From Olleya namhaensis (GTDB lineage: Bacteria > Bacteroidota > Bacteroidia > Flavobacteriales > Flavobacteriaceae), in contig NZ_FORM01000004.1 of assembly GCF_900114005.1 (NCBI RefSeq), forward strand, positions 124,001-188,000: a stretch of DNA of 64,000 nt, given 5' to 3'. The notes under the pieces are model-generated. The model did not search any database, had not been told where the DNA came from, and saw nothing but the letters and a program-made list of their open reading frames with translations. The translations under genes and the position numbers were made by a program. Shown here piece after piece: positions 1 to 64,000 of the stretch; position 1 is the stretch's first letter, and the number at the start of each line of letters is the position of its first letter.

Positions 1-204
1 AATTATCTATTAACCTATCAGACGGCTCATAAAATGAAACCAACAGTAGACATGTTTGAGTTGGGAATATTAGACGACTTAATCGTAGTACAAGATTGGG
101 GTAAGCTAGAGCAAAAGGATAAAAATATTACTGCACAATTAAATAGTGTTTTGGCTGCAATTGATAGAGCAACTAAAGAGATTATTCAAGATTTTAAATT
201 ATAA
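1..204 (+). CDS. C-terminal end of an unidentified protein (truncated by window edge)
   Basis: The frame is open from base 1 and stops with a TAA at 202-204 whose last base is the A of the cinA start codon (TAATG overlap). About 67 residues are visible, ending in a charged helix-like stretch (KLEQKDKN, then AAIDRATKEIIQDFKL). The composition is that of a normal coding region and the overlap suggests translation coupled to cinA. I do not recognise the family from this tail and assign no function. Confidence 0.75.
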   Translation, partial: NYLLTYQTAHKMKPTVDMFELGILDDLIVVQDWGKLEQKDKNITAQLNSVLAAIDRATKEIIQDFKL

Positions 205-1454
205 TGCAAGCAGAAATAATTACTATTGGAGATGAGATACTGATAGGTCAAATAGTAGACACAAACTCTGCTTTTATAGGTAAAGCGCTAAACTCCATTG
301 GTGTTTCAGTATATCAAATTACATCCATACAAGATGATAAAGCACATCTGTTAAAAGCATTTGCTGAAGCAGAAAAAAATGCGGATATTATTATAATTAC
401 TGGAGGTTTAGGACCTACAAAGGATGATATTACAAAGCACACGTTAGCCGAATATTTTAATGATACTCTAATTCAAGACGACGCTGTTTTAAAACATGTA
501 GAGCAGCTGTTTAAAAAGTATATCAATCAGCCTATCTCGGATGTAAATAAAAAACAAGCCTTAGTCCCTTCAAAAGCAAAAGTACTAACCAATAGGTTTG
601 GAACAGCGCCCGGAATGTGGATTGAAAAAGGTGACAAAACGTTTATATCATTACCAGGAGTACCCTACGAGATGAAATCTTTAATCGAGTTGGAGGTGCT
701 ACCTAAATTAGCCGAAAAATACAAACGCCCTTTTATAATACACAAAACACTTTTAACCTATGGTTTAGGTGAAAGTGTAGTTGCGGAGCGTATAGAGGCT
801 ATTGAAGATGGTTTGCCAAAACATATTAAACTAGCGTATTTACCTGCTTTAGGAAGCGTTAGATTGCGTTTGTCAGGTATTGGAGAGGATGAAGCTAAGT
901 TAGAACAAGAGATCCAGATAGAAATAGTTAAAATACTGCCATTAATACAAGATATTTTTGTCGGTTATCAAGATAATACCGAAGGCTTAGAATTAATTAT
1001 TTCTAAACAATTAACACAAAAAGGACAAACTTTGGCATTAGCAGAAAGTTGTACGGGTGGAAAATTGGCGGAACAATTTACATCACATTCTGGAGCATCT
1101 GCATTTTTTAAAGGTGCAATTGTCAGTTATGCTACGCAGACTAAAATTGACGTTTTGGAATTGCCTGAGGATTTAATAAATCGCTTTTCGGTGGTTAGTT
1201 CTGAGGTTGCGAAAGCTATGGCGACCAATGTTAGAAAAAAAATGAATTCGGATTTTGCAATTGCCACAACCGGTAATGCAGGACCAACAAAAGGAGATAG
1301 TGATGCAGAGGTTGGAACCGTTTTTATAGCTATAGCTACAAAAAACGGAGTTGAAGCTCATGAATTTACGATGGGAAATCATCGTGAACGCGTCATAAAT
1401 AAAACAGTAAATAAGGCTTTAGAGTTGCTTCAAAAAGAAATTTTTAAAAATTAA
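204..1454 (+). CDS. cinA: CinA-family NMN deamidase / competence-damage inducible protein
   Basis: This 416-residue protein has the full two-domain CinA layout. The N-terminal molybdopterin-binding (MoCF) fold carries the TGGLGPTKDD signature near residues 66-75. The C-terminal CinA domain starts near residue 255 with LAESCTGG and has a TTGNAGP loop near 350. In the characterised family the C-terminal domain deamidates nicotinamide mononucleotide to NaMN for NAD recycling, and the N-terminal domain can act as an ADP-ribose pyrophosphatase. It is cytoplasmic. The start overlaps the previous stop by one base, so it is probably the last gene of an operon coming from outside the window. A separate promoter for the ribosomal protein genes follows it. 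Confidence 0.95.
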   Translation: MQAEIITIGDEILIGQIVDTNSAFIGKALNSIGVSVYQITSIQDDKAHLLKAFAEAEKNADIIIITGGLGPTKDDITKHTLAEYFNDTLIQDDAVLKHVEQLFKKYINQPISDVNKKQALVPSKAKVLTNRFGTAPGMWIEKGDKTFISLPGVPYEMKSLIELEVLPKLAEKYKRPFIIHKTLLTYGLGESVVAERIEAIEDGLPKHIKLAYLPALGSVRLRLSGIGEDEAKLEQEIQIEIVKILPLIQDIFVGYQDNTEGLELIISKQLTQKGQTLALAESCTGGKLAEQFTSHSGASAFFKGAIVSYATQTKIDVLELPEDLINRFSVVSSEVAKAMATNVRKKMNSDFAIATTGNAGPTKGDSDAEVGTVFIAIATKNGVEAHEFTMGNHRERVINKTVNKALELLQKEIFKN

Positions 1455-1465
1455 TTATTTAGCTC

Positions 1466-1495
1466 TTGTAAAATAGTAAATAATTAGTATCTTTG
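1466..1495 (+). promoter_or_regulatory. Bacteroidota-type promoter for rpmB-rpmG-DUF4295
   Basis: A TTG at 1466-1468, then 19 bases, then TATCTTTG at 1488-1495. This matches the Bacteroidota primary sigma consensus (TTG, N19, TAnnTTTG) and predicts transcription starting about 35 bases before the rpmB ATG. Confidence 0.75.
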
Positions 1496-1535
1496 CACCT
1501 CGATTTTTAATAACATATTTTAAAGTTATAAAGTA

Positions 1536-1772
1536 ATGTCAAGAGTTTGTGAACTTACAGGAAAGAAGGCAATGGTTGGAAACAACGTGTCTCACGCAAA
1601 GAATAGAACTAAGCGTACATTTGATGCTAATTTGATTAAAAAACGTTTTTATATTCCTGAAGAAGATAAGTGGGTAACTTTAAAAATATCTACATCAGCG
1701 TTAAAAACTATTAATAAAATCGGTATCTCTGCTACATTAAAAAGAGCAAGAGCTAACGGATTTGTAAAATAA
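1536..1772 (+). CDS. rpmB: 50S ribosomal protein L28
   Basis: This 78-residue basic protein begins MSRVCELTGKK and contains the NNVSHAKNRTKR segment typical of bacterial bL28. It is a structural component of the large ribosomal subunit. It is the first gene of a short operon with rpmG and a DUF4295 gene, with a clear promoter just upstream and an intrinsic terminator after the third gene. Length and start agree with the family. Confidence 0.98.
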   Translation: MSRVCELTGKKAMVGNNVSHAKNRTKRTFDANLIKKRFYIPEEDKWVTLKISTSALKTINKIGISATLKRARANGFVK

Positions 1773-1799
1773 TTGCCCAAAAGGTAAAGTATAATAATT

Positions 1800-1982
1800 A
1801 TGGCAAAGAGAGGTAATAGAGTACAAGTAATATTAGAGTGCACAGAGCACAAGGAGTCTGGACAGCCAGGAACGTCTCGTTATATTACAACGAAGAACAA
1901 AAAGAACACTCCAGATAGAATGGAAATTAAGAAATTCAATCCTATCTTGAAGAAAATGACCGTTCATAAAGAAATTAAATAA
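1800..1982 (+). CDS. rpmG: 50S ribosomal protein L33
   Basis: This 60-residue protein begins [18 protein letters not shown] and has the [14 protein letters not shown] core of bL33. Only one cysteine (Cys14) is present, so it is the zinc-free form rather than the four-cysteine zinc-ribbon form. It lies 27 bases after rpmB and is presumably co-transcribed with it. Confidence 0.97.
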
Positions 1983-2019
1983 TATTCTTTTTAATAAGAA
2001 TACTAAAACCATATAAGTC

Positions 2020-2172
2020 ATGGCAAAGAAAACCGTAGCATCTTTACAGACATCGTCTAAAAGATTATCAAAAGCAATTAAAATGGTAAAGTCTCCTAAA
2101 ACTGGAGCTTACATGTTTGTTGAATCAATCATGTCACCAGAATTTGTTAGCGATTTTATGAAAGACAAATAG
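2020..2172 (+). CDS. DUF4295 family small basic protein (probable ribosome-associated)
   Basis: This short gene encodes 50 residues beginning MAKKTVASLQTSSKRLSKAI and ending EFVSDFMKDK. It is rich in lysine and serine. It lies 37 bases after rpmG and before the terminator, the conserved position of the DUF4295 family in Bacteroidota. The operon context and basic composition suggest a ribosomal or ribosome-associated role. I recall a Bacteroidia-specific large-subunit protein called bL38, described from a Flavobacterium ribosome structure, that may be this family, but I cannot confirm the identity here. Confidence 0.88.
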   Translation: MAKKTVASLQTSSKRLSKAIKMVKSPKTGAYMFVESIMSPEFVSDFMKDK

Positions 2173-2194
2173 TCTTCATAAATTTATAATATAC

Positions 2195-2228
2195 AAAAGC
2201 TACTTTCTATTAGGAAGTAGCTTTTTTG
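2195..2228 (+). terminator. Intrinsic terminator of the L28-L33-DUF4295 operon
   Basis: A perfect 11-base-pair stem, AAAAGCTACTT (2195-2205) with AAGTAGCTTTT (2215-2225), followed by more T residues. It lies 22 bases after the DUF4295 stop. Confidence 0.9.
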
Positions 2229-2339
2229 TTTTTAAAATATTGCGTTACTTTACAGTGTAAAACTATGACAATGTAGCAGTCATTTAATTTAGGCTTTATA
2301 ATTGTATTACGTCAACCAATAAAAACCAATAAAAAACAA

Positions 2340-3314
2340 ATGAGTTTTTTTAAAAAAATATTTTCTTCAGAGAAAAAGGAAACCTTAGATAAAGGTTTAG
2401 AAAAATCAAGTACTAGCTTTTTAGGAAAGCTAAGTAAAGCAGTTGCTGGAAAGTCAAAAGTTGATGATGCTGTTTTAGATAATCTTGAAGAAGTTTTAGT
2501 GTCAAGTGATGTTGGTGTAAATACAACATTAAAAATTATTGAGCGTATTGAAGCTAGAGTATCTAAAGATAAATATTTAGGAACTGACGAACTTAACAGA
2601 ATTTTACGTGAAGAGATTGCTGGCTTATTGTCAGAAATTGACGCTGGAGAAGATACAGAATATAAAATACCAGTTTTACCAAAGCAAGCAGACGGTAGTA
2701 AAACACCTTATGTTTTAATGGTGGTTGGTGTTAATGGGGTTGGTAAAACAACGACAATTGGTAAATTAGCATATCAATTTAAAAAACAAGGTTTAAGTGT
2801 TGTTCTTGGTGCTGCAGATACGTTTAGAGCAGCTGCAATAGACCAATTGCAAGTATGGGCAGACCGTGTAGATGTGCCAATGGTAAGACAAGATATGGGA
2901 TCAGATCCTGCATCTGTTGCTTTTGATGCGTTGGAATCTGGTGTTACTCAAAATGCCGATGTTATTATTATTGATACCGCTGGACGTTTACACAATAAGA
3001 TTAATTTAATGAACGAGTTAACAAAAGTTAAACGTGTCATGCAAAAAGTGATTGGAGACGCGCCTCACGATGTTTTATTAGTTTTAGATGGTAGTACGGG
3101 TCAAAATGCATTTGAACAGGCTAAACAATTTACAGTAGCTACAGAGGTAACTAGTTTGGCAGTAACAAAGTTAGACGGTACGGCAAAAGGTGGTGTTGTT
3201 ATTGGTATTAGTGACCAATTTCAAATCCCTGTTAAATATATTGGTGTTGGAGAAGGTATTGAAGACTTACAAGTGTTTAATAAATTTGAGTTTGTAGATT
3301 CTTTCTTTAAATAA
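2340..3314 (+). CDS. ftsY: Signal recognition particle receptor FtsY
   Basis: This 324-residue SRP GTPase docks SRP-ribosome complexes at the membrane. The N domain (about residues 1-105) is followed by the G domain with GVNGVGKT (130-137), DTAGR (212-216) and TKLDG (276-280). The long acidic A domain of the E. coli protein is absent, as in most short FtsY proteins; a basic N-terminus (FFKKIF) probably contacts the membrane. It has its own leader after the L28 operon terminator and its own terminator. SecA and YidC, also in this window, belong to the same export pathway. Confidence 0.97.
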   Translation: MSFFKKIFSSEKKETLDKGLEKSSTSFLGKLSKAVAGKSKVDDAVLDNLEEVLVSSDVGVNTTLKIIERIEARVSKDKYLGTDELNRILREEIAGLLSEIDAGEDTEYKIPVLPKQADGSKTPYVLMVVGVNGVGKTTTIGKLAYQFKKQGLSVVLGAADTFRAAAIDQLQVWADRVDVPMVRQDMGSDPASVAFDALESGVTQNADVIIIDTAGRLHNKINLMNELTKVKRVMQKVIGDAPHDVLLVLDGSTGQNAFEQAKQFTVATEVTSLAVTKLDGTAKGGVVIGISDQFQIPVKYIGVGEGIEDLQVFNKFEFVDSFFK

Positions 3315-3338
3315 AATCATCCAACTTTTTTATAATCG

Positions 3339-3365
3339 AAAGGAGAGCGTTATGCTCTCCTTTTT
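3339..3365 (+). terminator. Intrinsic terminator after ftsY
   Basis: Stem AAAGGAGAGC (3339-3348), loop GTTAT, stem GCTCTCCTTT, followed by a T run. It sits just before the amidase gene. Confidence 0.9.
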
Positions 3366-3385
3366 GTATTTTTAATAAAAAAAAT

Positions 3386-5038
3386 ATGAAAATTTTAAAA
3401 GCCCTCTTTTTATTATTAATCATAGTTGGTTGTAAAGACGCAGCAACTTCTAAAGTAGAAAAGGCAAATAATAGTGACACTATTGATAGCGCTACAAAAG
3501 AGTTTAGAGAATTTAAAGTTTTGGATTCTAAATATTTGACCAATATTCAGATTTGGGAAGCGTTAAATAAAGGTTTAGAAGATTTTACTGAAGCAAAGTA
3601 TAATGCTTTAAAACCGTTAGTTTTAGAAAAAGATATTCCTACACTACAAGGCTATATTTTAGACGGAAATCTAACTTATGAAAGTTTAACCAAATTTTAT
3701 TTATTCAGAATTAGAAAATATGATAGAGAAAATAACTTGTCTCTAAATGCTGTTATAGCTATTAATCCAAATAGTATAAAAGAGGCTAAATTAAGGGACG
3801 AGGCTTTACGTAATAGGGATGTTGTTGCTGAGGATTTAAAATATTCGGTATACGGAATGCCTATTCTTCTTAAAGATAATATTAATACTTCAGAAATGGC
3901 TACTACAGCGGGAGCAGTGGCACTTCAAAACAATAATACAAAAGATGCTTTTATAGTTTCTAAACTTAAAGCACAAGGCGCCTTAATTTTAGGTAAAGCA
4001 AATTTAAGCGAATGGGCTTATTTTTTCTGTGGGGATTGTCCAAGTGGTTATAGCGCAATAGGAGGTCAAACGTTAAATCCTTACGGTCGTAAAACTATTG
4101 ATACAGGAGGTTCTAGTTCTGGAAGTGCAGTGGCAGTGGCAGCTAATTTTTGTGTAGCTGCAATTGGTAGTGAAACGTCAGGCTCCATACTTTCTCCATC
4201 TAGCCAGAATTCGGTTGTTGGTTTAAAGCCAAAAATAGGATTAGTTAGTCGTGCTGGTATTATTCCAATTTCATCTACATTAGATACTGCTGGTCCAATT
4301 GCTAAAAACGTTATGGATGCATCTATTGTTTTGGATGCTATTTATGGTTATGATGCACAAGATTCAAAATCGTTTAAATCAAACAATCAAAAAGGAGGTG
4401 CTGTTAATTATACAAAATTTAAATTCGCATCACTACGAGGGAAGACATTTGGAGCTTTCAAAGGTTTGCTTGAAGATTCATTATACGTTAAAGCAATAGC
4501 TGATTTAAAATCACAAGGCGCAACGATTATAGAGTTTGAACCTAAAGATTACCAACTGCCAGATTTTTTAAGACTACTTAATTTAGATATGAAAAAAGAC
4601 CTGCCAGAATATTTTTCTAAATATGGAGATCCTTCATTAGGTTTAAAATCTGTGGAGGATGTTATGGTATTCAATTTAAAAGATTCAATAAATAGTATGC
4701 CTTATGGTCAAAGTTTATTTGAAGGTATAGTAGCAGATAAAGCTACAAACGAAGAATTTTTAGAAATTAAAAAACAGCTAAAAATTAATGGATCGCTGTA
4801 TTTTTATTTTGCCAAAAAACAACACAACTTAGATGCTTTTTTATCTATCAATAATTATCATGCTGGATTTGCTGCTGTAGCAGAAATTCCTGCAATTACA
4901 ATCCCTATGGGATATTCAACAACCAGAGAACCAAAAGGATTAACAATAATAGGCGATTCTGAAAAAGAAATATTGGAATATGCATATTTGTATGAGCAAG
5001 CTTCAAAAAAGAGAGTCGCACCACTAAAATACGACTAA
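3386..5038 (+). CDS. Amidase-signature family lipoprotein
   Basis: This 550-residue amidase-signature hydrolase has a lipoprotein signal (LIIVGC, Cys16), so it is probably anchored in the envelope. The Ser-cisSer-Lys machinery is visible: Lys163 in PILLKDN, the GGSSSGSA signature at 241-248, and the nucleophile Ser267 in ETSGSIL. About 100 residues precede the core and resemble the extra N-terminal domain of peptide-amidase-like members. The family cleaves amide bonds of peptides or small amides; this substrate is not deducible. It is not GatA, since there is a lipobox and no GatC/GatB neighbour. Its stop overlaps the convergent downstream gene by four bases. Confidence 0.9.
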   Translation: MKILKALFLLLIIVGCKDAATSKVEKANNSDTIDSATKEFREFKVLDSKYLTNIQIWEALNKGLEDFTEAKYNALKPLVLEKDIPTLQGYILDGNLTYESLTKFYLFRIRKYDRENNLSLNAVIAINPNSIKEAKLRDEALRNRDVVAEDLKYSVYGMPILLKDNINTSEMATTAGAVALQNNNTKDAFIVSKLKAQGALILGKANLSEWAYFFCGDCPSGYSAIGGQTLNPYGRKTIDTGGSSSGSAVAVAANFCVAAIGSETSGSILSPSSQNSVVGLKPKIGLVSRAGIIPISSTLDTAGPIAKNVMDASIVLDAIYGYDAQDSKSFKSNNQKGGAVNYTKFKFASLRGKTFGAFKGLLEDSLYVKAIADLKSQGATIIEFEPKDYQLPDFLRLLNLDMKKDLPEYFSKYGDPSLGLKSVEDVMVFNLKDSINSMPYGQSLFEGIVADKATNEEFLEIKKQLKINGSLYFYFAKKQHNLDAFLSINNYHAGFAAVAEIPAITIPMGYSTTREPKGLTIIGDSEKEILEYAYLYEQASKKRVAPLKYD

Positions 5039-6111
5039 TCTATAACGTTATTTATCTGCTCCCAAAGCAAATTATCATAGTTTGATAGCGCAAAATTAGC
5101 ATCATTTGCTGCGTTTCCCATTCTAATTATAACTAGGTCTTTACTAGGTGCGATGTATATTTTTTGATCATTTTTACCTAATGCACAATACATGTCACTA
5201 GGTGCGTTTGGTATTAATGTTCCGGAAAAAGCGACTTGAGTTTGTGGTAAATTAAAGCTGTCCTTACCATTCAGCCACCATAAGTAACCGTAAGCTGGAT
5301 TGATATTTTGAGATGTATTGGTGGCTTCATTTAAAAATGATTCAGATAATATTGCAGTGTCATTCCAATGTCCGTTAGCGTATATTAATAATCCAAATCG
5401 CGCCATACTTCGACTAGTGCTCCAATATATGTTTAAATCCTCGTTAGTAATCCATGTACCAGTCATACCAATGGGGTCTTTTAAGTTTTCATTAAAATAA
5501 GTGTTCCAAGTTTGATTGCTAGCTTGGGCTACAACATCCTGTAGTTTTAGATAAACATTGTGGTAGGCCCATCGTGTGCCAGCGTCTGCTAAGTACTGTA
5601 AATTAGTTGTGGTAATAGCGTCGCCTAATGTGTCATCTAAACCAGAATCCATGGATAAAAGGTTTTTATTGGTTATTAGATTTTCTTGTTCTTGGGTAGT
5701 ACTAGTCCATCCTAAACCTAGAAAATCAGATACCCTTTGGTTAATATCAAGTAAACCTTGGTCTTGTGCGATGCCGGTAACGGTAGCTGTTAATGTTTTT
5801 CCTGCGCTTGCCCAATACCATGGACTGTTGGCTGTGTGATCATTAAAATATTGCTCGTAAGCTATTTTTCCTTTGTGTAAGATTATAAAAGACTTCGTAT
5901 TGGTTTCGTTTAAAAAGATAGTTAATTCGTCAAGACTATCGCTATTCCAGTTTAGTTCATTCGAAGAAACGGTATCCCAGTTATTTGAATTTATTGGAGG
6001 GAAATAAATAGTATCAATAGAAGGGGTTTCAATAGACACGCTTTCATTTTCCGAAGAACAACCTATAATACTCAGGACAAATACAGTAATAAGTAAAGTG
6101 CGTGGTTTCAT
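5035..6111 (-). CDS. Beta-lactamase-fold serine hydrolase, lipoprotein
   Basis: This 358-residue class C beta-lactamase-like protein has the lipoprotein signal LSIIGC (Cys18). The SxxK motif is Ser102-Ala-Gly-Lys105 and the second motif is Tyr183-His-Asn185, consistent with an active serine hydrolase. The family covers esterases, D-aminopeptidases and penicillin-binding-like enzymes; the genuine beta-lactamase role is unlikely but not excluded. It is convergent with the amidase gene, and the two stop codons overlap in 5035-5038. Confidence 0.88.
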   Translation of the reverse strand: MKPRTLLITVFVLSIIGCSSENESVSIETPSIDTIYFPPINSNNWDTVSSNELNWNSDSLDELTIFLNETNTKSFIILHKGKIAYEQYFNDHTANSPWYWASAGKTLTATVTGIAQDQGLLDINQRVSDFLGLGWTSTTQEQENLITNKNLLSMDSGLDDTLGDAITTTNLQYLADAGTRWAYHNVYLKLQDVVAQASNQTWNTYFNENLKDPIGMTGTWITNEDLNIYWSTSRSMARFGLLIYANGHWNDTAILSESFLNEATNTSQNINPAYGYLWWLNGKDSFNLPQTQVAFSGTLIPNAPSDMYCALGKNDQKIYIAPSKDLVIIRMGNAANDANFALSNYDNLLWEQINNVID

Positions 6112-6180
6112 GGTGTTAGTTTTCTATTTGACTAATATAAATCATAATGGTTTAATATCTGATATATTAAAATTAGATAG

Positions 6181-6188
6181 TATCTTTG
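6181..6188 (+). promoter_or_regulatory. Promoter -7 element of rimO
   Basis: TATCTTTG followed by CA matches the Bacteroidota -7 box and predicts a leader of only about 12 bases before the ATG at 6206. No convincing -33 TTG is visible. Confidence 0.6.
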
Positions 6189-6205
6189 CAGTCCAAAAAT
6201 GAGGT

Positions 6206-7510
6206 ATGAGAACAAAGTCACTTAAAAAGAACAAAATCAACGTAATAACTTTAGGTTGTAGTAAAAACGTTTACGATAGCGAAGTCCTAATGGGACAATT
6301 AAAAGCTAACGGTAAAGAGGTTGTGCATGAAGAAGAAGGTAATGTAGTAGTTATAAATACTTGCGGTTTTATTAATAATGCCAAAGAGGAAAGTGTAAAT
6401 ACTATTTTAGAGTATATGCAGAAAAAGGAAGATGGAGAGGTTGATAAAGTTTTTGTAACAGGTTGTTTAAGTGAAAGATATAAACCAGAATTACAGAAGG
6501 ATATTCCTAATGTAGATCAGTATTTTGGTACTACAGAATTACCAGGATTACTTAAGGCTTTAGGTGCAGATTATAAACATGAGCTAATTGGTGAGCGTTT
6601 AACAACAACACCAAAAAACTATGCCTATTTAAAAATTGCTGAAGGTTGTGATAGACCTTGTAGTTTTTGTGCTATTCCTTTAATGAGAGGTAAACACAAA
6701 TCGACACCAATTGAAAACTTGGTTATCGAAGCTGAAAAATTAGCAGCTAATGGTGTTAAAGAACTAATCTTAATTGCTCAAGATTTAACATATTACGGTT
6801 TAGATATTTATAAGAAAAGAAATCTTGCTGAATTACTTGAAAACTTAGTAAAAGTTGAAGGTATAGAATGGATAAGATTGCATTATGCTTTTCCAACGGG
6901 TTTCCCAATGGATGTATTGGACTTAATGAAGCGTGAGCCTAAGATTTGTAATTATTTAGATATTCCATTACAACATATTAGTGACGATTTACTAAAAAGT
7001 ATGCGTCGTGGAACTACTAAAGAAAAGACGACTAAACTAATACACCAGTTTAGAGCTATAGTTCCAGAAATGACTATTAGAACAACATTAATTGTTGGCT
7101 ATCCAGGCGAAACTGAAGCACATTTCCAAGAGTTAAAACAATGGGTAAAAGACATGCGTTTTGAACGTTTAGGGTGTTTTACGTATTCTCATGAAGAAAA
7201 CACACATGCTTACAATTTAGAGGATGACGTACCACAAGACGTTAAGCAAGATAGAGCTAACCAAATTATGGAAATTCAATCTCAGATTTCTTGGGAGTTA
7301 AATCAAGAAAAAATAGGAGATACCTTTAAAGTGGTTATAGACCGTAAAGAAGGTACATATTTTGTTGGTCGTACAGAGTTTGATAGTCCTGATGTAGATA
7401 ATGAAGTGTTAATAGACGCTACTGAAACGTATTTAAAAACGGGAGAGTATTACAACATTAAAATCACAGAAGCTGAAGATTTTGATCTTTACGGTGAATT
7501 GGTGAAGTAA
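6206..7510 (+). CDS. rimO: Ribosomal protein S12 methylthiotransferase RimO
   Basis: This 434-residue radical-SAM methylthiotransferase modifies the conserved aspartate of S12. The N-terminal UPF0004 domain has Cys18, Cys53 and Cys87 for the auxiliary [4Fe-4S] cluster; the radical-SAM CxxxCxxC is Cys148-Cys152-Cys155; a C-terminal TRAM domain occupies about residues 370-434. RimO is preferred over MiaB because of the start (INVITLGCSKN) and length. The earlier ATG at 6199 is out of frame. It has its own promoter and stands alone. Confidence 0.95.
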   Translation: MRTKSLKKNKINVITLGCSKNVYDSEVLMGQLKANGKEVVHEEEGNVVVINTCGFINNAKEESVNTILEYMQKKEDGEVDKVFVTGCLSERYKPELQKDIPNVDQYFGTTELPGLLKALGADYKHELIGERLTTTPKNYAYLKIAEGCDRPCSFCAIPLMRGKHKSTPIENLVIEAEKLAANGVKELILIAQDLTYYGLDIYKKRNLAELLENLVKVEGIEWIRLHYAFPTGFPMDVLDLMKREPKICNYLDIPLQHISDDLLKSMRRGTTKEKTTKLIHQFRAIVPEMTIRTTLIVGYPGETEAHFQELKQWVKDMRFERLGCFTYSHEENTHAYNLEDDVPQDVKQDRANQIMEIQSQISWELNQEKIGDTFKVVIDRKEGTYFVGRTEFDSPDVDNEVLIDATETYLKTGEYYNIKITEAEDFDLYGELVK

Positions 7511-7585
7511 TAGTTTTATTGAATATTATTAGTTATAAAGTAACTAGTAATGAGCAACTAAGAAGCGGGTTTAAGCTAGTGTCCA

Positions 7586-7616
7586 TTTGGTTATTACTGG
7601 TAATACGCTATATTTA
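7586..7616 (+). promoter_or_regulatory. Promoter for the DUF4878/YiiX-like gene pair
   Basis: TTTG at 7586-7589, a 19-base spacer, then TATATTTA at 7609-7616, one base from the -7 consensus. The start codon follows 24 bases later. Confidence 0.6.
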
Positions 7617-7639
7617 CATAAACAAAAACCAATCAAATA

Positions 7640-8122
7640 ATGAAAACACAAATTTTTAAAACGTTTCTAGTATCCTGCTTTTTTATGTTAACAGCTTGCG
7701 GTGGAGGCGGACCAGAAGGTGCAGCAATTAACTTTTTGGAAGCAATGTATTCAGGAGATTTTGAAACAGCTAAAAAATATGCAACTACAGATACAAAATC
7801 GATGTTAACCATGTTAGAGTCGTTTGGAGCTAAAGATCAGTTTGCAGATAAAATGAGCGAAGCAGATATTGATTTTGAAGTTGTAAAGACTAAAATTGAT
7901 GGTGATAAGGCTGTGTGTACTGTAAAAATGACAAGTAGTCAAGAAGACAGTGACCAAGATATGCCAATGAATCTTGTAAAAGAGGATGGTAAATGGTTAG
8001 TTAGCATGGATAAAGAATCTATGAATAAAGAAGGTATGGGGCAACAGAACAAAGAAACAGGTAACCCTGATATGGATGCTGATGATGATGACATGTTTGA
8101 AGATAATGAAGCTGCTGAGTAA
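7640..8122 (+). CDS. DUF4878-type lipoprotein
   Basis: This 160-residue protein has a lipoprotein signal (LTAC at 17-20, then GGGG) and a compact alpha+beta domain of the DUF4878/NTF2-like kind (GAAINFLEAMYSGDFETAKKY, then DGDKAVCTVKMT and EDGKWLVSMDK). The tail is acidic and disordered (MDADDDDMFEDNEA). Such lipoproteins lie in the periplasm or on the outer membrane and have no defined enzymatic role. Its stop codon is immediately followed by the ATG of the next gene, implying coupled expression. Confidence 0.85.
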   Translation: MKTQIFKTFLVSCFFMLTACGGGGPEGAAINFLEAMYSGDFETAKKYATTDTKSMLTMLESFGAKDQFADKMSEADIDFEVVKTKIDGDKAVCTVKMTSSQEDSDQDMPMNLVKEDGKWLVSMDKESMNKEGMGQQNKETGNPDMDADDDDMFEDNEAAE

Positions 8123-8758
8123 ATGATAAAAACAGCTATTAAAATTATACTAGTTATTAGTGTTGTTTTATTGGCATATAAATTTTTAAAAGACGATTCA
8201 AACAGACCGTATGAATCGTCTTTTTTGTATAAATTAAATGCTAACGAAAAATCAAAACTCCAAAGTGGAGACATTATTTTGCGTCGTGGTTATGGCTTAG
8301 TCAGCACTATGATATTAAAAATGATGAATGAAGATTATGATGTGACACACCTTGGTATGGTGGTTAGACAAAATGATACTTTAAAGATTGCACATGCTTT
8401 ATCTAGCAGTGTGTCTAATCAAGATGGTTTAAGATTGCAGGCAATAGATTCTTTTGTTCATAACTCTCATAATCGCACAATATTAGTCACACGTTTAAAA
8501 AATATAGATTCAGTAAAACAAGAAAAAATTGTAAATCAAATAGGGTATTACTACAAAAAGCAATTACCCTTTGATCATAGTTTTAATTATAAAGATAGCA
8601 CAGAGCATTATTGTTCCGAGTTAATTTGGCGTATTTACGAGCATAATCTAAAGATTTTAAAAGTGTCAGATACACTTACCGATGTAGAAAAGTATAATAC
8701 GCTTAAAACATTTTACGACCCTAATTATTTTGATATCATTATTAATCATCAAGAATAA
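8123..8758 (+). CDS. YiiX/YebB-like NlpC/P60-clan cysteine hydrolase
   Basis: This 211-residue protein has one N-terminal membrane helix (residues 4-22) and a permuted papain-like domain. Key pieces are LQSGDIILRRG (47-56), His76 in THLGMV and Cys164 in YCSELIW, matching the permuted His...Cys arrangement of YiiX/YebB proteins. The family is thought to cleave amide bonds in peptidoglycan or lipids; the substrate here is unknown. It starts directly after the TAA of the DUF4878 lipoprotein gene, so the two are an operon and may act together in the periplasm. Confidence 0.87.
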   Translation: MIKTAIKIILVISVVLLAYKFLKDDSNRPYESSFLYKLNANEKSKLQSGDIILRRGYGLVSTMILKMMNEDYDVTHLGMVVRQNDTLKIAHALSSSVSNQDGLRLQAIDSFVHNSHNRTILVTRLKNIDSVKQEKIVNQIGYYYKKQLPFDHSFNYKDSTEHYCSELIWRIYEHNLKILKVSDTLTDVEKYNTLKTFYDPNYFDIIINHQE

Positions 8759-8769
8759 TTAAGTCTAGT

Positions 8770-10035
8770 TTATCCTCTTTTTAATTGTTTGTCAATTTTA
8801 TTAATGGCATTTTCAATAGACTTTTCTGGTTCAATAATATTATACTCTCCCCAGAAATTGGGATCAGAAAATCCCGATGCTTGATTTTGTAAAATAGAAT
8901 TTGGTCTAAGTTTTTTACTTTGTTTTAAAGACAGCTTTGTGTCATCGATATTCCAGTCTGTAATTGCCATTTCGCTTTGTAGGGTGTATTTACTATTAAA
9001 CCAGCGGTTGTCCCAATTAATTTTAAAGGTCAATAATATGTTACTATATCCAAAGTACCATTTGCCATCTTTTGTTCTGTAATTTACACGATAGGAAGCT
9101 TCAGTAGGATAAACGGTAGCTGTCTTTGGTTTTTTTCTAACAAAAAGTTTAGATGCTGCTTCACGATTCTCCACATTTAAATTATAAACAGCACTAGTCA
9201 GGGCGTAAGTCGTGGCGTCAATATATAGTTTACCATTGTACATTGGGCTAGTAATGTTCTTTTTCTGCTCAAAATGGATTACATATACCAATCTATTATC
9301 AATCTGTGTGTTTTGTCCAAATTTAAAGTTATAATTAACCATGGTATTGTCGTTAAATATATAGGCAGGGTATTTTATCACATCTGTATATAAACTACTA
9401 AAAGGGCCTCCTTGTAATTTTAAAGCGATAGTATCAAGTCTAGCATAATCTGTGCTTTTTCTGGCTTTTATTAATGTTATTTCATCATTTTTTTTAGAGT
9501 TATAAGCGACTTTATTTATAGATACTACAGCTTCGGATAATGATGCGTTTCTGTTTCGTTTTTTTATGGTTTCACGATAAAAACCAGTCATGTTTACATT
9601 CTCCGTAAAATAATTATCCCCTTTTAAATCAAAGGTTTTCTTTACTAGAGCTTCGGCATCTGTAGGTCTAACTAAATCAATTTGGGCAAGTACTGTTGGT
9701 GCTTGTGACAAGTAAAACTTGGTGTTATTTTTAAAATCAGATAAAGAAAATTCTAATTTTTGATAACCTAAATATGAAATTGTTACCGTATTTTGAGCTA
9801 GATTATCGGGTACTTTAATGCTAAATTCTCCTGCGTTATTAGTAATGGTACTAATGTTAGAGTTGGCTATGGTTAAATCTGCCAATGCAAGGGGTTTATT
9901 AGTGTTTTTATCCAAGACTTCACCTTTATATTCTTGCAGGTTTTGTGCAAAACTAAGCACGCAACTGATTAGTATTAGAAAAGTAATAATTGGCTTAAGA
10001 CTTATATTCGTTAAATATTTCATATTAGAAAGCAA
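8770..10035 (-). CDS. Exported protein with carboxypeptidase-regulatory-like domain
   Basis: This 421-residue protein has a signal peptide ending near CVLSFAQ (25-31), followed by a CarboxypepD_reg beta-sandwich (about 35-115) of the kind found at the N-terminus of TonB receptors. The remainder (about 120-421) is a DUF5686-like flavobacterial domain rich in YGYSNILL and YRVNYRTKDGKWYFGYS-type strands, but it is too short to be a TonB beta-barrel. The function is unknown; it is probably periplasmic or outer-membrane associated. An internal ATG five codons in is an alternative start. Confidence 0.82.
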   Translation of the reverse strand: MLSNMKYLTNISLKPIITFLILISCVLSFAQNLQEYKGEVLDKNTNKPLALADLTIANSNISTITNNAGEFSIKVPDNLAQNTVTISYLGYQKLEFSLSDFKNNTKFYLSQAPTVLAQIDLVRPTDAEALVKKTFDLKGDNYFTENVNMTGFYRETIKKRNRNASLSEAVVSINKVAYNSKKNDEITLIKARKSTDYARLDTIALKLQGGPFSSLYTDVIKYPAYIFNDNTMVNYNFKFGQNTQIDNRLVYVIHFEQKKNITSPMYNGKLYIDATTYALTSAVYNLNVENREAASKLFVRKKPKTATVYPTEASYRVNYRTKDGKWYFGYSNILLTFKINWDNRWFNSKYTLQSEMAITDWNIDDTKLSLKQSKKLRPNSILQNQASGFSDPNFWGEYNIIEPEKSIENAINKIDKQLKRG

Positions 10036-10127
10036 TTAGGAGTTAACCCTTATAATTTAATCAAAAACTATCATTTTTCAGTAAGGTTTTATGTTAATTT
10101 TAAGACAAACTAAACCCTAAACTGCCT

Positions 10128-10135
10128 TATCTTTA
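10128..10135 (+). promoter_or_regulatory. Probable -7 element for bshC
   Basis: TATCTTTA lies 20 bases before the bshC ATG and matches seven of eight positions of the -7 consensus. No -33 TTG at the standard distance is seen. Confidence 0.45.
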
Positions 10136-10155
10136 CGCAAGATTCATCTGTAATT

Positions 10156-11757
10156 ATGCCAACACACTGTATTTCATTTAAAGACACTGGATATTTTTCT
10201 CAATTAATTTGCGATTATTTAGCGGAAGCGGAAGCGTTAAAACCGTTTTATAATAGATTTCCAAATATTCAGAATTTTAAAGCCCAAATTAAAGAAAAGC
10301 AAGAGACGTTTAGTAATGACAATAGAAGTGTATTAGTTAATGCGCTTCAAGAACAATACAAAACACTTGATACGTCAGAAGCTACAAACACTAATATTAA
10401 ATTATTAGCAGATAGTAAAACATTTACTATTACTACTGGGCATCAACTTAACTTGTTTACTGGTCCTTTATATTTTTTACATAAAATTATTTCGACCATA
10501 AATCTGACAAAGGAATTAAAGGTTGCTTATCCAGAGTACAATTTTGTGCCTATTTATTGGATGGCTTCGGAGGATCATGATTTTGAAGAAATCAATTATT
10601 TTAATTTCAGAGGAAAAAAAATACGTTGGAATAAAGAGGCGTCAGGAGCAGTTGGAGATTTAGATACAAAAGGTTTAAAAGAGGTATTTGAATTATTTAC
10701 TAAGGAACTAGGTATTGGTACTAATGCTAAATATTTAAAAGCACTATTTGAAAACGCGTATTTAAAACACGATAATTTAGCTGAAGCCACACATTACTTA
10801 GCAAATGGGTTGTTTGGAGAGCAAGGTTTAGTTGTTATTGATGCTAATAAAAAAGCGTTAAAACAACTGTTTATCCCGCAAATAAAAACTGAGTTATTTA
10901 ATAACACATCTTTTGAAGCTGTAACCAAAACCTCAAAACAGTTAAGTCAAGTTTCCGATAATTATAGCATACAAGTTAACCCAAGAGAGATTAATTTATT
11001 TTACATTATAAAGGACGTTAGAGAGCGTATTGTTTTTGAAAACAACACCTATACAGCCTTAAATACAACTGTTGTTTGGAGTAAAGACCAGTTAGAAAAG
11101 GAGGTTCAAGATCACCCTGAACGTTTTAGTCCAAACGTTATTATGCGTCCATTATATCAGGAGGTGATATTGCCAAACCTGTGTTATATTGGTGGAGGAG
11201 GAGAGTTAGCGTATTGGTTTCAGTTACAAAGTAATTTTGAAGCTAACCACGTGACGTTCCCAATCTTATTACTGCGTAATTCAGTTTTAATAAAAACAAA
11301 ACAACAAACGGAAAAGCTTGATAAATTAGGTATTTCTGATAAAGATTTATTCTTAAAACGTAATAGTTTTATTAACAAAAAGGTAAGAGAGATTTCAAAT
11401 ATAGATATCGATTTTTCTGAGCAAATTAAACATTTAAAAGCACAGTTTAAAGATTTGTATGCGTTAGCAGAACAAACAGACCAGTCTTTTGTTGGTGCAG
11501 TAGCATCTCAAGAAAAGAAACAAATCAATGGGTTAGAGCATTTAGAAAAACGTTTACTTACAGCTCAAAAACGTAAGTTAAAGGATCAAGTGGCCCGCAT
11601 GACCGCTTTACAATACCAATTGTTTCCAAATTATAGCTTGCAAGAACGAAACACCAATTTTTCAGAATTATATTTAGAATTTGGTTCGGAATTAATACCT
11701 CATTTAATTAAAAATTTGAAACCTTTGCAAGGTCAATTTTTAATTGTTGAATTATAA
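10156..11757 (+). CDS. bshC: Bacillithiol biosynthesis cysteine-adding enzyme BshC
   Basis: This 533-residue protein matches full-length BshC, which adds cysteine to glucosaminyl-malate to complete bacillithiol, the low-molecular-weight thiol of Firmicutes and many Bacteroidota. Visible landmarks are TTGHQLNLFTGP near 93-104, WMASEDHDF at 135-143 (the family's nucleotide-binding-like loop), GGGGELAYW near 350, and a helical coiled-coil region near 410-480. It lies three bases before the decarboxylase gene and is probably co-transcribed with it. BshA and BshB are not in the window. Confidence 0.95.
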   Translation: MPTHCISFKDTGYFSQLICDYLAEAEALKPFYNRFPNIQNFKAQIKEKQETFSNDNRSVLVNALQEQYKTLDTSEATNTNIKLLADSKTFTITTGHQLNLFTGPLYFLHKIISTINLTKELKVAYPEYNFVPIYWMASEDHDFEEINYFNFRGKKIRWNKEASGAVGDLDTKGLKEVFELFTKELGIGTNAKYLKALFENAYLKHDNLAEATHYLANGLFGEQGLVVIDANKKALKQLFIPQIKTELFNNTSFEAVTKTSKQLSQVSDNYSIQVNPREINLFYIIKDVRERIVFENNTYTALNTTVVWSKDQLEKEVQDHPERFSPNVIMRPLYQEVILPNLCYIGGGGELAYWFQLQSNFEANHVTFPILLLRNSVLIKTKQQTEKLDKLGISDKDLFLKRNSFINKKVREISNIDIDFSEQIKHLKAQFKDLYALAEQTDQSFVGAVASQEKKQINGLEHLEKRLLTAQKRKLKDQVARMTALQYQLFPNYSLQERNTNFSELYLEFGSELIPHLIKNLKPLQGQFLIVEL

Positions 11758-11760
11758 GTT

Positions 11761-13134
11761 ATGCATAAAATAGATTTAGATTTAGTCGAAATGACGCTAG
11801 ACGTCATGAAATATACCATCGATCGTATTTCAAAAACGGAAGACGTTATAGGTAAACCGCAAAAAGCTGAAACATTAAAAGCGTTAGTCGGAGAAACTGT
11901 AACGGATAAAGGTATTGGTGGAGAGACTGCTTTTAATCTATGGAAGCAACATTTAATGCATGCTAACGTAAAAATAGATCACCCACGTCATTTAGCATTT
12001 GTACCAGCAGCGCCTACAAGAGCGTCTATTTTATTTGACTTGGTAACATCCGCGTCAAGTATACATGGTGCGTATTGGATGGAAGGTGCAGGAGGGATTT
12101 TTTGTGAAAACGAAGCCATGAAATGGATCGTGTCTTTAACAGGATTACCACAAGGTGCCTTTGGTGTTTTTACAAGTGGTGGTACCGCAGCAAACTTATC
12201 TGCAATTGTTACTGCACGTGAGTATTGGAGAAGTTTAAACAACGACAATAAAAACAGAAAAGGTTTAATAATCACATCTATCGGCGCCCACTCTTCTATA
12301 AAAGCTATGGCTAAAGTGGTTGATGTAGATGTTTTATTAGTAGATACGGAAGACCGTTTAAAAGGTGCTGCATTACAGCAAACTATGGACGGTTTAACAA
12401 TACACCAGAAAGAACGTTTATTTGCAGTAGTAGCAACAGGAGGAACTACTAATGCAGGTATTATTGACGATTTAGAGGGGATTGCAGCTATTTGCGAGAA
12501 GGAACACTTATGGTTGCATGTAGATGCAGCTTATGGTGGAGGTGCATTAGCAGCAGACTCGGTTAGACATTTGTTTAACGGTATTGAAAAAGCAGACAGT
12601 ATTACAATAGATCCACACAAATGGATGTTCTCTCCGTATGATTGTGGTGCTGTAATATACAAGCAACCAGAATTAGCAAAAAAGGCACATTCGCAAGAAG
12701 GATCTTACTTAGATATTTTTAAAGACGAAGGCGCGCACGGTTTTAATCCAACAGATTATCAAATACAATTAACACGTCGTGTACGTGGTTTGCCTTTATG
12801 GTTTAGTTTGGCAACACACGGTACGGATAGATATAAACAAGCAGTAGAAAGAGGTCTAGAACTAGCAACCATTGCAGGGCAACTAATTAAAGATATGGAT
12901 CATGTAGAGTTGGTTAGAGAGCCAAGTTTATCTTGTGTGTTATACAGACGTAAAGGTTGGACTCCGGATGACTATAGAGATTGGACATTTGCTAACCATG
13001 ATAAAGGGTTTGCATTAGTAACACCAACCAAGTGGAAAGCAGGTCAAAGTTTTGAGACGGTATCTCGTTTTTGTTTTATAAATCCTGATACTACAGAGCA
13101 AGATATTAAAGCTATTTTGGAGTCTATGAAATAA
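11761..13134 (+). CDS. PLP-dependent group II decarboxylase
   Basis: This 457-residue enzyme belongs to the aromatic-amino-acid/glutamate decarboxylase family. The PLP lysine is Lys287 in DPHKWMF, Asp255 in HVDAAYGG contacts the cofactor ring nitrogen, and His177 in GAHSSIK stacks on it. A FTSGGTAANL segment (137-146) binds phosphate. The substrate cannot be assigned: aspartate, DOPA/tyrosine and diaminobutyrate decarboxylases all share these motifs. It follows bshC after only three bases, which suggests a joint transcript, though no metabolic link to bacillithiol is known to me. Confidence 0.92.
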   Translation: MHKIDLDLVEMTLDVMKYTIDRISKTEDVIGKPQKAETLKALVGETVTDKGIGGETAFNLWKQHLMHANVKIDHPRHLAFVPAAPTRASILFDLVTSASSIHGAYWMEGAGGIFCENEAMKWIVSLTGLPQGAFGVFTSGGTAANLSAIVTAREYWRSLNNDNKNRKGLIITSIGAHSSIKAMAKVVDVDVLLVDTEDRLKGAALQQTMDGLTIHQKERLFAVVATGGTTNAGIIDDLEGIAAICEKEHLWLHVDAAYGGGALAADSVRHLFNGIEKADSITIDPHKWMFSPYDCGAVIYKQPELAKKAHSQEGSYLDIFKDEGAHGFNPTDYQIQLTRRVRGLPLWFSLATHGTDRYKQAVERGLELATIAGQLIKDMDHVELVREPSLSCVLYRRKGWTPDDYRDWTFANHDKGFALVTPTKWKAGQSFETVSRFCFINPDTTEQDIKAILESMK

Positions 13135-13203
13135 GAAAAGTAAATTGTTGAAAAAATAGTAGAAATTTAATAAATCATAAATAGTATTTATCAAAGCAAT
13201 TAC

Positions 13204-13211
13204 TATTTTTG
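13204..13211 (+). promoter_or_regulatory. Promoter -7 element overlapping the guaA start region
   Basis: TATTTTTG ends only three bases before the ATG at 13215, so the predicted transcription start falls at or just after the start codon. See the guaA finding. Confidence 0.5.
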
Positions 13212-13214
13212 TGC

Positions 13215-14747
13215 ATGCAACACGACAAAGTACTTATATTAGATTTCGGATCGCAATACACACAACTAATTGCGCGCAGAGTTAGAGAGCTTAACATCTA
13301 TTCCGAAATACACCCATTTAACAAACCACCAAAAAACGTAGACGATTACAAGGCAGTAATACTTTCTGGTAGTCCAATGTCTGTAAGATCAGAAGATGCT
13401 TTTCATCCTGACTTATCAGAGATTAGAGGCAAAAAGCCAATGCTAGCTGTCTGTTACGGTGCACAATATTTAGCACATTTTTCTGGAGGTGAAGTAGCCG
13501 AATCAAACACACGCGAATACGGACGTGCCAACTTGAGTTTTGTGGAAGAGGATGCCTTTTTCAAAAACATATCAGTAGGTAGTCAGGTGTGGATGAGTCA
13601 TAGTGATACTATTAAAAACTTACCAACAAACGGTAAATTATTAGCCAGTACACATGATGTCAAAAATGCGGCTTATAAAATTGAAGGAGAATCTACTTAC
13701 GCCATTCAATTTCATCCAGAAGTATACCACTCTAAAGATGGTAAACAATTATTAGAAAACTTTTTAGTAGCTATAGCAAATGTAAATCCAGATTGGACAC
13801 CAAATGCATTTGTACAGGAAACCGTTGACGACCTAAAAGCAAAACTAGGAGACGATAAAGTTGTTCTAGGATTATCAGGTGGAGTAGACTCGTCAGTAGC
13901 AGCCATGTTATTACACAAAGCAATAGGTAAAAACCTATACTGCATATTTGTAAATAACGGATTATTACGTAAAAACGAATTCACAGAAGTATTAGAACAA
14001 TACAAAGGGATGGGCTTAAACGTAAAAGGTGTAGACGCTTCGGCACGCTTTTTGGATGCATTAGCAGGACTGAGCGATCCAGAAAAAAAACGTAAAGCCA
14101 TAGGTAATGCGTTTATCGAGGTTTTTGACCAAGAAGCAAATCTAATCGAAGATGTAAAATGGTTAGCACAAGGGACAATTTATCCAGATGTGATAGAAAG
14201 TGTAAGTGCAACAGGAGGACCAAGTGCAACTATAAAAAGTCATCATAATGTAGGTGGATTACCAGACTACATGAAATTAAAAATTGTAGAGCCACTTCGC
14301 GCTTTGTTTAAGGACGAAGTAAGACGTGTTGGTGCAAGTATGGGTATGGACAAAGACCTTTTAGGACGTCATCCTTTTCCAGGACCAGGTTTAGCAATCA
14401 GGATTTTAGGAGACATTACAGCTGAGAAAGTACAAATTTTACAAGATGTAGATGCTGTTTTTATTAACGGATTACGCGACGCAGGATTATACGATAAAGT
14501 ATGGCAAGCAGGTGCTATTTTACTACCTGTAAATAGTGTAGGTGTAATGGGAGACGAGCGTACTTACGAAAAATGTGTAGCACTAAGAGCTGTAGAAAGT
14601 ACTGATGGTATGACTGCAGACTGGGTAAATTTACCATACGAGTTTTTACAAAAAACAAGTAACGATATAATAAACAAAGTAAAAGGCGTTAACAGGGTAG
14701 TTTACGACATAAGTAGTAAGCCACCAGCAACTATAGAGTGGGAATAA
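13215..14747 (+). CDS. guaA: GMP synthase (glutamine-hydrolysing)
   Basis: This 510-residue enzyme converts XMP to GMP. The class I glutamine amidotransferase has Cys80 (AVCYGAQ) with His168 and Glu170 (FHPEV). The ATP-pyrophosphatase loop SGGVDSS is at 221-227, and the C-terminal dimerisation domain ends in PPATIEWE, the usual GuaA terminus. The frame could open two codons earlier at a TTG (13209), but that codon lies inside the -7 element, so ATG 13215 ([12 protein letters not shown]) is chosen. It is cytoplasmic and monocistronic. Confidence 0.97.
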
Positions 14748-14777
14748 AACCTCCTTTTTTAAAAATTTTATAATAAG

Positions 14778-14871
14778 TTGGGCGTTACCACAAGGGTCGC
14801 GTCTTCCATTATATCTTTTTTTTGCCATATATGGCAGCAAAAAAAAGGATGCCATTACAACCGCTAACGCA
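14778..14871. repeat. Flavobacterial-type intergenic fold-back repeat
   Basis: A structured non-coding unit of about 94 bases. Outer arms GCGTTA (14782-14787) and TAACGC (14865-14870) bracket a GC-richer GGGTCGCG block and a central hairpin: a T run plus GC facing GC plus an A run, around the palindrome GCCATATATGGC. The pattern of GGGCGTTACC...GGGTCGCG...CCGCTAACGC resembles a dispersed intergenic repeat I know from Flavobacteriaceae genomes. A reading frame through it is spurious. No second full copy exists in this window. Confidence 0.65.
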
Positions 14872-14893
14872 GTTTGAAACGTATAAATAACAT

Positions 14894-16843
14894 ATGAGAA
14901 AATTAATATATATCTTAAGCGTAGTCGTAATGTTTGGCTGTGCTTCCGCGAAAGCGCAAAATTACAAAACGCACAAAGTACAAGTTGGAGAAACTATAGA
15001 GCAGATTGCGACTAAATACAGCGTGTCTAAATCTCAGATTTATGCTTTAAATCCGGATGCTAGAAAGGCGTTAAGAACTAACTCGGTTTTAATAATTCCA
15101 AACGGAACTGTTGTATCAAATACTACAACACTTACAGAGGTTAAAACATTAGATGGTTTTAAAAAGCATAAAGTAAAACGTAAAGAAACGTTATACAGTT
15201 TATCTAAAAAGTACAATGTAACGCAAGAGGATATAAAAAAACATAATCCAGATTTATACGCAAATAACTTACGTAAAGGAGATAAAATTCAAATTCCGCT
15301 TTACAAAATTACTAAAGAGGAAGTTGCAGTTAAGTCCGCAACAAAAGCACATACAGTTAAACCTAAGGAAGGTAAATGGCGTATTGCTTACCAATACGGT
15401 ATGACTGTTCAGGCATTAGAGGATTTAAATCCAAATATGGCGGATGTATTACAACCTGGAGATATTATTCTTGTTCCAAATTTAGAGGTGCAAGACGTAA
15501 AAGTAATTGACGAAAAATACAGTTATTATACGGTATTAAAGTCAGAAGGGTTTTACAGATTAAAGCTAAAAACGGGGTTGACACAAGAGCAGTTAGAGCA
15601 ATTAAATCCAGACTTATTAACTGTAGGGTTAAAAGAAGGGATGGTTTTAAAAGTACCTTTTGATGCTAATTTGGTTTCAGAAAATCAAGGAGGCGTAGCT
15701 GTAATTTCAGGATCAGAAGGCGTGACGTCTGATTTGACAACACGTAATTTAGATGGGTCAACTAAGCATATTGCAATTATGTTGCCTTTTAAATTGGATG
15801 CTATAGATTCTGGTGCAGTATCAGACGCTAAGCAATTAATCAAAAAGGATAGACTAATTAGTACATCGCTAGAATTTTATTCTGGAGTAAAAATAGCATT
15901 GGATAGTTTATCTAAATTAGGCATTAACTTAAAGGTTGATGTTTATGATACGGAAAATAGAGAAAGTAAAGTATTATCTATAGTACGTTCAAATAATTTT
16001 GATGGCGTACAAGCAGTGATTGGGCCAGTAATGTCAAAAGTGTTTAACACAGCAGCAGCGTCATTAAAAAGTAGAAATATTCCTTTAGTATCACCAATTA
16101 CAAAAAAGGTAAACTTAATTGATAATGTATTTCAATCTAGACCTGCAGAAAATTTGTTACAGGAAAAATTACTAAGTCATTTTAAAGCCGATAGTACTGC
16201 TAATTTTATTATCATTTCTGATATGAAAAATAGAGCAACAGCAAATGCGCTTAAAAAATCATTTCCAAATGCTAAGATGATTTCTTCTAGAAAAGTCACT
16301 AAAACAGGAGCTGATGCTTATTACATTATGGAAGACGATGTAAATCTTGCAATAAAGGCAGGTAGAAACGTTGTGTTTTTAGAAACTGCTAATCCAGGAT
16401 TTATATCTAATGTAACAAGTGTATTAAATTCTAAAATAGATCCAAAAACTAAAAAAGAGATTGTTTTAACAACAACCGATAAAAATAACGCGTTTGAAAG
16501 TGATGAGGTCAGTAACATGCACTTGTCTAACTTAAGTTTTACTTACGGGTCTATAAACAAATCTTTTAGTGAGGATGCTAGTAATAGTTTTGCTAAACGT
16601 TACCAAGCATTGTATCATGAAACACCAAACGATTATGCGGTTAGAGGATTTGATATAACAATGGATGTGGTATTACGTTTAGTAACCTCAGACGATTTAT
16701 ATCTATCAGCAAATGAGTCGGCATTAACGACTTATGTAGAAAATAAATTTGCTTATAAGAAGAAGTTGTTTGGAGGGTATTATAACGACGCAGTTTATAT
16801 AGTAAAATACCAAGACTTAAGGATTGTCGAGGTAAAACAATAA
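14894..16843 (+). CDS. LysM peptidoglycan-binding / periplasmic binding-protein fusion
   Basis: This 649-residue exported protein has a signal with both a lipobox-like MFGC (Cys16) and an AKAQ cleavage site. Four LysM modules follow at about 25-70, 90-137, 150-197 and 208-257 (for example HKVKRKETLYSLSKKYNV), the third and fourth more divergent. From about residue 285 to the end it has a type 1 periplasmic-binding or LivJ-like fold (IAIMLPFKLD, then NFDGVQAVIGPVMS and YAVRGFDITMDVV). Together these suggest a wall-attached ligand sensor or scaffold. It is commonly found next to guaA in flavobacteria. It follows a fold-back repeat. Confidence 0.87.
   Translation: MRKLIYILSVVVMFGCASAKAQNYKTHKVQVGETIEQIATKYSVSKSQIYALNPDARKALRTNSVLIIPNGTVVSNTTTLTEVKTLDGFKKHKVKRKETLYSLSKKYNVTQEDIKKHNPDLYANNLRKGDKIQIPLYKITKEEVAVKSATKAHTVKPKEGKWRIAYQYGMTVQALEDLNPNMADVLQPGDIILVPNLEVQDVKVIDEKYSYYTVLKSEGFYRLKLKTGLTQEQLEQLNPDLLTVGLKEGMVLKVPFDANLVSENQGGVAVISGSEGVTSDLTTRNLDGSTKHIAIMLPFKLDAIDSGAVSDAKQLIKKDRLISTSLEFYSGVKIALDSLSKLGINLKVDVYDTENRESKVLSIVRSNNFDGVQAVIGPVMSKVFNTAAASLKSRNIPLVSPITKKVNLIDNVFQSRPAENLLQEKLLSHFKADSTANFIIISDMKNRATANALKKSFPNAKMISSRKVTKTGADAYYIMEDDVNLAIKAGRNVVFLETANPGFISNVTSVLNSKIDPKTKKEIVLTTTDKNNAFESDEVSNMHLSNLSFTYGSINKSFSEDASNSFAKRYQALYHETPNDYAVRGFDITMDVVLRLVTSDDLYLSANESALTTYVENKFAYKKKLFGGYYNDAVYIVKYQDLRIVEVKQ
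14944..14957 (+). repeat. Dispersed 14-base element (copy 1, inside a signal-peptide coding region)
   Basis: TTCCGCGAAAGCGC, identical to 22217-22230, here encoding SAKA near the end of the LysM protein's signal peptide. Confidence 0.55.
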
Positions 16844-16872
16844 AAATCAATCCGGTAACGTTAAATTAATCT

Positions 16873-17421
16873 ATGCTAAAGTATATGTTTCTTATGGTTA
16901 GTTTTTTTCTATTGCAAAGTGATGCAATGGAAGAGCTATCTTGGAGCGAACATTACAAGTTATCATGGAAAGATTTTAAGGGACAACCTAATAAGGATAC
17001 AGATGCTGTTGCAGTAACAGCATCTGGTATTACTTTTAGTTATTCTATTAATAAATATAAACGTACTCAAAAAGTACAAGGTTTTAAAACATTAGTTAAG
17101 GCCTTTTTCTATCCAGAACATTCTTGGTGTAAGTCTGATCAAGTCGATATACATGTTTTAGGACACGAGCAATTGCACTTTGATATCACAGAGTTGCATG
17201 CAAGGCTATTTAGACAACGTATAGCAAATGTTAAACTACACGAAGATTTAGCACAAACACTTCAAGATATGCATGCAAAAATAGAAGCAGACTTAATGGC
17301 TATGCAAAATGCATACGATACGGAAAGCGAATATTCTATTGATGTCAAAGGACAAGAAAAATGGCAGGATAGTATTACTAAGCGTTTAAAATCTGTATCA
17401 CAATTTAAATCTAAAGGGTAG
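16873..17421 (+). CDS. DUF922-like putative zinc protease, exported
   Basis: This 182-residue protein has a short hydrophobic N-terminus (residues 4-15) that may be a signal peptide. A metal-binding HExxH is visible as His98-Glu-Gln-Leu-His102, followed by Glu107 and His109 as possible third ligands, matching the DUF922 family of predicted zinc peptidases. No activity is established for this family as far as I know. The stop overlaps the GTG start of the next gene by one base (TAGTG), so the two are translationally coupled. Confidence 0.78.
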   Translation: MLKYMFLMVSFFLLQSDAMEELSWSEHYKLSWKDFKGQPNKDTDAVAVTASGITFSYSINKYKRTQKVQGFKTLVKAFFYPEHSWCKSDQVDIHVLGHEQLHFDITELHARLFRQRIANVKLHEDLAQTLQDMHAKIEADLMAMQNAYDTESEYSIDVKGQEKWQDSITKRLKSVSQFKSKG

Positions 17422-17663
17422 TGCAACAAGTTGAACCTGACAAAGAGTTTCTAATTAAATTGGCACACACTAAAATGCCATTTGGAAAATACAAAGACCG
17501 ATTTTTAATAGACTTACCAGAGCATTACGTGGTTTGGTATCATAGCAAAGGGTTTCCAAAAGGGAAGCTAGGAGAGATGCTAGACACTATTTATACCGTT
17601 AAACTTAATGGTTTGGAAGATCTAATTAGAAATATTAAAAAACAGTATCCAAAACCGAGGTAA
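17421..17663 (+). CDS. DUF3820 family small protein
   Basis: This 80-residue protein has the compact core MPFGKYKDRFLIDLPEHYVV followed by WYHSKGFPKGKLGEML, typical of DUF3820. It starts with GTG at 17421, overlapping the previous TAG. No in-frame ATG precedes the conserved core. Members occur widely next to nucleic-acid or unrelated genes, and the function is not known. It has no signal peptide and is presumably cytoplasmic, in contrast to the exported upstream partner. Confidence 0.85.
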   Translation: MQQVEPDKEFLIKLAHTKMPFGKYKDRFLIDLPEHYVVWYHSKGFPKGKLGEMLDTIYTVKLNGLEDLIRNIKKQYPKPR

Positions 17664-17701
17664 AGACTCCTTTTTAAGTTGGTGATTTAATTAATGTAAT
17701 A

Positions 17702-18229
17702 TTATTTTTCCAACTCTAACAAAGCAAGATACGGATCGCCTTGTAATCCTAATAATTTTGCAAATGCAGGTTCTGTTTTTAATCCTGTAGATTTTAAGTG
17801 TCTTATTTTTTTCTTAAAGTCAATACCTTTCTCTATTAAAATTTGATACTCAACCATCATATGTCGATACGCATTTTGCTTCTCGGTTGGAATTTTCTGT
17901 CCAAAAATTTCAATTAAAAAATGATCAGTTTTAAATTCAGCAATAGTTGATTCAATTCCATTTTGGTGTGTCGAATAGATTTTGAAATCTTTTTCTTCCG
18001 AAAAATTTTTTATTAAATCACGATTGAATTGAGTATGGTTTTTACACTGACAGATTATATCTAAATCACTTTCAGGTAAGTCAATATCAAGCGGAATTGT
18101 TCCTGTTAATATTGGATTGTATTGTTGTAATTTATCTAAAATCCCAAACTTTTTTATTTCTAAAAAAGCAAGTTTCTGTTTATTGTTTCCGTTTGTTAAG
18201 TAGTCAATATTTTTAAAGTTGTCAATCAA
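17702..18229 (-). CDS. DUF4269 nucleotidyltransferase-like protein
   Basis: This 175-residue protein matches DUF4269. Its core, LTGTIPLDIDLPESDLDIIC (about 41-60), resembles the G-x...D-x-D active-site loop of the nucleotidyltransferase superfamily, which may be its fold. It is cytoplasmic and monocistronic, and lies convergent to the DUF922-DUF3820 pair. No target RNA, protein or small molecule is suggested by the context. Confidence 0.85.
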   Translation of the reverse strand: MIDNFKNIDYLTNGNNKQKLAFLEIKKFGILDKLQQYNPILTGTIPLDIDLPESDLDIICQCKNHTQFNRDLIKNFSEEKDFKIYSTHQNGIESTIAEFKTDHFLIEIFGQKIPTEKQNAYRHMMVEYQILIEKGIDFKKKIRHLKSTGLKTEPAFAKLLGLQGDPYLALLELEK

Positions 18230-18422
18230 TTTTTTAGTTATTTTTTCTAATGGTGATTTTTTAAATACTACCTTTTTAATATTTTCTATTATCCGTTAAA
18301 CAAAGTTAACGCAAATAAATAAGAAAGTCATGGGTGTCATTGACTTGATAGAGTTATAAAATAGAATTTAGAACTCTTCCAAAAATAAAACAGTAAACAG
18401 GATTAGTTTCAACTAAAAATCA

Positions 18423-18430
18423 TAAATTTG
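18423..18430 (+). promoter_or_regulatory. Probable -7 element of pyrG
   Basis: TAAATTTG, followed by CAAGCG, lies 20 bases before the pyrG ATG and fits the -7 consensus; a -33 element is not evident. Confidence 0.5.
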
Positions 18431-18441
18431 CAAGCGTTTAA

Positions 18442-20067
<1,626 letters not shown>

Positions 20068-20082
20068 GTGTCAATTTGACAC
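20068..20082. promoter_or_regulatory. Perfect 7-1-7 palindrome between pyrG and yidC
   Basis: GTGTCAA-T-TTGACAC starts at the base after the pyrG stop codon. Its right arm supplies the TTG of the probable yidC promoter. It has no T run, so it fits an operator better than a terminator. Confidence 0.5.
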
Positions 20083-20107
20083 CTATTTAAAAGTGGTCGT
20101 ATATTTG
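20075..20107 (+). promoter_or_regulatory. Promoter for yidC
   Basis: TTTG at 20075-20078, a 21-base spacer (slightly long) and a consensus TATATTTG at 20100-20107, 43 bases before the yidC ATG. Confidence 0.55.
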
Positions 20108-20149
20108 ACTAATTAATTATTCCTTACAAATAAGAGGAACCAAACAATT

Positions 20150-22054
20150 ATGGAAGAAAAAAAACTAGACGTTAAGTCGATAATAGGATTTGTTTTAATT
20201 TTTGCAATCTTATTATTCATGATGTGGCAAAACCAGCCAACTCCTGAACAATTAAAAGCACAAGAGGCAGAAAAGCAAGCGCAAATTGAAGCTAATAAAA
20301 AGGCTGAAGCAGCTACGCAAACAGATACTAAGGTTACTACAGCGGTAGATTATTCAATCCCAAAAGATTCTGCTCAAGTAGCAGCGTTACAATCTAAAAT
20401 TGGAGATTTTGCATATTCTGCAGCAACATCTAGTTTTAAAGACAATCAATTAAACGTTAGTAATGATGTTTTAGATTTAAAATTTAATACTAAAGGTGGA
20501 CATTTATCAGAGGTAAGACTTAAAAACTTTGTAGACTTTGATTCTATTCCAATCTATTTAGTAAAAGATGGTAACTCTGTTTTTAATATTCAGTTTCAAA
20601 CTACAGATAATCGTACTTTAAATACTAAAGATTTATATTTTCAGCCAACAGTAACTAAAAGTGGAGATAATACTATTGTGTCTATGAAGTTAAAAACTGC
20701 TGAAAACAAGTTTTTAGAATATAATTACGTGATTAAGCCTAACCAATACATGGTTGATTTTACAATAAGATCTCAAGGTTTAGAAACAGCAATAAATACA
20801 TCAAATCCAATTAATTTAGATTGGACTCAAAAAACATACAGACACGATCAAAGTATCAGTTTTGAAAACAGATATACGCGTTTAACATACCAAGCAGAAG
20901 GAGACGTTGATAAATTGTCTCAAATGAGTGAGGATGATGAGGTTGAACAAGATGTAGATTGGTTATCATACAGACAACACTTTTTTAGTTCTATCCTAGT
21001 AACAGACAAGCCTTTTAAGGAAGTTGCTATTACATCTAAAAATTTAGTAGAAGATGAAGCTAGAGATTCTATTTTTACAAAGCAGTTTTCTACAAAAACA
21101 GCATTAGCTTTAAGTGGTTCTAATCTTAATAATAATCTTAAGTTGTACTACGGTCCAACGGATAGTGAGATTTTAAAACAATACGATAATAACTTAGAAG
21201 AAAGTGTTCAATTTGGTTGGGGTATTTTTGGATGGATTAACAAGTATTTATTTTTCCCATTATTTGGATTCTTAAGTTCGTTCTTACCATATGGTATTGC
21301 CATTATTGTAATGACTATCTTAATTAAATTAGCAATGAGTTTTGTACAGTACAAGCAATACTTATCGCAAATGAAATTAAAGGTGTTAAAGCCAGAATTA
21401 GATGCTATTAGAGAAAAGCATAAGGATAATAAAATGAAAGCGCAACAAGAGACAATGGCGCTTCAAAATAAAGCAGGAGCTAGTCCTATGGCTGGTTGTT
21501 TACCAGCGTTAATACAAATGCCTGTATTTTATGCCTTATTTATGTTTTTCCCGATTGCATTTGCTTTAAGACAGAAAAAGTTTTTATGGGCAGAGGATTT
21601 ATCATCTTATGATGTTGTAGCGGAATTACCATTTAGTATTCCGTTATACGGAGATCACGTGAGTTTATTCCCAATTTTAGCTGCTATTGCTATTTTCTTT
21701 TACATGAAGTTGACGACTGGACAAAACCAGATGTCTGCACCACAGCAAGAAGGTATGCCAGATATGGCTAAAATGATGAAGTACATGATATACTTTGCAC
21801 CAATTATGATGCTTATTTTCTTTAACCAATATGCATCAGGTTTAAGTTTATACTACTTTATTTCTAACTTAATTAGTATCGGGATTTTATTAGTAATCAA
21901 GAATTTTATCTTAGATGAAGAAAAAATACATGCTAATATCCAGGTTCAGAAAGCAAAGCCTAAAAAGGAAAGCAAGTTTCAGCAAAAAATGAAGACGATG
22001 ATGGAGCAAGCTGAAAAGCAGAAACAAATGCAACAAAAGAATAAGAAAAAATAA
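20150..22054 (+). CDS. yidC: Membrane protein insertase YidC
   Basis: This 634-residue insertase assists membrane protein insertion with SecYEG and alone. It has an N-terminal anchor helix (about 12-26), a large periplasmic beta domain (about 80-355) and the conserved hydrophobic C-terminal core from about residue 355, with LIQMPVFYALFMFF and the ASGLSLYYFISN segment. The C-terminal tail is rich in Lys, Gln and Met, typical of Bacteroidota YidC, and probably contacts the ribosome. A hairpin terminator follows. Confidence 0.97.
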   Translation: MEEKKLDVKSIIGFVLIFAILLFMMWQNQPTPEQLKAQEAEKQAQIEANKKAEAATQTDTKVTTAVDYSIPKDSAQVAALQSKIGDFAYSAATSSFKDNQLNVSNDVLDLKFNTKGGHLSEVRLKNFVDFDSIPIYLVKDGNSVFNIQFQTTDNRTLNTKDLYFQPTVTKSGDNTIVSMKLKTAENKFLEYNYVIKPNQYMVDFTIRSQGLETAINTSNPINLDWTQKTYRHDQSISFENRYTRLTYQAEGDVDKLSQMSEDDEVEQDVDWLSYRQHFFSSILVTDKPFKEVAITSKNLVEDEARDSIFTKQFSTKTALALSGSNLNNNLKLYYGPTDSEILKQYDNNLEESVQFGWGIFGWINKYLFFPLFGFLSSFLPYGIAIIVMTILIKLAMSFVQYKQYLSQMKLKVLKPELDAIREKHKDNKMKAQQETMALQNKAGASPMAGCLPALIQMPVFYALFMFFPIAFALRQKKFLWAEDLSSYDVVAELPFSIPLYGDHVSLFPILAAIAIFFYMKLTTGQNQMSAPQQEGMPDMAKMMKYMIYFAPIMMLIFFNQYASGLSLYYFISNLISIGILLVIKNFILDEEKIHANIQVQKAKPKKESKFQQKMKTMMEQAEKQKQMQQKNKKK

Positions 22055-22128
22055 GAACCTAATAATTCCTTTCTTTCTAGGAAGGTGAGTTTTTGCACAG
22101 CTAAAATTCGGATAGGTTTTACAATATT

Positions 22129-22171
22129 AGCTGTCAGCTTTAACGTAAAAGTTAAGTTTGGCAGCTTTTTT
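22129..22171 (+). terminator. Probable terminator after yidC
   Basis: Imperfect hairpin: AGCTGTCA and TTAAC pair with GTTAA and TGGCAGCT across a small internal loop, followed by a run of seven T. Confidence 0.6.
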
Positions 22172-22216
22172 GTTATAACAAAATCAAGTTATTAACGTTA
22201 AGCCATAAGGCCTAGT

Positions 22217-22230
22217 TTCCGCGAAAGCGC
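22217..22230 (+). repeat. Dispersed 14-base element (copy 2, intergenic)
   Basis: TTCCGCGAAAGCGC, identical to the copy at 14944-14957; lies 17 bases before the YwqK-like gene. Confidence 0.55.
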
Positions 22231-22246
22231 TATAATTACATTTTAA

Positions 22247-22930
22247 ATGAAAAGATTAAGTATTGTATTGGTTGTTTTATTTACTAACTGCATCTTGTTT
22301 GCTCAGGATTTAAATCAGTTTGATGCTAATGGACAGCGTCATGGTGAATGGAAAAAAACGTTTAAAAACACAAAAGTTACGCGATATCAAGGTCAGTTTG
22401 ATCATGGTAAAGAGATTGGGACTTTTAATTTTTATAAAAATATTGATGGTAAGGCGGTGTTAACTGCAACTAAAGTATTTAATGCGGATAACGACGTGGC
22501 ACAGGTTACTTTTTTATCTAGTAATAAAAGAAAAATTAGCGAAGGTAAAATGCGTGGTCGTAACCATATTGGTAAATGGGTGATTTACCATAATAAATCT
22601 GATCAAGTTATGACGGAAGAATTGTATAACGATAAAGGTAAATTAGAAGGGTTGCGCCAGGTATATTATTTAAGTGGACAGGTTGCAGAAAAGGCATTAT
22701 ACAGAGATGGACTTTTACACGGAGAAGCTAATTGGTTTGCAGAAAATGGTAAACTTATTAAAGTGATTACGTATAAAAACGATAAATTTGATGGTGTTTA
22801 TAAAGCCTATAATAAGCAAGGTGTTATTGCTACTGAAGGGCACTATAGAGATGATGTTAAGTGTTGCATTTGGAAACGTTATAAAAATGGAGCAGTAGTA
22901 GAAGAAAAAGATTTAGATAAAAAAGGATAA
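22247..22930 (+). CDS. Exported MORN-2/YwqK-like repeat protein
   Basis: This 227-residue protein has a signal peptide (LFTNCILFAQ, cleaved near residue 20) and repeated MORN-2 motifs of the form G-x-x-H/N-G-x-W (DANGQRHGEWKKTF, then RGRNHIGKWVIYH and RDGLLHGEANWFAENG). Annotation pipelines call such proteins YwqK-family antitoxins, but an exported flavobacterial member is unlikely to be an antitoxin; an envelope role is more plausible. A strong terminator follows. Confidence 0.83.
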   Translation: MKRLSIVLVVLFTNCILFAQDLNQFDANGQRHGEWKKTFKNTKVTRYQGQFDHGKEIGTFNFYKNIDGKAVLTATKVFNADNDVAQVTFLSSNKRKISEGKMRGRNHIGKWVIYHNKSDQVMTEELYNDKGKLEGLRQVYYLSGQVAEKALYRDGLLHGEANWFAENGKLIKVITYKNDKFDGVYKAYNKQGVIATEGHYRDDVKCCIWKRYKNGAVVEEKDLDKKG

Positions 22931-22951
22931 CTTATTTGATGTTATTAATAC

Positions 22952-22988
22952 AAAAAACGCCTTAATAAAATAAGGCGTTTTTTTTGTT
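22952..22988 (+). terminator. Intrinsic terminator of the YwqK-like gene
   Basis: Perfect 13-base-pair stem AAAAAACGCCTTA (22952-22964) with TAAGGCGTTTTTT (22971-22983), then more T. The A run on the left arm means it could also stop transcription from the fasciclin gene on the opposite strand. Confidence 0.9.
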
Positions 22989-23057
22989 TGATCTAAATAG
23001 ATCCTGTTAATTAAGGGAAGAATGTGTTTATATCAAACTATATATTATGTTGTGTGA

Positions 23058-24032
23058 TTACATTTGTGGTGGTAAAACTACTTTGTCAATAGCGTGTACA
23101 ACACCGTTTACTGCTTGAATATCTACTAAAGATGTTATAATATTGCTTACACGGTTATTAGCATCTGTTAGTGTAAATGCTGTTGCATCTGCAGTGATGT
23201 CTCCACCAATAGTAGTTACGGTTCCTGATGTTAGTATTGACGATTGTACGTTTGCGCCAACAATGTGATACGTTAATACAGCGTCAACAGTTGCTGTGTC
23301 TATATCTGTAAGAGCGGTTACGTTAAGTTCTGTTAGTAAGTCTCCAAATGCTGCGTTAGTTGGTGCAAAAACTGTAAATGGTCCTGCTGTTGCATCAGAT
23401 ACTGTTGTAATATATGGTACTGTTGGTGCACCTGTATCTGCATAGGCTAAGGCATCTACTAATGTTGATAATCCTGGGTTTGTAGTTGCAAAAGTTGCTA
23501 TTGTTGGTAAATCTATTACTACATCTACAACATGTACAATTCCGTTAGATGTTGATACATCTGCTAAAGCTACATTGGATGCGCCATTAAATGTTACTCC
23601 AGAAGTTCCGTCCCAGTATAAACTCAAGTTAGAGTCGTTTGGACCTGATGCTAAAGTATTAGTGTATCCTGTTGCTCCTGCTAAATCTGAAGACATGATA
23701 TTGGCGCCATCAATAACGTGGTTTAATAAAATCTGTGTTAAAACATCATCCGGTACATCTGCTAAAGAGTCAAATCCTTTAGCTTGTAAAAAAGCAGTAA
23801 AGGCATCGTTTGTTGGGGCTAATACGGTTCTGCTACCTGATGCAGATAAGGCATTGACTAAATCGGCTTGAATTACAGCTTCAACTAAAATACTTAAACT
23901 AGGTGTTGCTTGTGCAGTTTCTACTATGTTTAATTGTTGAGGTTCCATAACCGCAGCATCATCGTCGTCACTACATGACCAAAATGTTACAATTGCTAAA
24001 AAAGCTAGTGATAATGTTTTTAAAGTTTTCAT
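23058..24032 (-). CDS. Fasciclin (FAS1) domain lipoprotein
   Basis: This 324-residue lipoprotein has the signal AIVTFWSC (Cys20) followed by SDDDDA, an acidic motif associated with surface export of lipoproteins in Bacteroidota. Two FAS1 domains follow, about 36-175 and 182-322, each with the expected FAPTN/LAPTNDAF and NGIVHVVD or NGVVHAIDKV blocks. FAS1 proteins mediate adhesion. The gene is monocistronic, facing the YwqK-like gene across a terminator. Confidence 0.92.
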   Translation of the reverse strand: MKTLKTLSLAFLAIVTFWSCSDDDDAAVMEPQQLNIVETAQATPSLSILVEAVIQADLVNALSASGSRTVLAPTNDAFTAFLQAKGFDSLADVPDDVLTQILLNHVIDGANIMSSDLAGATGYTNTLASGPNDSNLSLYWDGTSGVTFNGASNVALADVSTSNGIVHVVDVVIDLPTIATFATTNPGLSTLVDALAYADTGAPTVPYITTVSDATAGPFTVFAPTNAAFGDLLTELNVTALTDIDTATVDAVLTYHIVGANVQSSILTSGTVTTIGGDITADATAFTLTDANNRVSNIITSLVDIQAVNGVVHAIDKVVLPPQM

Positions 24033-24187
24033 AATAATTATTTTTTGTTGTTTTGTTTAACAAATCTATAAAAAGATTAAACATTAATATTTTAAAGATT
24101 TGTTAAAGTTTTTAAAATATTGTTTTTCAGTCTATTATGGTGCTTGTCCAATTAGTGTTAAGTGGTAGTAAATTTTACAGAAAGCCT

Positions 24188-24195
24188 TATCTTTG
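24188..24195 (+). promoter_or_regulatory. Promoter -7 element of mnmA
   Basis: TATCTTTG followed by CA, 21 bases before the chosen ATG at 24217. No -33 TTG at standard spacing. Confidence 0.55.
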
Positions 24196-24216
24196 CAGTC
24201 TATTTTAAAAATTGTC

Positions 24217-25407
24217 ATGAAAAAAAGAGTTATTGTTGGTTTGTCGGGAGGTGTAGATTCTAGTGTTGCTGCGTATTTATTACAGAAGCAAGGTTATGAG
24301 GTTATTGGTCTTTTTATGAAAAATTGGCATGATGACTCTGTTACTATTTCTGACGAGTGTCCCTGGTTGGACGATAGTAATGATGCGATGCTGGTTGCAG
24401 AAAAATTAGGAATTCCGTTTCAAACGGTAGACTTAAGCGAGCAGTATAAAGAACGCATTGTGGACTATATGTTTGACGAGTATGAAAAAGGACGTACGCC
24501 AAACCCTGATGTATTATGTAATAGAGAAATCAAATTTGATGTCTTTATGAAAATTGCTTTAGATTTAGGTGCAGACTATGTTGCAACAGGACATTATTGT
24601 CGTAAAACAACATTAACTAAAGATGGACAAGATGTACATCAATTATTGGCAGGAAAAGATCCTAATAAGGATCAGTCTTATTTTTTATGTCAATTATCTC
24701 AAGAGCAATTGGCAAAAGCGTTGTTTCCGGTTGGAGAATTATTAAAACCTGAAGTTAGAGCAATAGCAAAAGAACAAGAACTAACGACTGCAGATAAAAA
24801 AGACTCGCAAGGGTTATGTTTTATTGGAAAAGTAAGATTGCCAGAATTTTTGCAACAACAACTTAAACCAAAAGAAGGTGTTATTGTTGAGATACCAAAG
24901 GATAATGCTTTTTATAATGAAACAGTACCGACGTTTAATTCTAAATTAGAAGAACTACAATACCAATCTAGAAAACCAAGTTATGAGGTGTCTCAAGGAA
25001 AAATAATGGGTAAGCATCAAGGGGCACATTATTTTACTAAAGGGCAACGTAAAGGACTGGCAGTTGGTGGTACAGTAGAACCTTTATTTGTAATTGATAC
25101 AGATGTAAAAGAAAATGTTATTTATACTGGACAAGGCACAGCGCATCCTGGTTTGTATAAAAGCGCATTATTTGTGTCTAATGAAGAGTTGCATTGGGTT
25201 AGAGAAGATTTAGCATTAGATACAGACGAAACTATGCAGGTTTTAGCTAGAATTAGATATAGACAACCATTAGAAAATGCAACATTGCATAAAGTTGAGT
25301 CTGGGTTATATGTCGAATTTGAAAACCCACAATCTGCAATTACTGAAGGGCAATTTGTTGCTTGGTATTTGGATGAAGAATTAGTTGGTTCAGGTGTAAT
25401 TTCTTAA
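24217..25407 (+). CDS. mnmA: tRNA-specific 2-thiouridylase MnmA
   Basis: This 396-residue enzyme thiolates the wobble uridine of Lys, Glu and Gln tRNAs. It has the PP-loop SGGVDSS (10-16), catalytic Cys101 in [10 protein letters not shown] and Cys201 in GLCFIGK, and a C-terminal beta-barrel. The frame extends eight codons upstream to a TTG at 24193, but that codon lies inside the -7 promoter element; the ATG at 24217 ([12 protein letters not shown]) is the family-standard start. A T9SS subtilase gene follows after 25 bases, probably on the same transcript. Confidence 0.96.
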
Positions 25408-25432
25408 ATTGCAGTAACAAATTGTTGCTGAC

Positions 25433-27058
25433 ATGAAACACCTATACTTTTTATTATTTTTTGCTTTTTCATCTTGCTTATTTGCTCAGGAACATGCTTG
25501 GGTGTATTTAGCAGACAAGCCTGATAGCGCAGTAGCTTTAACTAATCCTATTTCAATCTTAACTCAAAAAGCATTGGACCGTAAAGCGGCACATAATGTT
25601 AGCATAGATTTTAGAGATGTCCCCGTGGACGAGAGTTATATTTCTGCTGTAAAGTCACAGTCAGGAATTACAGTTATGTCTAAATCTAAATGGTTTAACG
25701 CATTACATGTCTTAGGTACGCAAGCTGATATTAATGCCTTATTAACAGTTACCGTTAATGGTAATTTAGTAGTTAGCAGCATAGATTATGCAGATACTAG
25801 TTTAAATGCAAGACCAAGTGCAAATCAAAATAAACATGATTTTGAAGCTAGTTTAACAGACTTTACTTACGGAAATACCACAAATCAGGTCACTATGATT
25901 GGGGTTGATAATTTACATCAACATGTAAACAGTTATACCGGTACTGGTATGACGGTCGCTGTTATAGATGCAGGTTTTACTAATGTAAATACCATGAATG
26001 GCTTTCAACGTTTAAGAGATGCTAACGGAATTTTAGGAGGTTATGATTTTGTAGATCGCAATACAGATATTTATGCTTACACAGGAAACTCGCACGGGAC
26101 TTGGGTATTAAGTGATATGGCTGGTTTTATTGAAGATCAGTTTGTTGGAACAGCGCCTGATGCAAGTTATTATTTGTTTAGAACAGAAAATGCAGCGACG
26201 GAAACACCTTTAGAAGAAAGTTTATGGATAGAGGCGGCAGAACGTGCAGATAGTTTAGGTGTGGATGTTATTAACTCATCTTTAGGGTATACCACGTTTG
26301 ATAATCCTAATTATAGTTATACACCAGCCCAAATGGATGGGAACACAGCTTATATTACAAAAGGTGCTAATATTGCTTTTGAAAAAGGAATTTTGGTAGT
26401 TAATTCAGCAGGTAATTCAGGGTCTTCAAGTTGGGGTATTGTTGGTGCTCCTGCAGATGCTGCGGGTGTCTTTAGTATCGGAGCGGTTAAAGCAGATGGT
26501 ACGTATGCATCGTTTAGTTCTAGAGGTAGTAGTGCACAACCAACTCAAAAACCAGATGTTGTAGCACAAGGCCAAGCTAGTTATGTTATAAATACTAATG
26601 ATAATATTACGACTTTAAACGGAACGTCTTTTAGTGCTCCAATTTTAGCTGGAGGTATTGTGTGTTTATGGCAAGCGTTACCAAATTTATCAAATGCCGA
26701 AATAATGCAAGTGGTGCGTGAGTCAGCATCACAATATAATACACCAGATAATTTTCTGGGCTACGGTATTCCAGATTTAGATTTAGCAAGAACGTTATCT
26801 AATACCAATTTTCAAAACGATATGACTACAGTAAAATTATATCCAAACCCTGTTTCTAATCAATTAACAATACAGTTACCATTACAGATTGAGGAAGCTA
26901 GTGTAAGGTTATACGATGTCTTAGGAAAAAAAGTTATTGATACTAAAGTCAATAGTATTAATAAAACTATTAATACAAATCCATTATCTAAAGGTGTGTA
27001 TTTAATTAAGGTTGAAGCTGAAGGGCTTTCAATAGCTAAAAAAATTATTAAAAATTAG
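25433..27058 (+). CDS. Secreted subtilisin-family serine protease with T9SS sorting domain
   Basis: This 541-residue S8 protease has a signal peptide (to about AQ, residues 18-19) and an N-terminal prodomain. The catalytic triad is visible: Asp179 (AVIDAG), His221 (NSHGTW) and Ser399 (NGTSFSAP). Residues about 466-541 form a type A Por secretion tail (LYPNPVSNQL, then LYDVLGKKV and KGVYLIKVEA), so the protein is exported by the type IX system. It is probably an extracellular or cell-surface protease. Confidence 0.94.
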   Translation: MKHLYFLLFFAFSSCLFAQEHAWVYLADKPDSAVALTNPISILTQKALDRKAAHNVSIDFRDVPVDESYISAVKSQSGITVMSKSKWFNALHVLGTQADINALLTVTVNGNLVVSSIDYADTSLNARPSANQNKHDFEASLTDFTYGNTTNQVTMIGVDNLHQHVNSYTGTGMTVAVIDAGFTNVNTMNGFQRLRDANGILGGYDFVDRNTDIYAYTGNSHGTWVLSDMAGFIEDQFVGTAPDASYYLFRTENAATETPLEESLWIEAAERADSLGVDVINSSLGYTTFDNPNYSYTPAQMDGNTAYITKGANIAFEKGILVVNSAGNSGSSSWGIVGAPADAAGVFSIGAVKADGTYASFSSRGSSAQPTQKPDVVAQGQASYVINTNDNITTLNGTSFSAPILAGGIVCLWQALPNLSNAEIMQVVRESASQYNTPDNFLGYGIPDLDLARTLSNTNFQNDMTTVKLYPNPVSNQLTIQLPLQIEEASVRLYDVLGKKVIDTKVNSINKTINTNPLSKGVYLIKVEAEGLSIAKKIIKN

Positions 27059-27118
27059 GCATTCGGTTATTTTTTTTAAAGAAACTAAAATGCAATTGAT
27101 TCAAAAATCCCATTGAAT

Positions 27119-28060
27119 ATGTCAAACAAAATCACCCAACTTTTTAATATTAAACATCCAATTATCCAAGCAGGAATGATTTGGAATAGTGGTTGGAAAT
27201 TAGCTTCAGCAGCAAGTAATTCTGGAATATTAGGATTGATTGGTGCCGGAAGTATGTATCCAGATGTGTTAAGAGAACACATTCAAAAATGTAAAAAAGC
27301 AACAGATAAACCCTTTGGTGTTAATGTTCCAATGTTATATCCTAATATTGAGGAGATCATGAATATTATTGTGGAAGAAGAGGTTAAGATTGTATTTACT
27401 TCCGCAGGAAATCCAAAAACGTGGACCAAATGGTTACAAGATAAAGGGATAACAGTTGTGCATGTTGTTAGTAGTGTTAAGTTTGCTTTAAAAGCACAAG
27501 CAGCAGGTGTAGATGCCATTGTAGCAGAAGGTTTTGAAGCAGGAGGACATAACGGTCGTGACGAAACGACTACGCTAACTTTAATTCCAATGGTGCGAGA
27601 ACAACTACAAATTCCGCTAATTGCAGCTGGAGGTATTGCTACAGGAAAAGCAATGTTAGCTTGTATGGTTTTAGGTGCTGATGGTGTGCAAGTCGGGAGT
27701 CGATTTGTGGCAAGTACAGAAAGTAGCGCGCATCAAGCATTTAAGCAAGTTGTGGTTGATACTAAAGAAGGTGACACCCAATTGACGTTAAAAGAATTAG
27801 CGCCTGTTAGACTTGTTAAAAACAAGTTTTATCAACAATTAGAAGCGTTATATAAAACGAGTCCGACACCAGAACAACTTAAAGAATTATTAGGTCGTGC
27901 GCGTGCCAAAAAAGGGATGTTTGAAGGAGACTTAGACGATGGCGAACTAGAGATTGGTCAAATAGCAGGGTTAATTCACGATATAAAACCAGTAGCTGAA
28001 ATTGTTAAAGACATGGTTGCGGAGTTTGATGTGGCTAAGTCTAATGTTGGACAACTGTAA
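27119..28060 (+). CDS. Nitronate monooxygenase / FabK-like FMN oxidoreductase
   Basis: This 313-residue TIM-barrel flavoprotein has EGFEAGGHNG (the family's active-site loop), IAAGGIATG and the phosphate-binding GVQVGSRF. The family includes nitronate monooxygenases and the enoyl-ACP reductase FabK; which applies cannot be told here. The frame opens at a TTG (27113) two codons upstream, but ATG 27119 (MSNKITQLF) is the usual start. It leads a run of genes on the same strand that includes an FkbM methyltransferase and a MATE pump. Confidence 0.88.
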   Translation: MSNKITQLFNIKHPIIQAGMIWNSGWKLASAASNSGILGLIGAGSMYPDVLREHIQKCKKATDKPFGVNVPMLYPNIEEIMNIIVEEEVKIVFTSAGNPKTWTKWLQDKGITVVHVVSSVKFALKAQAAGVDAIVAEGFEAGGHNGRDETTTLTLIPMVREQLQIPLIAAGGIATGKAMLACMVLGADGVQVGSRFVASTESSAHQAFKQVVVDTKEGDTQLTLKELAPVRLVKNKFYQQLEALYKTSPTPEQLKELLGRARAKKGMFEGDLDDGELEIGQIAGLIHDIKPVAEIVKDMVAEFDVAKSNVGQL

Positions 28061-28084
28061 TTTTTAGTGGCCTAACATATTATA

Positions 28085-28849
28085 ATGCTAATTAAAAAAC
28101 TGCTTTTTAAATCTTATCAAATTAAGTGGATTCCAAAATGGATAGGTCTACTTGGTGTTTTTCAGTGCGTTAAATTGTTACTCTCTAAAACTAGTAAAGC
28201 GCCGTATTTAGTTTTAAAACTGAAGGGATATGATAATAAAGTTTACCTAAGACCAAAAACTTCCGACTTAAAAATTTTCAAACAAATTTTTATTGAAGAA
28301 GAATATAATGTCACTTTTCCAGAACAGGTTAATTATATCGTAGATGCTGGTTCTAATTGCGGGTTTTCGATAGTGTATTTTAAAAATAAGTTTAAAAACG
28401 CTAAACTTATAGCTATTGAGCCTGACACTTCTAATATTGAAATTATTAAAAAAAACACCACAGGCTTTAAGGATGTGTTTATTGTAAAAGGCGGTGTTTG
28501 GAATATAAATACCGATTTAAAAATTCTGAATAAAGATGCTGGTAAATGGGCCTTTAGAGTGGTAGAAGCAATAGATAATACTAAAGAATTTAAAGGGTAT
28601 AGTTTGGATGCCATCATGTTGGAGCATGACATTAAAATAATTGATATATTAAAAATGGATATTGAAGGTTCAGAGAAAAATGTTTTTGAACAAAACTATC
28701 AATATTGGTTATCTAAGACTACATTTGGCTTTTTAGAATTACATGAAAATTATGCGCCTGGTGTTACAGACTTGGTCCATTCTAGATTAGACGAATTTAA
28801 TTTTAAAGTATCTAAGTCAGGTGAAAATGTAGTGTTTTCAAAAAAATAG
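28085..28849 (+). CDS. FkbM-family SAM-dependent methyltransferase
   Basis: This 254-residue protein has the class I methyltransferase motif VDAGSNCGFSIVYF (about 85-98), followed by IAIEPD and ILKMDIEGSEK, both typical of FkbM proteins. Such enzymes often O-methylate sugars of surface polysaccharides. The first about 60 residues are basic and hydrophobic. It is 25 bases after the flavoprotein gene. No glycan cluster is directly adjacent, so the substrate remains open. Confidence 0.87.
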   Translation: MLIKKLLFKSYQIKWIPKWIGLLGVFQCVKLLLSKTSKAPYLVLKLKGYDNKVYLRPKTSDLKIFKQIFIEEEYNVTFPEQVNYIVDAGSNCGFSIVYFKNKFKNAKLIAIEPDTSNIEIIKKNTTGFKDVFIVKGGVWNINTDLKILNKDAGKWAFRVVEAIDNTKEFKGYSLDAIMLEHDIKIIDILKMDIEGSEKNVFEQNYQYWLSKTTFGFLELHENYAPGVTDLVHSRLDEFNFKVSKSGENVVFSKK

Positions 28850-28887
28850 GAGGTATCTGTTTTTAAATGAAATTAACGTAAAAAGTA

Positions 28888-30270
28888 ATGGTATTAAGTA
28901 ATTACACTAAAGAGTTTAAATACAACTGGCAGCTTGCAGCTCCGGTTATGTTGGGAATGCTTGGTCATACATTTGTCAGTTTTGTAGATAATATCATGGT
29001 TGGTCAAATGGGAACAGCAGAGTTAGCTGCTGTGTCATTAGGTAATAGTTTTATGTTTATTGCCATGTCAATTGGTATCGGGTTTAGCACTGCTATTACG
29101 CCTTTGGTGGCAGAAGCAGATAGTGCAAACGACTTTGATAAAGGTAAATCGGCATTTAAACACGGGTTGTTTTTGTGTACCGTTTTAGGGATTTTGTTAT
29201 TCTTATTAGTGTTTTTTGCTAAACCTTTAATGTATTTAATGAAGCAGCCTATTGAGGTTGTGGAGTTGGCTATTCCATATTTGGACTTAGTCGCGTTTTC
29301 ATTAATTCCATTAATTATATTTCAAGGGTTTAAACAGTTTAGTGATGGGTTGTCATTAACTAAATACCCAATGTATGCTACAATTTTAGCCAATTTAATA
29401 AACGTAGGATTAAACTACTTGCTAATCTTTGGTAAGTTTGGTTTCCCAGAAATGGGAATAATCGGTGCAGCTTACGGAACGCTGGTATCGCGTATTATAA
29501 TGGTAATCTATTTATGGTGGTTGTTAAAAGGACGCGCTAAATCTAAAGACTACGTCACCAATATTAAATTTTTTGTATTAGATAAATTAATGCTTAAAAA
29601 AATTATAGGATTAGGAACGCCTAGTGCTATGCAAATGTTTTTTGAAGTAGCCATTTTTACTGCTGCCATTTGGCTTAGTGGATTATTAGGTAAAAACCCT
29701 CAAGCAGCCAATCAAGTGGCCTTAAACTTAAGTTCTATGACCTTTATGGTGGCAATGGGACTTAGTGTTGCTTCTATGATTAGGGTTGGTAACCAAAAAG
29801 GATTACATCAATATTTAGAGTTGCGTCGTATTGCGGTGTCCTTATTTTTAATGGGCTTTATTTTTGCAGTTATTTTCGCATCTTTATTCTTGATTTTTAA
29901 TCAATTTTTACCTTGTTTATATGTCGATTTTGATGATGTTGTAAACTTTAAGGACAATATGGAAGTGGTCACAATAGCTTCAAAATTGTTAATTGCAGCA
30001 GCAGTGTTTCAAATTAGTGATAGTTTGCAAGTTGTTGTTCTTGGAGCTTTAAGAGGACTTCAGGATGTTAAAATTCCAACTATAATTACATTTATCTCAT
30101 ACTGGTTAATTGGATTCCCAATCAGTTGGTATTTTGGTAAGGAAGACGCTTATGGTAGCTTTGGTATTTGGTTAGGATTACTAGCTGGTTTAACTTCTGC
30201 AGCTATTTTATTGTTTATACGTTTTAATTATCTAACTAAAAGGTTAATTTTGAACTCGGCTAATAACTAA
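28888..30270 (+). CDS. MATE-family multidrug/sodium efflux transporter
   Basis: This 460-residue protein has about twelve membrane helices arranged in two homologous halves, beginning with LAAPVMLGMLGHTFVSFVDNIMVG and a second-half partner near LGTPSAMQMFFEVAIFTAA, the hallmark of MATE exporters. It resembles NorM/YdhE-type cation-coupled antiporters of the inner membrane. The substrate is not predictable. It is probably co-transcribed with the downstream small gene and the PAP2 phosphatase. Confidence 0.93.
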   Translation: MVLSNYTKEFKYNWQLAAPVMLGMLGHTFVSFVDNIMVGQMGTAELAAVSLGNSFMFIAMSIGIGFSTAITPLVAEADSANDFDKGKSAFKHGLFLCTVLGILLFLLVFFAKPLMYLMKQPIEVVELAIPYLDLVAFSLIPLIIFQGFKQFSDGLSLTKYPMYATILANLINVGLNYLLIFGKFGFPEMGIIGAAYGTLVSRIIMVIYLWWLLKGRAKSKDYVTNIKFFVLDKLMLKKIIGLGTPSAMQMFFEVAIFTAAIWLSGLLGKNPQAANQVALNLSSMTFMVAMGLSVASMIRVGNQKGLHQYLELRRIAVSLFLMGFIFAVIFASLFLIFNQFLPCLYVDFDDVVNFKDNMEVVTIASKLLIAAAVFQISDSLQVVVLGALRGLQDVKIPTIITFISYWLIGFPISWYFGKEDAYGSFGIWLGLLAGLTSAAILLFIRFNYLTKRLILNSANN

Positions 30271-30298
30271 CAGCCAAATGCTAAAAGCTAAATACAAC

Positions 30299-30526
30299 AT
30301 GGAACTACCAAAATACATATTAGGCGATAATACAGATTTACCAAATGCAATTTTTGTAATTCATACTGAGTTTCCTAGATTTATTATCAATCTAGAAGAT
30401 GACGAAGTGGAATGGTTTGAAGATTTTGACCAACACGACGAAAAAGAATTAGAAATGGAGACTGAAAATCTAATCAAAGAAGCAACTGCTTTTTATGATA
30501 GAGAAGTAGCACGATACGACGAGTAA
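30299..30526 (+). CDS. Conserved small acidic protein of unknown function
   Basis: This 75-residue protein begins MELPKYILGDNTDLPNAIFV and is rich in Asp and Glu (LEDDEVEWFEDFDQHDEKELEMETENL). I recall similar short proteins beside PAP2 genes in flavobacteria. An ATG seven codons upstream (30278) could also be used; the ATG at 30299 starts the conserved part. It is cytoplasmic, has no known motif and precedes the PAP2 gene by four bases, implying coupled translation. Confidence 0.78.
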   Translation: MELPKYILGDNTDLPNAIFVIHTEFPRFIINLEDDEVEWFEDFDQHDEKELEMETENLIKEATAFYDREVARYDE

Positions 30527-30530
30527 TTAT

Positions 30531-31106
30531 ATGTTAGACCAATTAGTACAATACGATAAAGAGCTTTTTTTATTTTTAAACGGATTAGGATCTACCACTT
30601 GGGATGGTTTCTGGATGTTTTATACAGATAAAGTTCATTGGATTCCGTTTTACGGAATCTTAGCCTATTTTATGTACAAACGGTCTAATACAAAAATGTT
30701 TGTATTAACGGTTGTAGTTATTGCTTTAATGATTTTATTTACAGACCAAATTACAAACCTTTTCAAAAAAGTATTGGTAAGACGTCCTAGACCTTGTCAT
30801 GAAGACGATCTTATTCAGGTCATGCGCTTAGTTAAGTCGTCCTGTGGTGGTGCTTTTGGGTACTTTTCTGGTCATGCCAGTAATAGTATGGCAGTTGCTA
30901 TTTTTTCTGGATTAGTATTACGCTATAAATACAAGTATTTAATATATTTCTTGATAGTTTGGGCAATAGTAATGGCTTACAGCAGAGTGTATATTGGAGT
31001 ACATTATCCTTTAGATATATTAAGCGGAATGTTATTTGGTGCCTTTTCTGGAGTCTTGTTTTACAAGTTAGATAAGTACTTTCAATCTAGATTTCAGTTA
31101 AAATAA
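30531..31106 (+). CDS. PAP2-family membrane phosphatase
   Basis: This 191-residue integral membrane phosphatase has all three PAP2 motifs: KX6RP at residues 80-88, PSGH-type FSGH with SGH at 113-115, and SRX5H at 151-158 (SRVYIGVH). About five membrane helices are visible. Members dephosphorylate undecaprenyl diphosphate, phosphatidate/PGP or lipid A. It ends one base from the convergent GT39 gene of the glycosyltransferase cassette, so a role in lipid A or lipid carrier metabolism is attractive but inferred. Confidence 0.92.
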   Translation: MLDQLVQYDKELFLFLNGLGSTTWDGFWMFYTDKVHWIPFYGILAYFMYKRSNTKMFVLTVVVIALMILFTDQITNLFKKVLVRRPRPCHEDDLIQVMRLVKSSCGGAFGYFSGHASNSMAVAIFSGLVLRYKYKYLIYFLIVWAIVMAYSRVYIGVHYPLDILSGMLFGAFSGVLFYKLDKYFQSRFQLK

Positions 31107-31107
31107 A

Positions 31108-32742
31108 TTACTTCTTTTTAAGATAATAATACTTAGCAATCAGTCGGTCTTTATACTGTTTGCTATCTGGCGCGCTTTCATTTAAATCGTAAGTTGTCTG
31201 TTGTGTAATAGTATAAATTTTACTTATCGCCTCTAAATCCTTTTGACTCATATAATCAGATAGGACAGCAAATTCATTCTCTAAAGGAAAATTAAAAGTA
31301 GTCTTGTCTTTAGAGATCTTCGGGATCTTTTCGCCATATTGCCATATTACTTCAGGCGCAATATTATTGATAATATAAAGTTTGGTATTTGTGTTTTTGG
31401 TTTCTTTTAAAAGCTCAGAAATTGGCTTAAAATTGTCACTAGTAAAGCTTTTTGTTAACGGTAAACCGAAAAGAAAGATAGCTGCAAAAAACGCAGTGGT
31501 TAATAAGAAAACTGATTTAATCTCTTTTTTTATTAGTTGTGATAGTATTGCTAAACCTAACACAAAAACAACTATAGCAAATAGGATAAACTGAAACAGG
31601 TTAGTATTTAATTGATCAGCAAATTTAAAATACACTAAAAAAGGAGCTACAATACCAACTAGAGCAATTAAACCAAAGTTAAAATACACAGGAATAGTTT
31701 CACGCTTATCTTCTAGAGTTTTAAACTTACGAATTAAATACTCGATATAAAACCCAATATTTAAAGCCAACGGAATTAAAACAGGCATTAAATAACGTGA
31801 TTTTTTCTCAGGGATTACAGATAATAGTACAACTGCAAAAAGTGTCCAAAATAGCGTGAATTTGTAAGCTTTCAAGTTTATAACTCTTGTCTTTAAATAA
31901 GGGTATAATAAACTTATAAAAGCAGGAATAGTCCATAACCCACTTTGTGTAAAAAAGCTCCAATAGTAATAAAATGGTCTAACATTATAACTAGTCCAAT
32001 TTCCTGTTTCTTTACTTGTAATAGCAGCAAATGTTGTCGGATCTTCAAGTCTGACATAAAAGTACCACCAACCACCAATAACAATGGCTATTGCAAGTGT
32101 AGTTATAATAGGTAATATTTTTGTTTTGATGTTTTTATATTTAAAACTGAAACCATAGGCTAATAAAAACGGTAATAATAACGCGTAAAAGCTAACAGGA
32201 CCTTTACTTAATATAGAGCATCCAATAAATAGTGCTGCAAATAAGACGTGTTTCCAATTGGTGCTTTCAGATTTAAAAAAGGTAAATAAGTAGTATATGG
32301 CTATCATCATAAAGCCATGTGTAAAAATATCCCATGGGGCTTCAATAGTGATACCAATAATATAAAATGATGTGATTAATATTAGGGTGTTTATTATACT
32401 ATGCGTCTTGTTTTGTAATATAGATTCTGATAGTTTAAAACTAAAAACAGCTAATACCATAATCATTAGTATAGCAGGTAGACGCATTCCAAAGATACTC
32501 TTTACTCCAAAAAGTAGTCCTGAAAAAGCAGTCAGCCATGTTGGTAATGGTGGTTTTTCATAACGTGCTTCGCCATTCATGGTGGTTAATAGCCAGTTAT
32601 TATCCTGTATCATTTCTCTTGCAGTAATAAAATTACGTGCTTCCATGATTGTTACTTGTATGGTTTCTAAGTTTGGTAATAACATAATTGCTATAATCAA
32701 ACAAATAATAGTAAGCGGATAATCTTTAAATAGCTTAGGCAT
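31108..32742 (-). CDS. ArnT-like GT39-family membrane glycosyltransferase
   Basis: This 544-residue polytopic protein has the ArnT/PMT-type N-terminal loop: Glu34 and Arg36 in MEARNFITAREM, NGEARYEKPPLP at 56-67 and WLTAFSGLLFG. About ten to twelve helices precede a C-terminal periplasmic domain (from about 430). These enzymes move a sugar from a polyprenyl phosphate to lipid A or protein outside the membrane. Its start overlaps the LAB_N gene stop by eight bases; it is the last gene of a three-gene operon (GT2, LAB_N, GT39). Confidence 0.9.
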   Translation of the reverse strand: MPKLFKDYPLTIICLIIAIMLLPNLETIQVTIMEARNFITAREMIQDNNWLLTTMNGEARYEKPPLPTWLTAFSGLLFGVKSIFGMRLPAILMIMVLAVFSFKLSESILQNKTHSIINTLILITSFYIIGITIEAPWDIFTHGFMMIAIYYLFTFFKSESTNWKHVLFAALFIGCSILSKGPVSFYALLLPFLLAYGFSFKYKNIKTKILPIITTLAIAIVIGGWWYFYVRLEDPTTFAAITSKETGNWTSYNVRPFYYYWSFFTQSGLWTIPAFISLLYPYLKTRVINLKAYKFTLFWTLFAVVLLSVIPEKKSRYLMPVLIPLALNIGFYIEYLIRKFKTLEDKRETIPVYFNFGLIALVGIVAPFLVYFKFADQLNTNLFQFILFAIVVFVLGLAILSQLIKKEIKSVFLLTTAFFAAIFLFGLPLTKSFTSDNFKPISELLKETKNTNTKLYIINNIAPEVIWQYGEKIPKISKDKTTFNFPLENEFAVLSDYMSQKDLEAISKIYTITQQTTYDLNESAPDSKQYKDRLIAKYYYLKKK

Positions 32743-33358
32743 TTTGTTGTTTTAAAATTAACAAATTTCTGACGTAAATAACCGCTCCTAAGGAGTGTCC
32801 CACTAGCAGTACATAGTCTACTCTAAAAATAGCGTAGGTTAAAATTAATAGGGATCCTATTAGGCTTAACGCCCAAAACCCAAGAGGTAAAGACGATTCT
32901 TTGTTTTTTTCAGAATATAGCCATTGGTATACAAAACGTAATGTAAATACTATTTGAGAAACTATCCCTAATACTAATAACCATAATGGGATGGCTTGGT
33001 TTTTAAATAACTTAACCGTATCAATAGCGTTGTTGTTAAAATAGAAAACGGTAATAAAAACAGGCATTAATAGTAAAATCCATCTGATGCCAGCCGGAAA
33101 TGTTTTCCATTGGTTTTGCAACTGTAAATTTCTAATGTAGATATAATAGGTAAGACCTTGACCTAACATAATTGCAAAGTCATCACGTAAATACCCATAA
33201 ATAAATAGTAAAAACGAAGCGATTAAACTTAGCGTCCAAAATAAGGTTGGCGTAATTACTCGTTTTTGTTTCTCGCTAGTAATCCATTGGATTATTAAAC
33301 GAGACGAGAATAAGGTTTGCGCCAAAAAACCAATGCTAAGTATAATCCAGTTGCTCAT
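32735..33358 (-). CDS. Tandem LAB_N (lipid A biosynthesis N-terminal) membrane protein
   Basis: This 207-residue protein contains two copies of the LAB_N domain. Residues 20-30 (RLIIQWITSEK) match 141-151 (RFVYQWLYSEK); 40-48 (FWTLSLIAS) match 161-169 (FWALSLIGS); 73-78 (IYIRNL) match 194-199 (IYVRNL), all offset by 121. Three helices, one linker helix (about 92-108) and three helices give a 3-1-3 layout like SWEET/PQ-loop carriers, the clan to which LAB_N has been assigned. It is not a lipid-A-disaccharide synthase despite the domain name. Start and stop overlap both neighbours. Confidence 0.9.
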   Translation of the reverse strand: MSNWIILSIGFLAQTLFSSRLIIQWITSEKQKRVITPTLFWTLSLIASFLLFIYGYLRDDFAIMLGQGLTYYIYIRNLQLQNQWKTFPAGIRWILLLMPVFITVFYFNNNAIDTVKLFKNQAIPLWLLVLGIVSQIVFTLRFVYQWLYSEKNKESSLPLGFWALSLIGSLLILTYAIFRVDYVLLVGHSLGAVIYVRNLLILKQQNA

Positions 33359-34071
33359 TATTTTTTCTTAGCGACTTCGTAATTAATGTACTTTTTCTTC
33401 ATCCATAAATACGCAAAACAGTCCATTAAAGGTCCTAAAAGCCTATTCCAAACCCCAAATTTTGCTTCTCCAGCAACTCTTGGAAAGTGCTGTACCGTTA
33501 TTTGCTTAGTTGTTCCGTTTTGTAACATGATCATAGCTGGTAAAAAACGGTGCAACCCTTTAAACATTGGGATACGTTTAGCATAATCTGTTTTGATAAC
33601 TTTTAAAGGACAACCTGTGTCATCCATTCCATCTTTTGTAAAAGCACGTCTAATACCATTTGCAATTTTAGACGACATGTTTTTTACAAAACTATCTTTT
33701 CGGTTAGAGCGGACACCAGTAACTAAATCAAATTCACCAATATGTGCTAGTAGTAGATTAAAGTCTTCAGGAGCTGTTTGTAAGTCTGAGTCAATATACC
33801 CAACTAACTCCGTTGTAGTATAGTCAAAACCAGCTTTTATTGCAGCACTTAAACCACGATTTTCTTTAAATAATATGTAGTCAAAAGCATCATGTCTGCT
33901 GCAAATAGCTTCGATTAATGCTTGACTTTTATCTTTTGAGCCATCATTAACAAATAATATTTTAGTTGTTTTTGTTGCTATTTGCGTGTAAGCTAATAAC
34001 TCCTTTTCAACTCTTAATAAATTATCTTCCTCGTTATATACAGGAACAATGATGGTAAACTGGTAATTCAT
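33358..34071 (-). CDS. GT2-family polyprenyl-phosphate sugar synthase (DPM1/ArnC-like)
   Basis: This 237-residue GT-A fold glycosyltransferase has IIVPVYNEEDNL at the start, VNDGSKDKS (41-49) and the metal-binding Asp94-Ser-Asp96. It lacks the C-terminal membrane helices of ArnC or GtrB and so resembles soluble dolichyl-phosphate mannose synthase-like enzymes. It probably makes a polyprenyl-phosphate sugar used by the downstream GT39 enzyme. Its stop overlaps the LAB_N start by one base (33358). It is the first gene of the operon and is divergent from the epimerase gene. Confidence 0.9.
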   Translation of the reverse strand: MNYQFTIIVPVYNEEDNLLRVEKELLAYTQIATKTTKILFVNDGSKDKSQALIEAICSRHDAFDYILFKENRGLSAAIKAGFDYTTTELVGYIDSDLQTAPEDFNLLLAHIGEFDLVTGVRSNRKDSFVKNMSSKIANGIRRAFTKDGMDDTGCPLKVIKTDYAKRIPMFKGLHRFLPAMIMLQNGTTKQITVQHFPRVAGEAKFGVWNRLLGPLMDCFAYLWMKKKYINYEVAKKK

Positions 34072-34165
34072 AAACCTATTTTAGTGCTACAAATGTATTG
34101 TTTTTTAGATAATTGAAATCGGTATCGAAAAAAAATATGTTTCTTTGTAGTATACAAATGCACTT

Positions 34166-35110
34166 ATGAAGATTTTAGTTACTGGAGCAGCAGGTTTTAT
34201 AGGCTCTCACACATGCGAACGTTTACACGATTTAGGTCATGATGTTGTTGGTTTAGATAATTTTAATGATTATTATAGCTTAGCGCTGAAAACCTTAAAC
34301 GAAAAGGCACTTTTAGAAAAAGGAATCAAGATTATTAAGACCGATTTAAGAGCTGATAATTTAGCTGAAGCTTTACCAAAAGATATTAATTATATTTTTC
34401 ATTTTGCTGCACAGCCAGGTATTTCGGCAAGTTCAACTTTTGAAGATTATTTTACTAATAATATTATTGCAACTAAAAACTTAATTGATTACGCTTTAGA
34501 GTGTTCTAACTTGGAGTTGTTTGTAAATATTGGGACGTCTTCAATTTATGGCTTGGAAGCAACTTTTCCAGAAACTAAAGCACCAGAACCAGCATCGCAT
34601 TATGGGGTTACTAAATTAGCAGCAGAGCAACTTGTATTACAAAAAAGTAGAGAGAAACTATTTAAAAGCTGTACTCTGCGTTTATATTCTGTGATTGGAC
34701 CAAGAGAACGTCCAGAGAAAATGTACACCAAATTAATAGCGTGTGCATACAATGGAGAGGCTTTCCCGTTATACGAAGGAAGTGCGACACATTTACGTAG
34801 TTTTACCTATGTTGGAGATATCGTGGATGGTATTGTTAGTGTTGTTGGTAATGACACTAAAGTAGATGGCGAAATTATTAATCTTGGTACAGAAGTAGAG
34901 CATACCACACAAGATGGTATTGAGGCGGTTGAGCAAGTTATTGGGCAGTCTATAAAAATTGATCACGTAAAAGCTAGAGTTGGAGATCAATTACGTACTA
35001 AAGCTAATATTGATAAAGCTAGAAAATTGTTAAATTATAATCCGCAGACTACTTTATTACAAGGTGTTAAAGCTCAAGTAGAATGGTACAAGACTAATTT
35101 TGTAGCGTAA
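34166..35110 (+). CDS. NAD-dependent sugar-nucleotide epimerase/dehydratase
   Basis: This 314-residue extended short-chain dehydrogenase has the NAD loop GAAGFIGSHT (7-16), the active-site Tyr146-x-x-x-Lys150 (YGVTK) and Ser125/126. Its overall pattern (YYSLALK insertion, RPEKMYTK, then RSFTYVGDIVDGIV) is closest to UDP-glucuronate/UDP-galacturonate 4-epimerases, but substrate is not proven. It is divergent from the GT2 gene by 94 bases and could supply the sugar used by that cassette. Confidence 0.9.
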   Translation: MKILVTGAAGFIGSHTCERLHDLGHDVVGLDNFNDYYSLALKTLNEKALLEKGIKIIKTDLRADNLAEALPKDINYIFHFAAQPGISASSTFEDYFTNNIIATKNLIDYALECSNLELFVNIGTSSIYGLEATFPETKAPEPASHYGVTKLAAEQLVLQKSREKLFKSCTLRLYSVIGPRERPEKMYTKLIACAYNGEAFPLYEGSATHLRSFTYVGDIVDGIVSVVGNDTKVDGEIINLGTEVEHTTQDGIEAVEQVIGQSIKIDHVKARVGDQLRTKANIDKARKLLNYNPQTTLLQGVKAQVEWYKTNFVA

Positions 35111-35114
35111 TATT

Positions 35115-36329
35115 TTAAATACTAGTAGGCAAAGCAAATGAGAATTGACTTCCTTTATTTACATTACTTTCAACCCAAATTGTTCCATTAAGTTTTTCAA
35201 CCAATTCTTTGCAAAGAATTAGTCCTAATCCCGATCCTTGTTCGTTAGCAGTGCCTGGTAAAACAGTGGTATTGGAGAGTTCAAAAATAGTATTAATGCT
35301 TTCTTTACTGATTCCGACACCGTTATCAGAAACACAAATTTCAATTAACTCTTTATTAGTAGTAACTGTAATGTCTATTTTACCTCCTTTATTAGTGAAT
35401 TTAATAGCATTAGAAATTAGATTTCTTAAAATGGTTTGTAGGATATTTTTATCAGTATATAACTCAATTTTGTCAGTGGGTTCATAGTTTAAAGAAATGT
35501 GCTTAACTTTTGAAAGAGATTTTTTAAGCACTATTACTTCCTGTATAACTTCTGATAGTAAAAGCTTCTCTGGCTTTAAACTAAGTTCTTTAGTTTGTGA
35601 TTTTGCCCAACTTAAAAGGTTGTCAAGCAGAATTAAAGTGTTTTTAGCTAAAGTGTCTATTAATCCAATATATTCTTTAGATTCTTCATCTTCTGTAGTG
35701 CTTAAATTTTCAATAAGTAGTTCTGAAAAACCTGTTATACCATAAAAAGGGCTTCTTAAATCGTGCGCTATGATTGAAAATAATTTATCCTTAGTATTAT
35801 TGAGTATTTTTAATTGTTGTTGGCTTTCTTTTATTACCTCTTCATTTTTTTTGCGTTCAGTAATGTCGGTGGATAAGCCACAAAGACCAACAATTTTACT
35901 GTTGTTGTTTTTATCAAAAAGCGGAGTTTTTATTTCTAAAAACACTATTCTGTTACCGTCATTGTCTTTGGATTCTACTTCAAAATTAGTGTTTTCTCCA
36001 AGTTCTAAAATACGCCTATCAATCTGTGATAATTGTTCACAGGTGTCTTTTGGAAAATAGTTTAAATCACTACTTCCTTGTAACTCTTCTGCTGTACAAT
36101 TAAATAATTTGAGTGTTTTTTTATTAGCGTACAAATACTTCCTTTCTGTATCTTTTATGTAAATACAAGTATCTAAATGGTCTAAAGTTGATTGTAAATA
36201 GCTGATTCTAACTTCTGCTTTTTTATTTTCAAGTGTAGCTTGTTCTAGAGCATTTTTAGTTTTATTCAGGTCTATTTGTAAACGGTCATTCTGCTTCTTT
36301 AACTCCGCATAAGTAGGCTCCATAGTCAT
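35115..36329 (-). CDS. Cytoplasmic PAS-domain sensor histidine kinase
   Basis: This 404-residue kinase has an N-terminal coiled coil (about 5-45), one PAS domain with PAC motif (about 45-160), a HisKA dimerisation domain with the phosphoacceptor His189 in FSIIAHDLRSP, and a HATPase_c domain with NLISNAIKF, DNGVGIS and GSGLGL. There is no membrane segment, so the signal is internal. No response regulator is adjacent, and it is an orphan. A second ATG two codons in is an alternative start. Confidence 0.93.
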   Translation of the reverse strand: MTMEPTYAELKKQNDRLQIDLNKTKNALEQATLENKKAEVRISYLQSTLDHLDTCIYIKDTERKYLYANKKTLKLFNCTAEELQGSSDLNYFPKDTCEQLSQIDRRILELGENTNFEVESKDNDGNRIVFLEIKTPLFDKNNNSKIVGLCGLSTDITERKKNEEVIKESQQQLKILNNTKDKLFSIIAHDLRSPFYGITGFSELLIENLSTTEDEESKEYIGLIDTLAKNTLILLDNLLSWAKSQTKELSLKPEKLLLSEVIQEVIVLKKSLSKVKHISLNYEPTDKIELYTDKNILQTILRNLISNAIKFTNKGGKIDITVTTNKELIEICVSDNGVGISKESINTIFELSNTTVLPGTANEQGSGLGLILCKELVEKLNGTIWVESNVNKGSQFSFALPTSI

Positions 36330-36403
36330 TTATTATATTAGCTAACAATTAAGCTTTTGAAAATAATTAATAAAAGACGGCTTAATTTTTAATAGCGAAA
36401 AAC

Positions 36404-36432
36404 AAAGTTAACATATTTTTAACAAAGTCAAG
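36404..36432 (-). promoter_or_regulatory. Promoter for the orphan histidine kinase
   Basis: Read on the minus strand: TTG (36432-36430), an 18-base spacer, then TAACTTTG (36411-36404). This is a good match to the Bacteroidota consensus and gives a leader of about 70 bases before the kinase start. Confidence 0.65.
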
Positions 36433-36574
36433 TTGTGGTAAATAATACTGTTAGTAGTTAGCTTTTGTATTGATACATTCAAGTAGAAGTTTTAGAACGT
36501 ATTACTGCTTCAATAAATTTTGACGTGTTTTAGAGCTTGTAAAACATGGCGTTAAAGTGTATTTGTAAACTATT

Positions 36575-37456
36575 TTATTGATTAATAGTGTAAACGACTT
36601 CATTGTTGGAGTTAAAGTAATTCATTAATAAATTTACACTGGAATAGTTGAATACAAACTCGGTCCAAAATTCTTGATTATAAATATTATTTTCATTTTT
36701 TTCAAGCACTTTAATAACATTATTTTCTGACAGATAAGCAGGTCCAATATAGGGCATAAAAACGGATGTGGCTATAAACACATCTTTAAAAGGATTTGGA
36801 TTGGAATCGTAGGTATATTTATAAGTATAATGCGTGTTTGTGCTAATCTGTTCAACTTCTGTTACATTGGTGAATGTTTGGTTGTATGTAAATTTTTGAA
36901 GATTAAAACTAGGCTCAGAACCTTGTCCACGGTGGTCATTATATATTTCTTTTATTTTTCCATTAGGATAATATCCGAAATAATTTTCTTCAACGAAATA
37001 ATCATTATCCATAAAAATACTTTTTAATAATCCTGCGTTGTTATAATTAAACGTGTAAGTTTTAATAACCTCATATTCATTACAAAAGTTCTTACGTGTA
37101 GAAACGACTTTGTCAATTAGGTTTAGAGAATTATATGAAAAGTCATATATGTTTTGTTCGCAGCCTTGGTAATGTGGTAAATAAAATACCATTTTAGAAA
37201 GTGTGTTTGTGTTTTCTAGATATTCAAATTCCCATTTTCTATATGTATTTCCATAGCTAACTAATAAAATAGAATGTATTGAGTTTTTGAGTTCTGCTTT
37301 TGAAAGTTCATTTAAAATTATATTTGGTTCATCCAATTCAAAACCCAAATCTACGTGTGCTAATGGACTATTTTCTATTTCTGTATATTCGTAGCCATCA
37401 TCTTTATTACAACTGATAAATATAGTCAGAATCAGTATTATCAGAATATTTTTCAT
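36575..37456 (-). CDS. Hypothetical lipoprotein
   Basis: This 293-residue protein has a lipobox ending at Cys16 (IFISCNKDD). The mature part has aromatic, beta-rich repeats such as YDFSYNSLNLIDKV, FNYNNAGLLKSI and YGYYPNGKIKEI, a layout seen in flavobacterial lipoproteins with RHS/YD-like or hairpin-repeat folds. I do not recognise a named family and cannot assign a function. It is monocistronic. Confidence 0.78.
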   Translation of the reverse strand: MKNILIILILTIFISCNKDDGYEYTEIENSPLAHVDLGFELDEPNIILNELSKAELKNSIHSILLVSYGNTYRKWEFEYLENTNTLSKMVFYLPHYQGCEQNIYDFSYNSLNLIDKVVSTRKNFCNEYEVIKTYTFNYNNAGLLKSIFMDNDYFVEENYFGYYPNGKIKEIYNDHRGQGSEPSFNLQKFTYNQTFTNVTEVEQISTNTHYTYKYTYDSNPNPFKDVFIATSVFMPYIGPAYLSENNVIKVLEKNENNIYNQEFWTEFVFNYSSVNLLMNYFNSNNEVVYTINQ

Positions 37457-37557
37457 GGGGGTTAGGTTACTTGTGTATGATTAGACGCTAATTCTAATGC
37501 CTAAATTAGTAAATTAAAACCGAATAGATGTTTTGTAAGTGTTATATTATCAGTTGA

Positions 37558-38040
37558 TTAAAGTGATGGGCTGTAATATAGTCCTTTGATGTTAGGGGAA
37601 GAGTACAAGCTTCTTATAGAATCTTCTTCAAAGTAAATAATTGGTCCATCACCCGCTGCTATTCCAGTTGCGTGTTCATATATACCACGTTGAGAATAGT
37701 TCTCTTTTAATTGCAAATTATAGTAGCTTCCAAGTTCAATTTTTTTCCATTTGGATTTAATCAAATCACTTTTTTTGGATAGTATTTTATAATATTTATC
37801 TGCTTTAAAAGCATACATCATATAGCTGTTGTCTATAGAATCAATTTTTAACACTTTAAATTTTTGATTTAAACTATCTGGAATAATTAATTTAGATGTG
37901 GTTAGACTTTTAATATCTTTTACTTTAGTGTGTATCTCTAACGAATCCTCTTTTTTGTTTTCAGTTGTGTTACCACAAGAATGTAATAAAAAAATGAAAT
38001 TAATTATTAGAATAAATAGTTTTAAAGGACTTTTTTTCAA
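37558..38040 (-). CDS. Hypothetical lipoprotein
   Basis: This 160-residue protein has a lipoprotein signal (FLLHSCGN, Cys22) followed by a lysine-rich linker (TTENKKEDS) and a small beta-rich domain. There is no recognisable domain. It is separated from its minus-strand neighbour by about 100 bases and is probably expressed independently. Composition is normal for this genome. Confidence 0.72.
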   Translation of the reverse strand: MKKSPLKLFILIINFIFLLHSCGNTTENKKEDSLEIHTKVKDIKSLTTSKLIIPDSLNQKFKVLKIDSIDNSYMMYAFKADKYYKILSKKSDLIKSKWKKIELGSYYNLQLKENYSQRGIYEHATGIAAGDGPIIYFEEDSIRSLYSSPNIKGLYYSPSL

Positions 38041-38102
38041 GTTGTCGATGGTTTTTATTAGATTAGTTTTAGCGTTAAACTTCTAATTTATACAGCAAAA
38101 AA

Positions 38103-39173
38103 TTACCCCAATCCCAACAAGTAATCTGCAGCAGCAAAAGGAGTGGTTTGATTGGCCTCAATCAGCGCGAGTTGTTTGTTTAGTTCTATTTTAATGTCAG
38201 GATTATTAAAAAAGACAGCTTTAAGTTGTTCTTCAATAGTCTGTAGCAACCAAAATTTATTTTGCTCGGTACGTTTGCTATTAAAGTAGTTGTTCTGTTT
38301 GGTTAGCGTGATGTAATCAGAAATAACATCCCAAATTTCAGAGATACCATCATTAGTTAAAGCGCTGCATAAAGTAACTTTAGGTTGCCAATTAGAGTCT
38401 TTAATTGGGTACATGTGTAAAGCACGGTTAAACTCGACTTTAGCCAATTTAGCACGTTTAACGTTGTCTCCATCTGCTTTGTTAATTGCTATGGCGTCTG
38501 CCATTTCAATAATACCTCTTTTAATACCTTGCAGTTCGTCTCCAGCGCCTGCCAATTTTAGTAATAAAAAGAAGTCTACCATGCTATGGACAGCAGTTTC
38601 ACTTTGACCAACACCAACAGTTTCAATAATCACTGTGTCAAAACCTGCAGCTTCACATAGGATAATTGTTTCCCGCGTTTTTCTGGCTACACCGCCCAAA
38701 GATGTTCCGGAGGCTGATGGGCGTATATAGGCATTGTTATTTTTAACCAAATCTTCCATTCTGGTTTTGTCTCCAAGAATACTACCTTTAGTTATGCTAC
38801 TACTTGGGTCTACAGCCAAGACTGCTACTTTTTTGTTTAAAGTGGTTAGGTGTGTTCCAAAAGCTTCAATAAAGGTGCTTTTTCCAACACCAGGCACACC
38901 GGTAATACCAATTCGTGTCGATTGATTGGCATGTGGTAAGCAGGCTTTAATTATAGCATTAGCTTGTGCGGTATGTTTTGGGTTTTTACTTTCTACTAAA
39001 GTAATGGCTTGACTTAAAGCGGTAATGTTTCCGTTTAAAATCGCGCCTACTAAATCTTTAGTGGTACGTTGTAATCTACGTTTGGCTTTTAGTTTTAAAA
39101 CAGCATCTGGATTGGTCATTTCTGGAGAAGAAACGCCTTCAGTTTTTGATAGAGCTGTTTTTTTATTGGACAT
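38103..39173 (-). CDS. meaB: Methylmalonyl-CoA mutase chaperone GTPase MeaB
   Basis: This 356-residue GTPase protects and loads adenosylcobalamin into methylmalonyl-CoA mutase. It has the P-loop GVPGVGKS (92-99), DPSSSITKG (the Switch-like block), the ETVGVGQSE segment and NKADGDN for guanine recognition. The mutase genes are not in the window, but a PduO-type cobalamin adenosyltransferase is at 54560-55132. A variant of a dispersed 14-base element lies immediately upstream of its start. Confidence 0.95.
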   Translation of the reverse strand: MSNKKTALSKTEGVSSPEMTNPDAVLKLKAKRRLQRTTKDLVGAILNGNITALSQAITLVESKNPKHTAQANAIIKACLPHANQSTRIGITGVPGVGKSTFIEAFGTHLTTLNKKVAVLAVDPSSSITKGSILGDKTRMEDLVKNNNAYIRPSASGTSLGGVARKTRETIILCEAAGFDTVIIETVGVGQSETAVHSMVDFFLLLKLAGAGDELQGIKRGIIEMADAIAINKADGDNVKRAKLAKVEFNRALHMYPIKDSNWQPKVTLCSALTNDGISEIWDVISDYITLTKQNNYFNSKRTEQNKFWLLQTIEEQLKAVFFNNPDIKIELNKQLALIEANQTTPFAAADYLLGLG

Positions 39174-39186
39174 AGTTGCTTTTAAT

Positions 39187-39200
39187 TTCCGCGTAAGCGT
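39187..39200. repeat. Variant copy of the dispersed 14-base element
   Basis: TTCCGCGTAAGCGT matches TTCCGCGAAAGCGC at 12 of 14 positions. It lies between the meaB and DUF2911 genes. Confidence 0.4.
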
Positions 39201-39208
39201 TACTAAAA

Positions 39209-39757
39209 TTAATCTTTTAAAGGGACTTCAATTTTTACATTATCCCAAGCCATTGTCATTTTTAAATCGTCTGTAGAGTTGTCAAAAGCCACTGTAAATT
39301 GCTCTACGGTTTTATCTAGTTTTTTTGCGGGTACTTCAACTTCTACCACGTCAAAATTAGGATCCCAATTAGGTTCCATTTTTTCGTTAACTCCCCAATC
39401 ATATTGTTTAGAGTTAAACATGACTTTCCAGTTATCCGCTTTTGGTACGGTCCAAAGGGTATATTTTCCTTTAGGTAATTTAACGCCTTTTATTGATAGA
39501 TCATGATTAGTTTCAAACGTAGTTGCCTCATTGGCACCAGTACGCCACACTTTATCAAAAGGGACTAAAGCACCAAAAACATCTCTGTCACGTTTTGAAG
39601 GCCTGTTGTATACAACTTTTACATTTAAGTCGTTAATTTTGATTCCGGCAGTATCTTTTGGACTTAAAGGTTTATTAAATAGTCCTGTGCTAGTCGAAAA
39701 TTGATAACCTACGACACCAATTACGACAAGAATTAATAGATATATAAATTTTTTCAT
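39209..39757 (-). CDS. DUF2911 family exported protein
   Basis: This 182-residue protein has an N-terminal hydrophobic anchor (residues 5-18) and a DUF2911 beta domain with VYNRPSKRDRDVFG, VWRTGANEATTFET and YTLWTVPKADNW, all diagnostic for the family. It is probably periplasmic or membrane-anchored. The family is common in Bacteroidota, with no proven function. It lies upstream of meaB on the same strand but is separated by a 35-base gap containing a repeat. Confidence 0.9.
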   Translation of the reverse strand: MKKFIYLLILVVIGVVGYQFSTSTGLFNKPLSPKDTAGIKINDLNVKVVYNRPSKRDRDVFGALVPFDKVWRTGANEATTFETNHDLSIKGVKLPKGKYTLWTVPKADNWKVMFNSKQYDWGVNEKMEPNWDPNFDVVEVEVPAKKLDKTVEQFTVAFDNSTDDLKMTMAWDNVKIEVPLKD

Positions 39758-39941
39758 TTTAATTTAACTGGATAATAGTCATTAATAGTGAAACAAAATT
39801 AACTGAAAATTTAGTACTTACAGAAGGATAAGCCTTAAATTATTCTAAATATTTGTGCTAAATTGAAAAATAATATCACTTTTTTGCAACACTGCTTTTT
39901 TTGTGTCGTCTTTAAGCTGAACACTAACCAAAAACCAACAA

Positions 39942-40499
39942 GTGAAAGTCGTTACTTTAGATAACATTGAGTTGTGTAAACAAAACAACCGGAAAGCCCA
40001 AATGCAGGTGTATCAGCAATACTGCGATGCCATGTATCATGTTGCTTTACGATTTGTAAACCACACAGCCGAGGCAGAAGATGTCGTCCAAGATGCTTTT
40101 ATTAAGGCATTTAGTAAACTACATCAATTTAAAGGCGATGTTACTTTTGGCGCTTGGTTAAAACGTATTGTTATTAATAAAAGTATTGATTACTTAAAGT
40201 CTAAAAAGCAACGATTGGTTGAATTGGACGAGGTGCATCTGAAGGTAATAGATACCGATACAAATGACAAATGGTTAGTAGATGATACAACAACTTTAGA
40301 CCAAATAAAACAAGCCATTAACAGCCTTCCGGATAAATACAAATACGTAGTCATGCTATTTTTAGTAGAAGGGTATGATCATCAAGAGATTTCGCAAATT
40401 TTGAATATTACAGAAGTTGCCTCGCGTACCCAATTATCCAGAGGAAAAGTAAAATTGCAAGACCTTTTAAAACACACCCATTATGGCGAAAGATATTAA
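39942..40499 (+). CDS. ECF-type RNA polymerase sigma factor
   Basis: This 185-residue sigma-70 family protein has region 2 (YHVALRFVNHTAEAEDVVQDAF, about 30-55) and region 4 (INSLPDKYKYVVMLFLVEGYDHQEISQILNI, about 125-157). It starts with GTG at 39942; the next methionine would cut into the N-terminal helix. Its end overlaps the ATG of the next gene by 17 bases, implying coupled translation, as is typical of a sigma/anti-sigma pair. Confidence 0.92.
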   Translation: MKVVTLDNIELCKQNNRKAQMQVYQQYCDAMYHVALRFVNHTAEAEDVVQDAFIKAFSKLHQFKGDVTFGAWLKRIVINKSIDYLKSKKQRLVELDEVHLKVIDTDTNDKWLVDDTTTLDQIKQAINSLPDKYKYVVMLFLVEGYDHQEISQILNITEVASRTQLSRGKVKLQDLLKHTHYGERY

Positions 40500-41064
40500 A
40501 GACTTATTTAATGCAGATAATACATTATCCAAACCCCAAATGTCTAAAGGACATGAGGCTAGATTTTTGGACAAGTTAGAGCACGCATTGCCAGAGAAAA
40601 CCAAGTCTAAATGGACATTTTTAAATATTGCAGCTAGTGTATTGTTAGTAATTGGTTTAGGTTTTGGAAGTTATACGCTTTTTAAAACCCAAACGACGCC
40701 AACACAAGTCGTGGATACAGATAATCCAACACCAAAAATTAATACTACAAAACCGTCTATAACATTAGGAGATATTTCTCCTGATTTAAAAAAGGTGGAA
40801 GATTATTACGTGGCCAATATTAATTTAGAATTATCTAAACTAAAATTGACACCGGATAATAAAGAGTTGTTTGATGGGTATGTGTTACGATTGGAAGAGT
40901 TGAATGCAGAATATAAAAGCTTGTCTACAGAGTTGACTACTAGTGGCCCAGATGAGCATACCGTTAATGCATTAATCCAAAATCTTAAACTGCGTTTAAA
41001 CTTGATGTATCGTCTTAAGGAACAGTTAAGTCAGTTAAACAGTATAAAAGCTTCTCAAGGGTAA
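40483..41064 (+). CDS. Single-pass membrane protein, probable anti-sigma factor
   Basis: This 193-residue protein has a cytosolic N-terminus (1-44), one membrane helix (about 46-66) and a helical periplasmic part rich in leucine heptads (NLELSKLKL, then LNAEYKSL and LNLMYRLKEQLSQL). It overlaps the sigma factor gene and fits the topology of an anti-sigma factor, but no zinc-binding anti-sigma signature (HxxxCxxC) is present. The role is inferred from position. It is followed by a 512-residue exported protein. Confidence 0.75.
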   Translation: MAKDIKDLFNADNTLSKPQMSKGHEARFLDKLEHALPEKTKSKWTFLNIAASVLLVIGLGFGSYTLFKTQTTPTQVVDTDNPTPKINTTKPSITLGDISPDLKKVEDYYVANINLELSKLKLTPDNKELFDGYVLRLEELNAEYKSLSTELTTSGPDEHTVNALIQNLKLRLNLMYRLKEQLSQLNSIKASQG

Positions 41065-41084
41065 GCTTTAAAAATTATAATATA

Positions 41085-42623
41085 ATGAAACACTATAAAA
41101 TATTTAAAACTATAGCGCTTAGCGCAATCCTTTTGTTGGTAACCTTAAGTGTTACTGCGCAACAAAAGATGAGTAAAATTGATCAATCTGTAAGAGCAGA
41201 TCGTGATGTAACGGTAGATCTAAATACAAGTCATACCAATATTATTGTGGAAACTTGGAATAAAGATTATATCGAGGTCGAAGCCTTTATTGAAAGTAAA
41301 AAACTATCCCAAGAAGATCTACAAAAAGCATTAGATAATTGGGAGGTTAGCTTAACTGGAGATTCGGATTATGTAAAAATTACCTCAAAAGGGTCTAAGG
41401 GTATTTGGTCTGATGATATGAGTTTGACTATTTTGGATGAAGCGTCAATCCAAGCATTGGCCAACTTGCCAGAAAAATTAGAAATAAACTTAGGACCACT
41501 GTTACAAAAGTTAGAGCAATTAGATGTTTTAGGAGAATTGCCAGAAAAACTAAAATCATTACGCATTCCAAAGTCTCCGGACGGGAATTATAATGTCGAT
41601 TTTGATTACGATAGGTATAAAAACGAAGGTGAATCTTATTTAGATACGTGGAGTAAAAAATACCGTAAAGACTATGGTGAAGCTTATGAGCAAGAAATGC
41701 GAACTTGGGCAAAAAGCATCAACCAGGAAGATATTGATAGGTTTGAAAAAGAAATGGAAGCTTGGGGCGAAAATTTTGGTAAACAAATAGAAAGCTTATT
41801 TGATGATGATTTTGAGAAAAGTATGGAAGCGTGGGGAGAGAATTTTGGTAAGAAGTTTGAAGAAGAAATAGCTCCTAAATTAGAAGCATGGGGAGCGCGT
41901 TTTGAACAGGAAGTTGCACCTAAGTTAGAGGCTTGGGGAAAACGATTTGAAGCTGAGTTTGAGCGTAAAATGGAAGCACAGTTTGAGGACGATGGAAAAA
42001 AAGGAAATGACAAAAGCAACAAGCTGTTTAAGGACATAGATTATAATACAACCAAAACCATTATTATAAAAATGCCTAAAAAAGCCAAGTTAAAACTAAA
42101 CGTCAGACATGGCGAGTTAAAATTAGCCAATGCATTGGAAAACGCAAAAGGGGACGTGTCTCATGGATCATTTATAGCTAATCACATTAATGGGGGTAAT
42201 ACCTCCATTAATGTGTCTTATGCTAAAGTGGCTATAAAAGACTGGATGTCTGGTCAGTTAAAATTAAACTATGTCGATGATGCTATAATAGCTAATGCAA
42301 ATAACCTGATTTTAAATGCGGTATCTTCAGATATTGAAGTTAATAACCTGTCTGGTAACTCCGTGATTAACGGTAGTTTTGGAGATTTGTTAATTAATAC
42401 AATCGCGTCAGATTTTAATAATTTAAACATTGTTTTAGAAAACTCAGAAGCTAAATTAAAGCTACCAAATACAGATTACAACTTGTATTTTAATGGTAAT
42501 CGTTCTAAATTTAATAACGTGTCAGCCTCTAATAAAACCATTAAAAATTATCCAAACGATAATAGTAATACAAGTAAAACCATAATTATAAATGCTAAGT
42601 TTAGTAATGTAATTGCTAAATAA
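41085..42623 (+). CDS. Exported DUF4097-like protein with EAWG repeats
   Basis: This 512-residue protein has a signal peptide (to about AQQ, 26), a DUF4097-like adhesin/beta-helix pattern (SHTNIIVETWNKDYIEVEA at the start and a C-terminal beta-solenoid region, about 330-510, with KLNVRHGELKL and ISVSY-type strands). Between these sits a helical, charged insertion (about 190-305) with four imperfect EAWGxxF repeats. It closes the sigma/anti-sigma operon and is probably its output or sensor. Its function is unknown. Confidence 0.8.
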   Translation: MKHYKIFKTIALSAILLLVTLSVTAQQKMSKIDQSVRADRDVTVDLNTSHTNIIVETWNKDYIEVEAFIESKKLSQEDLQKALDNWEVSLTGDSDYVKITSKGSKGIWSDDMSLTILDEASIQALANLPEKLEINLGPLLQKLEQLDVLGELPEKLKSLRIPKSPDGNYNVDFDYDRYKNEGESYLDTWSKKYRKDYGEAYEQEMRTWAKSINQEDIDRFEKEMEAWGENFGKQIESLFDDDFEKSMEAWGENFGKKFEEEIAPKLEAWGARFEQEVAPKLEAWGKRFEAEFERKMEAQFEDDGKKGNDKSNKLFKDIDYNTTKTIIIKMPKKAKLKLNVRHGELKLANALENAKGDVSHGSFIANHINGGNTSINVSYAKVAIKDWMSGQLKLNYVDDAIIANANNLILNAVSSDIEVNNLSGNSVINGSFGDLLINTIASDFNNLNIVLENSEAKLKLPNTDYNLYFNGNRSKFNNVSASNKTIKNYPNDNSNTSKTIIINAKFSNVIAK

Positions 42624-42656
42624 AATTTCTAAATTTGAATTCAATATTGTTTTAAT

Positions 42657-43346
42657 ATGAATTCAACTACACCTTCTTCTTTTTTAAGTCAATGGACTGG
42701 ACCAGCTCTAAATGTTATAGATGCATCCATCCCAAAATCGGATTATATCGCTATAGATTTATCCAAAGCTAATCAAGATTTAAATACTTTTGATGTGGCA
42801 TCATCTTCCGCTTGGGAGATTTATATGACTAATTATCTTAAAGCGCACAATAAGCAAGTTGCTTTTGGTGGCTATTTAGAGACTAGAAATCTATATAATC
42901 GTAGTGCTTATTTTTCGGCTCAAGCCGAAACAGAACAGCGTAACATCCATATTGGGTTAGATTTATGGTGTCCAGCCAATACAGCAGTTTTATCTTGTTT
43001 TGATGGTACAATTCATAGTTTTAATAATAACACCAATTTTGGCGACTATGGGCCAACTATTATTGTAAAACATACCATTAATAACGAAACTTTTTATACA
43101 CTTTACGGGCATTTAAACGAAGCATCAATAGCTAATTTAAAAGTAGGAGGTACTGTCGCTCAAGGCGAAACCATAGCACATCTTGGAGACGCTTCTGTAA
43201 ACGGAGATTATGCCCCGCATTTACACTTTCAGATTATATTGGATATACAAGATAAGACTGGAGACTATCCGGGCGTTTGCTGTTTAAATACGCTTGCGTT
43301 TTATAAATCAAATACTGTAGATCCAGGACCAATTTTAGGATTATAA
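42657..43346 (+). CDS. M23-family metallopeptidase (LytM-like)
   Basis: This 229-residue protein has a LytM/M23 zinc peptidase domain: His98-x-x-x-Asp102 (HIGLD), His152 in YGHLN and His188-x-His190 (HLHF). All four zinc or catalytic positions are present, so it could be an active peptidoglycan endopeptidase. No signal peptide is visible at the start (MNSTTPSSFLSQW), so its cell location is unclear. It follows the sigma operon after 33 bases and may be part of it. Confidence 0.87.
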   Translation: MNSTTPSSFLSQWTGPALNVIDASIPKSDYIAIDLSKANQDLNTFDVASSSAWEIYMTNYLKAHNKQVAFGGYLETRNLYNRSAYFSAQAETEQRNIHIGLDLWCPANTAVLSCFDGTIHSFNNNTNFGDYGPTIIVKHTINNETFYTLYGHLNEASIANLKVGGTVAQGETIAHLGDASVNGDYAPHLHFQIILDIQDKTGDYPGVCCLNTLAFYKSNTVDPGPILGL

Positions 43347-43349
43347 CAA

Positions 43350-43760
43350 TTAATCTAAAATTTGTAAATCTCTTTTAATACGTTGTTCCGTTGGCATTAA
43401 TAAAGCTAAATATACAATTAGCAGTAGTCCAAAAACAATAAGCTCTGGTTTAAGTATTAAGATTAAAAAAGCAGCGCCTTCAATAATAGCATAGCGCACA
43501 ATAGATGCACTTTGGTAGGGTACTATTTTTTCTTTTAAGCTAAGCGCGTTGTCTATTTTGGAAACCAACATTTTAAACATCAAATTACTGATTATAAAAG
43601 CAGCGATAGGAATCGCTAAATAAATCATGTTATCGTTATCTAATGTTGGTAATTTTAATTGACTAAAGTCAGATAAATTACCTAATACAAAGTAGGCAAC
43701 TACTAAACCAGCAACTAACGCTAAATGAATAATTCTAAATACTTTTAATTGTTCTTTCAT
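43350..43760 (-). CDS. Hypothetical four-helix membrane protein
   Basis: This 136-residue protein has about four membrane helices (IIHLALVAGLVVAYFVL, LAIPIAAFIISNLMF, IIEGAAFLILIL, and LIVFGLLLIVYLALL). I recall comparable small flavobacterial membrane proteins, but no named family is recognised. It is three bases from the stop of the M23 peptidase gene on the opposite strand. Confidence 0.72.
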   Translation of the reverse strand: MKEQLKVFRIIHLALVAGLVVAYFVLGNLSDFSQLKLPTLDNDNMIYLAIPIAAFIISNLMFKMLVSKIDNALSLKEKIVPYQSASIVRYAIIEGAAFLILILKPELIVFGLLLIVYLALLMPTEQRIKRDLQILD

Positions 43761-43849
43761 GGGTTTGGGATAGGTTTTGTATTAAAAACTAGTGTGGTAT
43801 AAAGGTTTTTAAGTAGAAGCTTGTCTTTTAAATTTGTAAAGTGATCTTA

Positions 43850-44284
43850 TTAAAAACCACTTTCTTCAGCCATTTTTACAACACCTACAGTTAAAATCAA
43901 ATTGGCAAAGCGACGTTGCTCTCCGGTTTGAATTATTAAAGTCGTTTCTGGGGCTTTAATTTTGTCATAAAAAGCCCAACGTTCCATCTCATCCCATGTA
44001 ACATCTCCAAGCACTTTTTTATAAGCGTCATGTATTTCTGCATTTGCTTCAGCAGGTTTTTCCATAACAATGGCGCCTTGAAAAGGACAAACTTCTATTA
44101 GACCTTTAAGTACGGTAAGCGCATCTAACAATCCAGGACGAAAGTTGAGGTGGACTGTTGTCGAGTTTGGGCCTGTCATGGCGCCAACAGGTAAATTACC
44201 GTCAGCAATGACAACTTGTGCAAAATGACCTGAGCGCGCTAACGCTTCCATAATTGTAGGGTGAATAACTGGAGTTTTTAACAT
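43850..44284 (-). CDS. RbsD/FucU family sugar mutarotase
   Basis: This 144-residue protein matches the RbsD/FucU family of small mutarotases, which interconvert anomers of fucose or ribose. The landmarks are HPTIMEALARSGHFAQVVIADGNLP, including the catalytic-type His20, and the C-terminal region RFANLILTVGVV. The sugar cannot be decided from the sequence. A 59-base repeat (44314-44372) lies 29 bases before its start codon. Confidence 0.88.
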   Translation of the reverse strand: MLKTPVIHPTIMEALARSGHFAQVVIADGNLPVGAMTGPNSTTVHLNFRPGLLDALTVLKGLIEVCPFQGAIVMEKPAEANAEIHDAYKKVLGDVTWDEMERWAFYDKIKAPETTLIIQTGEQRRFANLILTVGVVKMAEESGF

Positions 44285-44313
44285 AATTGGTAGTTTGGTT
44301 TGATGTATAGTTG

Positions 44314-44372
44314 ATAAGATTCTGTTTTATAGAATTTTATTAAAAGTCAAACGAAGTTAATTAAAAAAAGGA
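44314..44372. repeat. 59-base direct repeat, copy 1
   Basis: Matches 44914-44972 at 58 of 59 positions; the only difference is base 44321 (t versus c). It lies upstream (minus strand) of the RbsD/FucU gene. The flanks diverge. Confidence 0.9.
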
Positions 44373-44447
44373 AAACGTCAAATAGTCATCTAATCTTAAG
44401 TGATAAGACACCTAATTTTTAAGTTTAGGTTTTAAATCGATTACTAA

Positions 44448-44873
44448 TCACGATTTATTAGGCTGTTTGTTAGATAAATATATAACTCTTCCTAAATACA
44501 TTAAAAATGGAATTGCGCTTCCTAACGTTAAAAAAAATAGATATTTTTCGTAATTCCAAGCGCCGAAACAAACTGTAATTAAAGGAATTAACATTAATGC
44601 AAGTCCTATATACATCCAAATGTTTTTATTTGAAAAGTCTTTAGAAAACAATAATACAATTGATATTAGTTTTCCTATTAAGGAAACAAGAGCTATAATA
44701 AGCAGGCTACTTTCAAAAGGATAGTCTTTCTGATAATTAATTCCGGTTTTGATTAAAGCAGGAATACTCATAATTTCAAACATTATCATAATTCCGAAAC
44801 CGTGTCCAGCAGGTATTCCAATTAAAATTACCGAATTTAGTAGTATAGTTGTTAATAGCGCTCTTTTTATCAC
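44448..44873 (-). CDS. Hypothetical four-helix membrane protein
   Basis: This 141-residue protein has about four membrane helices: LLTTILLNSVILIGIP, LLIIALVSLIGKLISIVLLF, YIGLALMLIPLITVCF and LFFLTLGSAIPFLMYLG. No family is recognised. It is the only gene inside a 600-base unit bracketed by 59-base direct repeats, one lying just upstream of this gene and the other just beyond its stop. Its codon use appears normal for the genome. Confidence 0.7.
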   Translation of the reverse strand: MIKRALLTTILLNSVILIGIPAGHGFGIMIMFEIMSIPALIKTGINYQKDYPFESSLLIIALVSLIGKLISIVLLFSKDFSNKNIWMYIGLALMLIPLITVCFGAWNYEKYLFFLTLGSAIPFLMYLGRVIYLSNKQPNKS

Positions 44874-44913
44874 TTAGTAGTGCGAGTTTTAGGTAGTGTA
44901 AGGGTGTTAGTAA

Positions 44914-44972
44914 ATAAGATCCTGTTTTATAGAATTTTATTAAAAGTCAAACGAAGTTAATTAAAAAAAGGA
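44914..44972. repeat. 59-base direct repeat, copy 2
   Basis: Second copy of the 44314-44372 sequence, exactly 600 bases away. It lies 41 bases upstream of the 141-residue membrane protein gene on the minus strand. Confidence 0.9.
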
Positions 44973-45029
44973 TAATTTCAAGTTGTTGATTTGTCTTTGC
45001 GTCAGTTGTAATATGTGCAGTATAAATAA

Positions 45030-45068
45030 AAACACACAAACCTAAGTTGTTAATAGGTTTGTGTGTTT
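45030..45068 (-). terminator. Terminator downstream of aceA
   Basis: Perfect 15-base-pair stem: AAACACACAAACCTA (45030-45044) with TAGGTTTGTGTGTTT (45054-45068), about 29 bases beyond the aceA stop codon. Confidence 0.8.
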
Positions 45069-45096
45069 AAATAAAGTGAACTAACAATGCTAATAT

Positions 45097-46719
45097 TTAT
45101 GCTGCTGAAACAGCTTTTGATATAGTGCTTGTTTTGCTTTCAAATTGATTTGACGTGTTGTTTTCTCCGCCTGCTTTTAAAGCTTTGTCACCTGCAAAAA
45201 ACGTTTTATGATCATCTCCAAGATCAGAACCTGCCATTCTTTGGTGTTTGACGCAAGACACGCCTTTGCGGATTTCTTGTCTTTGTACATCCTTTACATA
45301 AGCTAACATCCCATCTTCGCCAAAATATCCTTTCGTTAAATCATTCATATGCAACGCAGTGGTGTGATAGGTTGGTAGTGTAATTAGGTGGTGGAATATT
45401 CCGGCTTCTCTAGCGCTATCTTTTTGGAATGTTTTAATTTTTTGATCTGCACGAAAACATAATTCTGTGTTATCATATTCTGCAGCCATTAAATTATTAC
45501 GGTCGTAAGCTGTTACATCTTCACCTTCTGCAAGCATCTCCTGATAAGCTTGATTACGGAAGTTTAATGTCCAGTTAAATGATGGTGAGTTGTTGTAAAC
45601 CAATTTAGCATTGGGTATTACAGCTTTTACGCGATTAACCATATGTGCAATTTGTTTTACGTTTGGTGTTGGCGTTTCTATCCATAATAAATCAGCGCCA
45701 TTTTGCAAGCTTGTTATACAGTCTAAAACGACACGGTCTATATTTGTACCGTCTTTGAATTTGTATAACCCATTGGCTAATCTTACAGGTCTTACTAGTT
45801 TTCCGTCTCTTTTTAGTAGTACATCGTCTTCTTTGGCATCAGTAATGGCGATTTCTTCAGCTTCGACAAATGCTAAATATTGTGATGCTAAATCTCCTGG
45901 TTCTTGACTAACTGGTAGTTTCTGGGTTAATCCAGCACCTTCAGAATCTGTTCTTGCAACAATAACACCCTCATCCACGCCTAATTCTAAAAAGGCATAT
46001 CTAATGGCATTTAATTTTGCAGTAAAATCTTCGTGTGGTACAGTTACTTTACCATCTTGATGCCCACATTGTTTAGCATCAGATACTTGGTTTTCAATTT
46101 GTATAGCACATGCGCCTGCTTCAATCATTTTTTTTGTTAGTAAATAAGTAGCTTCTTCATTACCAAAACCGGCATCAATATCTGCTATAATTGGTACGAT
46201 ATGGGTTTCAAAATTATCAATTTGATCTTGCACATTTTCTCCATTTTCAAGTCTTTTAAATAAATCATTTAATTCTATGGCATCTGCTTGACGTAAAAAA
46301 TCATAGATTTCTGCGATTAGACTTGGCACTGCTGTTTTTTCGTGCATAGACTGATCTGGTAATGGTCCAAATTCTGAACGTAATGCTGCAACCATCCATC
46401 CAGACAAATATAAATAGCGCTTGCTTGTTGTTTTGTGGTGTTTTTTTACTGCAATCATTTTTTGTTGTGCCACAAACCCGTGCCAGCACCCTAAAGATTG
46501 CGTATAGTTTGAGTGATCTGCATCATATGCTGCCATATCTGCTCTCATAATACCAGCCGTATATTTTGCAATATCTAAACCCGTTTTAAAGCGGTTTTGA
46601 GTAGCCATTCTTGCTGCGCTTTCTGGTCGTATGGCATTCCAAGTACTGCCATACTTTGCTTTTAGATTTCTAACGGTTTCTAAAGCCGAACTATAATTTG
46701 ATTGTGCTAAATTTTTCAT
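45097..46719 (-). CDS. aceA: Isocitrate lyase
   Basis: This 540-residue enzyme splits isocitrate to glyoxylate and succinate. The catalytic loop KQCGH is at 216-220 with nucleophilic Cys218, followed by HQDGKV; IIADIDAGFGNEEAT (178-192) supplies the metal site. It is the long isocitrate lyase form (about 530-550 residues, as in fungi and some bacteria) rather than the 430-residue E. coli form. It lies downstream of aceB on the same strand, with a hairpin in the 74-base gap. Confidence 0.95.
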   Translation of the reverse strand: MKNLAQSNYSSALETVRNLKAKYGSTWNAIRPESAARMATQNRFKTGLDIAKYTAGIMRADMAAYDADHSNYTQSLGCWHGFVAQQKMIAVKKHHKTTSKRYLYLSGWMVAALRSEFGPLPDQSMHEKTAVPSLIAEIYDFLRQADAIELNDLFKRLENGENVQDQIDNFETHIVPIIADIDAGFGNEEATYLLTKKMIEAGACAIQIENQVSDAKQCGHQDGKVTVPHEDFTAKLNAIRYAFLELGVDEGVIVARTDSEGAGLTQKLPVSQEPGDLASQYLAFVEAEEIAITDAKEDDVLLKRDGKLVRPVRLANGLYKFKDGTNIDRVVLDCITSLQNGADLLWIETPTPNVKQIAHMVNRVKAVIPNAKLVYNNSPSFNWTLNFRNQAYQEMLAEGEDVTAYDRNNLMAAEYDNTELCFRADQKIKTFQKDSAREAGIFHHLITLPTYHTTALHMNDLTKGYFGEDGMLAYVKDVQRQEIRKGVSCVKHQRMAGSDLGDDHKTFFAGDKALKAGGENNTSNQFESKTSTISKAVSAA

Positions 46720-46754
46720 AATTTTGTAATACGTTATTTTTTATTAATAATTAG

Positions 46755-46785
46755 ATCCTGTTGATTGTTACAGCAATCGCAGGAT
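46755..46785. other. Hairpin between aceB and aceA
   Basis: ATCCTG and GATTG pair with CAATC and CAGGAT around a TTACAG loop. On the plus strand it is followed by a T run and would work as an antisense terminator; in the aceBA mRNA it has no U run after it. Confidence 0.65.
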
Positions 46786-46793
46786 TGTTTTTT

Positions 46794-48392
46794 TTATAGG
46801 TATTTGTAAGCAGGAAGCGTTAAAAATTCTTCAAAAGTATCAGCGGTTACTAATTGGTCAAACAGAGAGATTGCTAATTTGAATTTTGTGTTTTTTATTG
46901 TGTCTTCACCGTACTCGGTAACAATTTTTTCTACTTCATCATTAAATAATTCTTGATATAAGTCTACATTAAATGAACGTCCATCTTCAAGAGTGACTTC
47001 GTTTTTTAACCATTGCCAAACTTGAGTTCGTGAAATTTCAGCAGTAGCTGCATCTTCCATTAAATTGTAAAGCGCAACAGCGCCATAACCTCGTAGCCAA
47101 GCTTCAGTATATAAAATACCAACGTTTATATTTTTGCGTATGCCGGCTTCGGTAATCGTTCCTTTGGGTATTTCTACTAAATCTTGTTCGGTTATTGTAA
47201 TGTCATTTCTGGTGACTTCTAATTGATTTGGATTTGGCATGTACTTATTAAATTCACGCATAGCAACAGCAACTAATGCAGGATGTGCTACCCATGTCCC
47301 ATCATGTCCGTTTTTAACTTCACGTTCTTTATCTACTCTTACTTTTTCTAAGGCAACAATATTAGCATATTCATCATTTTTTATTGGGATTTGTGCAGCC
47401 ATTCCACCAATAGCCAATATGCCTCTTTTGTGACAACGTTGTATCACTAATTTAGAATACGCATCCATAAATGGGGAGGTCATAGTGACTTGATCACGAT
47501 TAGGTACCACAAAATTGGGATGGTTTCTAAACTTTTTGATATAAGAAAAAATATAATCCCATCGACCACAGTTTAACCCAACGATATGGTCTTTAAGTTC
47601 AAAGATTATTTCGTCTAACTGAAAACTAGCAGTAATCGTTTCTACTAAGACAGTTGCTTTAAACGTACCGTGTGGTACTTTTAAATACGCTTCAGCAAAT
47701 GTGAAAACTGAATCCCACCAACGTGCTTCTAAATAGTGTTCTAATTTTGGTAGATAAAAGTAAGGCGCTGTATTATTATCTAATAACGTCTTTGTGTTGT
47801 GAAACACGTATAATCCAAAATCCACTAAGCTTCCAGAGGCTTCTTCGTGATTAATAGTAATATGTCTTTCGTTTAAATGCAAGCCCCTTGGTCTTACCAT
47901 TAAAACAGCTGTTTCAGGATTTAGTTTGTATGATTTATTTCGTTTTGTATCCTTTAAAGAAATGGTTTTGTTGTTAGCGTCTATTAAGTTTTGCTGTCCA
48001 GATATAGCATTATCCCATGTCGGCGCGTTACTGTCTTCTAAATCGGCCATAAATGTTTTGGCACCTGAGTTTAGAGCATTAATAATCATTTTTCTGTCCA
48101 CAGGTCCTGTGATTTCGACACGACGGTCTTGTAAATCATGAGGGATAGTGCCAGCAGTCCAATCTGATGTTCTAATAGCTTTTGTTTCTTTTGGAAATTT
48201 TGGGAATTGACCACTATCAAAAATTTGTTGTTGCTCGATACGTTTTTTTAATAATTCTAAGCGTTCAGAATTAAAATTTTCATGAAGTGCATTTAGAAAA
48301 GTAAGTGCTTCATCAGTTAAAATTTCAGGATAGTAATTTGTAACGTCTTTAGAGAATGTAATCTTAGGAGATTTTAAAAGTGTGTTTTCCAT
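46794..48392 (-). CDS. aceB: Malate synthase A
   Basis: This 532-residue enzyme condenses glyoxylate with acetyl-CoA to malate. Typical segments are MADLEDSNAPTW (the conserved MADFED-type block), MVRPRGLHLNE, VLVETITASFQ and the malate-synthase signature beginning KDHIVGLNCGRWDY. It is the first gene of the glyoxylate shunt pair and is divergent from a RamB/PrpR-like regulator, with an operator-like array in the 119-base gap. Confidence 0.96.
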   Translation of the reverse strand: MENTLLKSPKITFSKDVTNYYPEILTDEALTFLNALHENFNSERLELLKKRIEQQQIFDSGQFPKFPKETKAIRTSDWTAGTIPHDLQDRRVEITGPVDRKMIINALNSGAKTFMADLEDSNAPTWDNAISGQQNLIDANNKTISLKDTKRNKSYKLNPETAVLMVRPRGLHLNERHITINHEEASGSLVDFGLYVFHNTKTLLDNNTAPYFYLPKLEHYLEARWWDSVFTFAEAYLKVPHGTFKATVLVETITASFQLDEIIFELKDHIVGLNCGRWDYIFSYIKKFRNHPNFVVPNRDQVTMTSPFMDAYSKLVIQRCHKRGILAIGGMAAQIPIKNDEYANIVALEKVRVDKEREVKNGHDGTWVAHPALVAVAMREFNKYMPNPNQLEVTRNDITITEQDLVEIPKGTITEAGIRKNINVGILYTEAWLRGYGAVALYNLMEDAATAEISRTQVWQWLKNEVTLEDGRSFNVDLYQELFNDEVEKIVTEYGEDTIKNTKFKLAISLFDQLVTADTFEEFLTLPAYKYL

Positions 48393-48442
48393 GATGTTAT
48401 GATTTTATATGACAATAGTATAACAAAGATTTTAATAAAACA

Positions 48443-48489
48443 AGCGAACGTTCGCTAAAAATGATTTTTCGCTGAAATTGAATATTCGC
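48443..48489. promoter_or_regulatory. Operator-like array between aceB and its regulator
   Basis: A perfect 14-base palindrome AGCGAACGTTCGCT (48443-48456) and three TTCGC half-sites beginning at 48451, 48468 and 48485, each 17 bases apart. The last lies between the -33 and -7 boxes of the regulator promoter. Confidence 0.7.
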
Positions 48490-48506
48490 AAAAAAGAGTA
48501 TATTTG
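48478..48506 (+). promoter_or_regulatory. Promoter of the glyoxylate-shunt regulator
   Basis: TTG at 48478-48480, 18-base spacer, TATATTTG at 48499-48506. It ends five bases before the ATG, so the transcript would be leaderless or nearly so. Confidence 0.65.
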
Positions 48507-48511
48507 CTATT

Positions 48512-49987
48512 ATGCAAGAAGATTATATTAAATTGATATTTGGCTTAAAGCTAAAGCAGATAAGGACTGATAAAAAATTATCATTGTTTGGGCTGTCTAA
48601 ACTTTCAGGATTATCTAAGTCGTATTTAAACGAAATAGAAAATGGAAAAAAATATCCAAAACCTGATAAAATCGCTATTCTTTCAGAAAAATTAGATGTA
48701 CCATATGATCAAATGGTGTCTTTAAAGCTAGATAAAAACTTAGCGCCAATTGGTGATTTGTTACAATCTAAAATTTTAAAAGAAATACCTTTAGAACTTT
48801 TTGGTATTAAAGAAAGCAACTTGATAGACATTGTGGCAAATGCACCAGCAAAAGTCAACGCGTTTATTAGTACTATTATTAAAATTGCAAAGAATTATAA
48901 TTTTAGTCGCGAAAGTTTTTTTTTAGCTTCTGTAAGATCTTTTCAAGAGGCTAATAATAATTACTTTGAAGATTTAGAGCAAAGTGTTTTAAAGTTTGCA
49001 AAAGCCTATCAGGTAGATTTAGATCAGACGGTTAGGTCTCAAGATTTAAAAGAAATACTTGTAGAAGAATTTGGTTATACTATTCTAGATAATGAGTTAA
49101 GCAACTATGACGCTTTGGGTAAATTACGATCCTTGTTTGTGCCTAAAACAAAGACGTTGTTGCTGTCTAATGAAATTGACGAAGCACAACGTAACTTTAT
49201 TTTTGCAAAAGAGTTGGCTTATAATTTTTTGGATATAAAAGAGCGTTTGTATACTTTTCCTTGGATCAAGTTTGATACGTTTGATCAAGTTTTAAATAAT
49301 TTTTATGCCTCTTATTTTGCAGGTGCATTAATTATACCTAGCGCTAAAATTAAAGCCAAATTAAGTGCTGTTTTTGAAAAAGACACCTTTGATGCTAATT
49401 TGTTTTTAGAGGCTATTAATAGTTTTAATGGCTCTCCTGAATCTTTTTATCAACGCTTAACTAATATACTACCTAAAGCATTTAATATTCAAAACCTTTT
49501 CTTTTTAAGATTTACGCATAAAGCGAATAGTAATAAATTTTATCTTACTAAAGAGTTGCATTTGTCACATCAACAATCGCCTCATGCCAATGAAACTAAT
49601 GAACATTATTGCAGACGTTGGGTGTCTTTACAAAAGTTAAAAGACATAAGTTTAGGTAATAATACTCACGAATTTGATGTTCAAATATCTAATTATCAGG
49701 ATGATGGCGTGAAGTATTTAGTCTTATCATCTGCTACAAAAGATCCGTTTAGAGATAACCACTATCGAAGTATAAGTGTAGGTTTGTTAATTAATAAACA
49801 GTTACAACGTAAGCTAAATTTTTTAGAGGATGGTAACATTGCAACCCAGAATGTTGGTGTTACTTGCGAGCGTTGTACAATCACAGATTGTAAGGTTAGA
49901 GAGGTGCCTGCTATATTTTTAGAAAAAAAGGCTAAAAATGAAAATATGGCTGCCATTGTAGCAACGTTAAGTAGTAAGTTTTCTTAG
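48512..49987 (+). CDS. RamB/PrpR/ScfR-like XRE transcriptional regulator
   Basis: This 491-residue protein has an N-terminal HTH_3 domain (about 9-63, LKLKQIRTDKKLSLFGLSKLSGLSKSYL region), an IrrE/ImmA-like domain (about 170-290) and a C-terminal DUF2083-type domain. This is the architecture of the acyl-CoA-responsive RamB/PrpR/ScfR regulators that control acetate, propionate and glyoxylate genes. Cys452, Cys455 and Cys460 form a CxxC-x4-C set like that proposed to hold an iron-sulphur cluster in mycobacterial PrpR. It is divergent from aceB. Confidence 0.9.
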   Translation: MQEDYIKLIFGLKLKQIRTDKKLSLFGLSKLSGLSKSYLNEIENGKKYPKPDKIAILSEKLDVPYDQMVSLKLDKNLAPIGDLLQSKILKEIPLELFGIKESNLIDIVANAPAKVNAFISTIIKIAKNYNFSRESFFLASVRSFQEANNNYFEDLEQSVLKFAKAYQVDLDQTVRSQDLKEILVEEFGYTILDNELSNYDALGKLRSLFVPKTKTLLLSNEIDEAQRNFIFAKELAYNFLDIKERLYTFPWIKFDTFDQVLNNFYASYFAGALIIPSAKIKAKLSAVFEKDTFDANLFLEAINSFNGSPESFYQRLTNILPKAFNIQNLFFLRFTHKANSNKFYLTKELHLSHQQSPHANETNEHYCRRWVSLQKLKDISLGNNTHEFDVQISNYQDDGVKYLVLSSATKDPFRDNHYRSISVGLLINKQLQRKLNFLEDGNIATQNVGVTCERCTITDCKVREVPAIFLEKKAKNENMAAIVATLSSKFS

Positions 49988-49993
49988 TAAAAT

Positions 49994-50410
49994 TTACACC
50001 AACGCACCAAAGACATGTCTGGCTGCTAACGATTTTCCAAAGAAAAAAGCAGCGATTGCTAGTAGTCCATCGCTTACTGAAAACCATAACGCTTTAGGTA
50101 GCATTATAATAGTGGCAGCAGTAGCAATAACCATAAGTCCACCAACGATATAAGCCGGTATCATGCTTGTTTTAGAAATTATTCCAGCAGCTAACATCCC
50201 TAATAATATACCTGAAAAATGAGCAATTACAACAAATACTTTGGCGCCATTAGGTACTAAATGTAAGTTTGCTTTTAGGGACTCCATATTATTTGGGTCT
50301 ATAGTATCGGGTAATGGATAAAAGGTGTGTCCTAATAATGTTTCGATTAAGTATACTGTTGCAGATGCAACTACAAATCCTACAATGGTGGCTAAAATAT
50401 TTTTAAGCAT
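49994..50410 (-). CDS. Hypothetical four-helix membrane protein
   Basis: This 138-residue protein has about four membrane helices, beginning LKNILATIVGFVVASATVYLIETL and including FVVIAHFSGILLGMLAAGII and PAYIVGGLMVIATAATIIML. It resembles small flavobacterial membrane proteins with no assigned role. It is convergent with the regulator gene (six bases between the stops) and lies downstream of the secA terminator. Confidence 0.73.
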   Translation of the reverse strand: MLKNILATIVGFVVASATVYLIETLLGHTFYPLPDTIDPNNMESLKANLHLVPNGAKVFVVIAHFSGILLGMLAAGIISKTSMIPAYIVGGLMVIATAATIIMLPKALWFSVSDGLLAIAAFFFGKSLAARHVFGALV

Positions 50411-50512
50411 GGTGGTAAGTATTGTTACTCAAACAGGAGTTGGTTAGTTATTCAATTTACAAAATTATATTTAATCTCCTAATAGAAATAAGTAGGAGAG
50501 GGCATTCAAAAA

Positions 50513-50545
50513 AAAATCCCGATACTAAATTAGTATCGGGATTTT
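50513..50545 (-). terminator. Bidirectional-type terminator after secA
   Basis: Perfect 15-base-pair stem AAAATCCCGATACTA (50513-50527) with TAGTATCGGGATTTT (50531-50545). Read from secA it is followed by a run of T. Confidence 0.92.
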
Positions 50546-50578
50546 GTATTTAAAGTAGTACTAATGTTAGTAATTAAC

Positions 50579-53500
50579 TTAATCGTTAACTATTACCCAT
50601 TCCCCTTTAGTAATTAAAGGTTCTGCTTGTTTGTACTTAACTGTTTTGTTTTCTCCAGTAATAATGTGTTTGATTGTTACTTTGTCATTACGACCAATTT
50701 TAGGCTGGTCTCTAACAATTGTTTCTACCACTTGCTGCTGAGGTTGCGTATTAGAGGCAGCTCTGTTTTGTGCAGAACGTTCGTCTAAGTTTTGGATTTC
50801 TTCTTTTTGTGTTTGTAAGTTTTCCTTTTTACGTACTTCTTTAGCTTCGCTTATGGCATTGGTTGTTTCAGTTGGTAATTCTCCTTTAAATAAGAAAGAA
50901 ATTACTTCTTTGTTAACCTGATCAATCATTTCCTTAAATAATTCGAAAGCTTCAAATTTGTAAATTAATAAAGGATCTTTTTGCTCGTGTACAGCTAACT
51001 GCACAGATTGTTTAAGCTCGTCCATTTTACGTAAATGTGTTTTCCAAGCATCATCAATAATCGCTAAAGAGATATTTTTTTCAAAATCTGTAACTAATTG
51101 TTTTCCTTTTGTTTCGTAAGCTTTTTCTAAGTCTGTTACAACTTGTATGTTTTTTACACCATCTGTAAAAGGAACAACGATACGTTTGTATCTGTCACGT
51201 TGGTTTTCGTAAACATTTTCAATAATAGGAAATGCAATGTCAGCATTTCTTCCCATTTTCTCTTTGTAGTGTTTAAAACCAGCTTTGTAAATGTTTTGTG
51301 CAATATCTAAAGGAGACATTTTATTAAATTCTGCTTCTGTAATTGGAGAAGACATTGAGAAATATCTAATCAATTCAAATTCAAAATTCTTAAAGTCACT
51401 AGCAGCTTTATTAGACTCTGCAATACCTTCAGAGGTATCATAAATCATATTTGCTAAATCTACACGTAGACGCTCTCCAAATAAGGCGTTATAACGACGC
51501 TTGTATACAACTTCACGTTGCGAGTTCATCACATCATCGTATTCTAATAAACGCTTACGTACTCCAAATTGATTTTCTTCAACTTTTTTCTGTGCACGCT
51601 CAATAGATTTAGAAATCATAGAATGCTGAATCACTTCACCTTCTTCTAATCCCATACGGTCCATCATCTTAGCAATACGCTCTGATCCAAATAAACGCAT
51701 CAAGTTATCTTCAAGAGACACGTAAAATTGTGAGCTTCCTGGATCTCCTTGACGACCAGCACGACCACGTAGCTGACGGTCTACACGACGAGAATCGTGA
51801 CGTTCTGTACCAATAATTGCTAAACCACCTGCTGCTTTAACTGCTTCAGATAATTTAATATCCGTACCACGACCAGCCATGTTTGTAGCAATAGTTACCT
51901 GACCTGGTTTACCAGCTTGATCAACTATTTCTGCTTCTTTTTTATGTTGCTTGGCGTTTAATACGTTGTGTGGTACTTTACGTTGTGCTAAAATCTTACC
52001 TAGTAATTCAGAGATATCTACAGACGTTGTACCAATTAATACTGGACGTCCTTGTTGTGATAGTTTTGTAACCTCGTCTACAACTGCATTATATTTTTCA
52101 CGTTTAGTTTTGTAAACTAAATCCTGTCTGTCATCTCTAGCAATTGGTCTGTTAGTCGGAATTTCGACAACATCTAATTTATAGATCTCCCAGAATTCTC
52201 CAGCTTCCGTTACCGCTGTACCTGTCATACCTGACAGTTTTTTGTACATTCTGAAGTAATTTTGAAGCGTTACCGTTGCAAAAGTTTGCGTTGCATCTTC
52301 AATCTTTACATTTTCTTTGGCTTCAATAGCTTGGTGTAATCCATCGCTATAACGACGCCCATCCATAATACGACCTGTTTGCTCGTCAACAATCATTACT
52401 TTATTTTCCATGACCACATATTGTGTGTCTTTTTCAAATAAAGCATAGGCTTTAAGCAATTGGTTAAGTGTATGAATACGTTCTGATTTGATTCCAAAAT
52501 CACGGAATAAATCTTCTTTAGCTTCAGCTTCGTCTTCAGTAGATAAACCTTTAGCCTCAATTTTTGCAATTTCAATACCAATTTCTGGCATCACAAAAAA
52601 GTCAGGGTTGTCTTTTCCAGAAATGTAATCGACACCTTTATCCGTTAATTCAATTTGATTGTTTTTCTCTTCAATTACATAGTACAAATCAGCATCAACC
52701 TTAGGCATCTCGCGATTGTTGTCTTGTATGTAATAGTTTTCTGTTTTTTGAAGAAGTTGTTTTACACCGTCTTCACTTAAAAACTTAATTAATGCTTTGT
52801 TTTTAGGAATACCTCTGTAAACTTGTAATAATTTAAATCCACCTTCTTTAGTATCGCCTTCTCCAATTAATTTTTTTGCTTCAACTAAAACCTGAGTTAG
52901 ATATTTACGTTGTGTATTAACAATATCATCTACTTTAGGTTTAAGCTCTGTAAACTCATGCTCATCACCTTTTGGTATTGGACCAGAAATAATTAATGGT
53001 GTACGTGCATCATCAATTAATACAGAATCCACCTCATCTACAATAGCGTAGTGGTGTGGGCGTTGTACTAAATCTCCAGTAGCATGTGCCATGTTATCAC
53101 GTAGGTAGTCAAAACCAAACTCGTTATTGGTACCATAAGTAATGTCTGAGTTATATGCTTTACGACGGGCGTCACTATTTGGTTGGTGGTAATCAATACA
53201 GTCAATACTTAAACCATGAAAGTTAAATATTGGAGCCATCCAAGCACTATCACGTTTTGCTAAGTAGTCGTTTACCGTTACTAAATGCACACCTTTACCA
53301 GCTAAAGCATTTAAATAAACAGGAAGTGTTGCCACTAACGTTTTACCTTCTCCCGTATGCATCTCTGCAATTTTACCTTGGTGCATAGCAACCCCACCAA
53401 TAAGTTGCACATCATAGTGTACCATGTCCCAAGTAATGGCTTTACCGGCAGCATCCCAAGAGTTAGCCCAATGTGCTTTGTCACCTTCTAAGGTTACAAA

Positions 53501-53935
53501 ATCTTTTTCTCCAGAAATAGTTCTGTCAAACTCATTAGCAGTTACTGTTATGTTTGTGTTGTCCTTAAAACGTCTAGCTGTTTCTTTAACTACTGCAAAC
53601 GCTTCAGGTAATATTTTGTTTAAAGTCTCTTCTGTAGCGGTGTAAGATTCATCTTTAATTTTATCAATAGCTTGATAGATGTCTTCACGCTTGTCAATAT
53701 CCTCAGTTGCATTAGCTTCTGCTTGAAGTGTTTCAATTTTAGAATTAAACGGTTGGCGTGCTTCCGCAATAATAGCTTTAAACTCGTCTGTTTTAGCTCT
53801 TAATTGATCGTGAGATAAGGCTATCATAGCCTTTTCAAAGGTTTTAATTTTATTTACTATAGGTGTAATGGCTTTGACGTCTTGTTTAGACTTGTCGCCG
53901 ACAAATACTTTTAGTACGGAATTTAAAAAACTCAT
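50579..53935 (-). CDS. secA: Preprotein translocase ATPase SecA
   Basis: This 1118-residue ATPase drives Sec export. It has Walker A TGEGKT at 194-199, the DEVDSVLID Walker B block and GTDIKLSE/GRGTDI motifs of nucleotide-binding domain 2, followed by the helical wing and scaffold. The Walker A lies about 90 residues later than in E. coli SecA because of an N-terminal insertion (about 55-170), usual in Bacteroidota. The C-terminus ends in KGEWVIVND and lacks the cysteine-rich SecB-binding zinc motif. Confidence 0.98.
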   Translation of the reverse strand: MSFLNSVLKVFVGDKSKQDVKAITPIVNKIKTFEKAMIALSHDQLRAKTDEFKAIIAEARQPFNSKIETLQAEANATEDIDKREDIYQAIDKIKDESYTATEETLNKILPEAFAVVKETARRFKDNTNITVTANEFDRTISGEKDFVTLEGDKAHWANSWDAAGKAITWDMVHYDVQLIGGVAMHQGKIAEMHTGEGKTLVATLPVYLNALAGKGVHLVTVNDYLAKRDSAWMAPIFNFHGLSIDCIDYHQPNSDARRKAYNSDITYGTNNEFGFDYLRDNMAHATGDLVQRPHHYAIVDEVDSVLIDDARTPLIISGPIPKGDEHEFTELKPKVDDIVNTQRKYLTQVLVEAKKLIGEGDTKEGGFKLLQVYRGIPKNKALIKFLSEDGVKQLLQKTENYYIQDNNREMPKVDADLYYVIEEKNNQIELTDKGVDYISGKDNPDFFVMPEIGIEIAKIEAKGLSTEDEAEAKEDLFRDFGIKSERIHTLNQLLKAYALFEKDTQYVVMENKVMIVDEQTGRIMDGRRYSDGLHQAIEAKENVKIEDATQTFATVTLQNYFRMYKKLSGMTGTAVTEAGEFWEIYKLDVVEIPTNRPIARDDRQDLVYKTKREKYNAVVDEVTKLSQQGRPVLIGTTSVDISELLGKILAQRKVPHNVLNAKQHKKEAEIVDQAGKPGQVTIATNMAGRGTDIKLSEAVKAAGGLAIIGTERHDSRRVDRQLRGRAGRQGDPGSSQFYVSLEDNLMRLFGSERIAKMMDRMGLEEGEVIQHSMISKSIERAQKKVEENQFGVRKRLLEYDDVMNSQREVVYKRRYNALFGERLRVDLANMIYDTSEGIAESNKAASDFKNFEFELIRYFSMSSPITEAEFNKMSPLDIAQNIYKAGFKHYKEKMGRNADIAFPIIENVYENQRDRYKRIVVPFTDGVKNIQVVTDLEKAYETKGKQLVTDFEKNISLAIIDDAWKTHLRKMDELKQSVQLAVHEQKDPLLIYKFEAFELFKEMIDQVNKEVISFLFKGELPTETTNAISEAKEVRKKENLQTQKEEIQNLDERSAQNRAASNTQPQQQVVETIVRDQPKIGRNDKVTIKHIITGENKTVKYKQAEPLITKGEWVIVND

Positions 53936-53972
53936 AGTTATATTCTGTTTTATGTCTTAAATCAGTGCGTGG

Positions 53973-54040
53973 TTAGCGCTGAGCATGACATTTTTAGTTT
54001 ATTTATTGTTAACGACTGTCACAGCGAGCGCAGTCGACTT
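53973..54040. repeat. Imperfect fold-back sequence in the secA leader
   Basis: TTAGCGCTGAGCATGACA (53973-53990) and the partly complementary TGTCACAGCGAGCGCAGTCGA (from 54017) could fold together. The second arm resembles a CGACTGCGCTCG...TGACA type of dispersed repeat that I know from many Bacteroidota intergenic regions. Confidence 0.45.
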
Positions 54041-54098
54041 GGTTTTATTTTAAGTCTGAGTTAAATAGACTGTCAATAAAAGTGGTTAAATATACGTT

Positions 54099-54118
54099 TT
54101 TAGCCGCGTTTGGCTAAA
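54099..54118. promoter_or_regulatory. 7-base inverted repeat near the presumed secA promoter
   Basis: TTTAGCC, six bases, GGCTAAA. On the minus strand a TATATTTA (-7-like, 54094-54087) follows, placing this inverted repeat where the -33 box would be. Confidence 0.4.
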
Positions 54119-54130
54119 TTTTAAAGCACA

Positions 54131-54157
54131 AAAAAAGTCTCTAATTGAGACTTTTTT
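54131..54157 (-). terminator. Terminator of the DUF2795 gene
   Basis: Perfect 11-base-pair stem AAAAAAGTCTC (54131-54141) with GAGACTTTTTT (54147-54157), 19 bases after the stop codon. Confidence 0.9.
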
Positions 54158-54175
54158 GATACTATTTGTGTGTTA

Positions 54176-54397
54176 TTAATACTCGTCCTCATTCCAGAGG
54201 TAATCTTCGTCAGTTGGATAATCTGGCCAAATTTCTTCTATAGAGTCGTACGAATCACCTTCGTCTTCTATTGATTGTAAATTTTCTACAACTTCTAAAG
54301 GTGCGCCTGTTCTTATAGCGTAATCAATAAGCTCATCTTTAGTTGCTGGCCAAGGTGCATCACTTAAATAAGATGCTAGTTCTAATGTCCAATACAT
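54176..54397 (-). CDS. DUF2795 family small protein
   Basis: This 73-residue acidic protein matches DUF2795: it starts MYWTLELASYLSDAPWPATK and includes LIDYAIRTGAPLEVVENLQ, the family core. Such proteins occur near secA and similar genes in flavobacteria. Nothing is known to me about their role. It is cytoplasmic and has its own terminator. Confidence 0.92.
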   Translation of the reverse strand: MYWTLELASYLSDAPWPATKDELIDYAIRTGAPLEVVENLQSIEDEGDSYDSIEEIWPDYPTDEDYLWNEDEY

Positions 54398-54559
54398 TTC
54401 TTAATAGGATTTAATTTTTGCAAAAGTAAATTTTTTGTTTAAATAGTCAAGAAAAAAGTGAATTATTTTTTCATTAAATAAAAGAACGTCTTTAAAACCA
54501 AACTAATTGATACTAAAGTATTTTGCAGTGTTACTAATCACAGTTCTTTATAAAATTGA

Positions 54560-55132
54560 TTACGTTTTTTCCGGAATCCACTTTACTTCGTCTGCTTGTA
54601 AGTCATGAGACAACTTTCGTGCCAAGACAAAAAGATAGTCAGAAAGACGGTTTAAGTATTTTAAAGTATTAGCCTCAAAGGGTTCTAAATCGTTAAGCGC
54701 TGATGCTAAGCGTTCTGCACGTCTGCACACCGTTCTGGTTATGTGACAGAATGACACAGTTTGATGACCGCCAGGTAACACAAAGTGTGTCATAGGTGGT
54801 AATTCAAGGTTCATAGCGTCCATTTCACGTTCTAGTAAAGCAATGTCATCATCAGATATTTTATTGATGTTTAAACGCTCTTTTCCATTTTTAAGAATCG
54901 CTTTTTCAGGGTCTGTTGCCAATACCGCACCAACCGTAAATAATTTATCTTGAATAATTATTAAGATGTCTTTATAGATTTGATTGATGTCTTGATCTCT
55001 CATCAAACCGATGTACGAGTTTAGTTCGTCTACCGTTCCGTAGCTATCAATTCTAATATGGTGTTTTGGTACACGTGTGCCTCCAAATAAAGCTGTCGTA
55101 CCTTTATCTCCTGTTTTAGTGTATATTTTCAT
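54560..55132 (-). CDS. Cob(I)alamin adenosyltransferase, PduO type
   Basis: This 190-residue enzyme transfers adenosyl from ATP to cob(I)alamin. It has TKTGDKGTTALFGG at the N-terminus (the ATP loop) and the RRAERLASAL segment of PduO-type enzymes. The frame opens at a TTG three codons earlier (55141), but MKIYTKTGDKG is the standard start. It produces the cofactor for methylmalonyl-CoA mutase, whose chaperone MeaB is at 38103-39173. Confidence 0.94.
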   Translation of the reverse strand: MKIYTKTGDKGTTALFGGTRVPKHHIRIDSYGTVDELNSYIGLMRDQDINQIYKDILIIIQDKLFTVGAVLATDPEKAILKNGKERLNINKISDDDIALLEREMDAMNLELPPMTHFVLPGGHQTVSFCHITRTVCRRAERLASALNDLEPFEANTLKYLNRLSDYLFVLARKLSHDLQADEVKWIPEKT

Positions 55133-55203
55133 GTGACGCAAGTTAAAAGTTAAAAAGATTAAAACTTAAAAATTTAACTAGAATTTAAAGTTAGTCAATA
55201 CTA

Positions 55204-56142
55204 TTATTCGGTTATTATTTTGTCTTCTATTATTGTTTCTTCGGAATCTAAGGTGGGTGTAATAATGTCCTTAACGTTTACTAGTTTGTTTTTTAATTCG
55301 TTGTTTATGTAAATGTTTTCAACAAGCAACGTATCATCAAACTCTAATTCACCGTCTTTATTAAACTTCCCTTTCATGTTGTTTACCGTTAGATAATTTT
55401 CATTATTACTTGAAGAAAACAACGTAAATACACTATGGTCTTGGTCTGCTTTTGTTACTAAAGCAAGGGTGTCAAAAGCTGTAGGGTCGCCACTTTCAAT
55501 AGCTTTAATTAATTCGCCTCTATTTTCTACAACATTAAAAGGTGGTAGGTTTTTAGATTCAAACCATTTGTTAGATAATTCGCAAAATGGTACTCTGGAT
55601 CCGTTAGTTAAAAGTAGTGTTACCCCAATAATTAATAGTGCTTCTATGATCCAAATGATAGTTAAAATGGTTCCGCTAACGGTTGTTGATTTTATGCCCC
55701 AAGTACCGTATTCGTTTATATTAGCTATTAATTCAAATAAAGTTGCTGGGTTGGTGGCTAAAATGTATAATTGATTGACATCAACATTACTTGCAGTGAT
55801 ACCTATTCTAGAAGTTCCATAACTTTCTCCCATGTTAATAACTAGGTCCGCCCAAACGACCCAAGAAGAATAGAGCGCGATAATACTTGCTAAAAGCGCA
55901 AAAATAACAGCCAATGCTTTGTTTCTTACTTTTCCTAGTTTAATAACAAACTTTGATATTAGCCAAGCAATAGCAAAACCGACAGCTCCTGCAATTAAAA
56001 AATTAAGATAGATTATTGGAATGTACCAAATAGCGTAAGAATAGGCTAAACCTAAAAGTGGCATTGCTATTACTGAGATTAGAATAAAATAAAGAATTGC
56101 TTTTGGGTCAAATTTCCCTGAAGGAGAATAGTACTTATCCAT
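55204..56142 (-). CDS. Hypothetical multi-pass membrane protein
   Basis: This 312-residue protein has four or five membrane helices in residues 15-180 (ILYFILISVIAMPLLG, IIYLNFLIAGAVGFAIAWLI, LAVIFALLASIIALYSSWVV and TIIWIIEALLIIGVTLLL), then a hydrophilic C-terminal half (about 185-312). I recognise no family. It may be an operon member with the adenosyltransferase gene downstream (71-base gap), but that is uncertain. Confidence 0.75.
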   Translation of the reverse strand: MDKYYSPSGKFDPKAILYFILISVIAMPLLGLAYSYAIWYIPIIYLNFLIAGAVGFAIAWLISKFVIKLGKVRNKALAVIFALLASIIALYSSWVVWADLVINMGESYGTSRIGITASNVDVNQLYILATNPATLFELIANINEYGTWGIKSTTVSGTILTIIWIIEALLIIGVTLLLTNGSRVPFCELSNKWFESKNLPPFNVVENRGELIKAIESGDPTAFDTLALVTKADQDHSVFTLFSSSNNENYLTVNNMKGKFNKDGELEFDDTLLVENIYINNELKNKLVNVKDIITPTLDSEETIIEDKIITE

Positions 56143-56219
56143 GTAGTGGTTGGTTTAGATTAATATAGGATAAATATAGCTATATTTTTTAAACGTTGTT
56201 TTGTGGTAAAAACAATGCT

Positions 56220-56999
56220 TTATAATCTAATTGTAAAATGCTCCTTAGCTTGTTCTTGCCTGAAAAATACAAAGCCAAATTTGTAGGTGTCAATGGTTAC
56301 AGTAACTTGAGGATGGTTTTTTATAATTTCCCAAGCATCGGTCATTCCTTTTGACCAATAAATGTCATCAAAAATCAACACAGAATCGTTGTGCATTTTA
56401 GGCAATAGCATTTCAAAATACTGCAATGTTGCTTGCTTGGTATGGTTACCATCGCAATAGACAAAGTCTAATGTTTTAGTTTTTAAATCCCTGATAACCT
56501 CTGCAAAATCGCCTGTTTTTAAAGTAATATGTTTTAAGTCGAACGTTTTAAATTGGGTTTTGGCTACAGCCGAAACATTAAGACAGCCTTCCACAGTAGT
56601 AATCTTTGCTTTTGGATTGCCAAGTGCCAGTGCTTGCGTTGCAATACCTAGAGAAGTACCAAGTTCTAGAATGGTATGACACTTAAAGTAATGCGCGATA
56701 CGATACAGTAATTTGGCGTCTTTATAACTAGACCCAGCGACTTTAGCCATTTTAGAAATGACTCTTTTGTTGTTTTTAAAGACTTGGCTACCTGATCCTA
56801 AATCGGTAACGTCAATAGTAGAGGTGTTTTGTAGTAATTGTGTTCTGTAATTTTTTATGGTTTTGTAAGCGGAGTGCTTTTTTTTGTCGTAAAAACACTT
56901 GGTTACTAAATCATAAACAAAAGGGGAGTGCACACCATGTTGATTGGTGGAGCGTTTTAAAAAATTAAAGTAGGATTGTATTTGGTAAGTCTTACTCAT
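56220..56999 (-). CDS. Class I SAM-dependent methyltransferase
   Basis: This 259-residue protein has the class I motif CHTILELGTSLGIATQALAL (SAM-binding loop), ITTVEGCLNV (motif II-like) and DFVYCDGNHTKQATLQYF (motif IV-like), like O-methyltransferases of small molecules. The substrate is unknown. It is separated from the ABC-F gene by 111 bases on the same strand. Confidence 0.87.
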   Translation of the reverse strand: MSKTYQIQSYFNFLKRSTNQHGVHSPFVYDLVTKCFYDKKKHSAYKTIKNYRTQLLQNTSTIDVTDLGSGSQVFKNNKRVISKMAKVAGSSYKDAKLLYRIAHYFKCHTILELGTSLGIATQALALGNPKAKITTVEGCLNVSAVAKTQFKTFDLKHITLKTGDFAEVIRDLKTKTLDFVYCDGNHTKQATLQYFEMLLPKMHNDSVLIFDDIYWSKGMTDAWEIIKNHPQVTVTIDTYKFGFVFFRQEQAKEHFTIRL

Positions 57000-57110
57000 T
57001 CTGATGTTAGTTCAAACTCCTCTTTCTTATAATTTCCTTATTTGGGAAATTAAAATTCATTCTCCTCTTTAACTAAAGAGGAGAGTTGTTTTGTATCGTA
57101 TATGGATAAT

Positions 57111-58979
57111 TTATCCTTCCATTTTCTCGGTTAATTCTAACCAACGCATTTCTTTTTCTTCGATGCTATCAATAATACCTTGAATTTTATTTGAGAATTC
57201 TGTAATTTGATCTTGACTTAAATCTGGATCTAGAAATTTTTGTTCCATTTCCTTTTTGTCAAATTCTAACGATTTTATTTTGCTTTCTAGGTTTTTGTAT
57301 TCCTTTTGTTCGTTGTAAGATAAAGTAGCTTTGTTATTGTCTTTTTTCCAGTTTTTCTTTTCTTTTTTATCGTCTAAATTTCCGGCTATTTCTGGCGCTT
57401 TACTGTCTTCGTAAGTACGGTAATCCGAATAGTTTCCTGGAAAATCTTCGACTTTACCTTCTCCTTTAAATACTAATAAATGGTCTACAATCTTGTCCAT
57501 AAAATAACGGTCATGCGATACCACTATCAAACATCCCGGGAAATCTAATAGAAAAGATTCTAGTACGTTTAAGGTTACAATATCCAGATCGTTTGTAGGC
57601 TCATCAAGAATTAAAAAGTTAGGGTTTTGTATTAAAATTGTACATAAGTACAGACGTTTACGTTCTCCACCACTCAGTTTTTCAACAAAATCATATTGCT
57701 TTTTTCTGTCAAATAAAAAGCGTTCTAATAATTGTTGTGCACTAATTTGACGTCCTTTTTTTAATGGGATATAATCCCCAAAATCTCTAACAACATCAAT
57801 AACCTTTTGATCAGGTTTAGGTGTAATTCCAGCTTGTGTGTAATACCCAAACTTAACGGTTTCTCCAGTTAGTATTTTACCACTATCTGGCTGTGTTGTT
57901 TTGGTTAGCATGTTTAGAAAAGTAGACTTTCCTGTTCCGTTTTTACCAATGATTCCGACACGTTCTCCACGCTGAAAATTATAATCAAACTTGTCTAAAA
58001 TAATTTTGTCTTTAAACGATTTAGATAGTTTAACTAACTCGACAATTTTGCTTCCTAAACGTTCCATGTTAAGCTCAAGCTCAATTACATGGTCATTTCT
58101 TCGTTGGGAGGCTTTATGTTTTATTTCGGTAAAATCGTCTATTCTAGATTTAGATTTAGTGGTACGTGCTTTAGGTTGACGACGCATCCAAACCAATTCT
58201 TTCTTAAATAATTGTTTTGCTTTTCCAGTCTCTACTTGTTCTCTAGCAATACGCTCTTCCTTTTTTTCAAGATAATAAGAGTAGTTTCCTTTGTAGTTAT
58301 ATAATTGACCGTGGTCTAATTCTATAATTTCGTTACACACACGTTCTAAGAAAAAACGATCGTGGGTAACCATAAATAAAGTAATGTTTTCTTTAGCAAA
58401 AAAGGCTTCTAGCCATTCGATCATTTCTAAATCTAAATGGTTGGTAGGCTCATCTAAAATTAATAGATCCGGCTTATTAATTAACGCATTGGCTAAACTT
58501 AGACGTTTTTTTTGTCCACCAGATAGCACGCTAATTTTTTGCGTTAAATCGTCTAATTTTAATTTAGACAATATTTGCTTGTATTGTGTTTCAAAATCCC
58601 AAGCATTATGTCTATCCATTTGCTCAAACGCTTTTTGGTAGGCATCTTCATCTTCAGGATTTAATAACGCTTTTTCGTAATTTTTTATAATATCTAACAC
58701 AGGGTTGTCTGCGTTAAAAATAGATTCCTCAATAGTTAACGTGTCGTCTAACTTAGGATCTTGAGGTAAAAAAGCCACCTTGATATCTTTTCGGTAAATA
58801 ATCTTACCAGTATCTGGTACATCAAAACCAGCTAGCATATTAAGTATCGATGTTTTTCCGGTTCCATTTTTTGCGACAAATGCAATCTTTTGGTCTTTAT
58901 GGACGCTAAAAGATAGGCCTTCAAATAATGTTAATTCGCCATAAGATTTAGCGATATTTTCTACAGTTAGATAATTCAA
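57111..58979 (-). CDS. ABC-F family ATPase (Uup-like)
   Basis: This 622-residue protein has two fused ABC domains with no membrane helices: Walker A AKNGTGKT (36-43; Ala replaces the usual Gly36) and IGKNGTGKST, signatures LSGGQKKRLS and LSGGERKRLY, and a linker between them. A C-terminal coiled coil (about 555-622, NLESKIKSLEFDKKEMEQKF) places it in the Uup subgroup. ABC-F proteins act on ribosomes or DNA rather than in transport. It is cytoplasmic. Confidence 0.93.
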   Translation of the reverse strand: MNYLTVENIAKSYGELTLFEGLSFSVHKDQKIAFVAKNGTGKTSILNMLAGFDVPDTGKIIYRKDIKVAFLPQDPKLDDTLTIEESIFNADNPVLDIIKNYEKALLNPEDEDAYQKAFEQMDRHNAWDFETQYKQILSKLKLDDLTQKISVLSGGQKKRLSLANALINKPDLLILDEPTNHLDLEMIEWLEAFFAKENITLFMVTHDRFFLERVCNEIIELDHGQLYNYKGNYSYYLEKKEERIAREQVETGKAKQLFKKELVWMRRQPKARTTKSKSRIDDFTEIKHKASQRRNDHVIELELNMERLGSKIVELVKLSKSFKDKIILDKFDYNFQRGERVGIIGKNGTGKSTFLNMLTKTTQPDSGKILTGETVKFGYYTQAGITPKPDQKVIDVVRDFGDYIPLKKGRQISAQQLLERFLFDRKKQYDFVEKLSGGERKRLYLCTILIQNPNFLILDEPTNDLDIVTLNVLESFLLDFPGCLIVVSHDRYFMDKIVDHLLVFKGEGKVEDFPGNYSDYRTYEDSKAPEIAGNLDDKKEKKNWKKDNNKATLSYNEQKEYKNLESKIKSLEFDKKEMEQKFLDPDLSQDQITEFSNKIQGIIDSIEEKEMRWLELTEKMEG

Positions 58980-59135
58980 TGGGTGTTTTTTTTACAAAGA
59001 TGGTTATTATAAGTGAAATGTAGAAAGTGAAAAGTAAAAAGTTGTTATTTAGAGGTCTAAAAATGAAAGCTATTAGCTTAAAACAGCTATTTTGATTGAC
59101 ATCTTGGTTTAAATACCAAATGCACGGTAAAAGTT

Positions 59136-59164
59136 TTGTTTTTCACGACGAAAGGTTATATTTG
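59136..59164 (+). promoter_or_regulatory. Promoter of the wza-wzc locus
   Basis: TTG at 59136-59138, an 18-base spacer and TATATTTG at 59157-59164. The wza ATG follows 21 bases later. Confidence 0.75.
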
Positions 59165-59185
59165 TGACTAAACAAACGCCTCAAT

Positions 59186-59983
59186 ATGAAGCAAATTATA
59201 GTGTGTATTGTCGTAGTACTTGGTCTTTTAAGTACCTCTTGTATTACTCAAAAAGATGTTGTTTATCTTCAGGATAAAGGCACCGTTATAAACGACTCTC
59301 TTCAAATTCAAGCTTTAGCAACGCCGTATCGTGTGCAGGTTAATGATTTATTAAGCGTAAACGTTAAAGCCGAAAAAAAGGAAATTAACGAGCTTGTTCA
59401 AATTTTTAATCCAACCACTACTGCTGTTGGAGACACAGATCAGTCTTTATACTATAATGGGTTTACTGTAGATTTACATGGTAATATAGAGTTTCCTATT
59501 TTAGGAGAAATTAATGTGTTAGGATTTACTACGGACGAAGTAGAGGTAAAAGTAAAAGACGTTATTCTTCAAAAATATTTAAAAGAGACTGCTAAGATTT
59601 TTGTCACTGTAAAATTATCAGGATTAAAGTACACTACTTTGGGAGAGATTACAAATAAAGGAACAAAAGTATTGTATCAAGACCGTGTTAATATTTTAGA
59701 GGCTATTGCTAACGCAGGAGATATATTGGATACAGGAGACCGTAAAGATGTATTAATTGTTAGACAATATCCTAATGGTCAAAAAATACATCATATTGAT
59801 TTGACAGATATTTCAGCAATGCAATCTGAGTTTTATTATATCCAGCCTAACGATTTAATTATGGTTAAACCATTAAAACGTAAATCTATAGGTGCCGGGC
59901 AAACTGCGACACAAACACTAACCACTATTGCTAGTATTTTTTCAGTACTGGTTAGTACTTACTTTTTAGCACGTAATCTATAA
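59186..59983 (+). CDS. wza: Outer membrane polysaccharide export lipoprotein (Wza family)
   Basis: This 265-residue export protein has a lipoprotein signal (LSTSC, Cys19), a Poly_export domain (about 44-130), an SLBB-like domain (about 135-225) and a C-terminal hydrophobic helix (about 243-263). It would form the outer-membrane or periplasmic channel for a capsule or exopolysaccharide. It is short compared with E. coli Wza, as usual in Bacteroidota. It is followed three bases later by the wzc gene. Confidence 0.93.
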   Translation: MKQIIVCIVVVLGLLSTSCITQKDVVYLQDKGTVINDSLQIQALATPYRVQVNDLLSVNVKAEKKEINELVQIFNPTTTAVGDTDQSLYYNGFTVDLHGNIEFPILGEINVLGFTTDEVEVKVKDVILQKYLKETAKIFVTVKLSGLKYTTLGEITNKGTKVLYQDRVNILEAIANAGDILDTGDRKDVLIVRQYPNGQKIHHIDLTDISAMQSEFYYIQPNDLIMVKPLKRKSIGAGQTATQTLTTIASIFSVLVSTYFLARNL

Positions 59984-59985
59984 TT

Positions 59986-62436
59986 ATGGAAGAACAATTA
60001 GAAGGTAACGGTGTTCAGGTTTTTGATTTTAAAGCATTTGTTTTTAGAACCATAAGTTATTGGAAGTGGTTTGTTTTGGCTTTAATTGTCGGGTTTTATG
60101 TTGTCTATCAACAAAATATAAGACGCGAGTTTCCATATACATTAGATGCTTCTTTGACCGTTCAAGATGATAAAAATCCATTATTTACCTCTAATACTAG
60201 TTTAGTATTTAATTATGGTGGTATTTCAGGAAAAGTGCAAGAGGTATTGCTTAATTTAAAATCCAGAAAACACCACGAAAAAGTAGTTGATAGTCTAGAC
60301 CTGTATTTATCTTATCTTAAACAAGGGCGCTTTTATAAAACGGACATTTACGGAAGTAACCCATTTAAATTTGTTGGATTGGACAGTGCGTATCAAGTCA
60401 TTGGACAGCCTATTAAAATTGTGTTTATAGATCAGACGTCTTTTGAGTTGTCTTACGATTTTGGAGAAGCACAAAGCGTAACCGCACAAAATTTTCAAGA
60501 CAAAACATTTAAGACTATACCATTAGGCGATCCAACCTTTTCTAAAACCTATGCATTTGACCAATATATAGATTTGCCTTTCTTTAAAGGGAGTGTGGTT
60601 AAAAAAGAAAATGCGTCAGTTAGTAAAGGGCAAGAATTTTTTATACAGTATACTAATTTTAATGCGACTGTATCTTCGTTTGTAAATAACTATGCAGTTA
60701 CAAATCAGCAAGGTTCTCCGTTATTAGTTACACGATTAACTAATAAAAATAAAGCAAAAATTGTAGACTATATAAATACCTCTGTGTTTATATTGGAACG
60801 TGATCAGTTACAACGTAAAAATCAATATGCCATAAATACGGTAGCATTTATTGACAAGCAATTAGCACGTGTTAAAGGACAACTTAATAGAAAAGCAGAT
60901 TCGTTAAACGATTTTAAGCGTAGTAATAAGATTTTTAATCTTGAAAACGAAAGTGAACTACTATCTGGTAAAATTGAAGAGTATAATGCACAGAAAGAAA
61001 TTTTAAGTCAAAAACTAATGTCTTATGATTTGCTTAAAAATTATGTAACCACAAGTCAAGATTTTACTAGCTTTCCTGCGCCAGCATTACAAGGTATTGA
61101 TGATCCTAACATACAATCTAGTATCTCAAAAATTGTTAGTTTATCCATTCAAAAATCTACATTAGAATCTTCGGTACGTGATAACGTGTCTGTGTTTGGA
61201 GATTTAAATAATCAAATTGCGTCACTTAAAAGTGTGATGTTAGAAAACATAGCTTCGGTAAAAACCAATATTGGGTACCAATTACAATCTATTAATTCTA
61301 GGATTTATAGCACGGAGAGTAAGTTTTCAACATTACCAGAAAATCAACAAAAGTTAGAATCTATAGAGCGCGAATACCTGTTAAGTCAAAGCACCTATAA
61401 TTTGTATTTAGCAAAACGTGGGGAGGCAGATTTAATTAAGGCCTCTAATATTTCGGATATTATTTTAATAGAGCCAGCTAAAGATATTGGTCAAGGTCGT
61501 AATGCGGTTAACCTTAATATTAGGTACATATTTGCAGTATTGGCAGCGTTACTACCTATTTTATTTATCGCGTTTATTATTACTTTTTTTGATAATAAAA
61601 TACACACGCCTAAAGATTTAGAGAAGCTTGCCAGAATACCAGTATTGGGTGTTGTTGGTAAAAATGATTCTGTTAATAATTTAGCAGTATTCAACAAGCC
61701 TAAATCAGCAGTAGCAGAAGCCTTTAGAGCTGTACGTTCTAGTCTGCAGTTTATTTATAAAAAGCATGAGTTAGAAGGCACTAAAACGGTTATGGTAACC
61801 TCTTCAGTCAGTGGAGAAGGTAAAACCTTTTGTTCTATTAATATTGCATCTGTTTTCGCTTTAAGCGGAAAGAAAACCGTGTTGGTAGGATTAGATTTAC
61901 GTAAACCTAAAATATTTGGCGACTTTGATATTGACAACCAGATTGGAGCAGTTAACTATTTGATAGGTCAAAAACCATTGGATGACATTATTCAAAAAAC
62001 AAAAGTAGACCATTTAGATGTGATTACGTCGGGTCCGATTCCTCCAAATCCTTCAGAGTTATTAATTGGCGAACAAATGGATCGTTTTATGGCAGAGCTA
62101 AAAGCTAAGTACGATTATATTGTGTTGGATACACCACCTGTAGGGTTAGTGGCTGATGCTTTAGAGTTGATTGAGTATGCAGATGCCTCGTTATATGTGG
62201 TAAGACAAGACTATACAAAAAAGGAAATGTTATCCTTAATTAATAGTAAGCATAATAAAGGCGAAGTTAAAAACATCAGTTTCCTATATAATTTTTACGA
62301 TCAAAAAGGAAAGTATGGGTATGGTTACGGATATGGCTACGGTTATGGCTATGGCGCTTATGGTAATGGATATCATGAAGATAATGAAAAGCCAAAGTCG
62401 CTGTTTGCACGTGTTAAAGGTGTTTTTATAAAGTAA
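59986..62436 (+). CDS. wzc: Wzc-like chain-length regulator and tyrosine autokinase
   Basis: This 816-residue protein has an N-terminal membrane helix (about 32-48), a large coiled-coil periplasmic domain, a second helix (about 512-533) and a cytoplasmic BY-kinase domain. The kinase has Walker A SSVSGEGKT (606-614), Walker A' with Asp637 in VGLDLRKPK and Walker B with Asp715 in VLDTPP. The C-terminal tail (777-796) alternates Tyr and Gly with nine tyrosines, the autophosphorylation cluster. It controls polymer length with Wza. Confidence 0.95.
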   Translation: MEEQLEGNGVQVFDFKAFVFRTISYWKWFVLALIVGFYVVYQQNIRREFPYTLDASLTVQDDKNPLFTSNTSLVFNYGGISGKVQEVLLNLKSRKHHEKVVDSLDLYLSYLKQGRFYKTDIYGSNPFKFVGLDSAYQVIGQPIKIVFIDQTSFELSYDFGEAQSVTAQNFQDKTFKTIPLGDPTFSKTYAFDQYIDLPFFKGSVVKKENASVSKGQEFFIQYTNFNATVSSFVNNYAVTNQQGSPLLVTRLTNKNKAKIVDYINTSVFILERDQLQRKNQYAINTVAFIDKQLARVKGQLNRKADSLNDFKRSNKIFNLENESELLSGKIEEYNAQKEILSQKLMSYDLLKNYVTTSQDFTSFPAPALQGIDDPNIQSSISKIVSLSIQKSTLESSVRDNVSVFGDLNNQIASLKSVMLENIASVKTNIGYQLQSINSRIYSTESKFSTLPENQQKLESIEREYLLSQSTYNLYLAKRGEADLIKASNISDIILIEPAKDIGQGRNAVNLNIRYIFAVLAALLPILFIAFIITFFDNKIHTPKDLEKLARIPVLGVVGKNDSVNNLAVFNKPKSAVAEAFRAVRSSLQFIYKKHELEGTKTVMVTSSVSGEGKTFCSINIASVFALSGKKTVLVGLDLRKPKIFGDFDIDNQIGAVNYLIGQKPLDDIIQKTKVDHLDVITSGPIPPNPSELLIGEQMDRFMAELKAKYDYIVLDTPPVGLVADALELIEYADASLYVVRQDYTKKEMLSLINSKHNKGEVKNISFLYNFYDQKGKYGYGYGYGYGYGYGAYGNGYHEDNEKPKSLFARVKGVFIK

Positions 62437-62752
62437 AACGGTGGTAACAGTGTTTATCAAATCACCTGCTAGCAGTTATCTTTTTTTTAGTTTACACAGA
62501 AATTAAGCATAATAGCTAATAGTTTGGCTTAAATGATTTAAAATGAAATATTTGCATGGTGTTTTTTTAATGCAATGGTGTTTATGAAGCTTTAGGTTAT
62601 GCAAAACACAGTAATTTTAATAATTTACCTCAAGATGGAGCTAAGCTGAGAGTGTCTTAAAATTATTTTTATCCACAAAACGCTTCTTTTATGCGACAAA
62701 ATACCAAAAAAATCGTTTATTTGTATTTTAACAGAAATTAACACTAGATTAT
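62437..62752. other. 316-base intergenic gap in the polysaccharide locus
   Basis: No complete gene is seen. One short frame (62571-62660) reads EALGYAKHSNFNNLPQDG and similar before a stop, with a natural composition, and could be the residue of a lost gene. No terminator or promoter is convincing; a leader for the permease gene is expected near 62720-62750. Confidence 0.5.
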
Positions 62753-63631
62753 TTGGACACCAAAGTAGACCCTCAAGACTGGTTGTATACCATTTCTCCT
62801 AAAAGGAAACTGATAGATCTTAATTTTAAAGAAATTTGGCGCTATCGCGACTTGTTATTTCTATTTGTAAAGCGTGATATTATTACGGTTTACAAGCAAA
62901 CCATATTAGGCCCTTTATGGTTTTTTATCCAACCCTTATTTACCTCTGTAATATTTACGCTAATCTTTAATAATTTAGCAGCAATTCCTACAGGTAATGG
63001 CGTGCCTCCATTTTTGTTTAATCTAGCAGGGATTACTTCTTGGAACTATTTTAGTACTTGTTTAACCGGTACAAGTAATACGTTTAAAGCTAATCAAGGC
63101 ATTTTTGGTAAAGTATATTTCCCTAGAGTTATTACGCCTTTATCAGTTGTGTTTTCAAACCTATTAAAATTCGGAATTCAATTACTGGTATTTGTACTAT
63201 TTTACATCTACTATGTCTTTTTTACGGATCAAGTGGTATTAGCCAGACCACAATTAGCAATGGTATTATTACCTTGCTTAGTCCTTTTTATGGGGTTATT
63301 TGGATTGGGATTTGGAATGTTGCTATCATCATTAACTACAAAATATCGCGATTTAACGTTTTTAGTAAGCTTTGGAGTGCAATTATTAATGTACGGATCA
63401 GCAGTAATGTATCCATTGTCTTATTTTAAAGCGCGTGTTCCAGAATATGCTTGGCTTGTAGAGTATAATCCAATGACCACAATTATAGAATTATTTAGGT
63501 ATATGACTTTAGGAGTTGGACAATTTTCTTGGGCTAATTTTATATATGCAGGTGTTATCAGTGTGGTAATTTTCTTGATAGGCCTGATTATTTTTAATAA
63601 AACAGAAAAGACTTTTATAGATACGGTTTAG
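62753..63631 (+). CDS. Polysaccharide ABC transporter permease (Wzm-like)
   Basis: This 292-residue ABC-2-type permease has about six membrane helices and the FVKRDIITVYKQTILGPLWFFIQPL N-terminal region typical of Wzm/TagG permeases. It starts at a TTG (62753): an in-frame stop lies just upstream and no ATG precedes the conserved part, so the non-standard start is forced. It would move a completed glycan to the periplasm, but an ATPase partner (Wzt) is not directly downstream, where a WecB gene follows. Confidence 0.9.
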   Translation: MDTKVDPQDWLYTISPKRKLIDLNFKEIWRYRDLLFLFVKRDIITVYKQTILGPLWFFIQPLFTSVIFTLIFNNLAAIPTGNGVPPFLFNLAGITSWNYFSTCLTGTSNTFKANQGIFGKVYFPRVITPLSVVFSNLLKFGIQLLVFVLFYIYYVFFTDQVVLARPQLAMVLLPCLVLFMGLFGLGFGMLLSSLTTKYRDLTFLVSFGVQLLMYGSAVMYPLSYFKARVPEYAWLVEYNPMTTIIELFRYMTLGVGQFSWANFIYAGVISVVIFLIGLIIFNKTEKTFIDTV

Positions 63632-63649
63632 ACTAACCATTTTAAAAAT

Positions 63650-64000
63650 ATGAACGAAAATAAAAATGTTTTAATTTGTATAGGAACCAGACCTGAAGCT
63701 ATAAAAATGGCTCCAGTATATTTTCAGTTTTTGAAGTCAGATTATAATACTAAGCTTTGTGTAACTGCGCAACATAGAGGTCTTTTAGATCAGGTATTAG
63801 ATTTTTTTAAAATGAAACCAGATTTTGATTTAGATTTAATGACGCCTAATCAAACGCTAAATAAATTAAGTTCAAGAATTCTAGAAGGTATTGATAAAAT
63901 ATTTACAGAAAACAAAATAGATCTTGTTTTAGTACATGGCGACACGACAACCTCTAGTGTTATTGCTTTAGCAGCATTTAATCGAAAAATTAAAGTTGCA
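63650..64000 (+). CDS. wecB: UDP-N-acetylglucosamine 2-epimerase, N-terminal part (truncated by window edge)
   Basis: 117 codons are visible. The protein begins MNENKNVLICIGTRPEAIKM and has VTAQHRGLLDQVLDFF and VLVHGDTTTS, all diagnostic of WecB/MnaA, which interconverts UDP-GlcNAc and UDP-ManNAc. It lies 18 bases after the permease stop. It implies that the polysaccharide contains ManNAc or a derivative. Confidence 0.93.
   Translation, partial: MNENKNVLICIGTRPEAIKMAPVYFQFLKSDYNTKLCVTAQHRGLLDQVLDFFKMKPDFDLDLMTPNQTLNKLSSRILEGIDKIFTENKIDLVLVHGDTTTSSVIALAAFNRKIKVA

Follow-up and report, generated by a model that had tools for sequence, protein, structure and literature searches.

A tandem LAB_N membrane protein as a candidate carrier of a lipid-linked sugar between GT2 and GT39 glycosyltransferases in Olleya namhaensis

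In the present work, we followed up a compact gene cluster in a 64,000-nucleotide stretch of the Olleya namhaensis genome (the whole stretch is referred to here as the window). A GT2 glycosyltransferase gene is followed by a gene for a tandem LAB_N membrane protein and by one for a GT39/ArnT-like GT-C glycosyltransferase (Table 1). The genes overlap by 1 base (GT2 and LAB_N) and by 8 bases (LAB_N and GT39), as a sequence-only reading of the window had reported, and the divergent epimerase gene and the PAP2 phosphatase gene that it described around the trio lie where it put them.

Table 1. Features of the cluster in window positions (contig coordinates are higher by 124000)
Feature	Position	Strand	Length	Matches and remarks
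MATE protein, neighbor	28888-30270			
PAP2 phosphatase	30531-31106	+		PF01569, E 3.2e-22
GT39/ArnT-like GT-C glycosyltransferase	31108-32742	-	544 aa	PMT_2, E 4e-13; ArnT model PRK13279, E 7.4e-23, under the model's cut-off
Tandem LAB_N membrane protein	32735-33358	-	207 aa	PF07578, E 1e-57, two stretches
LAB_N copy 2	32762-32971	-		PF07578, E 3.6e-30; G000:C17:156762-156971
LAB_N copy 1	33122-33334	-		PF07578, E 4.6e-29; G000:C17:157122-157334
GT2 glycosyltransferase	33358-34071	-	237 aa	PF00535, E 8e-26
UDP-glucuronic acid 4-epimerase-like SDR	34166-35110	+		divergent to the GT2, LAB_N and GT39 genes

Over its two stretches, the membrane protein scores 192.6 bits against PF07578 (gathering cut-off, 26.7), and LAB_N is the only Pfam family that it matches at E <= 0.01. 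The two copies, described earlier as offset by 121 residues, are borne out both by this double match and by alignment of one half with the other, in which 31 of 79 positions are identical and the local score is 165 (1,000 shuffles gave a mean of 31.4, a standard deviation of 5.7, and a maximum of 57). At an offset of exactly 121 there are 31 identities over 80 positions; offsets of 119, 120, 122, and 123 give 5 to 10 each. Two AlphaFold2 models share the 3-1-3 helix layout that had been proposed (residues 3-31, 38-57, and 61-80; 89-108; and 125-152, 159-179, and 182-206), with a short extra helix at 114-118, and polar residues are conserved in mirrored fashion across both halves. Besides the duplicated form of 207 residues found in the window, LAB_N proteins occur in a single-copy form of 91 to 119 residues. 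In a half-sequence tree of 75 columns, the N-terminal halves form one clade (support, 100*), while the C-terminal halves and the single-copy proteins have no resolved placement. The tandem LAB_N protein aligns only to positions 10 to 218 of the 610 positions of the LpxB model PRK01021, and tandem LAB_N is therefore not confined to Bacteroidota; the window protein differs from this LAB_N-LpxB fusion, which is known from Chlamydiaceae (PMC3937554, in excerpt), in that the catalytic part of the LpxB disaccharide synthase is absent from its 207 residues.

By sequence comparison, the LAB_N protein is a relative of the SemiSWEETs. With the A3 profile as the query, all seven PDB sequences found at E <= 10 are SemiSWEETs (the best at 5.9e-5 and four at E <= 0.0016), and 51 of 53 members have an MtN3_slv match at E <= 1, the lowest value being 1.2e-6; the window protein is one of the two that do not. 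The latter matches the SemiSWEET_3 model at 3.8e-6, under the cut-off, and as a lone query reaches 4qnd only at 0.022; a single-copy LAB_N profile finds SemiSWEETs only at E values of 0.055 to 0.18. That LAB_N shares a protein clan with the PQ-loop proteins, as the sequence-only reading had stated, agrees with excerpts of PMC4499210 and PMC3281891. The first AlphaFold2 model fits SemiSWEET 4qnc at 1.5 A over 81 residues (Z 10.2; matched residues 5-205, in both halves), and PnuC leads its fold search (Z 12.4). The second fits the KDEL receptor at 1.8 A over 81 residues (Z 6.0) and a SemiSWEET at 3.0 A over 84 (Z 6.1), with designed bundles ranking above; Foldseek searches with both models returned nothing at E < 0.001. 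The two models agree in their helices, but the fold searches do not establish how the halves pack.

The likeness to SWEETs and SemiSWEETs lies in sequence homology and in the occurrence of half-size single-copy as well as duplicated 3-1-3 forms. The PQ motif and the pocket Trp and Asn are functional motifs of the SWEETs and SemiSWEETs (MtN3_slv), and it is here that LAB_N differs. The proline of the PQ motif is not kept (all 53 sequences have Tyr at column 144, and at least 51 of 53 have V, L, I, or Y at column 23), LAB_N column 51, which is aligned to Trp48 of 4qnc, holds L in 39, M in 8, and F in 6 sequences (no Trp), and Asn64 of 4qnc is aligned to Q67; a fixed Arg and a Gln-Trp pair are found instead. 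Gene company differs as well: of 35 strong LAB_N loci, 27 have a GT2 gene, and of 27 SemiSWEET-like control loci of equal size, none does (the Fisher value of 1.5e-10 treats the loci as independent, and they share ancestry).

The sequence-only reading had called the GT2 DPM1-like. This agrees with the absence of C-terminal membrane helices (a simple hydropathy count finds 0 helices in the protein), but in sequence the best PDB match is ArnC (6.8e-26), followed by sll0501, and ArnC is also the nearest NCBIfam model, under its cut-off. For both GT2 and GT39, the scores against Arn models fall far under the cut-offs. ArnC and ArnT work on lipid-linked sugars. From such matches, the GT2 is predicted to be a synthase of a polyprenyl-phosphate sugar (galacturonic acid, GalA) and the GT39 a user of lipid-linked sugar in the periplasm. 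The best PDB matches of the epimerase are the 6zl6 group (2e-51) and MoeE5 (5.6e-42), and its carboxylate-binding residues are kept (T124, S125, and S126, together with R182; Thr-Ser-Ser and Arg185 in Bacillus cereus numbering). It is of the UDP-GlcA 4-epimerase type and is predicted to be the source of UDP-GalA. Because the linked epimerase is of this type, the sugar is probably galacturonic acid; the earlier reading named no sugar, and it is the epimerase that points to this one.

The co-occurrence of the three genes, for which a genome survey had been suggested, is extensive: by one rule applied to all 127 LAB_N loci, 116 have a GT2 gene no farther than 4.5 kb from LAB_N, and 109 have both GT2 and GT39 inside that distance. 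Of 76 GT2-LAB_N gene pairs measured, 58 show an overlap of 1 or 4 bases, and LAB_N2-GT39 fusions are found in four loci of one clade (L037, L248, L251, and L264). The trio recurs in three bacterial phyla, the single-copy form of LAB_N has the same kinds of neighbors in Alphaproteobacteria and Fusobacteriota, and one GT2-LAB_N operon occurs in Paenibacillus, with no GT39 gene in 12 kb around it. GT2 is missing nearby in 11 of the 127 loci. In three of these (L059, L068, and L267), a contig end lies close to LAB_N on the expected GT2 side; L039, L040, L132, L245, L262, L263, L266, and L268 are not cut by a contig end in this way, and no partner gene at all is found in L039, L245, L263, L266, and the truncated L268. 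In 66 of 79 anchored loci, the start of a PAP2 homologue is no more than 5 kb away. Two-component regulators near some of the operons may point to stress control.

Given the SemiSWEET homology, LAB_N might, like the SWEETs, export small sugars or metabolites in free form, in which case its position in the operon would carry no mechanistic meaning. We give this hardly any credence: the PQ proline and the residue aligned to Trp48 are not kept, the relatives of the GT2 and GT39 (ArnC and ArnT) use lipid-linked sugars, and the LAB_N-GT39 fusion would be hard to explain. Plain sugar export was set aside on these grounds of motif and gene context.

We also looked at GT39 loci that lack LAB_N, taking 20 of more than 100 listed places in a nonrandom selection that went by rank and variety. 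Nine have a GT2 at E <= 1e-5, and a PF03706 “flippase-like” gene is nearby in all nine; PF03706 identity is supported for six proteins of LAB_N-less loci. The GT2s of these nine loci have 308 to 352 residues and 2 or 3 membrane helices, and those on the LAB_N side are nearly all without such helices (hydropathy count). One further LAB_N-less locus, L169, has a weak GT2 of 246 residues (8e-5, failing the cut-off of E <= 1e-5) beside GT39 and no PF03706 match at E <= 1e-5. In L178 and L179, MATE, PAP2, and GT39 stand in window order, with GT39 on the other strand, and GT2 plus PF03706 stand where the window has GT2 plus LAB_N. The GT39 of L167 sits in a clade of 33 rows, 31 of them LAB_N partnered (100* SH-aLRT, in a quickly built tree that has long branches and in which the residue composition of 29 rows is unusual), and is thus a member of the LAB_N clade that switched partners. 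Apparently, LAB_N is exchangeable for a PF03706 protein together with a helix-bearing GT2.

The earlier reading had placed LAB_N where a flippase would be expected, and this accords with the PF03706 neighbor in nine of nine loci with a clear GT2 as well as with the four LAB_N-GT39 fusions. Neither of the two outcomes that it had named as evidence against it was obtained. With regard to the fold, the protein is by sequence a SemiSWEET relative, although the models do not establish a complete SWEET-like pore. A conserved partner flippase was found neither beside the operon nor, as PF03706, within 4.5 kb of LAB_N at any of the 127 loci. A GtrA partner elsewhere was rejected, there being no match to PF04138 in the whole genome at E <= 0.001. 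PF03706 occurs in at least 286 of 296 genomes across the phylum, and the window genome has two such genes, both on another contig than the operon and one of them clustered with a GT2 of 242 residues; their products could act in trans. As for the polyprenyl-phosphate sugar flippase that had been proposed, the flippase place stands, but flipping itself is putative, and an anchor role fits much the same evidence.

That role is the main rival, namely, that LAB_N serves to anchor the helix-less GT2 in the membrane or to assist its assembly and moves no lipid, which we regard as rather unlikely. The displacement pattern fits it as it fits the flippase place of LAB_N. Anchors have precedents in DPM2 and DPM3, which serve DPM1, and in those DPM synthases that have a membrane domain of GtrA type. 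Consistent with an anchor, LAB_N accompanies helix-less GT2s and helix-bearing ones occur with PF03706, LAB_N is fused also to LpxB, another cytoplasmic-face enzyme, and its gene so often overlaps that of the GT2. However, of the two partner enzymes only GT39 is seen fused to LAB_N, and an anchor would leave no translocator beside the system in a genome without GtrA and with PF03706 absent from the LAB_N loci. Moreover, the mirrored conservation of polar residues would seem to exceed what an anchor needs.

We lean, if only slightly, toward a three-component system, with LAB_N as the carrier that brings the polyprenyl-phosphate-GalA made by GT2 to GT39. The epimerase would convert UDP-GlcA to UDP-GalA, the soluble GT2 would load GalA onto polyprenyl phosphate at the inner face of the membrane, LAB_N, as a fused SemiSWEET-type dimer, would move the lipid-linked sugar to the outer face, and GT39 would pass GalA to an acceptor in the envelope, be it lipid A or some other; polyprenyl phosphate as the carrier lipid, translocation by LAB_N, GalA as the cargo, and the acceptor are what we infer. 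Behind this proposal stand the conserved trio, the LAB_N-GT39 fusion, the SemiSWEET kinship, and the residues of UDP-GlcA 4-epimerase type, as well as PF03706, which is absent beside LAB_N and present with helix-bearing GT2s where LAB_N is missing. Against a carrier count the LAB_N N terminus of the LpxB model, where no sugar-lipid need be flipped, the 11 GT2-less loci, the Paenibacillus operon without GT39, L169 without PF03706, and the MATE gene often found nearby. Paenibacillus is a Gram-positive genus without lipid A, and lipid A as the only acceptor was set aside as unproven because the GT2-LAB_N operon occurs there.

In 57 of 79 anchored close relatives, the start of a MATE homologue is no more than 5 kb away, and the neighboring MATE protein might itself be the translocator, with LAB_N as an accessory. 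We consider this very improbable; eight plasmid loci have no MATE gene annotated next to them (the gene table there is incomplete), and MATE does not track LAB_N, because it stays in L178 and L179 despite PF03706. It is also improbable, though somewhat less so, that LAB_N acts in the manner of MPDU1, binding the polyprenyl-phosphate sugar and handing it over without being the translocator. The Pfam clan shared by LAB_N and PQ-loop proteins (PMC4499210, in excerpt) and the description of MPDU1 as a likely “dolichol chaperone” (part of PMC7809446) speak for such a role, but a further translocator would then be required in bacteria, and none turned up beside the operon. Beyond the three-component system that we prefer, it is possible, if unlikely, that the LAB_N proteins form a separate class of polyprenyl-monophosphate-sugar translocators with a SemiSWEET/PQ-loop fold and correspond, in bacteria, to MPDU1. 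A soluble GT2, a PQ-loop-type carrier, and a GT-C enzyme would then act in turn, the sugar being linked to undecaprenyl phosphate in bacteria and to dolichol phosphate in eukaryotes, and the half-size version, working as a homodimer, would persist alongside the duplicated one.

The turnover of polyprenyl- and dolichol-phosphate monosaccharides across the membrane is an unsolved part of glycosylation; for the bacterial flippase candidates treated in PMC11127046, direct evidence of translocation is lacking (in the text available), and as of 2021 no protein had been identified as the mannosyl-phosphoryl-dolichol scramblase of eukaryotes (PMC7809446, likewise in part). Because LAB_N shares an operon with the enzymes that probably supply and use its cargo, the step would become testable with three small genes, and the trio may help explain the turnover of sugar-carrying lipids in the membrane.

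Judged by its predicted GT2 synthase, GT-C transferase, and membrane carrier, the window cluster would have the makeup of a three-component system. Like the GtrA/GtrB/Gtr systems and those for polyprenyl-phosphate-pentofuranose with GT136, it clusters a predicted synthase, a candidate membrane carrier, and a GT-C enzyme, and auxiliary epimerases accompany some such clusters (PMC11127046, in part). Unlike them, its GT2 is helix-less and its carrier slot holds a LAB_N/SemiSWEET-type protein, not GtrA or an ArnE/EmrE-like one. With the Arn system (ArnC, ArnT, and ArnE/F) it shares an ArnC-like GT2 and ArnT-like GT39 domains; it differs in that the operon has no ArnE/F-type flippase, the gene between the two enzymes being LAB_N, and in that the linked epimerase is of the UDP-GlcA 4-epimerase type. 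In the Rgt system of Rhizobium and Mesorhizobium, with homologues in Caulobacter and Aquifex, RgtE, RgtD, and RgtF comprise a bactoprenyl-phosphate-GalA synthase and GalA transferases that bring GalA to lipid A; the likeness is drawn from these described roles, and the excerpted text names no LAB_N protein (PMC7663294). MPDU1/Lec35 belongs to the PQ-loop proteins, and every known monosaccharide-phosphate-dolichol reaction in mammals depends on it (PMC3281891, in excerpt), and it is credited with a part in flipping in one source (PMC6850978) and described as a chaperone in another (PMC7809446), both as excerpted. While MPDU1 is eukaryotic and works with dolichol, it belongs to the same Pfam clan as LAB_N according to PMC3281891 and PMC4499210 and, like the carrier proposed here, serves a GT2 product that is used by a GT-C enzyme across the membrane.

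Gene calls and Pfam confirmed the overlapping GT2, tandem LAB_N and GT39 genes described in the sequence-only reading, with one base shared between GT2 and LAB_N and eight between LAB_N and GT39.

Features of the operon and its neighbors in the window
Feature	Position	Strand	Domain matches
MATE	28888-30270
PAP2 phosphatase	30531-31106	plus
GT39	31108-32742	minus	Pfam PMT_2 4e-13; NCBIfam best ArnT 7.4e-23, far below cut-off
Tandem LAB_N (LAB_N2)	32735-33358	minus	Pfam LAB_N 1e-57, two stretches
GT2	33358-34071	minus	Pfam Glycos_transf_2 8e-26; NCBIfam best ArnC 1.8e-29, far below cut-off
Epimerase	34166-35110	plus

In NCBIfam, the LAB_N protein matched, below cut-off, the LpxB model PRK01021 (3e-25, model positions 10-218 of 610) and SemiSWEET_3 (3.8e-6). 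No further LAB_N match was found in the 3.52-Mb O. namhaensis genome at E <= 0.001; the protein shares 74-81% identity with its top-ranked relatives, which include the LAB_N proteins of Bizionia, Lacinutrix, and Oceanihabitans. Its halves share 31 of 79 residues (alignment score 165; in 1,000 shuffles, mean 31.4, sd 5.7, maximum 57), and across 53 tandem proteins the mirrored pairs Q14/Q135, R20/R141, Q24/Q145, W25/W146, S28/S149, P37/P158, W41/W162, Y54/Y175, D60/D181, Y74/Y195, and N77/N198 are invariant or nearly so. A half-sequence tree (75 columns only) placed the N halves in a single clade (SH-aLRT support 100), the pattern expected from one old duplication.

LAB_N at E < 1e-20 is patchily distributed, occurring in 11 of 296 phylum genomes (own genome included), 16 of 194 genomes in the order of G072, and 15 of 198 in that of G238. 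We counted neighbors at 127 loci (the window, 11 from the phylum draw, the 80 nearest genome-contig loci, 10 plasmid loci, and 25 from the two order-wide searches) under one rule: open-ended frames, profiles at E 1e-5, and 4.5 kb on each side of LAB_N. GT2 was found at 116 (window 1, phylum 9, nearest 78, plasmid 9, orders 19), GT39 at 115, both together at 109, and the epimerase at 62. Since most of the 80 nearest loci come from close relatives, the weight rests on the other sets. With loci of 3.2 kb, GT2 was present at 27 of 35 strong LAB_N loci but at none of 27 SemiSWEET-like ones. GT2 was missing from L039, L040, L059, L068, L132, L245, L262, L263, L266, L267, and L268 (11/127); in L059, L068, and L267, a contig end lies less than 1 kb off on the expected GT2 side. 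Eight plasmid loci (two in Azospirillum, and one each in Thalassospira, Paracoccus, Pelagovum, Ilyobacter, Cetobacterium, and Paenibacillus) encode a single LAB_N of 91-119 aa, the remaining two of the ten being from Bacteroidota; the Paracoccus order is LAB_N-GT39-GT2-epimerase. The GT39 call in L128, which has no Pfam match, rests on a profile built in this analysis. LAB_N2 and GT39 are fused into one protein of 732-753 aa in L037, L248, L251, and L264, and the GT39 parts form one clade (support 100), suggesting that the fusion arose once. Fusion of GT2 to LAB_N was not noticed among the loci read.

Other genes also adjoin LAB_N. In L033 (6217-8175; G107:C91), two look-alike membrane genes lie next to the trio, and the one tested matched PF04018, undecaprenyl phosphate translocase-like (7.3e-104); lipid-carrier recycling may therefore share the cluster. 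LAB_N2 without GT2 adjoins RND efflux genes in L245 (ACR_tran match), L132 (annotation), and L039 (likeness); the next gene in L039 and L245 resembles the GH3 family (tested in L039). In L263 and L266 (two genomes, one family), LAB_N2 has neither GT2 nor GT39 within 4.5 kb; the gene next to it encodes ribonuclease III, as tested in L263. The LAB_N operon has genes for a response regulator and a sensor kinase next to it or close by in L124, L125, L127, L129, and L132, a layout reminiscent of PmrAB.

Profile searches of the PDB linked LAB_N to SemiSWEETs. A 53-protein profile returned seven sequences at E <= 10, all SemiSWEETs (best 5.9e-5), and a nine-protein profile returned five (best 1.5e-5); the window protein as lone query reached 4qnd at 0.022, the next match being an endolysin at 1. 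MtN3_slv was matched at E <= 1 by 51 of the 53 tandem members (best 1.2e-6), the window protein not being among them. Pfam's MtN3-like clan, as described in PMC4499210, includes MtN3_slv, PQ-loop, MPC, ER lumen receptor, and LAB_N. However, tandem LAB_N proteins lack the PQ proline, whereas all seven listed SemiSWEET-like proteins of other Bacteroidota keep PQ, and Leu, Met, or Phe aligns to Trp48 of SemiSWEET 4qnc. MPDU1, SWEETs, and KDEL receptors are treated as one family in PMC3281891, where names transferred within it are called misleading.

Two AlphaFold2 models (9 sequences, pLDDT 83.1, pTM 0.78; 53 sequences, pLDDT 87.2, pTM 0.80) agree on a 3-1-3 helix layout, and AtSWEET13 was the top Foldseek match for both (probability 0.95, E 0.19, and 0.75, E 0.37, respectively). 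In VIA-align 2, where Z scores of less than roughly 13 may carry little meaning for bundles of helices, the first model matched SemiSWEET 4qnc (Z 10.2, 1.5 A over 81) across model residues 5 to 205, that is, with both halves contributing, and the second matched a KDEL receptor (Z 6.0, 1.8 A over 81). The vitamin B3 carrier PnuC was closer than SWEETs to the first model (Z 12.4, 4.8 A over 154), a lead not repeated by the second, for which designed bundles ranked top (PnuC 8.5, SemiSWEET 6.1). The match drawn from both halves may reflect swapped packing in the first model. We take the predicted bundle to be SWEET-like on sequence and topology; its halves may or may not pack as in SWEETs.

PF03706, a flippase-like family, was absent within 4.5 kb of LAB_N at all 127 loci (profile E 1e-5). 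Twenty GT39 places without nearby LAB_N, chosen from a longer listing, were read (DISPLACEMENT). At nine of them, GT2 lies no more than 3 kb away (E <= 1e-5), and all nine also encode a PF03706 protein (identified by Pfam for six representatives and by TIGR00374, 'flippase-like', for one); their GT2s are 308-352 aa with two or three helices. Elsewhere, PF03706 occurred without GT2 in one place, the epimerase in two, and none of these in eight, among them L169, where a GT2 of 246 aa with perhaps one helix matched more weakly (8e-5) and PF03706 gave no match. LAB_N-side GT2s, by contrast, are about 238 aa, with a helix (always one) in 0/10, 3/82, 0/9, and 0/1 frames, and in one further case (L253). 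In the GT39 tree, a quick one with long branches, PF03706-partnered L167 grouped with 31 LAB_N-partnered rows (support 100), and the LAB_N/PF03706 label needed three changes. L178 and L179 carry MATE, PAP2, and GT39 in window order, with GT39 on the opposite strand, plus GT2 and PF03706. From these loci and the GT2 helix pattern, LAB_N with a short GT2 and PF03706 with a helix-bearing GT2 look interchangeable. A counter-example lies in the own genome: L269 (G000:C22:538000-552000), perhaps another three-component system, combines a 242-aa GT2 with PF03706, DUF2061, and a DUF6056 membrane protein. Separately, among 79 relatives, 57 have a MATE start and 66 a PAP2 start no farther than 5 kb from LAB_N; both genes are retained in L178 and L179, where PF03706 replaces LAB_N.

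The epimerase ranked the 6zl6 group first in the PDB (2e-51), which we take to be the Bacillus cereus UDP-GlcA 4-epimerase, ahead of MoeE5 (5.6e-42), dTDP-glucose dehydratase (7.1e-36), and the best GalE entry (3.5e-27). PMC7984243 describes MoeE5 as likewise a UDP-GlcA 4-epimerase and names Thr126, Ser127, Ser128, and Thr178 (main chain), in B. cereus numbering, as carboxylate binders; PMC12338863 gives Arg185. The window protein retains T124, S125, S126, Y146, S175, and R182; an alignment of 64 homologues from the fetched loci, counting the window's own, shows TSSYSR in 44, SSSYTR in 17, and neither in 3. Ugd adjoins in Paenibacillus (Ugd-epimerase-GT2-LAB_N) and Cetobacterium (GT2-LAB_N-epimerase-Ugd-GT39); O. 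namhaensis has Ugd-type genes away from the operon. The matches, kept residues, and Ugd neighbors favor UDP-GalA as the predicted donor.

The earlier interpretation, a polyprenyl-phosphate sugar flippase between GT2 and GT39, is partly supported and can be sharpened to a proposed three-component system of GalA type, in which a SWEET-kin protein would fill the carrier slot. Among the matches listed in open-licence PMC articles, none gave LAB_N a lipid-linked sugar carrier role. In Chlamydia, LAB_N adjoins lpxB and is then fused to it (PMC3937554). For LAB_N in the trio, an anchor role and a carrier role are not mutually exclusive. Three-component systems have been described, direct flippase evidence being lacking for the candidates of that paper (PMC11127046), and known GalA systems pair the bactoprenyl-P-GalA synthase RgtE with the lipid A transferases RgtD and RgtF, as outlined in PMC7663294.
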